This document shows positions 1-37,554 of a stretch of DNA of 37,554 nucleotides, piece by piece. A program made the position numbers and the translations under genes. Source of the stretch: an archaeon. Lineage in GTDB: Archaea; Thermoproteota; Nitrososphaeria; Nitrososphaerales; Nitrosopumilaceae. The stretch spans positions 1 through 37,554 of the forward strand of contig JAJRWR010000013.1 of assembly GCA_024276695.1 (NCBI GenBank), in the 5' to 3' direction. The notes beneath the pieces are model-generated. The model worked only from the letters and a program-made list of their open reading frames with translations, had not been told where the DNA came from and did no database searches. Positions within the stretch are counted from its first letter, which is position 1. Every line of letters starts with the position of its first letter.

Positions 1-972
1 CATACAGTTACTGCAGCAGCTCCTGTAATGAATGCGATGACTACACAGGGGGATAGAATTACAGTCACATACGAAAGAGAGGTCTCACTGCCAGGTCCCA
101 CCATTGATATCCGCAAGTTTACAAGACAGCCATACACCATCACGCATCTTCTTGAGCTTGGTGCAATGAGTAAGCTCATGGCAGCATATCTTTGGATCTT
201 ATTTGATGCAAAGGCATTTGGTTTGATAATTGGGGAGACGGGTTCTGGCAAGACAACTACAATCAATTCTCTGATGTGTCTTACAAATCCAAGATGGAAG
301 ATTGTTACAATTGAGGAAACACCGGAGCTCCAGATTCCCCACTATAGGTGGGAGCGACTCTTTACAAGAACCAGCTCAATGATTTCAGATTCTGCTAACA
401 ACAACTATGATATCACAATCATGGATCTGATAAAGGCCTCACTGAGGATGAGACCTGACTTTGAGATTGTAGGTGAGATAAGAGGAGAAGAGGCCTTTGC
501 ATTGTTTCAGAGTGCAGCCACTGGACATGGAGGTCTTACTTCTTTTCATGCATCAGGAGTCGAGTCGGCATTAAGCAGACTTTCTGCAGAGCCAATAAAC
601 ATCAGGGCAAGCCAGCAGATGTTATTGTGGTTTGTCTTGCACATCACCAGAATGAGAAACGACAAAAAGCAGATAGTCAGAAGGGTGGCAAGCATTAGTG
701 AAGTAATTCCAAGACATGAAGGCAGAGTGGAGCTTTGCGAGATATTCAGATATGATATCAAAAAAAATAGTTTTGATACTGGTACCCCTGAAGAGTTGAT
801 AAAAAAGAGTCATAGACTGCAGCAGGCAACTGAGCTGCTCAATATAGATAATCTGCTAGGAGACCTTAAAACAAGAATGTATCTGATTGAGCAATGCCTC
901 AGAAACAAAGCAAAAAAGATTGATGATGTCTTTGCAATTTTAGGCAAGTATTATTCTTGGATAAAGAAGTAA
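1..972 (+). CDS. VirB11/TadA/ArlI-type secretion ATPase, 5' end cut by window
   Basis: This is a hexameric ATPase of the type II/IV secretion superfamily, which powers pilus assembly or secretion from the cytoplasmic face of the membrane. The frame is open from base 1, so the ATG at 28 is probably internal and the N-terminal domain lies outside the window. Visible motifs are Walker A GETGSGKTT near residue 70, an Asp-box region around RMRPDFEIVGEIRGEE (Walker B) and the His-box TGHGGLTSFHASG. The nearby TadC/ArlJ-type gene (4103-6019, opposite strand) and pilin-like gene (6091) suggest it works with them. Whether it serves a type IV pilus, an archaellum-like structure or a Ced-like DNA transporter cannot be settled here. 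The family call is strong. Confidence 0.9.
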   Translation, partial: HTVTAAAPVMNAMTTQGDRITVTYEREVSLPGPTIDIRKFTRQPYTITHLLELGAMSKLMAAYLWILFDAKAFGLIIGETGSGKTTTINSLMCLTNPRWKIVTIEETPELQIPHYRWERLFTRTSSMISDSANNNYDITIMDLIKASLRMRPDFEIVGEIRGEEAFALFQSAATGHGGLTSFHASGVESALSRLSAEPINIRASQQMLLWFVLHITRMRNDKKQIVRRVASISEVIPRHEGRVELCEIFRYDIKKNSFDTGTPEELIKKSHRLQQATELLNIDNLLGDLKTRMYLIEQCLRNKAKKIDDVFAILGKYYSWIKK

Positions 973-1044
973 AAACAAATTTGGTGGATCTGTTAGAATC
1001 AACATAATCAAATCCCAATGGATTGTTGTATTAAATCATCGTCA

Positions 1045-1596
1045 TTATTTATCTTGTATCTTAACTACATTGAAGGAATTATCTATAACTTCAGGAAAGT
1101 TACAAGGCATGTAATTTTGAGTTCGTGCAGATACATGGTAAAATTTGTATTCTCGATTCCCATTTTCTGTAATAATTCCCAAATATTGTAAGAAATCTAT
1201 TCCCGTTTTATCGACATCTTTTATATCAGGAAAAAATTCAAGAGTGCTTTCTTTTTTATAATCATGGCACATGATAAGAAAAACATCATTAACTTTGATA
1301 TTTGTAGAATAGGAAAATTCAGGGAACGGTTTGTAGCCATTTGACCATTCATAATCATTTTCTCCAAACTGAACATTTATGGAGTTATCAGGTAAAAGCG
1401 AAATCTTTTCAATAGACATCATATGCTTTGTTGCGTTAATTGGCGAATAATCATAATGTCCATTAATATCTAAAATTGCATTTTTTATTGGAATAGTATA
1501 AACATAGTAATTATACACAGAGGGAAAACCAATAGAAGTTAAAATTACAACAGATGCAATAGTTGTTATTAAAATTATTTTATTTTTCTTGTTCAT
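1045..1596 (-). CDS. Membrane-anchored hypothetical protein, 183 aa
   Basis: I do not recognise this protein. It has a lysine-rich N terminus followed by one hydrophobic segment (about residues 7-29), then a soluble part that would lie outside the cell. The motif HYDYSPINA near residues 47-55 recurs, slightly changed, in the short gene just upstream (1609-1830), so the two are tandem paralogues. The ATG start lies 12 bases after the stop of that gene, so they are probably co-transcribed. No catalytic motif is visible. Confidence 0.65.
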   Translation of the reverse strand: MNKKNKIILITTIASVVILTSIGFPSVYNYYVYTIPIKNAILDINGHYDYSPINATKHMMSIEKISLLPDNSINVQFGENDYEWSNGYKPFPEFSYSTNIKVNDVFLIMCHDYKKESTLEFFPDIKDVDKTGIDFLQYLGIITENGNREYKFYHVSARTQNYMPCNFPEVIDNSFNVVKIQDK

Positions 1597-1608
1597 TGCT
1601 GATTCATA

Positions 1609-1830
1609 TTATCTCCAAGTTAAAATTGTTTGATCATCTATGTATGTAATTTTATCAATAAAAACAATCGGTATTGCATTTATTGGCAAGTAATCAAAAT
1701 GAATAGTTTCATAATCTATATTCACATTTTGTAATGGAACAATAAAGTTGTAATAGTCAGATACCAATATGTTACTAAAGATTATGAAGAATATCACGAT
1801 AGAAATTCCTACAAAATAGATTTCTCCCAT
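1609..1830 (-). CDS. Short tandem paralogue of the membrane-anchored hypothetical, 73 aa
   Basis: This has one N-terminal membrane segment (about residues 5-25) and then HFDYLPINA, matching HYDYSPINA in the next gene. The remaining alignment (IDKITYIDDQTI against IEKISLLPDNSI) is colinear. The product ends about 110 residues earlier than its paralogue. It may be a truncated duplicate or a naturally short form. Function is unknown. Confidence 0.5.
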   Translation of the reverse strand: MGEIYFVGISIVIFFIIFSNILVSDYYNFIVPLQNVNIDYETIHFDYLPINAIPIVFIDKITYIDDQTILTWR

Positions 1831-1885
1831 AATAAGTCACTTTTCACATTAGAAAAAAATCATACTATCAAAAAAAAGAAAGGGA

Positions 1886-2982
1886 TCATGTCCAAGAATC
1901 GGATATGTTTGTTACAGTCCACAACCAAGTTGCGCTAGGATTATTTGCAACTTGATGTGTTGCACTTGAAATAGCACATCCTGGATAATTAGTTACTTTT
2001 TTGTTCCAAGAATTAATGCCAACATAGGCAGTAACATCAGCCTGATCTGTTGCTGCGCTGTTAGTACCACATGCTGAGCCATATGCTTTCAAATACTTTC
2101 CAATTCCATGTCCACTTCCAGAGTTTACTGAGGTGGTAATTTGACCTGTACCACTATTTGATTTTGAAATCAAACAGGTCCCATAATCACAGCCTCCAAG
2201 GGGATCACCATAAACAGTTGCATAATGGAATTGTCCAGTATATGCAAATGCTTCTTGGATAAAGTAATCCACCATTTCACTTATCAAGGGGAGATAAGAT
2301 GCACCATCACTGATTTGCTTTGCAAGTACGACATTTCTGAGGTCTTGTACATTACAATTTTCATCATATTCGCATACTGCCTGGTTTGCGATCATTATCC
2401 AATATTCTACTTCAGAGTCAAATAGATCTGATGGAACATTGCCATGCATTGCCATGTTGTTGAAGTTATCTACAACTTTTGAAGTTAATTTTTCGTATTT
2501 GTCACCAACAATATTTGCTAGTTTCTTATCAATTCCTTCAACAGATTCGGGTGCTGGATTATTAGCTAACACCCAATCATGGAATTTTCTTACTGGCTCT
2601 GATGCGTCATATGTTCCTATCAGTTTTTGTTTGGCAACAACAAGTGATACTACATCTAAAGCAGCTCCTTTTTATCAACTAGTGAATCAAAGTTATGCAA
2701 TCGCATGTTAGCTTTTTGCATTGCTTGATTCCATCCATTATTTGGCAAATCTGCATTTACATACTGCTCGATTGAATTTTGTGCAATATCAAACTCTTCG
2801 ATACTTTGATATTGTTTTTTCCAATTTTCGCCTTGTCTTTGAATCAGTTGGTCTTCTGGGATATCAGTTATTTTGTCTTGATCTGCTTGTTGTGCATTTG
2901 CCAGATTCATACCGCTAAATGGTAAGATCATAGCTACAATCAAAGAAGCAAACAATACAGTTTTGATTATTTTTGTCGTCAT
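1886..2982 (-). pseudogene. Secreted protein, about 365 aa, split by a one-base frameshift
   Basis: Two open frames (about 2982-2656 and 2572-1886) are pieces of one gene. The first gives a signal peptide with a basic start MTTK, a hydrophobic stretch to about residue 24 and a cleavage-like ANAQQ, then runs into a stop after DKKELL. If the A5 run (T at 2669-2673 on the + strand) had one more base, the frame would read on as DKKGAALDVVSLVVAKQK and pass open through the gap into the second piece. The mature part has several cysteines but I do not recognise the family. The ATG at 2982 (MTTK) is preferred over 3000 because a TATAAG box lies about 26 bases upstream. The break may be a sequencing error or real decay. 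Confidence 0.7.
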
Positions 2983-3005
2983 TACCATTTCCAAAATCAA
3001 AATTT

Positions 3006-3037
3006 GCTTATAGGCTTTAATTCAATTTAGATTGAAT
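3006..3037 (-). promoter_or_regulatory. TATA box and inverted repeat upstream of the secreted-protein gene
   Basis: On the minus strand a TATAAG box (about 3007-3013) sits 26 bases before the ATG at 2982. Directly upstream is a perfect inverted repeat, ATTCAAT-TTAG-ATTGAAT, at 3020-3037, where an activator or repressor could bind next to the BRE/TATA region. The promoter role is inferred from spacing only. Confidence 0.45.
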
Positions 3038-3268
3038 CAAAACTTAAGAGTGAAAAGTTTGTGCGCAAATTTCTGAAAAACTTTTTGAATATTGAATTTT
3101 CTTTTGTCAGAGAGTTATGCATAATTAGTTCATTAATGATACAATATCACTTAGGCGAATCAGGGTGGATTTGAAATAATGAAAACAGGTTAAAATTACA
3201 ATAGCAAAAATCAGTAGTAAAAACATAGAGTATTTAGTAAAAAAATTAGTTTTGAAATGTGGAAAAGT

Positions 3269-3649
3269 TTAGAGTTGTGCAGCTTTTTCAAATATTTTGT
3301 TTAATTTTTCATTGCCTTCTGTATCAATCCATGTCAAAGAATGATCATCATTAACAACGAGCTTATTTTCTGATACAAAGTGAGCAATTATAGTATTGAG
3401 TACAGAAGCTTTCATACTTCCCTTCAACTCGCGCAACAAATGACTTCGTGAGTTAAATTCGATGTTTTTTTTGAAAAGATTCTCCACTTTCTTTATACTT
3501 AATAATCTGGGATTGTTCTTTTCTGCAAGTTTTTTTACAAGAGTATCGAGTTTGTCTGTCTGTCTTTCAATCAATATTTTTAGAAATTCATCTCCAGAAT
3601 TATCTTTTAAAATAGAACTTTTTCCTTCTAATCCTTTGGTCCTAAGCAT
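3269..3649 (-). CDS. Possible winged-helix regulator, 126 aa
   Basis: The C-terminal half (about residues 80-112) reads like a helix-turn-helix followed by a two-strand wing, with KASVLNTIIAHFVSENKLVV and then a short beta turn (DDHSLTWID). The N-terminal half is charged and helical. Twin palindromes lie 12 bases upstream of the start, overlapping a TATA-like TTATATAC, as expected for an autorepressor. It follows the RelE-like gene at 3698-4102 on the same strand and could be its antitoxin or regulator. The domain call rests on pattern only. Confidence 0.5.
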   Translation of the reverse strand: MLRTKGLEGKSSILKDNSGDEFLKILIERQTDKLDTLVKKLAEKNNPRLLSIKKVENLFKKNIEFNSRSHLLRELKGSMKASVLNTIIAHFVSENKLVVNDDHSLTWIDTEGNEKLNKIFEKAAQL

Positions 3650-3660
3650 ACATTTACTAT

Positions 3661-3704
3661 GTACTAATTAGTATATAACTATTTGATCCTGTACTTATTA
3701 GTGT
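3661..3704. promoter_or_regulatory. Twin palindromic operator sites
   Basis: TACTAATTAGTA at 3662-3673 is a perfect 12-base palindrome. A near copy, TACTTATTAGTG, occurs at 3692-3703. Start-to-start spacing is 30 bases, close to three helical turns. The first copy overlaps a TATA-like element for the gene starting at 3649, and the second overlaps the stop codon of the upstream RelE-like gene. This is the layout of a cooperative repressor site. Confidence 0.5.
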
Positions 3705-4102
3705 GATTTCTTCTTAAAATAGTCAAATCGTTTGTTGTATTGTTCATGTGTTAAAAGCTCCAAAAACATTACCTCAATTTTTCCATCCACGGGGGAACGT
3801 CTTACAGTATACACGAGTCTATGAAAATCAGGCATATCAAAATGATACAAGGCTTGTAAATTATAGCGTGTTTTGTAATATTGTGGAATCGGTTTTTTCT
3901 TATGATGTGCCCCTAATGGTTTATCAGAACTTTGTAATTGTTGTTTAACGTTGTCTATAGCTTCTAACATGGCCTTGTTTATTTTGGGTTGACTTTGGAG
4001 TCGATCATATATCGGTAAAAAATCATCTGGATGAGCTAAAACTTGCAATGTATTCACTTCATAAGAAGTTGAATCTAATAAATTGCTCAGATCAAGGCTC
4101 AT
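3698..4102 (-). CDS. RelE/ParE-like toxin-fold protein, 134 aa
   Basis: The C-terminal half has the spacing of RelE/ParE-type ribonucleases or toxins: YYKTRYNL, then FHRLVYTVRRSP, then IEVMFLELLTHEQYNKRFDYF. In this family the final H-x2-Y-x5-Y tail carries active-site residues. The N-terminal half is helical and unusual for small toxins. The start codon directly abuts the stop of the TadC-like gene, so it is probably co-transcribed with it, with the putative winged-helix gene following 48 bases later. A toxin-antitoxin role is inferred; a housekeeping mRNA-binding role is also possible. Confidence 0.5.
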   Translation of the reverse strand: MSLDLSNLLDSTSYEVNTLQVLAHPDDFLPIYDRLQSQPKINKAMLEAIDNVKQQLQSSDKPLGAHHKKKPIPQYYKTRYNLQALYHFDMPDFHRLVYTVRRSPVDGKIEVMFLELLTHEQYNKRFDYFKKKSH

Positions 4103-6019
4103 CTAGCTTCCTCCCAACAAAGGACCCATCGATGGAAGATATGACGAAAAATAAATTGAGACAAAAGTTATTGCAGCTGTAATTGTGACTCCCATGGTAT
4201 TTTTTACTGTAAAGTTTGCAACCTTGGACATTACCATTCCCATACATATGGCACTAATTGCAATGAGCAGGTTTATGATTCCTAAAAATTCAGGCGTTGC
4301 AGAAAGAAATGTTACTTGCCCTGAACCACCAAGCACCTGAAAGCTTGGACCTAATTGTTCCATAACCTCATCCATTGCCTTTGTCATCCATACCATCATC
4401 AACGGACTTGAATATGCCATAATAGCAAAAATTCTGATGCCCGATGTCATCTCTTTTTTTGCTTGATTGACTTTGGTAACAAAATTTGTAATGTATTCTA
4501 GGGTCTGGGGTCTTGCACCTCCACTGTCTGCAATCTTTCCAAGAACAAAAAATACCAGTCTTGCATTCCATGAACTTATTTTGTATGAGGATATAATCTC
4601 TGAGAGTTTGTAACCAAAGACAATCTTTGATGATATATCAAACATCAATGAATCAAAGTAATCGTTGTATCTTCGCTCTTTTGATATTCGTACTATACTA
4701 TTTGGTATTGCAGAACCTATCTTTACGTGCTCTGTTATATCTCGCAAGAAATCAGGCAGCACTGATTCTACAAGAGATATCTCTCGAAACTTTGCAAATG
4801 TCATTGCAGAATTCACAAAACTTCCTGCAAATACTGAAAGTACTAGAGTCTGCCAGCCTTCAAGTCCAATGATTATACCAATGGATGCAGTAATTACTGC
4901 AACAAAGATACTGTATTTGCTAAACTGGACTGCATCTCTAATCTTTGGTTGGGAATAATTTGTAACGAGTATCATCATAATGGCAATAAAGGGGACCAGC
5001 ACAAAGCTGGCATTTGTAATCATTTGGACCGAGCTTGCAGGCATCATAAATGCCGAAGAGATGAGCAAAACAGGCAGAACATTTAGCATAATTAGCATTG
5101 CCTCACCTATTGTGGCTGCCTGTGAGGAATACTGGCTCATGCGAAACCTCATAGAGTTGAAAAACTCTTCTCCCTTGTTTTCGAGATATCTGGCCAGACT
5201 TCCTCCGCTTTTGTGAATTGAGACATAGCCCAAAAGAAAGTTCTGAAATGTGTGATTGGGGTGATTTAGTGCAAGGTTGTTGATTGCTGAGAGCTCATCC
5301 ATTGCAAAGATTCTGACATTTCTTTGAATCATTTTGGATTCTCTCTCAAGCATCTTAAAGATTCCAGTTCCAGAAACTTCTGAAAGAGAGTTAAGCAGGG
5401 ATCTTCCTACACTTTGCATTATGCCACAATAAGCTGCAAAAAATGCAAGCTCATCTTCGATTTGTGACTTTCTTTCGGATGCAGTTGCTTTGAGTTTTAG
5501 AGTTGGAAATGCAAACATTATCCCAGGTACCAAAAGCAAACCAAAAAGTAAAACAGAATTTTCAAAAACAATTGAAAGCAAAATTGCAATTGGAATTGCA
5601 ACTATTCCTGCAAGGATCATGTAGGATGTGCTTTGCAATCCAAGCAGCCTTGGATTGGCTGCAAGTCCAGAAATTCGAATATCTGCTTCTATACTTTTGC
5701 TTATCTTTTTTTGTAGCTGTGTTAACAGTCTGAGACTTGTTACTGGCTTTACTAGATTTAATGCCATGTCTGAAGAGACCGTAGTTATTTTCAGATCAGT
5801 GTTTAAACTGAATAGAAAGTTTTGAAAAAATGTTTTTACGGGTTTGAAAAATTTTAAAATTTGTTTTGCAAGTTTGGGTTTGTCAATGGTATAAAGAATT
5901 ATTCCAGAAAATATTCCAATGATTACAAAAAATAAAAACTCGTTGTTAAGTAAAAGAAATACCCACATCAAAACAAAAACAGATACAATTGAGAGTCTGC
6001 TGAAAATTATTTTATTCAT
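4103..6019 (-). CDS. TadC/ArlJ-type pilus assembly membrane protein, 638 aa
   Basis: This is an integral membrane platform protein of the archaeal type IV pilus/secretion family, the usual partner of a TadA/ArlI-type ATPase. It begins with two hydrophobic segments (residues 8-45), then has two tandem T2SSF-like units: cytoplasmic helical parts (about 190-300 and 410-520) each followed by clustered membrane helices (about 305-395 and 530-630). Repeated patterns such as GYVSIHKSGGSLARYLENKG and the later GKIADSGGARPQTLEYI are typical of these cytoplasmic domains. The duplicated architecture and length agree with archaeal family members. It is divergent to the pilin-like gene at 6091. Confidence 0.85.
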   Translation of the reverse strand: MNKIIFSRLSIVSVFVLMWVFLLLNNEFLFFVIIGIFSGIILYTIDKPKLAKQILKFFKPVKTFFQNFLFSLNTDLKITTVSSDMALNLVKPVTSLRLLTQLQKKISKSIEADIRISGLAANPRLLGLQSTSYMILAGIVAIPIAILLSIVFENSVLLFGLLLVPGIMFAFPTLKLKATASERKSQIEDELAFFAAYCGIMQSVGRSLLNSLSEVSGTGIFKMLERESKMIQRNVRIFAMDELSAINNLALNHPNHTFQNFLLGYVSIHKSGGSLARYLENKGEEFFNSMRFRMSQYSSQAATIGEAMLIMLNVLPVLLISSAFMMPASSVQMITNASFVLVPFIAIMMILVTNYSQPKIRDAVQFSKYSIFVAVITASIGIIIGLEGWQTLVLSVFAGSFVNSAMTFAKFREISLVESVLPDFLRDITEHVKIGSAIPNSIVRISKERRYNDYFDSLMFDISSKIVFGYKLSEIISSYKISSWNARLVFFVLGKIADSGGARPQTLEYITNFVTKVNQAKKEMTSGIRIFAIMAYSSPLMMVWMTKAMDEVMEQLGPSFQVLGGSGQVTFLSATPEFLGIINLLIAISAICMGMVMSKVANFTVKNTMGVTITAAITFVSIYFSSYLPSMGPLLGGS

Positions 6020-6061
6020 GCAACAAAAAATTCAGTTCGTACAAAAGCCAAAATTTCTTTG

Positions 6062-6074
6062 CTCTTAAAAAGAG
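6062..6074. promoter_or_regulatory. Shared TATA-like element between tadC-like and pilin-like genes
   Basis: CTCTT-AAA-AAGAG is a small inverted repeat containing a TTAAAAA TATA-like core. Its centre is about 23 bases before the pilin ATG at 6091, which fits leaderless transcription on the + strand. Being symmetric, it might also fire towards the tadC-like gene 45 bases away. Confidence 0.4.
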
Positions 6075-6090
6075 TCCTGTCATTTAGGTC

Positions 6091-6588
6091 ATGACTAAAA
6101 GAATTGCAAATCATCTCAAAAAAAGACGTGCACTTTCTCCGGCAATTACAATGCTGATAATTTTGGGAATCTCAGTTCTTGCTGGAGTGGCAGTGTTTCA
6201 AAACTTTCAGAGCCAGTCATCAGTGGCAAGTGCAAGAGGTGCAATAACAGTTGAAAACCTGGCCCTGATAAAAAATCCCTCAGGTGAGCTGTGGCTTTCT
6301 GCTACGATTAAAAATTCCGGAAACAAGCAGATAGATTCTACTGTAGTTAATCTACAGGTAGATACTGATTCAGGCACGACTGGAATTCAGCCATTTTCTG
6401 CAAATCCCAATCCTGCAGCCCTTAATCCCGGCCAGACAGCAAGTGTCTTTATTAGGGTCGATGACTCTGGTGGCACTCCAATAACGTCACTTGATGTAGG
6501 AGAATCAGTTCCAATCGAGATACGCGGAATCACACCTGATGGCTCTGTTGTAACGACACCAACATCAGTAATGACTAGTCTTGCCTAG
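6091..6588 (+). CDS. Archaeal type IV pilin-like or archaellin-like protein, 165 aa
   Basis: The N terminus has the archaeal pilin layout: a basic leader (KKRRALSPAIT) running straight into a hydrophobic helix (AITMLIILGISVLAGVAVFQ). It is followed by a beta-rich extracellular domain with ATIKNSGNKQIDSTVVNL and LNPGQTASVFIRV, similar to CARDB/Ig-like modules in archaeal surface proteins. The leader would be cleaved by a prepilin peptidase. It may form or cap the fibre assembled by the TadC-like protein on the opposite strand. The exact pilin class cannot be fixed. Confidence 0.7.
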   Translation: MTKRIANHLKKRRALSPAITMLIILGISVLAGVAVFQNFQSQSSVASARGAITVENLALIKNPSGELWLSATIKNSGNKQIDSTVVNLQVDTDSGTTGIQPFSANPNPAALNPGQTASVFIRVDDSGGTPITSLDVGESVPIEIRGITPDGSVVTTPTSVMTSLA

Positions 6589-6606
6589 TCAATTCCCTTT
6601 TATTTT

Positions 6607-7296
6607 TTGAAAAACTTTTTTGTTGGTTTGAGACTTCGCGAAGTTTTGTGGTTTGAAGATGTTAGTCCGTTTAACGAACCAGTATTTTCATTTCCGTTTA
6701 TTGGCAGACTCAGCATGCGGCAGCTTGCAGTACTTGGTGTTGGCTTTATGATCTCTTATGCTATTTTCCAATCAACTGGTGATGTGCTAAGTGTAGTTCC
6801 AGGATTAGTAACTGCTTTTTTTGCACTCAAAAAACAAAACGTCTTGCCAACAGAATTACTTTTGTTTTCTGTTTTAATGTTTTACATACGTGATGGTTCA
6901 ACAGCTGTAGAAACAAAGAGAACGTGGAAAAAGATTCCAAAAGTACACAAAGAAAAGAAAAGTATTGCAGAGTCTACAGTGCTTAGAATTCCAAAACCAT
7001 TTGCGCCAAAGATCACAGATAAAGAAGTCAAAGCAAGAAAGCTCTTCGTTTCTGACTATACAAAACCATACAGAATGAAGATTAGATTAGAAAAGATTAC
7101 AGGACAGGCAATAGCAAACGAAATGTGTAAGGTAAGCTTTGATGGAAACATCCTCTCTACACTATCCACTGATGCAAATGGTGAGCTTGAAGTCATAATA
7201 ATTCCTGGCTCAGCTGGCAAGAAAAATCTCCAAGTGTTCTCAAAAGATAGCACTAAACCAATATTTGAGGAGACACTAGAGATAGAGTTGCAGTGA
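6607..7296 (+). CDS. Membrane protein with C-terminal Ig-like or carboxypeptidase-regulatory-like domain, 229 aa
   Basis: The start is a TTG inside a T-rich stretch. Two membrane segments lie at about residues 37-80 (LAVLGVGFMISYAIF and VVPGLVTAFFALK), with a third possible at about 82-95. A basic linker is followed by a small beta-sandwich (about residues 150-229) with LEKITGQAIANEMCKVSFDG and TLSTDANGELEVIII, which matches the pattern of Ig-like or regulatory-like domains of surface proteins. It lies between the pilin-like gene and two small membrane genes, so a structural role in the same apparatus is likely. I do not recognise a named family. Confidence 0.6.
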   Translation: MKNFFVGLRLREVLWFEDVSPFNEPVFSFPFIGRLSMRQLAVLGVGFMISYAIFQSTGDVLSVVPGLVTAFFALKKQNVLPTELLLFSVLMFYIRDGSTAVETKRTWKKIPKVHKEKKSIAESTVLRIPKPFAPKITDKEVKARKLFVSDYTKPYRMKIRLEKITGQAIANEMCKVSFDGNILSTLSTDANGELEVIIIPGSAGKKNLQVFSKDSTKPIFEETLEIELQ

Positions 7297-7329
7297 TTGT
7301 TTGCCGCCTTAAATTGGTCATATCCTTGA

Positions 7330-7638
7330 ATGTCAATGTTAGCATCTGAAGAACTTGACACACAAGACCGCTCAAAGTACATCAAAATAGTAGTTGCTGC
7401 AATTTTAGCCGGAGTCTTTGTGTTTTTGGCACAGGACATACTAGAGTGGATACTGGAGGTTGATTTTGATAATCCTGATCCTTCACAGATTGACGTTCCA
7501 CAGGCAGTAGTAGACATATTTGGCCGAATGATAGGGTTTGCAAGATATGTTGGCGGCGCAATAATTGTTTTGGGAATAATAATTGCAGTCATCAAGCTTA
7601 GCTTTGGACCTGTTCCTACAAGCAAGATACCACAATGA
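7330..7638 (+). CDS. Two-helix small membrane protein, VirB2/CedA1-like candidate, 102 aa
   Basis: Two hydrophobic helices (about residues 19-37 and 66-90, the latter YVGGAIIVLGIIIAVIKL) flank an acidic loop. Short two-helix proteins of this kind occur as VirB2-type pilins and as the small Ced partners of the archaeal DNA import system. The VirB6/TrbL-like gene at 13831 would be a natural partner. Its stop overlaps the next start (ATGA), so the two are translationally coupled. The family assignment is inference from size and topology. Confidence 0.5.
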   Translation: MSMLASEELDTQDRSKYIKIVVAAILAGVFVFLAQDILEWILEVDFDNPDPSQIDVPQAVVDIFGRMIGFARYVGGAIIVLGIIIAVIKLSFGPVPTSKIPQ

Positions 7639-8045
7639 AGAGAATCTTTCTTGGAGACCTTTCCACTACAACCCCTGTGGTAGCTTCCCTTGCTCTTTAT
7701 TTTTTTGTGCAACCAAAACTTGGCCCAGAGATTGTCATAGTATTTTTTGCCGCATGGATTGCAGGATATATTCTAGATTACTCCATTACGGTGAAAAATT
7801 CTCATCTGTTGTGCTTTGAGAGGAATCTTGTCTTTGCTGCACTTTACAAAAAGTTTGGCAGAAGTATTACGTTGCTGATTCACCTTACAATTGAATCTTT
7901 GATTGTTGTTACTATTCCAATTCTTTTTACATACGATTTTGGTCTTGCTGCAAGCTCTGTTGTAGCCCTTGCATTTGGTGTTTCTCATGCATCAGCATAT
8001 GTATCAAATTGCAGGTTTGCAAAAAGATACAGCGCAACTTTGTGA
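7635..8045 (+). CDS. Polytopic membrane protein, 136 aa
   Basis: It overlaps the preceding gene by four bases (ATGA). Four hydrophobic stretches are visible (about residues 12-25, 31-48, 80-97 and 102-120). No conserved catalytic motif is seen. Position suggests an accessory subunit of the secretion or pilus apparatus. The family is not recognised. Confidence 0.6.
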   Translation: MKRIFLGDLSTTTPVVASLALYFFVQPKLGPEIVIVFFAAWIAGYILDYSITVKNSHLLCFERNLVFAALYKKFGRSITLLIHLTIESLIVVTIPILFTYDFGLAASSVVALAFGVSHASAYVSNCRFAKRYSATL

Positions 8046-8126
8046 AATACTCATAATCTTCAACAAAATTTTGATGAAGATCTTGAGCGGGGATTTTGCG
8101 TTAAATATTATCCTAATTTTGAACCC

Positions 8127-8288
8127 ATGCGAATTGATTTATGCAGAGTGTGCGGTTCAGAGATGAGAGAGTATCACAAATGTGAGGACTGTAGAAAGAC
8201 AATCTCATTTGTATGTTATAGCTGCAAAAACGTAACTGACATCCAGTATCATCCAAATTGTGAATATGGTTTAGTGATACTAAACTAG
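8127..8288 (+). CDS. Small zinc-binding protein, 53 aa
   Basis: A short open frame begins MRIDLCRVCGSEM and contains three CxxC pairs (CRVC, CEDC, CYSC) plus HPNC near the end, enough ligands for one or two zinc ribbons. It sits 39 bases before TBP on the same strand and is separated from it by a T-rich tract, so it probably has its own transcript end. Small zinc proteins of this sort often bind nucleic acid or other proteins, but the role here is unknown. Confidence 0.7.
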   Translation: MRIDLCRVCGSEMREYHKCEDCRKTISFVCYSCKNVTDIQYHPNCEYGLVILN

Positions 8289-8290
8289 AA

Positions 8291-8310
8291 TTTTTTTTCT
8301 TCTTTTAAGA
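8291..8310 (+). terminator. T-rich tract doubling as TBP promoter region
   Basis: Eight T followed by further T-rich sequence lies directly after the stop at 8288 and fits an archaeal oligo-T terminator. Its end, CTTTTAAGA (8302-8310), is about 22 bases before the TBP start and is a plausible TATA box for leaderless tbp mRNA. Confidence 0.5.
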
Positions 8311-8327
8311 TTCATTTTCTTTTTGCA

Positions 8328-8894
8328 ATGAAGTTGGCCCTTAGTACTCCGATAGTTGATGTTGTAAATGTAGTGACTTGTGCGAAATTTGAAAAAACAA
8401 TTGATCTTCAAAAGATAATTGAGAAAGTTTCACAAACAGAATACAATCCCACCCAGTTTCCAGGACTGGTTCTAAGATTGGTTTTTCCAAAGGCAACTGT
8501 GCTAATCTTTGAATCAGGAAAAATGATCTGCACTGGAACAAAATCAAAAGAACAGTCAATTCTAGCAATTAATTCTGTCGTATCAAGACTTGCAACTCAC
8601 AGAATAGACCTTGGCCAAAAAAAGCCAGAAATTGAGGTTCAGAACATGGTAGCATCTGTAAACCTCAAGGGAACAATAAATCTTGTAAAATGTGCCCGAA
8701 TCCTTCCTAAAAGTATGTACGAGCCAGAACAATTTCCTGCCTTGATTTACAGGAATGATTCGTCTGCAGTGATGCTTGTTTTTGGCTCTGGAAAACTAGT
8801 ATGTACTGGCTGCAAAACACAAGAAGATGTTTTCAGGGCTGTCAGATCCTTGCATTGTATTCTAGAAGAAAAGATGCTGATATCATACCGATGA
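8328..8894 (+). CDS. tbp: TATA-box-binding protein
   Basis: This is the general archaeal transcription factor that binds the TATA box and recruits TFB and RNA polymerase. The 188 residues form two direct repeats, each with the hallmark order: xNVVTCAKF-type strand, PGLVLRL (repeat 1) or PALIYRN (repeat 2), FESGKMICTGTKS or FGSGKLVCTGCKT, then a helix. Length is normal for an archaeal TBP. The ATG is preferred because a TATA-like element lies about 22 bases upstream. It could be one of several TBP paralogues; the window cannot show this. Confidence 0.96.
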   Translation: MKLALSTPIVDVVNVVTCAKFEKTIDLQKIIEKVSQTEYNPTQFPGLVLRLVFPKATVLIFESGKMICTGTKSKEQSILAINSVVSRLATHRIDLGQKKPEIEVQNMVASVNLKGTINLVKCARILPKSMYEPEQFPALIYRNDSSAVMLVFGSGKLVCTGCKTQEDVFRAVRSLHCILEEKMLISYR

Positions 8895-9121
8895 GAATGA
8901 AATAGTTGCAAATTCATAATCTTGCTAGTACCCATCAGAACTGTCAAGATTTGAACATTGAATCTCTTAAGGGGAACTGAATAATTGGTTAAAGTCTCTA
9001 AAACTCACTTGCAGTATTAAACTAAAAGTTTGTACTCCTAAACAATATTACCTGCAATGTTGTATCATGATGGATTTCATGCTAGAAGTTGACTTATTTT
9101 TATGGACTTCATGGTATTTTT

Positions 9122-9583
9122 CTAATCTGCAATCAAATCTGGCATTTCTAAACCAAATTTACCAAAGAATTTCTGTGCGTATTTTGTTGATATGTTTTCT
9201 TTATCCAAACTCATTACAAAATAACCGTCTAACAATCTAAATTTAAGAGGAGTAAAATCTTCAAAAAAGTTATCAGCTTCTAATGACATTATATATCGAA
9301 TATATTTTTCTGAGACTTTTGCAGGTTCATTTTCAAACAAATGAGGATCTTTAATCCATATTTCATATTCTTCATCTAAAAAATCGTATATTTCAAGAGA
9401 TAATTCTCGTAAAGTTTTTCCAAAAAATTCTTCTTTTGTATCTCCCCAAATTGTTTTTTCATTATTTCTCTGTACAATTCTTACATCAAATCGTGGTTCA
9501 TCAAATTCATCAAATTCCTCAATTTCTTTTGAAGTTAGCATTGGTTTGTATCTTTCAATAAGTTTGATGGTATTCTTATCCAT
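9122..9583 (-). CDS. Hypothetical acidic protein, 153 aa
   Basis: The frame is open further upstream (to 9664), but the internal ATG giving MDKNTIKLIERYK looks like the better start because the leading 27 residues are not typical. The protein is acidic with a repeated EEFDEFDEPRFD region near residue 20 and helical segments. I see no catalytic motif. It stands alone between TBP and the ABC-type system and may be cargo of the island. Confidence 0.5.
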   Translation of the reverse strand: MDKNTIKLIERYKPMLTSKEIEEFDEFDEPRFDVRIVQRNNEKTIWGDTKEEFFGKTLRELSLEIYDFLDEEYEIWIKDPHLFENEPAKVSEKYIRYIMSLEADNFFEDFTPLKFRLLDGYFVMSLDKENISTKYAQKFFGKFGLEMPDLIAD

Positions 9584-9806
9584 GCAAAAAATTAAAAATT
9601 CTAGTATTTCAATAATATGTAACCTCGATTCAACACTTGAACCGAAACTATTAGCAAAATACATCTTCTTTCATATATGGAATCTGATTTTTAGTTCTTT
9701 GTTGTTAAAGTTGACCTCAAACATCTGACTTTTAGGGGCATTTTCATGTGTATTTTACAGTTTTTTGGTATTTAGGGTACAACGTAGAATTGATCTGTGA
9801 TTGAAA

Positions 9807-11756
9807 TTATGGTCCTTCATAGTAAGGAATCAGAGGAGGATTTTCAGAGTGGATATCCCTAGTGAACTCTCTAGAATTTGGTTTTAATTTGTATTTTTTC
9901 TCAGGTTCATCATACTCGGAACCAATTATTATAAATTGTAAATCTTTGAGCTCATCGGAAGCTAGAGAATATATCAATTTATGAAATCCTTTAAAGATTT
10001 CTTCATCTTGTTTAGTTTCAATATTCTTCATGGGAGAATCTATGATAAGAAAAGATGGTAAAAGTTTATTGGATTTCATTGAAACTCTGTGAATAGCCAA
10101 TGCAAAACATGTTTTAAACAGAGTGAGTTTTCCACCACTTCCTAAACTTGCAAACTCTACTATCGAAAGTTCACCTTCCCCAGAAGGTTTCAGATAAGGT
10201 ACAAAATCATTTGTGTTCATTAGAACCTCATAATTTTTATCAATTTGCGGAAAATTTGCAGTTAGTAAGTTTTCCAAGAAGTATGATTTCAATAATTCAA
10301 TATTTTCTTTATCTTTCTCAGCATTTTTTTTAGCTTTAATGTATTGGTCCTTTACTTTAGCTAATTTACCTTCTAAATCATAAGATCGTTGATCTAAATC
10401 ATCAGCAGTTTTTGGAAGAGGGAGTAGTTTTTCACAAAGATGTATTTTTCCTTCAATTATTCCTTTTTGAGAAAGTAAATCAGATGCAGCAGTTAAAAAT
10501 TGGCTATCATAATGTTCTTCCAAATAATTAATTTTTTCATTTATTTCCTGTAAAAACATTTGATATTTCGTTAAAAGCTGTTCAGTGGTTCTTTTTTCAT
10601 TTTTCAAAGCATTGATAGAATTATCTAATTCTTTAGTCCTCTCTAATAATTCAGCATTAGTTTTAGATGATGAATCAAAACTCTTATCTTGTTTACATAT
10701 TGGGCAAGCAGATTCTTCTTTTGGAGGTTTAATCTTATTTCCACATTCAGGACATTTGTACCATGTCAATTCTCGAAATAGTTTGGACGCAGAAATATCC
10801 CTATCAGAGCGAATATTTGCAGTTAAAAATTCATGTTTGAGTTTAGTTTGTTTTTCTATTTGAGTATCAAAAAAGTGAAGAGAATTTTCATATTCAGATA
10901 TAGTATTATAGATTTCCTGACGTTCTCCACGTAATTTCTTTATGGTGTCTTCGTTATCATTTTGTATTGATGAATCAATTTTTGTGAGTTTTCCTTCAAT
11001 CTCTAATAAGGAATTTTGTAAAAGTTTCATTTCTTCTGAAATTTTGTTTGTATCATCAATGTTGTTTTGTTCTAGAATATCTCTGATTTGTTGTGCAGAT
11101 GTTTTTGTAGATGCTTTTTCTTCACGAATAGCAACCATTTCTTCTTCTAATTTTGAAACCTCTTCTTGATAATATCCTAAAACATATCTTAACACATCTC
11201 TACTTTTCAATTGTTTCATGAAATCCTCACCTTTAGAAAGGTAAAAGAACGAACTATCCATTTCTTCTTGAGAAAGGTAAGAATACCACATTAGGTCTTT
11301 AATACCCAATCGAATTCTTTTACTATCTTCTTTTACTTTACTACGTAAAACTTTTGGAGGAGATACACCCCCAAGATAGAATATCAAATCAGAAATATTG
11401 TATACTTCTTCATCAGGAATTAAAGAGACATTGTCTCTAGACACAAGTGGGACAATCAAACTTTTAGGATCATTGATACTTTTATCATTATAATGCACTA
11501 CAATTTGAGATGAATCTTTTTCTCGTTCAATAATTACATCATTATTTCCAATTAATAATTTTAATTGAATTGAAATGAATTCTTTCTGCAATGCATAGGT
11601 TAAATCTATATTTTTACCAAAACAATGCATAATCAATCTACCAATAGTGGATTTACCGGTACTGATTGGACCATAGAAATAATTTATTGAATCTAATTCA
11701 AGTATAACGGGTTCTTGTTTTGTAAATATGGTTAATTCTTTTAATTTTATAATCAT
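9807..11756 (-). CDS. SMC/Rad50-like ATPase of an ABC-three-component system, 649 aa
   Basis: This is an ABC ATPase of the coiled-coil type, expected to sense or act on nucleic acid and license a linked nuclease. Walker A is GPISTGKST (residues 29-37). Long coiled coils flank a central four-cysteine zinc module, CPEC then CPIC (about residues 337 and 352), like a zinc hook. A signature-like LGSGGKLTLFKTC and a Walker B FLIIDSP follow near residues 530-575. The start ATG overlaps the stop of the middle-component gene by four bases. The three-gene order (nuclease, small helical protein, ATPase) matches the ABC-3C conflict systems described by Aravind and colleagues. Confidence 0.85.
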   Translation of the reverse strand: MIIKLKELTIFTKQEPVILELDSINYFYGPISTGKSTIGRLIMHCFGKNIDLTYALQKEFISIQLKLLIGNNDVIIEREKDSSQIVVHYNDKSINDPKSLIVPLVSRDNVSLIPDEEVYNISDLIFYLGGVSPPKVLRSKVKEDSKRIRLGIKDLMWYSYLSQEEMDSSFFYLSKGEDFMKQLKSRDVLRYVLGYYQEEVSKLEEEMVAIREEKASTKTSAQQIRDILEQNNIDDTNKISEEMKLLQNSLLEIEGKLTKIDSSIQNDNEDTIKKLRGERQEIYNTISEYENSLHFFDTQIEKQTKLKHEFLTANIRSDRDISASKLFRELTWYKCPECGNKIKPPKEESACPICKQDKSFDSSSKTNAELLERTKELDNSINALKNEKRTTEQLLTKYQMFLQEINEKINYLEEHYDSQFLTAASDLLSQKGIIEGKIHLCEKLLPLPKTADDLDQRSYDLEGKLAKVKDQYIKAKKNAEKDKENIELLKSYFLENLLTANFPQIDKNYEVLMNTNDFVPYLKPSGEGELSIVEFASLGSGGKLTLFKTCFALAIHRVSMKSNKLLPSFLIIDSPMKNIETKQDEEIFKGFHKLIYSLASDELKDLQFIIIGSEYDEPEKKYKLKPNSREFTRDIHSENPPLIPYYEGP

Positions 11757-12316
11757 GCGTTTAACACCGATCCATATTTCATTTGATATAGTTCAGGTCG
11801 AAGTTCATACATTAATTTCATCAAATATGTTGCAGAGTATTTTCCATATATGGTGGTTATTACTTTAGAACGTTTGAAATAATCTTCAAATTCTTTTAAA
11901 TCAATTAAATTTTTAGCAGTTGTTTTTCCTTTAGGAGTGATTTTAATTAACACCGTTTTATTTTCTTCACCAAATTCAATTAATCCTTTAGCTTCCAGGA
12001 TTCGTAAAAACTCCCAATATCTATTATCCCATGGTCCAAACTTGTATCGAATCATTTTCGATTCAACACTATCAACTTCATGAGGTTTTATTTTGATAGA
12101 AGTTGTTGATCTTCCTTTTCTTTTCAGTGCCTGCTCCAACACACTAGGGTATCTCAATAGAAAATCTAATTTTACCAATTTTGTAATACCTTGAATGATT
12201 TCACCATATTCTTTTTTTGACATCTCATTCATCAATATCAACAATCTAGCCAAGTGAAAATCATAAGATTCATCTAATTTTATGATAGTGTTTATACTCC
12301 CTAGACTCATGTCCAT
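11753..12316 (-). CDS. Middle component of ABC-three-component system, 187 aa
   Basis: A small, mainly helical protein sits between the nuclease and the ATPase. The segment around residues 95-140 (YWEFLRILEAKGLIEF, then a beta turn and KITPKGKTTAKNL) looks like a winged helix-turn-helix. In ABC-3C systems the middle component is thought to couple effector and ATPase. Its start region (ATGGACATGAG) overlaps the restored end of the nuclease gene, and its end overlaps the ATPase start by four bases, so all three are translationally coupled. Confidence 0.75.
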   Translation of the reverse strand: MDMSLGSINTIIKLDESYDFHLARLLILMNEMSKKEYGEIIQGITKLVKLDFLLRYPSVLEQALKRKGRSTTSIKIKPHEVDSVESKMIRYKFGPWDNRYWEFLRILEAKGLIEFGEENKTVLIKITPKGKTTAKNLIDLKEFEDYFKRSKVITTIYGKYSATYLMKLMYELRPELYQMKYGSVLNA

Positions 12317-13514
12317 CCTCCTACAGGCATTTCACTAAAAGGAACTTCACATCTAGTCATCATAATTCCCAAAATCCCCTTAAGATGATCATAACTTACA
12401 TAATGAAATTTTTCAGGTGTTTGGTCAAGTTCTTTATGAAGTCGTTCTTCAATTAATTCAAGTTTTTTAGGACCGTCAAAATCATCTTTAGTTCTAGATT
12501 TTGTTTCACATTCAGCTTGAATAGTTGATAATTTTTTTGGATATCATCAAAATCTTTTTGAAGTTTTTCAGTTTCCTCTTTTTCATAATAATCCTCTAAG
12601 AAACGATATTCGGCAGATTTAGTAAGCATTTTCATGTTAGAAATTTCTGAAGAATTAATTTTTCCTAGATTCATTTTAAGATCAATTAGATAATAACTTC
12701 CAACCTCAATTTTTTCAGGCATTTTATCATCTAAATATACAACAGGTTTTTCAGATTCAATAATTTGTAAGACATCAGAATGTGAAACACGTTTTGTGTT
12801 GACGATTTGATTTTCTTTATCAGGTTTTTCTAAAAATGCAGAATATAATTGGAGAGAATCCTTTATTTCTGTAGACTTGATACCAATCATCCTAATCAAA
12901 GATTCAGTTATGATTTTTAATTTTGAATTATGTAATAATTTACATTCTTTTACTTCAGATAGATGTTTGTTGACAATAGTATCACGTATATGATCTTTAT
13001 CAGGAACAAGTTGAAATTCTATTTTTTTTAAAATGTTCACCAAAGTTTTATAATCATATTTAGATTTTTTTTCTAAATTTTGGATAATTTTTTTAACATC
13101 TTCAGAGATTGAAGATTTTTTACATTCTTTTACCAACTCTTCCAGAGGTGTTTTTGATTTTGAAAAAACTATTGGCATATTTGACATGAATACAAATCCA
13201 TCACATTCTTTAGGAAATTCTTCATCCAAATATCCAAATCTATTGATAGATTTTACTATTTCATCATCTAAAATTGAGAAAGGGCCCCTACGAGAATCTC
13301 TATATTTTATTTGAATTCCTTGCACATGACCATTGGGTTTCATAGCTAGAATATCTTCAAAGATTTCACAAAATAACTCGGAGAATTTGAATTTTCCCGA
13401 ATACATATTGATTGCAATTATTGTACCGCATGCGTATTGAAACTGGTAATTTGATTGTGTGGGTGCACCACCATCAATATTTTCCGCAAATTTTTTGGTT
13501 TTTTCTTTTTTCAA
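12307..13514 (-). pseudogene. Cap4/DUF4297-like nuclease effector of ABC-3C system, frameshifted
   Basis: The N-terminal domain (residues 13-75) carries the DUF4297/Cap4 double-strand DNA endonuclease pattern: GGAPTQSNYQFQYA, then FCEIFEDILA, then GIQIKYRDS, with E-D and QxK as likely metal and catalytic residues. The rest is a helical linker to the system-specific C terminus. As read, the frame ends at 12453. The A7 run (T at 12532-12538 on the + strand) appears one base short. With one more A the frame continues about 75 codons to end ...SEMPVGGWT at 12307, overlapping the next start. The restored length is 402 aa. The start is TTG. The lesion may be a sequencing error, inactivation, or a slippery site. 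Confidence 0.75.
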
Positions 13515-13554
13515 GTAATCAATGTGAAAATATTAATCTAATAAAATTATCTAG

Positions 13555-13806
13555 TCAAAGATCAAAATTACAATTCATGCAATACCATTGACCATCAGAA
13601 GTTCTATTCCTCATCTTCTTTGGATGCTTACAATTAGGAATCAATTCTTTCTTAATCACTTGTAAATTAGAAATAATTGTTTTATCTGAATCTAAAAGTG
13701 TTTTTTCAACACCATAAAGATCATAAGAATTTTGCCAATCTTTTTGAAGTGTATTAATTGCTTCTTTCTTTTGTGTTATCCACCAATCTAGTATTTTGAT
13801 TCCTTT
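13555..13806 (-). pseudogene. 5'-truncated zinc-ribbon protein gene
   Basis: An 83-codon open frame has no ATG, GTG or TTG near its 5' end and is preceded directly by TAA. It reads ILDWWITQKKEAINTLQKD and ends CKHPKK...DGQWYCMNCNFDL, with a CxH...CxxC zinc site. The coherent reading and conserved-looking tail suggest a real protein that lost its start. The VirB6-like gene begins 24 bases beyond its 5' end on the other strand. The same tail occurs in the microprotein at 34179-34262. Confidence 0.6.
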
Positions 13807-13830
13807 TTAGCAGATTTTGTCTTTTATTTT

Positions 13831-15480
13831 GTGTATTTTAGAACAAGAAAAGGCCAGTTTGGACTAGAGTCAGCCATCATCATCATTGGAATAATCATTG
13901 CAATCATTGCAATTGTAAATGCGACTTTGGCCTGGAGTGATGTGCTAGAATCAAACTTTGTCAAGCTGATAACTGACATGCCCGTCTTTGAGTATGATGT
14001 GAGTAATGGTGAGGAGACTGGAAATGAAAACTTCCAGCTTTACATGTTGTTGCGAAACATTTCATTTTACATATTCTTGGCAGCAATGTTTGTTGCAGGG
14101 ATTTCATTTATGTTAGAGCACGTCAACTGGGTCCCACCCGAGACTGCCATCAACATAATCTCCAAGAGCGTCTTTTACATTATCTTCTTTTTTGTATTTC
14201 CTGCACTGTGGGACCTGTCTGCAACAATGGTTGAGGAATCATCATTGTGGATACTAAACCCAGAAGATCCTCAAAACCCAATACAAAAAGTAGAGTTTAT
14301 CTTCTCCAAGCTTGGCGCAATTGAGACACCAGAAGTATCATTTGATGGAATAGTTGCAGGAATTGGGGATCCAGTTGGAGTCTTTGAAGGGTTTTTCTTG
14401 AATGTTTTTCTGGCAGCATTTAAGGCAATTGCGCTGATAATCTTTGTCTTTTTGGTGTTCATCATTGGTACAATACGAATGGTCTTTACTGCAGTGCTGA
14501 TAATCGGGCTGCCAGTAATTCTGACATTATCTTTGATTCCGTGGTTTTTTGGAATTACAAAAAAACTCTTAGAAGCATTAACTGGATTGTTAATTGCGCC
14601 AATCATTGCAGCAATAGTAATTGTTGCAGGCTCTGCATATCTTGGAACTATAGAGACATCAGCTGAGCTAGAACAGGGTGCAATCCAGCAGTGGTTTTCA
14701 GCACTTGCCGTCATGGCACTTGCAGTATTCATTCCGGTAATGCTTGTGCCAATGCTTGGAAGTCTAGTCAGTACGATAACTACAATGACTACTGGTGCAG
14801 TCTCTTCTGGTGCGATGCTTACTGGGATGGCGGGTATGGGAGGAGTCAGAGGTGGATTTGGTGCCCTACGTGGATTTACAGGCGCTCAATTTGGGACTGC
14901 TCATCCAAGCTGGCTTGAGATGGCAAAGGTCGGATTTAGTCGTCCAGGAATGTCTGCATTTGTGAGAGGTTCTGGAACTGGTTCACTGGAAGGATTGGGA
15001 GCAGGAAGTGCAGTATCTGCTGGCACGACACTTGGCGCAGTGCCTGGAGGAGATCACTCCATTGGTCATACACTTGGCAGAATGGGTTCACACATGATGC
15101 GAGACGTTGGAGTGCAGGAAGTGCAGATGGGAATCAGAATGGGGGAGAATCAAATTGTTACCAATGAGCATAGAAACTTTGCAAATGAGATTGCAACAAT
15201 TGAAAATGATTTGAGTATAGATCGAATTGGGAATATGAGTAACATCGAAACTGGACAGAGAATTCTAAATGATTCACAATCTCGAGATTCATTTTTGAAT
15301 GAACGTCGTAACCATATTGTTAACTATGAAAGATTTAGTGATGAAATGAAAAAAGATTTGGAAACAAAAGAACTGCAATTAATGAGACAGCATCCAGCTG
15401 CAGTAGGAAAAATGATCAATGAAATGAAATCTTTTACAGGGAGTAAACAGGATTCATTAAATTCTGAAAATCCAACCTAA
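13831..15480 (+). CDS. VirB6/TrbL/CedA-like polytopic membrane protein, 549 aa
   Basis: Six to eight hydrophobic helices lie between residues 12 and 320, including long ones around AFKAIALIIFVFLVFIIG and LLIAPIIAAIVIVAGSAYLG, followed by a glycine/methionine-rich segment (about residues 325-410) and a charged helical tail. This is the general plan of VirB6/TrbL channel subunits of type IV secretion and of CedA of the archaeal DNA import system. The N terminus (TRKGQFGLESAIIIIGIII) resembles a class III signal sequence. The start is GTG. It probably belongs with the membrane genes at 6607-8045, now separated from them by TBP and the ABC-3C genes. Assignment is by topology. Confidence 0.65.
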   Translation: MYFRTRKGQFGLESAIIIIGIIIAIIAIVNATLAWSDVLESNFVKLITDMPVFEYDVSNGEETGNENFQLYMLLRNISFYIFLAAMFVAGISFMLEHVNWVPPETAINIISKSVFYIIFFFVFPALWDLSATMVEESSLWILNPEDPQNPIQKVEFIFSKLGAIETPEVSFDGIVAGIGDPVGVFEGFFLNVFLAAFKAIALIIFVFLVFIIGTIRMVFTAVLIIGLPVILTLSLIPWFFGITKKLLEALTGLLIAPIIAAIVIVAGSAYLGTIETSAELEQGAIQQWFSALAVMALAVFIPVMLVPMLGSLVSTITTMTTGAVSSGAMLTGMAGMGGVRGGFGALRGFTGAQFGTAHPSWLEMAKVGFSRPGMSAFVRGSGTGSLEGLGAGSAVSAGTTLGAVPGGDHSIGHTLGRMGSHMMRDVGVQEVQMGIRMGENQIVTNEHRNFANEIATIENDLSIDRIGNMSNIETGQRILNDSQSRDSFLNERRNHIVNYERFSDEMKKDLETKELQLMRQHPAAVGKMINEMKSFTGSKQDSLNSENPT

Positions 15481-15493
15481 TAAGAAGAAAACT

Positions 15494-15961
15494 TTAGATT
15501 TTGTTTGAAGCTGCTTTTATCGCATCTAAAGGAATAGGAGAGTATCTACCAAGATCCATTCCAAATTCATATTCTTTGTCAGTCAGTTTTAATCCATCAC
15601 CAAATTCTAACCAAGGTTCAGATTGTGTTTCATACATTATTGTATATTCTGGAGAATCGGGCATTAATCTTGCTTTTACAATTTCTCTAGTAAGCATATC
15701 ATCTGTCATTGTTGGAAGTAAAAACCAGACAGAAGATCCATCCTTGTAATTTATTTTACATGCAGGATATCCAAAAAGAGATTTTACTTTGAATTCTCTG
15801 ACAACAATTCCGCCATCTCCAATTTCCTGATCATGTTTTTGTTGATGTTCTGTTTCATGAATACCTGGAATTTTTTTAAAATATTCATTATGAGTGACAT
15901 AGGCTTTTCTTTTTTCATCATACCAACAGTCATTCCATCTTTTTTCAACTTCCGGCTTCAT
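15494..15961 (-). CDS. Hypothetical protein, 155 aa
   Basis: A soluble protein with no membrane segment and no motif I can name. It is rich in charged and aromatic residues (WYDEKRKAYVTHNEYF; KINYKDGSSVWFLLPTMTDD). A TATA-like TTTTAAG about 25 bases upstream of the ATG (minus strand, near 15987) supports the start as leaderless. It converges on the VirB6-like gene with 13 bases between the stops. Confidence 0.6.
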   Translation of the reverse strand: MKPEVEKRWNDCWYDEKRKAYVTHNEYFKKIPGIHETEHQQKHDQEIGDGGIVVREFKVKSLFGYPACKINYKDGSSVWFLLPTMTDDMLTREIVKARLMPDSPEYTIMYETQSEPWLEFGDGLKLTDKEYEFGMDLGRYSPIPLDAIKAASNKI

Positions 15962-16046
15962 ACACTATTATCAACCAAATAATACTTAAAATATTGTCTA
16001 AACATATTCGTAAACCTTATTGGCTAGTGATTTGATAGAGGAAATC

Positions 16047-16361
16047 CTAAAAATCAATGGTTTTCCTTGCAAATGCCTGATTTGTCAATTGTATCTCATT
16101 TTCAACGGCTTTTGCATGGTCAACCTTGCACTCAAAACTAAATCTTTGAGATTTGTCTGGTTCATCCCATGACAGAATCAAAATGTTCTTTTTCTTTGCC
16201 TCAAAGGTCCTAAGGATTGTGAACGGCAGCTCCAAAATTAGGCCCTTTGATTTTGTCTCAAATACAATACCTGAATTTGTGATGTATAGTATTCCATTTC
16301 CAAGCTTGCTTTTGACATCAAAAGATTTCGTGATTGTTTCTCCGTTTTTTAATGAGATCAT
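16047..16361 (-). CDS. Small PH/GRAM-like domain protein, 104 aa
   Basis: The sequence reads as a single PH/GRAM-like barrel: ISLKNGETITKSFDVKSKLG, then GILYITNSGIVFETKSKG, alternating strands, and a closing helix (DHAKAVENEIQLTNQA). Such domains bind lipids or peptides. The frame is open to a TTG at 16370, but the ATG at 16361 is preferred because a TTTTTAAGG box lies about 25 bases upstream. Partner unknown. Confidence 0.55.
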   Translation of the reverse strand: MISLKNGETITKSFDVKSKLGNGILYITNSGIVFETKSKGLILELPFTILRTFEAKKKNILILSWDEPDKSQRFSFECKVDHAKAVENEIQLTNQAFARKTIDF

Positions 16362-16439
16362 AGTACACAAAATTGCTTTACCTTAAAAACGAGATTTGAG
16401 ATTTTTCCTATTCTTTATTCCTAAAATAGACCTGTTACT

Positions 16440-16608
16440 TCTTTGATTGATCATACATAAAATTCACAGGTGAACAACCTTTAACGCTACAACGCCCACA
16501 GAAATGTTGCTTGAAATAGGCGGTTCGTTTACAAAAATGACCTAACACGACCGAGTCCGCCATATTCTCTAAACGGAAATGTCGATTTTTCAGTAACGTA
16601 GAGAGCTA
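16440..16608. other. GC-richer intergenic segment with hairpin potential
   Basis: This stretch has clearly more G and C than flanking intergenic DNA. It can form a stem in which GGCGG-TTCG (16517-16525) pairs with CGAG-T-CCGCC (16552-16561) with one bulged base. No tRNA, rRNA or known riboswitch pattern was found. A structured RNA, a leader for the 24-codon frame that follows, or a relic of an element are all possible. Confidence 0.3.
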
Positions 16609-16680
16609 TTGGGATACTTTCAAACCCCCGTCTTATTTTTTCTAGTGTCTGTTGCGGTTATTCTGTTTTACTGTAACTAG
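16609..16680 (+). CDS. Possible 23-residue membrane microprotein
   Basis: A TTG-initiated frame encodes MGYFQTPVLFFLVSVAVILF and a short YCN tail, a near-perfect single membrane helix. It is preceded by a purine-rich GAGAG six bases upstream and by the GC-richer segment. Its stop overlaps, on the other strand, the stop of the decayed nuclease gene. Chance cannot be excluded at this length; conservation in relatives would decide. Confidence 0.25.
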   Translation: MGYFQTPVLFFLVSVAVILFYCN

Positions 16681-17045
16681 TGTTTTTTTTCTAATCTGAA
16701 ATCTATTTTGTAAGTGTAAAAATTAATATTTTGAGCAACGGAGAGTGCACGTTGAATTTTTATATCATCTTCAAATCCAATGATCACACCACGTACATCT
16801 TGATTATTTTCGGCCAATTCATCTTTTACATAACCCATGTACCTCTGACATTGTCCAACTACAACATCACTGGCACGTCCTCTTTTGAGTTCAACAACAA
16901 GAAGTGTATTCTTATCTTTACTAATGGCAAGAATATCAATCGGGCCAGTATCAGTTGGATACTGTCGTCCAACTATTTCACCGTCTTCATAAATATCATA
17001 ATGTTTTCCAAGTTCAGTAGATTTCCAATTCTGTACAAAAAAATC
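16677..17045 (-). pseudogene. Remnant of a NucS-C/DUF91-like PD-(D/E)XK nuclease
   Basis: The open frame begins directly after a TAG and has no start codon near its 5' end. It encodes about 122 residues that look like the C-terminal nuclease domain of the NucS/DUF91 group: WKSTELGKHYDIYEDG, GRQYPTDTGPIDILAI, LLVVELKRGRASD and VVGQCQRYMGYV. These give the D, the ExK and the Q-x3-Y pattern of the PD-(D/E)XK fold. A shift at the A7 run (17037-17043) would add a few upstream codons but still no start. The 5' part is therefore missing. It sits just upstream of the PCNA gene on the other strand. Confidence 0.7.
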
Positions 17046-17103
17046 CTAAAAAGAAATAATTCATCTAATGCATATTAGATCAACAAAATCATTTATCCTT
17101 AAA

Positions 17104-17120
17104 CGAGAAAGCATTTAAGA
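17104..17120 (+). promoter_or_regulatory. Likely BRE/TATA promoter of the PCNA gene
   Basis: GAGAAAGCATTTAAGA combines a purine-rich BRE-like stretch with a TTTAAG TATA core centred about 31 bases before the TTG start at 17146, so the transcript would be nearly leaderless. Confidence 0.4.
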
Positions 17121-17145
17121 TCGAATATTGTCGTAAGATTAGATT

Positions 17146-17895
17146 TTGTTACTTGAAGCTAGGTTTACTAACATAGGAGAATGGAAAGCGATCTTACAAG
17201 CAATAGGGGATATTGCAGAAGAAGCTATGTTCATTTGCAATCAAGAGGGGATCACATTTAGAGGAATAGATTCAGCCCATATATCACTATTAGAAATTAC
17301 ATTTCCAAAGTCGTCTTTTGAATTCTTTGAATGTCATGCAACCTTTTTTGGGATCACAGTAAATGATTTTAAGAATCTTCTAAATTCTGCATCAAATGAA
17401 GATTTAGTGGAACTAATTATTGACAATCCAAATAAAATGAAAATCTCAATTAAAGGAAGTTTACAAATGAAGTATGATCTTAACTTGATTGAGAGATCTG
17501 AAGTAAATACACAAATTCCAAAAATAGATGTAACAAGTAAGATTTCACTTTCGCCATTTATGCTTGCAAAAATAATGTCAAATATTGAAAGAGTTTCAGA
17601 AAACGTTACAATCTCAAGTATTCCAGGAAAAATTCAATTTTTAGGCTCTGGAACTATTGGAAAGGCTGAAGTTGATCTAGAAAAAGGAAATCCAGAATTA
17701 TCATCCCTAGAAGTTTCCAAAGATAGTTCTTCTGTGTATAGTCTAGAATTTATGGCTAAAATCATTAGAAATATTGGGAAAGCAAGCAAGAATGTCAATA
17801 TGGAATATGGAACACAGACTCCAATGCATATACTGTTTGAAATGCCATCAATGACTAAAGTTGAATATTATTTAGCGCCAAGAATTGAAAACTAA
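17146..17895 (+). CDS. PCNA-type DNA sliding clamp, divergent
   Basis: A 249-residue clamp subunit with the two-domain PCNA layout: N-terminal EEAMFICNQEGITFRGIDSA, the interdomain linker region, and the C-terminal MTKVEYYLAPRIEN. The YYLAPRIE tail is the conserved archaeal/eukaryal ending that contacts PIP-box partners. PCNA trimers tether polymerases, nucleases and ligase to DNA. The start is TTG. The stop is 56 bases before the TTG of the SNF2 helicase on the same strand. Several positions look less conserved than in a housekeeping clamp, so this may be a second, island-associated PCNA; equally it may be the only clamp gene. Confidence 0.88.
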   Translation: MLLEARFTNIGEWKAILQAIGDIAEEAMFICNQEGITFRGIDSAHISLLEITFPKSSFEFFECHATFFGITVNDFKNLLNSASNEDLVELIIDNPNKMKISIKGSLQMKYDLNLIERSEVNTQIPKIDVTSKISLSPFMLAKIMSNIERVSENVTISSIPGKIQFLGSGTIGKAEVDLEKGNPELSSLEVSKDSSSVYSLEFMAKIIRNIGKASKNVNMEYGTQTPMHILFEMPSMTKVEYYLAPRIEN

Positions 17896-17908
17896 TTTTC
17901 CAAAGTAG

Positions 17909-17935
17909 AGTTTACGTAAGATTTATTCGTAAACT
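17909..17935 (+). promoter_or_regulatory. Inverted repeat around a TATA-like element ahead of the defence operon
   Basis: AGTTTACG (17909-17916) and CGTAAACT (17928-17935) are a perfect 8-base inverted repeat. The 11-base spacer and right arm hold GATTTATT, a TATA-like core about 28 bases before the helicase TTG. This layout suits a repressor covering the TATA box of the operon. A weak terminator hairpin for the PCNA gene is the alternative. Confidence 0.45.
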
Positions 17936-17951
17936 GATAATTATCACAATA

Positions 17952-20900
17952 TTGGATATTTCTGAATTAAAAGCTGGTGCAATTATTGAAGGTCCTAAAT
18001 GGCCAGATCCAGTTGAAATTAAAAAAATTGAAGACTTTGGTGAAGATGTAAACATTGTTGGTTCACGAATACCTACAGGAATTCATGTAGATGTAATTTT
18101 ATCAAAAGAAGAATTATCACATATTAGTCTTAAAACAATTGATTGTGATTTTTCAAGTGAACCTTGGAAAGTGTTTCTAGCTTTAGAAACAATTCGTTAT
18201 CGTTTTGCGTCACTTTATGATCCTTTACTAGCTATGAACACATCTAAAGTTGATCCATTACCTCATCAAATTGAAGCAGTGTATGGTCACGTTCTAAAAT
18301 TACCACGAATTAGATTTTTGTTAGCTCATGATCCTGGTGCAGGAAAAACAATCATGGCAGGATTAATCATTAAAGAAATGAAATTAAGACATTTAGTTAA
18401 TAGAATTTTAATTGTTGTTCCAGGACATCTAAAAGATCAGTGGAGACGAGAACTCAAAGATAAATTTGAAGAAACTTTTGTAATTGCAGATAGAGGTTCA
18501 ACAAATGCTCTTTATGGAGAAAATGTTTGGACAAAAGAAAATCAATTAATCACTTCAATGGATTTTGCAAAAAGAGATGAAATTTTGCCATCACTACAAT
18601 CATCACAATTTGATTTAATCATAATTGATGAAGCACATAAGATGGCTGCATACAAGTACAGTGACAGTGTAACAAAAACTGGGAGATACAAACTTGGGGA
18701 AATTTTATCCACAAATTCAGAACATTTACTTTTTCTAACTGCTACACCACACAAAGGAGATACTGAAAATTTTAGATTATTCTTAGATCTTTTAGAACCA
18801 GGCTTCTTTGCTACGCCTGAAATGCTTGAGGAATCTATTGAAAAAGATGAAAATTCGTTATTTTTGAGACGAATCAAAGAGGATATGAAAGATTTTGACG
18901 GTAAACCTCTATTCCTACCTCGTCATGTTCTAACTCCTTCCTACAATTTATCAATGCCAGAACGTGATTTGTATAGAAAAATTACAGAATATGTAAGAAA
19001 TCAATACAACAAAGCGCTATCTTCTGAGAAAAAAAGAAACATTGGATTTGCTTTAATTATTTTACAAAGAAGATTAGCATCAAGCAGTTTTGCTTTATGG
19101 AAATCACTTCAACGTAGAAGAGACAGATTAAAAGATATAATGCAAGACTTTGAGAAATCAAAAAAATCCACTCCTAAAATGTTTGATTTTGATGACGCTG
19201 AAGATTTGAGTGAAGATGAAAGATGGGAACAAGAAAGAATTTGGGAAACACTCAGCATTGCAGAAAATAAAGAGGAATTAGAAAAAGAAATTCGCATACT
19301 TGAAGAATTAATTGTTGATACAAAAAATGTAATTGATCAAGAAGCAGAAGTGAAATTACAAAAACTAAAGGAAGCAATGAAGGAATTAGAAGGAAAATCA
19401 ATTAACAAGAAAATATTAATTTTTACAGAATCAAAAGACACGTTAGAATATCTAGAAAAACGAATCAAAAGTTGGGGGTATACGGTAAGTACTATTCATG
19501 GCGGAATGCAACTCTTAGAAAGAATTGAAGCTGAAAAAACATTCAAAACTCAAACACAAGTAATGGTAGCAACAGAAGCTGCAGGTGAGGGTATTAACCT
19601 ACAATTTTGCCACTTGATGATCAATTATGATATTCCTTGGAATCCAAATAGATTGGAACAAAGAATGGGTAGAGTTCACAGATATGGACAGAAATTTGAA
19701 GTATTTGTTTACAATTTAATTGCACAAGATACAATCGAAGGCAGAATATTCAAAAGACTATTTGAAAAACTAGCTGAAATAAAATCAAAACTAGGTAGCG
19801 ATAAAGTATATGATGTAATTGGAGAAATTTACTACGGAAAAGATCTTTCAAAACTCTTAATGGATGCAGCAATGGGCGCAAGAACAGAAGAAGAAATTTT
19901 AAAAGAACTTGAAATTACTGTTGATGCAGAATATATTAAAAAAATTAGAGAGAATTTAGGCGATACATTAGCTACAAAGCATATTGATTTTACTCAAATC
20001 AAAGATTTGAGAGAAAAAGCAAGGGAAAACAAACTAATTCCAGAATATACTGCCGAATTTTTCAAAAAAGCATTTACAAAAGCAGAAGGGAAAATCAGAG
20101 ATAGGCCAAGATCACTCTATGCAATTGACTCAATTCCATATTGGATAAGAAACATAACAAAAGAAGATAATTTAAAAAAATCATTTGGACCAACGCTCAA
20201 TTCATATCCAAAAATTACATTTGATAAAGAAGTAGGTTCCAAAGATCAGGATGCAGAATTTATCACATTTGGTCATCCATTATTTGAAGCTGTGTTAGAA
20301 TGGATTAGTAGATCATTTTCAGCAGACTTGCAAAAAGGTGCAGAATTCATTGATCATTCAGGTCAACTAAATGGGGAAATTATATTTTTTGAGGGTGCCA
20401 TCAACGATGGTACTGGTAGAACTGCAGGTAAAAGATTATTTTCATATTATGTAGATTCAAAAACAAATACTATAGAATTTATTCAGCCAACAATTCTTTG
20501 GGATTTACAAGAATCAAAAACAAAAAGTAATAGTTCGGTAGATATTGAAAACCTAAAAAGTAAAGTTCAATCAGAAGTTATCAAGACATTAAGAAATTAT
20601 CAAAATGAATTACTAGATGAAAGAAACAGACAGGCAGAAATTAAAGAAAAGTATGGAATACAATCTCTGCAAAAATTAATTTTTGATCATGATTCTGATC
20701 TCTTACAACTTAGAACAAGAAAGGAGAAAGGAGAAAATGTTGATCTTGCCATACGCAATAAAGAAGAAAGACAGAGACAGTACATGGATAATAAAAAACA
20801 TCTTGAAGATTTAATTCAGAGAGAGAAAAGTCTAACAATTAGTACACCTGTATTTCTAGGCATAATCAGAGTGATTTCACCTGATGTAATTCAGGATGAA

Positions 20901-21284
20901 ATGAAGGAAAATGCTGAATCTGAAAAAGTGGCAATGGAAGTAGTCATGAAATTTGAAACAGAACGTGATAGAACACCTATAGATGTTTCAAAAATTATTG
21001 GTCCTGGATATGATGTAAAATCAATTGATAAAGAAGGAAACACACGATATATCGAAGTTAAAGGAAGAAGCGGAGTCGGTTCTGTTGCACTATCCAAAAA
21101 TGAGTGGTTTAAGGCAAAACATCTTGCCGAAGATTATTATCTTTATGTTGTTTGGAATACAAAAGACTATTCAGGAACTGATCTAAAACCTCTAATTATT
21201 CAAGATCCTGCACATAATCTAAATCCAAAATTAGATATTCATTATTTAGTGGATGCATCAGAAATAAAAGAGAAGTCAATATAA
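17952..21284 (+). CDS. SNF2-family helicase with C-terminal DUF3883 domain, 1110 aa
   Basis: This is a superfamily 2 ATPase/translocase on DNA. Motifs in order: Q-like LPHQIEAVYG, Walker A DPGAGKT (about residue 126), DEAH (about 225), TATPHKGD, helicase-C TEAAGEGINLQF (about 541) and motif VI RMGRVHRYGQ. A charged coiled-coil middle is followed at about residues 1000-1075 by DUF3883 (GPGYDVKSID, RYIEVKGRSG, NEWFKAKHLA), a nuclease-like fold found in many defence proteins. The start is TTG. Its stop overlaps the methylase start by one base (TAATG). With methylase, DUF499 ATPase and HEPN genes downstream it forms a predicted restriction-like operon. Confidence 0.92.
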   Translation: MDISELKAGAIIEGPKWPDPVEIKKIEDFGEDVNIVGSRIPTGIHVDVILSKEELSHISLKTIDCDFSSEPWKVFLALETIRYRFASLYDPLLAMNTSKVDPLPHQIEAVYGHVLKLPRIRFLLAHDPGAGKTIMAGLIIKEMKLRHLVNRILIVVPGHLKDQWRRELKDKFEETFVIADRGSTNALYGENVWTKENQLITSMDFAKRDEILPSLQSSQFDLIIIDEAHKMAAYKYSDSVTKTGRYKLGEILSTNSEHLLFLTATPHKGDTENFRLFLDLLEPGFFATPEMLEESIEKDENSLFLRRIKEDMKDFDGKPLFLPRHVLTPSYNLSMPERDLYRKITEYVRNQYNKALSSEKKRNIGFALIILQRRLASSSFALWKSLQRRRDRLKDIMQDFEKSKKSTPKMFDFDDAEDLSEDERWEQERIWETLSIAENKEELEKEIRILEELIVDTKNVIDQEAEVKLQKLKEAMKELEGKSINKKILIFTESKDTLEYLEKRIKSWGYTVSTIHGGMQLLERIEAEKTFKTQTQVMVATEAAGEGINLQFCHLMINYDIPWNPNRLEQRMGRVHRYGQKFEVFVYNLIAQDTIEGRIFKRLFEKLAEIKSKLGSDKVYDVIGEIYYGKDLSKLLMDAAMGARTEEEILKELEITVDAEYIKKIRENLGDTLATKHIDFTQIKDLREKARENKLIPEYTAEFFKKAFTKAEGKIRDRPRSLYAIDSIPYWIRNITKEDNLKKSFGPTLNSYPKITFDKEVGSKDQDAEFITFGHPLFEAVLEWISRSFSADLQKGAEFIDHSGQLNGEIIFFEGAINDGTGRTAGKRLFSYYVDSKTNTIEFIQPTILWDLQESKTKSNSSVDIENLKSKVQSEVIKTLRNYQNELLDERNRQAEIKEKYGIQSLQKLIFDHDSDLLQLRTRKEKGENVDLAIRNKEERQRQYMDNKKHLEDLIQREKSLTISTPVFLGIIRVISPDVIQDEMKENAESEKVAMEVVMKFETERDRTPIDVSKIIGPGYDVKSIDKEGNTRYIEVKGRSGVGSVALSKNEWFKAKHLAEDYYLYVVWNTKDYSGTDLKPLIIQDPAHNLNPKLDIHYLVDASEIKEKSI

Positions 21285-23935
21285 TGGAACGTAGATTTAT
21301 TGAAGAGTATTTTCCCGTAAAACAAATTAGTATAATTTCATCCGAAGAAAAATCTATCAGACATGGTCATATTTCAACACTTCATTTGTGGTGGGCTCGT
21401 AGACCGCTAGCAGTTTCTAGAGCAACAATTTTTTCATCATTGATTAGTTCTATAGATAACAAAAAAGAATTAAAACAAAAAATGGAATTTATTAAAGAAT
21501 TATCAATATGGAAAAATTCTACTAATCAAAATAATTTAGAAAAAGCTAAGAAAAACATTGAAAAGAATTTTCAAAATACACCAAAGATTTTGGATCCATT
21601 TGCAGGCGGAGGTTCAATACCATTAGAGGCAACTAGATTAGGATGTGAAACATATGCAAATGATTACAATCCTGTTGCAGTAATTATTCAAAAAGCAACT
21701 TTAGAATATCCTCAAAAATATGGATATATAAAAAAAGAGAAAGAAATTTTTACCCATACAGAAAATCAACTTTTAAAAGATTTCAAAATTTGGTCAGAAT
21801 GGGTTTTTGAAGAAGTTAAAAAAGAAATTAGTTTATTCTATCATTCTGATGATGAATATGATGCTGTAGGTTATATTTGGGCAAGAACATTACCTTGTCA
21901 AAATCCTTTATGTGGAAAAACGATTCCATTAATGAGTCAATACTGGTTAGCAAAAAATTTAAAAAATAAAATTGCGATTCATCCAATAAAAGAAGGATTT
22001 GAAATTGTTGGGAATGGTTACAAAAAAATCCCTAATAATTTTGATCCGTCTACAGGAACAATTTCTAGAGCAACTATCACATGCCCATTTTGTACTTCAA
22101 GAATAGAAGGAAAAATTACACGTAAACTTTTTCAAGAAAAGAAAAACAATGAAGAATTAATTGCTGTCATTCTAAATAAAAAAGGAACAACAGGTAAAAA
22201 ATATAGAATTGCTACAAAAAAAGAAATTTCTCAAATAAAAGATGTAGAATTATTTCTTAAAGAAAAAATTTCTAAAATGGAAAGACAGTTTGGAATATCA
22301 CCAATTCCAACAGAGAAGTTTCCTACCGATGTAAGAATGATTTCTGAACCATTAGGAAGTGCACAGAATTATTTTTTTGAAACTTGGGGAGATTTGTTTA
22401 ATTCTAGACAAAAATTATCTTTGATTACATTTATGGAAAAAATTAGAGAAGGATATTCATTAATGATTCAAAAAAATATGGATAAAGAATACGCTAAAGT
22501 CATAACAACTTATCTTGCATTACAGTTAGATAGATTAGTTGACAAAAATGCAACATTAGTTATTTTTAATGTAGTGGGGGAAAAAATTGAGCATGTTTTT
22601 GGTAGACAAGCTTTCCAAATGACATCGGATTATGTAGAAATAAATCCATTTACTAATGTTGGTTGGCCAAATATGGCAGGTTGGATTTCAAGAGTTATTG
22701 AGCATTGTAGCACTATTAAAAATCCAATAAACATTACAAATCATTCTGCAACTAATCTGAATTATGATGATGAATATTTTGATGCAGTGATAACAGATCC
22801 ACCGTATTATGATAATGTCGCGTATTCACATTTAGCAGATTTTTTTTATGTGTGGTTAAAAAGAAGTATTGGGTTTCTATATCCAGAATTATTTTCAACC
22901 CCACTTTCTCCAAAATCAGATGAAGCTGTAGCATATTCTGATATTAAAGATGGAAAAGAATGTGGTAAAGAAAATTTCGAAATTATGTTAAAAAAATCAT
23001 TTAGTGAGATTTCACGAGTTTTAAAACCAGATGGGATATCAGTAATTGTTTATGCACATAAATCTACGGATGGGTGGGAAACGTTGATCAATTCTTTATT
23101 AAATTCAGGATTAGTAGTAACTGCCGCATGGCCAATTCATACGGAAAGAAAGGCAAGATTGATTGCTAAAGATTCTGCTTCACTTTCTTCTTCAATTTAC
23201 ATGGTATGTAGAAAATGGAAAAAGGAACCAATTGGATTTTACAGAGATGTAAAAAAAGAATTAAAACAATATCTCAATAAAAAACTAGAGCAATTATGGA
23301 ATGAAGGAATATCTGGAGCTGATTTTTTCATTTCTGCCATAGGTTCAGCAATAGAAGTATTTGGAAAATATGAGAAAGTTGTTGATGATAAGGATGAAAC
23401 AATATTGATACAGAAGTTGTTAAATGATACAAGAAAAATTGTTACAAACTATGCAATAAACAAAGTTATCAAAGGAGAATTCTCTGAAGAGATTTCACAA
23501 ATGACACGATTCTATATTTTATGGAGATGGGCATATGGAGAAGCAAAAGTTCCATTTGATGATGCTTTGAAAATGGCACAAAGTGTTGGTATTGATATAG
23601 AGCATGAATGGGATAAAGGATTCATTGTAAAAGAGAAAGAAATAATTCGTGTTTTAGGACCTGATGAAAGAAATCAGAATAAAATTGAAGAGTCTCACGA
23701 ATTAATTGATATTTTGCATATTACATTACTACTTTGGAAAAAAGAAAATAGAGAAACAGTTGATAAATTCTTAGAAGAAAAAGGATACAAAAATAGTGAA
23801 GTTTTCAAACGTGTTGCACAAGCAATTTCTGAATCATTACCCCTAGAAAGTACTGAAAAGAAATGGCTGGACGGATTTCTTACAGGTTTCAAATCTGATG
23901 ATTCTGAAGATTCAAGTCAAAGGAAACTGTTTTAA
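21284..23935 (+). CDS. DUF1156-family DNA methylase (COG1743 type), 883 aa
   Basis: A predicted adenine-type DNA methyltransferase. The N-terminal DUF1156 signature is HGHISTLHLWWARRPLAVSR (residues 28-47). The SAM-binding motif I is ILDPFAGGGSIPLEA (about residue 103), and the catalytic motif IV is ITDPPYYDNVAY (about residue 504). Between them lie two zinc-like cysteine pairs (CQNPLC and CPFC). It is the expected self/non-self marking subunit of the operon. Length and order fit the family, which in other genomes is recurrently next to DUF499 ATPases and SNF2-like helicases. Gap to the next gene is 29 bases. Confidence 0.93.
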   Translation: MERRFIEEYFPVKQISIISSEEKSIRHGHISTLHLWWARRPLAVSRATIFSSLISSIDNKKELKQKMEFIKELSIWKNSTNQNNLEKAKKNIEKNFQNTPKILDPFAGGGSIPLEATRLGCETYANDYNPVAVIIQKATLEYPQKYGYIKKEKEIFTHTENQLLKDFKIWSEWVFEEVKKEISLFYHSDDEYDAVGYIWARTLPCQNPLCGKTIPLMSQYWLAKNLKNKIAIHPIKEGFEIVGNGYKKIPNNFDPSTGTISRATITCPFCTSRIEGKITRKLFQEKKNNEELIAVILNKKGTTGKKYRIATKKEISQIKDVELFLKEKISKMERQFGISPIPTEKFPTDVRMISEPLGSAQNYFFETWGDLFNSRQKLSLITFMEKIREGYSLMIQKNMDKEYAKVITTYLALQLDRLVDKNATLVIFNVVGEKIEHVFGRQAFQMTSDYVEINPFTNVGWPNMAGWISRVIEHCSTIKNPINITNHSATNLNYDDEYFDAVITDPPYYDNVAYSHLADFFYVWLKRSIGFLYPELFSTPLSPKSDEAVAYSDIKDGKECGKENFEIMLKKSFSEISRVLKPDGISVIVYAHKSTDGWETLINSLLNSGLVVTAAWPIHTERKARLIAKDSASLSSSIYMVCRKWKKEPIGFYRDVKKELKQYLNKKLEQLWNEGISGADFFISAIGSAIEVFGKYEKVVDDKDETILIQKLLNDTRKIVTNYAINKVIKGEFSEEISQMTRFYILWRWAYGEAKVPFDDALKMAQSVGIDIEHEWDKGFIVKEKEIIRVLGPDERNQNKIEESHELIDILHITLLLWKKENRETVDKFLEEKGYKNSEVFKRVAQAISESLPLESTEKKWLDGFLTGFKSDDSEDSSQRKLF

Positions 23936-23964
23936 TCTGGGAAATATTCTAAGAAATTCAGATT

Positions 23965-26526
23965 ATGGCTTTTCATGAAATTGCAGTTCCACATAGAGAT
24001 ATCCTATCTCAAAATTTTTCAAGTGAAGTATATGCAGCAAAGCTTTGGGATGTGTATAATAAAAGAGGTTCTGACGAATACAAAGATTCAAAAATATTTT
24101 TTGAAAAAACATATCTTACTGACAATCTCAAAAAAATTCTAGATTCTATTAAAGATAGACTAGATGGAAAAAGTGGTGGTCATTTTCGTTCTATATCCAC
24201 ACCTTTTGGCGGAGGAAAAACTCATACATTAATTGCATTGTATCATAAATGTATAGAGTGGGATGTGAAACCAGTAGTTCTAGTTGGAAATGAAATTGAT
24301 CCTACTACACATACATTATGGGGAATGATTGAGGAGCAATTAACTGGGAAAATAGAAAAACTTACAGGAAATGTTTCACATGGGGGTGAAGCATTAAGAA
24401 AAGTACTTGAAACACAAAACAAACCTATTTTGATATTAATTGATGAATTATTACAGTACGTATCAAAAGCTGATGGTGTCAAAGTAGAACAATCAACTTT
24501 AGCTAAACAAACCATTGGGTTTGTTCAAGAACTCAGTGAAGCTGTAAGTAGTTTTTCTAATGTTTGTGTTGTAGTAACATTACCATCTAGTGCTAATGAA
24601 CAATTAGATGATGAAAGACATACTGAACTATATGAGCAATTGCAAAAATTTGCAGGAAGGACAAAAGATACTATAACTCCAGTTGCAGATAATGATATTC
24701 CAAAAATTATACGACATAGATTATTTTCATCTACAGATGCAGAGATTAGAGATAGATCAGAAGGAATCATAAAAGACTTTGTTGATTATTGCGATGATGA
24801 AGGATTAATTCCTGAAGGGATGCAGGTATCACAATATAGAGAAGAATTTGCTAGAAGTTATCCATTTTTACCTCAAGTCATTGATGTGTTATATCAAAGA
24901 TGGGGAACAATTACAAGATTTCAAAGAACAAGAGGGGTTTTACGTCTTTTATCTTTAGTAATTAATTCACTTGCAACAAGTGAGAAACAATTTATCAGTT
25001 TAGGCGATTTTGATTTGAAAAATAATGAAATAAAACAAGAATTAGTTGATTATCTTGATCCTCAATTTTACAGTGTATTATCAAAGGATATAGTTGATAT
25101 TGATTCGGGAGCCTCAAAAGTAAATCAAAAAGTTCCAGAAATGTATAGGGGAAGACAATTGGGAATTAGAGCAGCTACTGCAATTTTTATGTATTCACAT
25201 TCTGGTACAACTGGAATTGATGGGGCAACAGAGGCAGACATCAAAAGAGCAACATGTTCACGGGGTATTCCTTCAGCTCAAATTAGTGAAGTTCTGAATC
25301 TATTTCGAAATCAATTATTCTATCTTAATGTAACAAATGAAAAATATCTATTTACAAAAGAAGCAAACATTCTAAAAATCAAAGTTGATACAATGGAAAA
25401 TATCAAACAAAGAGACATTGATGATGCTGAAAAAACATTAATCAAAAACAATATTGGAAAAACTTCAAATTTCCCTGTAATATTATGGCCATCCAGTCCT
25501 AAAGAAGTTGAAAATTCACATTCATTAAAATTAATCATTATGAAAGAAAATGACATTAAATTAATTCAATCCATCTATGAAAATATTGGAGAGTCTCCAA
25601 GAGTTTATAGAAATAATATTTTATTTTTAACCCCATCCGATGGTGAGAAAGGAAAGTTTCTACATTCATTAAAAAGTAAAATTGCATGGGAAAAAATTAA
25701 AAAAGATCCACTTATTCCTCTTAAAGAAGAACAACTTGCTGCATTGAATAGTGAACTTAAAAATGAAACTACTCGATTAAATGATCTAATTAAAGACTAT
25801 TACAGTACTTTGTATCTTCCTGAAAAAGAAGGTCCAATAAAACATCACTTCAACATTCCATTAAATGCAAACAGAGGTATTGATGAAATAATCTATGAAC
25901 ATCTGGTAGAAGAAGATCAAATTCATCCAAAACTTGGACCATCATTTTTAAAAAATCATTATTTAAAAGATCAAAAATACATAGAAACATCAAATCTTTA
26001 TGAATCCATGCTTAGAACCCCCGGTGAAAGAAGACCAATACACAAAAGTGTCATAGAGCAAGCCATAATGGATGGTGTTTTAAATGGAGAATTTGGAATC
26101 GGTGAACTTGAGAATAATATTCCAAAGTCAAGATTATTTAAAAAATCAACTCAAGTTAGTTTTGAATCTGGTGAAATAATACTTCAAGCATCTCTTTGTG
26201 AAGAGGAATCAGAATATTTCTGTGATAAATGTGGTCATAAAGCAAGCAGTAAGGAAGAGCTTGAAACACATTATGAATCTCATATTAAATCTGCAGGCAG
26301 TGAAGGAGAAGAACCACCAGATGATTCAATAAAAAAACTAGACTTTGGATTTACTGTTCCTGAAGGACAAATAAACAACATTAGTCAAATGTTATTAAAA
26401 ATAGCATCACATTACAAAGATTTGAAACTAAAAGTTGAAGCTGATGATGGTAAAATGACAAAACATGATCTAGATTTGATTAAAGAAACCCTTAGACAGA
26501 TTGGATCATATTCAGATTTGTTGTAG
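23965..26526 (+). CDS. DUF499-family AAA+ ATPase with C2H2 zinc finger, 853 aa
   Basis: A large P-loop ATPase of the DUF499 (COG1483) group, which by general architecture resembles BrxC/PglY ATPases of BREX-like systems. Walker A is FGGGKTHTLIALYH (about residue 80) and Walker B ILILIDELLQYV (about residue 155). A sensor-like VVVTLPSS follows. Near residue 752 is a classical C2H2 finger pattern (C-x2-C-x12-H-x3-H, from CDKCGHKASS to HYESH), unusual in such an ATPase and possibly used for DNA contact. It sits between the methylase and HEPN genes, five bases before the latter. Confidence 0.92.
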   Translation: MAFHEIAVPHRDILSQNFSSEVYAAKLWDVYNKRGSDEYKDSKIFFEKTYLTDNLKKILDSIKDRLDGKSGGHFRSISTPFGGGKTHTLIALYHKCIEWDVKPVVLVGNEIDPTTHTLWGMIEEQLTGKIEKLTGNVSHGGEALRKVLETQNKPILILIDELLQYVSKADGVKVEQSTLAKQTIGFVQELSEAVSSFSNVCVVVTLPSSANEQLDDERHTELYEQLQKFAGRTKDTITPVADNDIPKIIRHRLFSSTDAEIRDRSEGIIKDFVDYCDDEGLIPEGMQVSQYREEFARSYPFLPQVIDVLYQRWGTITRFQRTRGVLRLLSLVINSLATSEKQFISLGDFDLKNNEIKQELVDYLDPQFYSVLSKDIVDIDSGASKVNQKVPEMYRGRQLGIRAATAIFMYSHSGTTGIDGATEADIKRATCSRGIPSAQISEVLNLFRNQLFYLNVTNEKYLFTKEANILKIKVDTMENIKQRDIDDAEKTLIKNNIGKTSNFPVILWPSSPKEVENSHSLKLIIMKENDIKLIQSIYENIGESPRVYRNNILFLTPSDGEKGKFLHSLKSKIAWEKIKKDPLIPLKEEQLAALNSELKNETTRLNDLIKDYYSTLYLPEKEGPIKHHFNIPLNANRGIDEIIYEHLVEEDQIHPKLGPSFLKNHYLKDQKYIETSNLYESMLRTPGERRPIHKSVIEQAIMDGVLNGEFGIGELENNIPKSRLFKKSTQVSFESGEIILQASLCEEESEYFCDKCGHKASSKEELETHYESHIKSAGSEGEEPPDDSIKKLDFGFTVPEGQINNISQMLLKIASHYKDLKLKVEADDGKMTKHDLDLIKETLRQIGSYSDLL

Positions 26527-26531
26527 TTATA

Positions 26532-27176
26532 ATGACTTCTCAAAAATCATTTGATCCCAGATACAGAGTAAACATAGAATTAGGTATGAGGGTTATGATA
26601 GAAGAAGAAAATAGTAAGAATTCAGAATTAGTTTCATGTTATGTTAAAGAAATCATTACACCAGATGTAATGAATGAATCAGGAATTAAGGTTATTTGTG
26701 AAGATGGCAAAAAGGGTAGAGTGAAACATATTGGAACTGAATCATCGTTTATGGATTCAAATGATCTTTTAGTAGTCTTAGAAAGAAAACTGCGTAAAAT
26801 AATTGTAGAAGAGTTAAGTAAAGTAGATCGGAATTGGTGGGATAGTCTTGGACCTATAATAAAAGATGATGTGCAGAGAAAGTTAGATACTGGTGGCGAA
26901 CAAAGAAAACAATTAGGTATTCCAAATTATGAATTAATTGAATATACTAATTTCTATCATTTACCAGATATGATTCTTGGTAAACGTTGGCAATATTTTG
27001 AAAAAATATTTAAAAATAAAAATGCTATAGATGTAAAATTACATGAGTTGGCAACAATTCGAAATCCATCTGCACATTCAAATATTCTTCCAGAAATGAT
27101 AGAAAAAAAGATCCAAGTTTATTATGATGATATTGTTCGTCTGATAGAAAATTATCAAAGAAATCTAAATAACTAA
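26532..27176 (+). CDS. DUF2196-like domain fused to Swt1-type HEPN domain, 214 aa
   Basis: Residues 11-68 follow the DUF2196/YwbE pattern (VNIELGMRVMI, then SGIKVICEDGKKGRVKHIG), a small beta-barrel-like module likely to bind nucleic acid. Residues 80-212 are a helical domain with the HEPN motif RNPSAH (R177, N178, H182; Rx4H), the catalytic pair of HEPN ribonucleases. HEPN proteins act as toxins or abortive-infection RNases in many defence systems. As last gene of the operon it may be the killing effector or a regulator of the DUF499 ATPase. The fusion is clear; the activity is inferred. Confidence 0.85.
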   Translation: MTSQKSFDPRYRVNIELGMRVMIEEENSKNSELVSCYVKEIITPDVMNESGIKVICEDGKKGRVKHIGTESSFMDSNDLLVVLERKLRKIIVEELSKVDRNWWDSLGPIIKDDVQRKLDTGGEQRKQLGIPNYELIEYTNFYHLPDMILGKRWQYFEKIFKNKNAIDVKLHELATIRNPSAHSNILPEMIEKKIQVYYDDIVRLIENYQRNLNN

Positions 27177-28594
27177 AGAGGATATTTCATACATTCTTTT
27201 ATCAAAATAGTATTTTCAACTGATTTTTGATAAATTTCAGGATGCTCTGTATGAACTGGATAGATGGATTTTGGAGCAATATTTTTCACAATTTCAAGTA
27301 AATCCGTGCCTGTAGCATGTCCTGAACAGTGACTTTGGTGTCTATCCATGCTAAAATGCTCAAGCCAAGCATCAACTCTATCTTGAGAGATCTCTTGTTC
27401 TTCATTATAGGGTTCACTTGCTGAATGAATGTATTGAGCACCAGGTTCTAGATTCATGTCAATTAATGATGTAAAACTGTAAAACCCAATACAACATACA
27501 GAATTTGCTTCGTTTTGTGCAATTTCATCTGCAGTCCAAACATTGTTTAGATTCAAAAATTGTCTTTCTTTTTCGGTATAGTCTTTATCATCATATTTTC
27601 CAGATTTTCTTTTTGGAAGATAAATTGCAATGTGTTCATCATCAAGTTTAGGAATATCTAGATGTTCATCTTCTTCTAGATGTTTTAAGAAATGTGCGTC
27701 ATTTAGTTTAATGACTAGTTTTCGTCCTGTCTGTTGTGCAATATTATAAAATGTTCTTAGTCTATCAATGTCTTTGAAATTAAAATCAGCAAGAACTAGT
27801 CTATTAGTATTTGAAACAATCTTGTAAGAATCACCAAAAACTGTCTCTTCACTTTCTTTTTTCATTGGTATATCAATTCTGGTTCCTTCAGTAATCATTG
27901 CAATTGGTTTTGCATCTGTTGTTTTTTCAACAAAATCCCAAGTCATTTGAGAATTTGTTCCATGTAATCTCAAATCACCAGTATAAACAACTGGACCTTC
28001 AGATGTGTAAATGATAAAACCATATGCACCAGGAACAGAATGATCCACATGGATTGGTTCTACTTCTAATGATCCAACAGTAAATTTGTCACCAGTTCTA
28101 AATGTTCTAACATCACGTGGAATAGGTTTTGTTCCATACTTGTATGGTTTTGGAGAATAATCAAGAATCTCTCTTTCAAAATTTCTTCCTCTATCGGCTA
28201 ATGATTTTAGAATTAATTCGCATCCTTTTCCCATGTAGACTGGAATTTTTTCATTTAGAAATGAAATGTAATCTGCATGGTCAGAATGTGCATGTGTTAG
28301 CAATACAGCATCAATTTCAGGTTCTTCTGGTTTTTTACCTCCCAATTCTAACAAATCATCGCGATATATGCCTGGAATATCTGGAACCAATCCCATAGTC
28401 AGAAAATCAGTGATACCATTTGTTACTCGTGGATTGATGAAATTTTCAAAATATTTTGCTCTTCGGGTGAATCCCTTCCCAAAATCTAGAAAAACACGAG
28501 TGTCTTTGTCCTCAAGTAGGATTTTGTTGCCTCCAATCTCATTTACCCCACCATAAAATGTAAGACTAGTCAATGAATCATATCGTAAAATCAT
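27173..28594 (-). CDS. RNase J-like metallo-beta-lactamase/beta-CASP nuclease, 473 aa
   Basis: A zinc-dependent ribonuclease of the beta-CASP group, which degrades or processes RNA in the cytoplasm. The metal site HAHSDHADY is at about residue 101. Further motifs are HVDHSVPGAYGF, VYTGDLRLHG and the late SGHATGTDL and IYPVHTEHPE. The N-terminal GGVNEIGGNKILLE is typical. It converges on the HEPN gene, overlapping by four bases at the stops, so it is not part of that operon. It could be a housekeeping gene marking an edge of the inserted defence block. Confidence 0.88.
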   Translation of the reverse strand: MILRYDSLTSLTFYGGVNEIGGNKILLEDKDTRVFLDFGKGFTRRAKYFENFINPRVTNGITDFLTMGLVPDIPGIYRDDLLELGGKKPEEPEIDAVLLTHAHSDHADYISFLNEKIPVYMGKGCELILKSLADRGRNFEREILDYSPKPYKYGTKPIPRDVRTFRTGDKFTVGSLEVEPIHVDHSVPGAYGFIIYTSEGPVVYTGDLRLHGTNSQMTWDFVEKTTDAKPIAMITEGTRIDIPMKKESEETVFGDSYKIVSNTNRLVLADFNFKDIDRLRTFYNIAQQTGRKLVIKLNDAHFLKHLEEDEHLDIPKLDDEHIAIYLPKRKSGKYDDKDYTEKERQFLNLNNVWTADEIAQNEANSVCCIGFYSFTSLIDMNLEPGAQYIHSASEPYNEEQEISQDRVDAWLEHFSMDRHQSHCSGHATGTDLLEIVKNIAPKSIYPVHTEHPEIYQKSVENTILIKECMKYPL

Positions 28595-28626
28595 ACTAAA
28601 AAGGGCGTCGATATTACTAGGGCAGT

Positions 28627-28950
28627 CTAAGATTTTGTTTTAGGTTTTTTACTTGTTTTTGATTTTAATTCCTTCTCTAGTTTTTTGATATAATGTAGTG
28701 AAATAACATAGTTTGAGTAAATCGCATTTGAAACATTCATGAAAGTATATGCAGTTCCCAAATTATCTTTGGGAAACAATGGATCATTATCTTTTGCTAA
28801 CTTTTGTGCATCAAAGATTTCATTTTGCCATTTCTTCATGTCTTTTTTTAATTGAGAAACAGTCTTTTTTTCTGGGTCATTTTCAACCCACTCATGTAAT
28901 CATTTATCACGATTTTGATATATTTGGATAATCTCTTCCCTAGTTATCAT
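28627..28950 (-). pseudogene. Small helical protein interrupted by an in-frame TGA
   Basis: A coherent 107-codon frame starts MITREEIIQIYQNRDK, meets TGA at 28902-28900 (codon 17), then continues in the same frame as LHEWVENDPEKKTVSQLKKD and on to a lysine-rich end. The downstream part alone (from 28839) also has an ATG. The composition is uniform across the stop, so a nonsense change or sequencing error is likely. Function unknown. Confidence 0.5.
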
Positions 28951-28971
28951 TTCATTTGATCTGGAAACACT

Positions 28972-29364
28972 ATGAGAGATCTAGGGCAATACAATCTCGA
29001 ATGGAATGAAAGTTTTGAATTCAAATTTGTCAAACTATCAGAACTAAGTCCAAGTGAGCGTGAGATTTATGATAAAACGTCTGATATTTTCAATTTGATT
29101 GGAGGCAAACCAAAGATAATCAAAGAAATTTCAATATCAGAGACTATGCGCAGAGAAGCATCCGGAATGGAGGCAGTAGGCCTTTGGGAGTCAGACAAAA
29201 AAAGAATTGTAATCAAACGCGACCAACTAGAGAAGATTATGTTGTATGCAGGAACGCTGCTTCATGAGACAGGTCATGCATTGAGTGGCGCAGGAGACGT
29301 TTCAAGAGAATTTGAATCAGAATTAACAAACATCATTGGCAAGATTTCTGCCAAATTAACGTAG
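28972..29364 (+). CDS. HExxH metallopeptidase-like domain protein, 130 aa
   Basis: The motif TLLHETGHALSGAGDVSREFE (split as HETGH and the later E in SREFE) fits a gluzincin-type zinc site. In other genomes a similar segment (EAVGLWESDKKRIVIKRDQL, then the HExxH) forms the C-terminal end of larger ATP-binding proteins, so this may be a stand-alone or truncated version. In-frame TGA at 28957 precludes a longer start. Its stop is two bases from the convergent next gene. Confidence 0.6.
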   Translation: MRDLGQYNLEWNESFEFKFVKLSELSPSEREIYDKTSDIFNLIGGKPKIIKEISISETMRREASGMEAVGLWESDKKRIVIKRDQLEKIMLYAGTLLHETGHALSGAGDVSREFESELTNIIGKISAKLT

Positions 29365-29366
29365 AA

Positions 29367-29654
29367 TTACTTTTTTTGTTTTCGTGTTTTCTTGGGTTTG
29401 TCAATGTCTTTGTATTCTATTTTCTCCCCGCAAAAAGGACAAAAATCAATTGCAATAACGGTGTGGCCGTCATACGATATTTGATCAACTATGACGAATT
29501 TTCCTTGTTCATAATTCCATCCGCTTGATTTTTTGTAATATCCCTTGAGAGAATCACAGCAAAACTCTACGTCGCGTTGTAGAGTATAGTTATCATATGT
29601 ATGCCCTTCAGATGCAGGATCAGGCAATGTTTCTTTTTTGTAGGATGCTTTCAT
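29367..29654 (-). CDS. Small CxxC zinc-ribbon hypothetical protein, 95 aa
   Basis: The C-terminal part has FCPFCGEKIEY, one half of a zinc ribbon, with CC in FCCDSLKGYY as possible extra ligands, and ends in a basic KTRKQKK tail. The ATG overlaps (ATGA) the end of the reading frame that continues past the HAD gene stop, which suggests former translational coupling. No function assigned. Confidence 0.6.
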   Translation of the reverse strand: MKASYKKETLPDPASEGHTYDNYTLQRDVEFCCDSLKGYYKKSSGWNYEQGKFVIVDQISYDGHTVIAIDFCPFCGEKIEYKDIDKPKKTRKQKK

Positions 29655-29737
29655 GTAAGATGCCTTTTCTTTTTATCAACAATGTCATATCCTATCTTCT
29701 TTACAATCGTGTCCAAAACGTTTCTCAGATCACTTCC

Positions 29738-30499
29738 TTATTTGTAGTTTCTAGAATAGGGACCAACAGTAGTTCTCTTTCCGCGGGCAAGTTGGTATCC
29801 TTTCTGAACAGAATACTTGCCGACTATTCCAATACAGTTACCCCCATACCCTTTGACAGCAGAAAAACAGGGAATGTCACCAGGACTATCTCCCAAATAC
29901 ACCATGTATTCAAACGGAATTCTTCTGTCTTCTCTTTTTATTGCATCATTGACACTAAAAGGACAGCGTCGCAGTTCTTTTCCTACAATTCCTTTGTTGA
30001 TTGCATAAAGAAATTTTGTCTTCTCTGTAAATGTGACACTAGATTTGATGCCATTAATCTTGCCAGACTTGTCTTCGCTAAACTTTCCTGCAAAAATGTC
30101 TGTAAAATATTTTGATAAACTATTACCTTTAATCAAATCTTCAAATCCAGAAGAGATTATGTAAAATTCAATTTCAACTCCTGCCTCATCAAAATCCTTG
30201 TTCTTTCTTACCATGGACTTTATCTGGGGAATGAATTCCGGTACTCCATCATATGGAGTAATCTTATTGCCTAATTGAGCGAGTTTTTGATTGGTGTCTT
30301 GCTGTATCTGACCTGATTGGATCATCTTTAATATCTCCATCATCCATGCTTGTGGAGGATCCCATCCCTGAGATACAAGTTTGGTGATTTTGTTCCAGAA
30401 CGGTTTTACTTTTACATTGTTTTGCTCTAAGAGAAAATTCGTAGTATCAGGTGCAAGCGTTTCATCGCAGTCACAGATTATTGCAATTGTATTTTGCAT
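29738..30499 (-). CDS. HAD-superfamily phosphatase, possibly truncated by a stop codon, 253 aa
   Basis: A haloacid dehalogenase-like hydrolase: motif I CDCDETLAPD (D-x-D nucleophile and acid), motif II-like FYIISSG, a lysine in SSVTFTEKTKF, and motif IV YLGDSPGDIP. The substrate is unknown; phosphoserine-phosphatase-like enzymes share this order. After the TAA at 29740 the same frame stays open for 28 codons (GSDLRNVLDTIVKKIGYDIV and on) and ends at 29651 overlapping the next start, so the ancestral protein probably ended there. Confidence 0.8.
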   Translation of the reverse strand: MQNTIAIICDCDETLAPDTTNFLLEQNNVKVKPFWNKITKLVSQGWDPPQAWMMEILKMIQSGQIQQDTNQKLAQLGNKITPYDGVPEFIPQIKSMVRKNKDFDEAGVEIEFYIISSGFEDLIKGNSLSKYFTDIFAGKFSEDKSGKINGIKSSVTFTEKTKFLYAINKGIVGKELRRCPFSVNDAIKREDRRIPFEYMVYLGDSPGDIPCFSAVKGYGGNCIGIVGKYSVQKGYQLARGKRTTVGPYSRNYK

Positions 30500-30563
30500 C
30501 TGTCAATTAAAATTTCATAGAACTATTAAAGAACTAGGATAAGCAACACTTGCACCATTCCAG

Positions 30564-30583
30564 ACTTGATGTTTTTATCAAGT
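30564..30583. repeat. Short perfect inverted repeat between operon G and the HAD gene
   Basis: ACTTGAT-GTTTTT-ATCAAGT forms a 7-base stem with a 6-base loop in the 238-base gap downstream of the RipA-like gene. It may be a transcription end of the five-gene cluster or a regulator site for the HAD gene. I see no convincing gene in this gap. Confidence 0.35.
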
Positions 30584-30737
30584 TCTATGTCTATGTCATA
30601 TTCTAGATATTCTTTAAAGTCAATCACAATTTCTCTATGCCTCCAACAAATGAAATCAATTTAGGTTTGGAAAAATCAACTGTATTATTTATGGAAGCGG
30701 TTCTGAAAAATATTTGCTTATGACTGGAGAGATGATA

Positions 30738-31256
30738 TCAAAATTTTAAGCTATTTACAATTAGAATAATCAAAAAAGCGTACATGCCAATGAAAATTAA
30801 TGGGATAACTAATTCCACATCCGTAAGTTTCCTGTATTTCTTCCATCTGCCTCTCTTGTTTCTTAGAATATTCCATTCTATTTCATGAATTTTTAATGGA
30901 AGCCGTTCTTCTATTTTCAAAACTATATCCCACTTTACAGTACCTAACAAAATGTATGATCTAATTGTACGAAACCATGAATATGCAAATAATATTCCTG
31001 CAATTCCTCCACCGATAATCCAAAATTGATTATTTGTCTCAAATGTTGATCCAAATTGTACTAGTATTCCAAGGGCAGCAATTAAACCTGTATTGATACT
31101 TAAGAAAAAACTATGTGTTATTTTTCTTCTATTTTCTAAGCTATCTATATTATTTAGATAAATTCTATACTGTTCAAATAATTTATCATCATAATCATCC
31201 CCATACTCGTCTTTGGATTTTGAAAAAATATCCTCTATTGAAATCTCATCTGTCAA
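30738..31256 (-). CDS. RipA-like small membrane protein, likely effector of TIR pair, 172 aa
   Basis: An acidic N terminus is followed by SLENRRKITHSFFLSINTG, a hydrophobic pair (about residues 49-66 and 78-96), a soluble segment with the order IEERLPLKIHEIEWNIL, and a last helix (about 148-168). This resembles the RipA-type octameric membrane family found beside defence genes. It lies six bases after the TIR-like gene. By analogy with membrane effectors of Thoeris-like systems, it may disrupt the membrane when the TIR partner is active. Family call moderate, function inferred. Confidence 0.65.
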   Translation of the reverse strand: MTDEISIEDIFSKSKDEYGDDYDDKLFEQYRIYLNNIDSLENRRKITHSFFLSINTGLIAALGILVQFGSTFETNNQFWIIGGGIAGILFAYSWFRTIRSYILLGTVKWDIVLKIEERLPLKIHEIEWNILRNKRGRWKKYRKLTDVELVIPLIFIGMYAFLIILIVNSLKF

Positions 31257-31262
31257 TAATCA

Positions 31263-31751
31263 TCACTTATCCAATTTATCTGCAATTTGTTTTGCATTCC
31301 AATAAATTACCTTATCCCCATGTTCTCTCATAGCACTGGGAACAGTATGATTGCCATCTTTATGGAGTCTAACTCCAATTACCTGTTTGCCTTGTCTATG
31401 TGCTTCTCTAATTTCCCAATCTACCGCTTCGCTTTTGTGAGTATCTTTTCCAATCGCTACGATCACTGCACTTGTTTGAGAAATTCTTTCTCTAACACCT
31501 TGTTTCCACTTACTTTCAAATGGTTCTTTAATTGAATAATCTCTGAAAACAAACGGAAATCTGTCATCTTTTGCTTGATTTGCCAAAAATCTGACCATTC
31601 CTTGGTCCTCCATATCAAAACTGATGAACACATTTCTTTGATAATCTGTAATTGTTTTTTGGGCTTTGTCTTCTGCACGTTGAAAAACATTATCTGAACT
31701 TTTTCCACTTTTACTAGTTGAAGGGGTATATGTTGTTCCTGAACCACCCAT
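31263..31751 (-). CDS. TIR-like (DUF1863/ThsB-like) protein, 162 aa
   Basis: After a low-complexity N terminus the domain reads RNVFISFDMEDQGMVRFLA, FRDYSIKEPFESKW, TSAVIVAIGKDTHKSEAVDW and GKQVIGVRLH. This is the MTH538/DUF1863 TIR-like pattern found in ThsB of Thoeris defence, which makes a nucleotide signal from NAD on infection. E113 in VDWEIREA is at the position of the TIR catalytic glutamate. It starts 25 bases after the QueC-like gene and is followed closely by the RipA-like gene. Confidence 0.8.
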   Translation of the reverse strand: MGGSGTTYTPSTSKSGKSSDNVFQRAEDKAQKTITDYQRNVFISFDMEDQGMVRFLANQAKDDRFPFVFRDYSIKEPFESKWKQGVRERISQTSAVIVAIGKDTHKSEAVDWEIREAHRQGKQVIGVRLHKDGNHTVPSAMREHGDKVIYWNAKQIADKLDK

Positions 31752-31776
31752 AAATTCGTATGAGTATATTACTTAA

Positions 31777-32373
31777 TTAAGATTGGTTTAGTCCTTCAAT
31801 TTCAAAAACCTTTTTTCTATCAACACAGCCTAGACATTTCTTACAAGGTTTTAAAAAACCACTATAACAGGAGTAGGTAAAATCTAAAGGAATGTTGTTG
31901 ACTTTTGCTAACCGCACTACTTCCAACTTGTTTAACTCTGATAATGGTGCTAAAATTATAATTTTTCTTCCATAAGATAAAGTTTTTTCTGCATCTTGTA
32001 GAAACTCTTTTGATTGGTCTAGAAAATTTGTCTCTCCGATAATTCCTATTGCTATTACATTACATGAATAATTTGCAGAAAAAGATGATGCAATAGATAA
32101 TAAAATAATGTTTCTATTTGGAAAAAATGATTTTGTTAAAGATATGTTTTCGTTAGTTAATCCTGATTTGATTGTAGATAATCCTGAAATGTCTATTACG
32201 TTAAGTTTTAATTTTAATAATTTACATGCTGCATTTGCAGCTTTTTGTTCCTGTTTTATTGATTTTTGCCCATAGTTGACAAATAATGGTATCAATTCAT
32301 TATTTTTTTTATATAGCCGAAAAAGTAAAACTGTTGAATCTATTCCGCCGGACACCAAACAAACTATTTTCAT
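31777..32373 (-). CDS. queC: QueC-like 7-cyano-7-deazaguanine synthase, 198 aa
   Basis: QueC converts 7-carboxy-7-deazaguanine to preQ0 using ATP and ammonia. The PP-loop SGGIDST is at residues 8-14, and the C-terminal zinc site is C169-x7-C177-x2-C180-x2-C183. The protein is rather short for QueC (usually about 220-240). It lies two bases after the glycosylase gene and, with the DpdA-like gene, suggests a dedicated supply of 7-deazaguanine for DNA. It could also serve tRNA archaeosine. Confidence 0.85.
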   Translation of the reverse strand: MKIVCLVSGGIDSTVLLFRLYKKNNELIPLFVNYGQKSIKQEQKAANAACKLLKLKLNVIDISGLSTIKSGLTNENISLTKSFFPNRNIILLSIASSFSANYSCNVIAIGIIGETNFLDQSKEFLQDAEKTLSYGRKIIILAPLSELNKLEVVRLAKVNNIPLDFTYSCYSGFLKPCKKCLGCVDRKKVFEIEGLNQS

Positions 32374-32375
32374 AA

Positions 32376-33095
32376 TTAATTATTTCTCATATAATGCCAA
32401 ATAGCTAAATCTAATGTGTTAAGTTCCAACCCATGAAATTCTGCCAAATTTTGTAAAATAATTTCTAATTTTTCATATCTTGATTCAGTCATAGTTGAAA
32501 TTTCTAATGGATTCACAAAATGATTTTGTTTTAAAAAATTCAAAACATGAACATCAATAATTGCTAAAGACTTGGAATATCCAATGTTTCTTAGGAAATG
32601 TGATGATTCTTTAATACCGATTCCTGGAACTTTTTTTGCTAGAAAATTTCTTACATCTACATCAGATATGGCATCTTCAAGTATTTCTTTAATGGATGAA
32701 TTTGAATACAAAATTTTTGCAGCTTTGGTAATCTCTTCAGAACGTTTTTGTGGATAGCGGTATTTTCTTAAACCTCCATCTTTTTTCTTGGGTTCAAAGT
32801 TAGGCCCATTAAACAGTTGAAAAATCATTTGTTCTGAAGATTTATCTTCCAAAATCCATTTGTAATCTAAAAATCCGTTTTTTTCCAGCACATTAATTGT
32901 TGATTTAACTAATTCAAATGCGACATTTCCTGAAAGTAAACAAAAGCATAGTTCTTTCCATGTTTGATATTCGTTTAATCCATTCCAGTTGTTTCTCCAT
33001 GACTGATTTTTTTCTAAATCATAGTAAATTTCTAAAAGTGATGGTTCTAGAAATGAATCTTGAATTGTAGTTAAAGACATTTTTAGACTATCCAA
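32376..33095 (-). CDS. Ogg2-like HhH-GPD DNA glycosylase, 239 aa
   Basis: The C-terminal half carries the helix-hairpin-helix plus catalytic residues of type 2 8-oxoguanine glycosylase/AP lyases: KKVPGIGIKESSHFLRN with K162, then AIIDVHVLNFL with D181. The ending LDLAIWHYMRN also fits Ogg2. The usual role is removal of 8-oxoguanine from DNA. Its place between DpdA-like and QueC-like genes (31-base gap upstream, two bases downstream) suggests it acts on guanine or 7-deazaguanine in this system. The N-terminal 40 residues are not typical. Confidence 0.8.
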   Translation of the reverse strand: MDSLKMSLTTIQDSFLEPSLLEIYYDLEKNQSWRNNWNGLNEYQTWKELCFCLLSGNVAFELVKSTINVLEKNGFLDYKWILEDKSSEQMIFQLFNGPNFEPKKKDGGLRKYRYPQKRSEEITKAAKILYSNSSIKEILEDAISDVDVRNFLAKKVPGIGIKESSHFLRNIGYSKSLAIIDVHVLNFLKQNHFVNPLEISTMTESRYEKLEIILQNLAEFHGLELNTLDLAIWHYMRNN

Positions 33096-33126
33096 TCGAT
33101 GATCTTTTGATCCTAATTATTAATCA

Positions 33127-34134
33127 TTAAAAAAATTTGACGATCTTGGAAAATGTTTTGCGATCAACATATTGTTCTAGTATTTTCAAGTCATTGTCCT
33201 TTAAAATCGCCGTTTGTAATTCCTGTGTGAATTTTTGATAAAATAACAGGTTATGCAATAATGCTTTGTTTGTAGAGTCAATTTCTTTTCTCTTACAAAT
33301 CTCACATGTGCAGTTAATCAATTCAATATGATTCAGATCCATAAATTGCAGAGTTTTCGGATCAATTGTCCATCTTGACCAATCTATGCTATCAAAACTA
33401 TCTGCCCCCGCAAATGCAAACATTCCAATGGATAATGGGTTTCCACATCCCAAAATATGTAAAATATTTGCAGGGTTTTTTTCACTTAGAATGTTTCTAA
33501 TTTTTTTTATAGTTGTAATTTTATCTTTGATTGTTTTCCCACAATCTCTTTCTGGAATGGCATACATTGATGGCTCTTCTTCTTTTTTAGCATTATCTTC
33601 CACAACTTTGATTAATTGTGAAGGGGTATTGCCGTGTACCACTGCTGCACAATGGCTATGTTTAGAAATTATCGAAGAGATTTTTACAAATTTTTTTACT
33701 TGAGAAGAAATTTTTGTTAAACTGTCATCTGGTTTTGGAATTTCGTCAAAACTAGTGTAAATATCTCCTGACAACTCTTTAATTATTTTCTTGTATTTGT
33801 CAAACGTCCATTTTTTATCATTCAGCCAATAACTTTCAAATGTTCCACTATCTACAAATAATATGTTATTTTTTGTGTATTCTTTAAGAATTTTAATCAT
33901 TGATTTCTTTTCATTTTGTATGTTGTACAAATCATATGCTGAAACTAATAATCTCGGATAATCTTTACTTGTACAAAATTGAATTAATGATGACATTTGT
34001 ATTCTCGTAGCAGCACTAGATATAGATGGAAAGTATGTTGGTGTTGCCACTTTTTTATCTTCAAAATGAATTTCTAAAACTCTTGATTCTCTTTTTCCTC
34101 TGTGAATATAATTAATTTTTTTCACATTTTTCAT
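33127..34134 (-). CDS. dpdA: DpdA-like DNA-guanine transglycosylase (TGT family), 335 aa
   Basis: A TGT-fold enzyme. DpdA exchanges guanine in DNA for a 7-deazaguanine such as preQ0. D95 in VDSGTFES and D248 in SFDSIDWSRW are at the positions of the TGT acid/base and nucleophile. The zinc site is C275-x-C277-x2-C280 and H294. It lacks the PUA-containing extension of archaeal tRNA TGT, and the length fits DpdA. Its neighbours (glycosylase, QueC) support a DNA role. A divergent tRNA enzyme is the alternative. Confidence 0.85.
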   Translation of the reverse strand: MKNVKKINYIHRGKRESRVLEIHFEDKKVATPTYFPSISSAATRIQMSSLIQFCTSKDYPRLLVSAYDLYNIQNEKKSMIKILKEYTKNNILFVDSGTFESYWLNDKKWTFDKYKKIIKELSGDIYTSFDEIPKPDDSLTKISSQVKKFVKISSIISKHSHCAAVVHGNTPSQLIKVVEDNAKKEEEPSMYAIPERDCGKTIKDKITTIKKIRNILSEKNPANILHILGCGNPLSIGMFAFAGADSFDSIDWSRWTIDPKTLQFMDLNHIELINCTCEICKRKEIDSTNKALLHNLLFYQKFTQELQTAILKDNDLKILEQYVDRKTFSKIVKFF

Positions 34135-34164
34135 AAATTCATACTATTAATTAATCTGTTCTGA

Positions 34165-34180
34165 GATATTTTAAAAACTT
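34165..34180 (-). promoter_or_regulatory. TATA promoter of the DpdA-led cluster
   Basis: On the minus strand AAGTTTTTAAAATATC holds a strong TTTTTAAAA core about 40 bases before the DpdA ATG, giving a short leader of about ten bases. No similarly clear TATA box lies ahead of the four downstream genes, which supports one transcript. Confidence 0.5.
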
Positions 34181-34262
34181 AGAGATCTAGATTGCATTCC
34201 ATACAGTATAGGTTACCTTCTCCATCTCTGTCGTGTAGTTTTTTTCTTTCCTTGTTATTCAT
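34179..34262 (-). CDS. 27-residue zinc-ribbon-tail microprotein
   Basis: An ATG frame reads MNNKERKKLHDRDGEG and ends NLYCMECNLDL. The ending matches the tail of the truncated gene at 13555-13806 (WYCMNCNFDL) with the same preceding D-G and basic stretch. One CxxC alone may bind metal as a dimer. Its stop overlaps the TATA region of the DpdA gene. Confidence 0.5.
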   Translation of the reverse strand: MNNKERKKLHDRDGEGNLYCMECNLDL

Positions 34263-34287
34263 TTACTGAATCAAACCCAAAATAATG

Positions 34288-34698
34288 CTAGTTTTTAGGC
34301 TCGTTGAGTTTCTTCTTTAATTCATCAACGGTTTTCTCTAAATCTGTAATTTTCTGTTCCTGTTCTTTTGATTTTTGTGTAAGTTTCCATGTCTGAGCTG
34401 CAATTACATCCGTTTTGACTTCTTGTGCTATTTGTGATCCCTGATTGTATGCAGGAAGATAGTTGAAGTTGCCATCTGAAAAATATCCCACCATGCCAAG
34501 CAGATTCCAAAGCATTTTTGGCCTTTCGTTAATGGGGGTTAAGAAATCCCTGTAACCGCGTTGAAGACTATCTGGAAACCATGTAGTTATTCCGGCAGTC
34601 GTTGTACCAAGTAATCCAAATACTTCTTTAGAGACAATTTGATTCTCATTGCGCAGCCTTTGAATTACCAATTCGATCTCTTTATTCTCATTTTCCAT
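34288..34698 (-). CDS. Hypothetical protein with C-terminal coiled coil, 136 aa
   Basis: Soluble, with a conserved-looking middle (GLLGTTTAGITTWFPDSLQR) and a heptad-like charged tail from about residue 105 (KEQEQKITDLEKTVDELKKK). No known family recognised. It lies 25 bases upstream of the microprotein on the same strand. Confidence 0.6.
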   Translation of the reverse strand: MENENKEIELVIQRLRNENQIVSKEVFGLLGTTTAGITTWFPDSLQRGYRDFLTPINERPKMLWNLLGMVGYFSDGNFNYLPAYNQGSQIAQEVKTDVIAAQTWKLTQKSKEQEQKITDLEKTVDELKKKLNEPKN

Positions 34699-34780
34699 GA
34701 TCTGTTAAGAAAAAACTTGTATTTATTTTACTTTGATTTTTATTTTGATCGAGTTATTCTATAATAACCTAACCTTTAAC

Positions 34781-34990
34781 ATGATAACAAATTGCAATTG
34801 TTTATTGCCACTAACTGGTGAAATCTGTCAAACGTCAGGGATCTACAAGTGGCCAGGTCATTCCGATAGAACGATCAGTTGTAATGTAACACATAATGAA
34901 TACACTATACCCATGCAAGCAGGAAATCGTTTTCCTCCAACTCGGCATTGTGAAAAAGGTGCCTTATGGACATATCTTAGACCATTATGA
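34781..34990 (+). CDS. Small Cys/His-rich protein, 69 aa
   Basis: The internal ATG at 34781 gives MITNCNCLLPLTGEICQTSG, followed by GH, ISCNVTHNEY, AGNRFPPTRHC and KGALW. The order T-G-x2-C, G-x-Y, H, G-x2-FPP and W is seen in small YjzC-like zinc proteins. The longer frame from 34733 adds an unlikely hydrophobic lead. Function unknown. Confidence 0.5.
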   Translation: MITNCNCLLPLTGEICQTSGIYKWPGHSDRTISCNVTHNEYTIPMQAGNRFPPTRHCEKGALWTYLRPL

Positions 34991-35055
34991 TAACATGTAT
35001 GTTTTATTACAATTATTGCTGATAGTTTGATAAAGCACAACCCACTAAAGTTTCT

Positions 35056-35844
35056 GTGGAACTTGTTTTATGGCAACACAAAAGTTATTGGACAGACAAG
35101 GACAAACTAGAGCATCAAAAGGTTCTTGATCTTTTAAACAAGATAAAAGAAAAATGGAATATCAATTACACAGTAGACTCTGACTATGATTCAGAACAGG
35201 TTTACCGTGAAGTATTTCTAAAAAACAACCGAATTCTCAAGCGATATACTGGAAAATCAATTAGAAAGCTAAGAACACGACAGGGTAAAGGCTCGCCCAT
35301 ACTAGATGGCGTGCTGGGAATATTTGATAACAAAAGAATTATCTATTACATTGAATCATATGATGGTCGTGATCAACTTCTTGCAAAAGTTTTAGAAGAA
35401 GGCCCATCACACATTAAAAAAGTCATAGATAAAAATAATGAAGACTCTCCTGAAGAAAAACTGGTAAAAAATTTCCTAAAAAAAGCTACACAGCATGGTT
35501 TTGCAGGCCAAATGCATCAAGAGTATCTTTTAGCAAGGCCAATGCAAGATAATCCTGCTGAAAAGCAAGAGCTAAAAAACTTTAAAAAATCCTTTGCCTA
35601 TGTATCAGGAAAATCCATTGATTTGCTTCATGAGAGTAATGATGGCACTTTTGATATTATAGAGGCCAAAACAAAACTAAATTGGAGTGCAGTAGGCCAG
35701 GCAATAGGCTACAAGCAGATATTTTGCAGACTAAATGACGTTCCACTTGACAAAGTGCGCTCTAATATTGTGTGCAATCAAAGCGATGGATTCATCGAAT
35801 ATGTCTGCGATGAGCTTGGAATCAAAGTAATTGTTTTTGGTTAA
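35056..35844 (+). CDS. PD-(D/E)XK-fold nuclease-like protein, 262 aa
   Basis: The C-terminal third has the nuclease pattern: SIDLL then DGTFDIIEAKTKLNWSAVGQ, giving D, E-x-K and the Q-x3-Y of AVGQAIGYK. The N-terminal part is charged and helical. The start is GTG. The fold suggests DNA cleavage or repair, or a defence role given the surroundings. It is on the + strand, opposite to the DpdA cluster, with two further + genes after it. Confidence 0.65.
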   Translation: MELVLWQHKSYWTDKDKLEHQKVLDLLNKIKEKWNINYTVDSDYDSEQVYREVFLKNNRILKRYTGKSIRKLRTRQGKGSPILDGVLGIFDNKRIIYYIESYDGRDQLLAKVLEEGPSHIKKVIDKNNEDSPEEKLVKNFLKKATQHGFAGQMHQEYLLARPMQDNPAEKQELKNFKKSFAYVSGKSIDLLHESNDGTFDIIEAKTKLNWSAVGQAIGYKQIFCRLNDVPLDKVRSNIVCNQSDGFIEYVCDELGIKVIVFG

Positions 35845-35900
35845 AATTTTGATTATATCATAACCAAGTCTTTTACGCATATTATCAACTCATAATTTCC

Positions 35901-36098
35901 GTGTCAGATGAAGAACTAGAGATATGGGAATTATTACACCAGCCTCTCCGAAAGGAAAATGCAGAAAAATTCCAAAAAGCATTCTCAGTACAAGAATCCA
36001 AAAATAATATCAAGAGAGAAGAACATGATAAAAATATTCTAGTAAATAGGAGGAATCTAAAATCATCTTTTCAGAAAATTAAATTATGCCAAAAATAG
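35901..36098 (+). CDS. Small charged hypothetical protein, 65 aa
   Basis: A GTG-started, highly charged helical protein (DEELEIWELLHQPLRKEN). It lies ten bases ahead of the PIN-domain gene on the same strand, so it may be an antitoxin-like partner or simply co-transcribed. No fold recognised. Confidence 0.45.
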   Translation: MSDEELEIWELLHQPLRKENAEKFQKAFSVQESKNNIKREEHDKNILVNRRNLKSSFQKIKLCQK

Positions 36099-36107
36099 TA
36101 GATTTTT

Positions 36108-37202
36108 GTGGTTTTGTTTAATCCAGGTACAATAAGTGATTTTGATTCAATTAGATCGATGTTACGAACTTTCGTAGATAAGGATAAACACCTAGATATC
36201 AGAATTTTCCCCAAGGATCAACTCAAGGTTAATGAAGAAAAATCAACAATTGAAAATCCCGATGACTTTTTCTGTAAAATAACAGGACAAAATGATCATT
36301 TAACTACAGAATTCAATGAAAAAATTCCGTCTGATTTTAAACAAAATGTTACTTGTGCCTTGAAAATGATTGGAATGATAGACCTAAAGTTTTCTTACAT
36401 CATGAGCACACAGACAGTAAAACATGATCAAGCAATTCGTATGTCACATTCACCAGATTTCATGAATTTGATGAAAAAATGGTTTGAGACCAAAGTCTTT
36501 GTTCCAGACACCAATTTAATTATTAATCATACAGTTTCCGCAATTGAATTAGCATCTGATCCAGATCTTTTCAAATCATTGCAAATTGCCATTCCCCGAT
36601 TGGTAGTATTAGAATTAGAGAGAAAGTCTAATGAAAATAAATTAAGCGATGATTCTTGTAGTAAAGAAGAAAAAAGGAAAACAATGTTAGAAAATAAACG
36701 GAAAAATTTCCTAGCATTTTCTGAGCTAGTTTATTTACAGAAAAAAGATAACGTGAGTCGTTTCCCCCTATTGCCTCCAGAAATTTTAGCACAATTTCCA
36801 AAAATTACATCAGGACATAATGCAGATTCATGGATAAGACATGAAATACAGAATTATGTTCCAAATATGAGACAAGAAAAACTGAGTAAAGGAGGATCTG
36901 GAACGGCCGCACCTAGAAGTTTTATTCTGGTAACCTCAGATTTGGTAAATTCATTATCTGCAAGTTCTGAAGGAATTGATTCTATCTATGTGTCAGAGGT
37001 CAGAGACAAGAATGATTTACCTGAATGTCTGGATGGTAGTTTGAAACAGATCTCAAGATTCTTAATTATTCTTGCAGTGCTATCAGAAACGATAGATCTT
37101 TCAATAAATTCTACAATTTACAGATTTCAAGGATTCTGGCAAGGTATAACCAATTATGATATCATTAACTATAGAATAAAGACAAGCAGTCCTGCTGAGT
37201 AA
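36108..37202 (+). CDS. PIN-like domain protein, 364 aa
   Basis: From about residue 130 a PIN nuclease pattern is visible: KVFVPDTNLIINHT (first acid), LVVLELERKS (second acid), NADSWIRHEI and SFILVTSDLVNSLSA (later acids). PIN domains cut RNA with metal held by these residues. The N-terminal 125 residues are not recognised. The start is GTG. It could be a toxin with the preceding small protein, or an RNA-processing enzyme; the length is large for a simple VapC. Confidence 0.7.
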   Translation: MVLFNPGTISDFDSIRSMLRTFVDKDKHLDIRIFPKDQLKVNEEKSTIENPDDFFCKITGQNDHLTTEFNEKIPSDFKQNVTCALKMIGMIDLKFSYIMSTQTVKHDQAIRMSHSPDFMNLMKKWFETKVFVPDTNLIINHTVSAIELASDPDLFKSLQIAIPRLVVLELERKSNENKLSDDSCSKEEKRKTMLENKRKNFLAFSELVYLQKKDNVSRFPLLPPEILAQFPKITSGHNADSWIRHEIQNYVPNMRQEKLSKGGSGTAAPRSFILVTSDLVNSLSASSEGIDSIYVSEVRDKNDLPECLDGSLKQISRFLIILAVLSETIDLSINSTIYRFQGFWQGITNYDIINYRIKTSSPAE

Positions 37203-37501
37203 TGATTCTTGCGCATGATCATCAAAAGAATCTAAATAAAATATTTCATAACAATAGTGAAAAAATAATTGAGTGGTTTAGCATTGGAAGATATTGCAAA
37301 ATTATATCAGATGAAAAATAAATCATGATTAATGATTTGATGAAATTAAAATTCTAAAATTTTTTGCAAATATGATGATCAACAATTTTTGTAAAATCAT
37401 GGAATGATACAAAGCAGGATGTGCAAAACATCATCTTTAAACTTAAAAATAAAATAATCTGTCAAAAAATAGTCTAAAAAAAATAATGCTCCTTAAAATA
37501 T
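37203..37501. other. AT-rich stretch without a convincing gene
   Basis: No open frame of useful length is seen. A perfect inverted repeat AAATCAT-GATTA-ATGATTT lies at 37320-37338. A short TTG frame (37270 onward, 19 codons, reading LEDIAKLYQ) resembles a helix-turn-helix start but is too short to call. Confidence 0.4.
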
Positions 37502-37554
37502 ATGGGGATTGAAGATTTCGCATCAAAATATCATTATGGATTTTTTGTGGTAGG
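37502..37554 (+). CDS. Possible gene start cut by the right edge
   Basis: An ATG opens MGIEDFASKYHYGFFVV and runs off the window. A TTAAAATAT stretch lies just ahead but closer than usual for a TATA box. Only the N terminus is visible, so no family can be named. Confidence 0.3.
   Translation, partial: MGIEDFASKYHYGFFVV

Follow-up and report, generated by a model that had tools for sequence, protein, structure and literature searches.

A conserved TIR operon with Cap9-like, Cap10-like and Ogg2-like genes in a Nitrosopumilaceae archaeon: a probable relative of type IV CBASS

Why does a DNA glycosylase gene lie between a gene of the TGT family and a gene of the QueC family in an archaeon of the Nitrosopumilaceae? 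The window analysed here is a stretch of 37,554 nucleotides (contig JAJRWR010000013.1). A sequence-only reading of it had described the gene at 32376-33095 as an Ogg2-like glycosylase that keeps the catalytic residues K162 and D181 and is sandwiched between DpdA-like and QueC-like genes. The Ogg2 assignment was borne out (Pfam Ogg-HhH, PF22175, E = 7.8e-35; MjOgg, PDB 3fhf, E = 1.6e-21), and both residues are present and invariant in the aligned relatives (K162 in 84/84, D181 in 83/83). The flanking by a TGT-family gene (33127-34134) and a QueC-family gene (31777-32373) was likewise correct in outline. The label DpdA was not, the NCBIfam DpdA profile giving 11.5 bits (cut-off 200), and the Dpd system of 7-deazaguanine DNA modification was rejected on this score. 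The proposed dpd context falls with it: the set matches the OGG, QueC and TGT models of PADLOC for type IV CBASS, in which the QueC and TGT models stand beside the OGG model PDLC00910.

The glycosylase gene (hereafter OGG) is the second of five genes that run head to tail on the minus strand in the order TGT, OGG, QueC, TIR and 8xMP, separated by 31, 2, 25 and 6 bases. They encode a Cap10-related TGT-family protein of 335 aa (Pfam TGT, 4.8e-15), the Ogg2-fold, glycosylase/lyase-like OGG of 239 aa (an ATG a few codons downstream is also a possible start), a Cap9-related QueC-family protein of 198 aa (PF06508, 7.4e-40), a ThsB-like TIR protein of 162 aa (31263-31751; ThsB_TIR, 1.3e-16) that begins MGGSGTTYTP, and an 8xMP membrane protein of 172 aa (30738-31256; PF24838, 8.9e-30) that is the presumed effector. 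The TIR and membrane protein genes, both missing from the sequence-only reading, decided the identity of the operon. Profile searches with Pfam, NCBIfam and PADLOC did not find a CD-NTase in the operon, and the whole genome (1.56 Mb, 41 contigs, completeness 99%) holds no SMODS (CD-NTase) match above cut-off; the single match below it lies elsewhere, in a 461-aa frame. Another genome of the genus carries all five genes in identical order, and its TIR protein starts MGGATEF.

Other parts of the window also carry probable defence genes. A probable Hma system occupies 17952-27176, with the HmaA helicase (17952-21284), the HmaB methylase (21284-23935), the HmaC ATPase (23965-26526) and, downstream of HmaC, a PDC-M34B-like gene (26532-27176). 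A probable Lamassu-like set, here in an archaeon, lies at 9807-13514 and consists of an LmuB-like SMC gene (9807-11756), an LmuC-like gene (11753-12316) and a gene for a Cap4-nuclease protein (12453-13514). Together with the TIR operon, these two sets mark the window as a defence island. At its left end (28-972 and 4103-6019) are genes for a T2SSE ATPase and a T2SSF membrane protein, of the type II/IV secretion or pilus-like kind.

Relatives of the operon were searched for with an alignment of TIR-linked TGTs, one genome being scanned per species. This returned 80 loci, from 13 named bacterial phyla and three archaeal phyla; a genome scan with a single TGT sequence returned none. In archaea and 13 bacterial phyla, 85 distinct loci (86 in total) share the order TGT-OGG-QueC-TIR, a uniformity that is partly due to selection, since the loci were retrieved by TIR-linked TGT patterns and many of them are related. 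A glycosylase placed beside the TGT gene only here would have counted against the sequence-only reading; OGG takes the same place in each of these distinct loci. With locally built profiles TGT and OGG were found in 86/86 loci and QueC in 83, the other three reaching the contig edge first. Where the contig end does not cut the locus, the TIR gene is directly behind QueC in 82 of 83 cases; in the 83rd (L102) the slot is taken by a divergent MGG protein. No relative was found in the E. coli genomes or the phage records searched. That this is one conserved operon, with a TIR protein in the slot of the CD-NTase, is hardly in doubt. The short protein in the TIR slot of L102 (12222-12659) begins MGGGSGGSYTP and has no Pfam match; it may be a degenerate or an unrecognised TIR.

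A second, plasmid-borne set with a QueC of a different clade was seen in three loci (L019, 5138-9416; L021, 5878-10613; L022, 5857-9493). It comprises genes for a PfkB-family kinase, QueC and OGG, with no TGT listed, along with a restriction endonuclease, oxidoreductase-like or Dam-like gene. In L019 the kinase carries a nucleoside deoxyribosyltransferase-like domain, and a small Gly-rich protein starts MSGSGGG.

Work from 2025 reportedly described protein deazaguanylation on the CD-NTase of type IV CBASS. To our knowledge the attachment of a modified guanine to the start of a protein has been reported or proposed for only two other anti-virus systems. In type IV CBASS, the CD-NTase starts MGGS and receives 7-carboxy-7-deazaguanine (CDG) on its N-terminal glycine, Gly2, through the action of Cap9; Cap10 binds the tagged end, and both Cap9 and Cap10 are required for defence (PMC11996544, PMC13279940). 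Our yardstick was a type IV CBASS on a Pseudanabaena plasmid (L110), which has QueC, Cap10, a CD-NTase (SMODS, 9e-11; PADLOC cyclase, 1.1e-125) and a 2TM effector. The PADLOC models score strongly in this genuine system (TGT, 6.5e-110; QueC, 2.6e-69), whereas the window scores weakly on the CBASS OGG, QueC and TGT models (TGT, 1.7e-24; QueC, 9.3e-37). No OGG was found beside L110, the one locus sampled, so that the presence of OGG, found in every TIR locus, is not explained by the sampled type IV CBASS. Pseudomonadaceae genomes, searched for CBASS-type TGTs, yielded three matches, of which two are known TIR loci. The TIR version was not found in the literature searched, in PADLOC 2023 or in NCBIfam 2026; the key Science 2025 paper lay outside the search, and priority is uncertain.

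The best PDB match of the QueC-family protein is Cap9 (9nto, 2.6e-16). Its ATP and zinc sites are both conserved. Across 82 sequences the SGGxDS motif, R87-N88, the four zinc cysteines and D119 do not vary; F117 is retained in 79 of them. In the Cap9 structure a tyrosine stacks on the base and an aspartate reads its Watson-Crick edge (PMC13279940); these residues correspond to F117 and D119, so that the aromatic/Asp pair is kept as Phe/Asp. The position of the cysteine in the YPDC motif of canonical QueC and Cap9 is occupied by a glutamine (Q120) in 81/82 TIR-linked QueCs, and the exact reaction may therefore differ from that of Cap9. In a quick tree, with long branches and unsure deeper joins, the TIR-linked QueCs form one clade (95*) beside Cap9 (82). 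Canonical QueC stands apart, and with it a second, canonical QueC of the genome. This canonical copy lies on contig C3 of the genome side by side with folE and a gene for a QueE-like radical-SAM protein (both named by eye from the sequence); with these three genes the host can, by prediction, make CDG.

For the TGT-family protein the best PDB match is Cap10 (9ntn), and D95, D130 and D248 are invariant among 85 relatives. From their invariant catalytic residues, the QueC and TGT proteins of the operon look active. Rhizobial plasmids carry a TIR-TGT fusion, OGG, QueC and TIR in order, and their TIR proteins start MGGGGGG or MGGGSSG. In 31 bacterial loci a PfkB-family kinase gene lies immediately upstream of TGT (for example L015, 4336-5484); the TGT of such loci often has a fused N-terminal domain, in several cases a TIR.

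The TIR protein of the window has the N-terminus MGGSGTTYTPSTSKSGKSS. Its fold is nearest to the Bacillus cereus TIR 8fz9 and to ThsB, and W112 and E113, the latter assigned as the catalytic Glu by alignment logic, are invariant in the relatives (E113 in 80/80). In the AlphaFold2 model residues 1-40 have a pLDDT of about 50 and the TIR fold follows; the tail with the MGGS motif and this low-confidence stretch (residues 1-38, 31638-31751) is probably disordered. The TIR behind QueC begins MGG in 77/81 distinct loci; three intact loci start MTAGGGGG, MGATGG and MAGSGGG, and one gene is broken. The distance from the stop of QueC to the MGG start is mostly 1-3 bases. Among the other ORFs of the same loci, MGG follows a possible start in 2/52 TIR ORFs, both at doubtful positions, and in 21/844 long ORFs; the Fisher p of 1.7e-25 for the specificity makes the case look stronger than it is, since many of the loci are related. 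The CD-NTase of a genuine type IV CBASS begins MGGSGGGFFSNSDI and aligns with the TIR tails far above shuffles: tails like MGGGGGGGIPSSDLKRLEEKAKQSLKEA scored 56 against the L110 CD-NTase, with the N-terminus MGGSGGGFFSNSDITKELREAEAQTKN, and 200 shuffles gave a mean of 14 and a maximum of 36. By analogy with Thoeris, the TIR protein would be a signal maker and not a killer.

The 8xMP protein occupies the same position in other archaeal loci (L005, L023, L025 and L027). A scan of 54 flanking genes gave 31 SLATT/DUF4231, 7 TIR domain, 5 8xMP (in archaea) and 4 TPR-S matches, with SMODS absent from the families listed. Many bacterial loci also encode a small 2TM protein upstream, which is related to SLATT. 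SLATT/DUF4231 proteins are 2TM effectors known from CBASS. No relationship between 8xMP and SLATT was detectable in our comparison. The layout is that of a signal maker with a membrane effector, in which TIR takes the place of the CD-NTase. As in Thoeris, a ThsB-like TIR with a conserved Glu adjoins a candidate effector; the operon differs from Thoeris in its MGG tail, its QueC/TGT/OGG set and its 8xMP or SLATT membrane proteins. The Thoeris effector ThsA (SIR2-SLOG or TM-Macro) was not seen, the Pfam matches being 8xMP here and SLATT, TIR and TPR-S in the relatives.

OGG shares with the Ogg2 enzymes MjOgg, SsOgg and TmOgg the fold, the HhH-GPD motif and the catalytic Lys and Asp. Its AlphaFold2 model (pLDDT 93) has MjOgg as best structural match (TM 0.71/0.81). 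The fold and the invariant Lys/Asp make glycosylase or lyase chemistry likely, as predicted from sequence. In Ogg2 enzymes a strictly conserved C-terminal lysine reads the N7-H of 8-oxoG. Unlike these enzymes, the window protein ends WHYMRNN, and only 2/83 relatives end in Lys; the 8-oxoG-sensing lysine is lost. As the tag would carry a protein chain at position 7, this loss could make room for a 7-linked deazaguanine. The distribution of OGG is accessory as well: Ogg-HhH is above the family cut-off in 2/95 genomes of the genus, both times within the TIR operon, and the gene is thus an accessory one in the genus. Elsewhere in the genus two weak matches fall below the cut-off, of which the one in L013 resembles endonuclease III. 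This agrees with the earlier placing of OGG in a defence module and not in housekeeping repair.

Taken together, we regard it as quite likely that the five genes form an antiviral operon and that this operon, which would use N-terminal deazaguanylation, is a TIR-based sister of type IV CBASS. We infer the modification, the TIR activity, the effector role and the OGG substrate as follows. Methionine aminopeptidase would expose Gly2 of the TIR protein, and the Cap9-like QueC would use ATP to couple CDG from the host archaeosine pathway to it. It is very likely that the N-terminus of the TIR protein is modified by the QueC-like enzyme, and likely too, if a little less firmly so, that CDG is what the enzyme adds. 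The Cap10-like TGT would bind the tagged N-terminus and keep the TIR protein in a ready state. During infection, the TIR domain would use NAD+ to make a signal, or deplete it, and growth would be stopped by the membrane protein encoded next to it, which is 8xMP here and a SLATT protein elsewhere. For OGG we can offer a role only tentatively. It may act on the nucleobase tag, which we hold possible but short of probable. Its target would be the glycosidic bond that holds a 7-linked deazaguanine, set into nucleic acid by the TGT, and OGG would either recognise this bond or cleave it. The fuller version, in which the TGT swaps the tagged TIR protein into nucleic acid as a covalent sensing adduct and OGG, which no longer has the Ogg2 lysine located at position 7 of the base, cuts or reads the bond, switching the TIR on or off, seems rather unlikely. 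The earlier suggestion that the glycosylase removes a 7-deaza base may hold in an altered form, in which the base would be the one on the TIR protein.

Other explanations were weighed against this one. The QueC-like enzyme might add a group other than CDG to the TIR protein, or only bind its glycine tail, which would place the operon closer to qatABCD than to type IV CBASS. Such a reading would account for Gln120 in the place of the YPDC cysteine, and it has a precedent in QatB and QatC, whose chemistry is still to be established and where the N-terminal MGTS start of QatB is essential (PMC13279940). In both systems a QueC-family enzyme stands beside a protein with a conserved N-terminal Gly motif on a disordered tail. 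The likeness ends there: QatC is about 20 kDa larger, with a remodelled active site and N- and C-terminal extensions, the 198-aa protein of the window reaches only 16.3 bits with the NCBIfam QatC profile (cut-off 280), QatB is not a TIR, and qatABCD has neither TGT nor OGG. Unlike QatC, the QueC-like protein of the window retains the aromatic and Asp residues with which Cap9 holds the base, and its TGT partner belongs to a family of deazaguanine-base enzymes. We consider this alternative improbable.

A slightly smaller chance still is given to a dpd-like arrangement, in which TGT and QueC would place a 7-deazaguanine mark in DNA or tRNA and OGG would strip it off, or else act against DNA that bears no mark or a foreign one; the TIR pair would then be a Thoeris-like neighbour with no relation to these genes. 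Both families make such marks in other settings, and the three catalytic aspartates of TGT and the Lys and Asp of OGG are kept. Against an unrelated neighbour speak the TIR gene directly after QueC in all complete loci, the fusion of the rhizobial TGT to a TIR domain and the specificity of the MGG start for the TIR behind QueC; the DpdA score is far under its cut-off, and the genome has a separate canonical QueC. An ordinary 8-oxoG repair glycosylase, among defence genes by chance, would fit the Ogg2 fold, the catalytic residues and the fact that OGG is the sole Ogg-HhH match of its genome. It is barely credible in view of its presence above cut-off in so few genomes of the genus and only in the operon, its identical placement in all loci found and the missing C-terminal lysine. 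The reading as a TIR-based sister of type IV CBASS is the one that we prefer. Like type IV CBASS, the operon has a QueC and a TGT closest to Cap9 and Cap10, an adjoining partner with an MGGS start and a flexible tail, and a gene for a small membrane effector; the partner is a TIR protein here and a CD-NTase there.

If this reading is true, archaea and 13 bacterial phyla would share an operon in which the same machinery acts on a TIR protein, and the deazaguanine tag would be a general tool of immunity rather than a peculiarity of CD-NTases. OGG would become a core part of the system, with a prediction that can be tested at the level of residues, and culturable carriers of the operon are at hand in Pseudomonas, Rhizobium and Bradyrhizobium.
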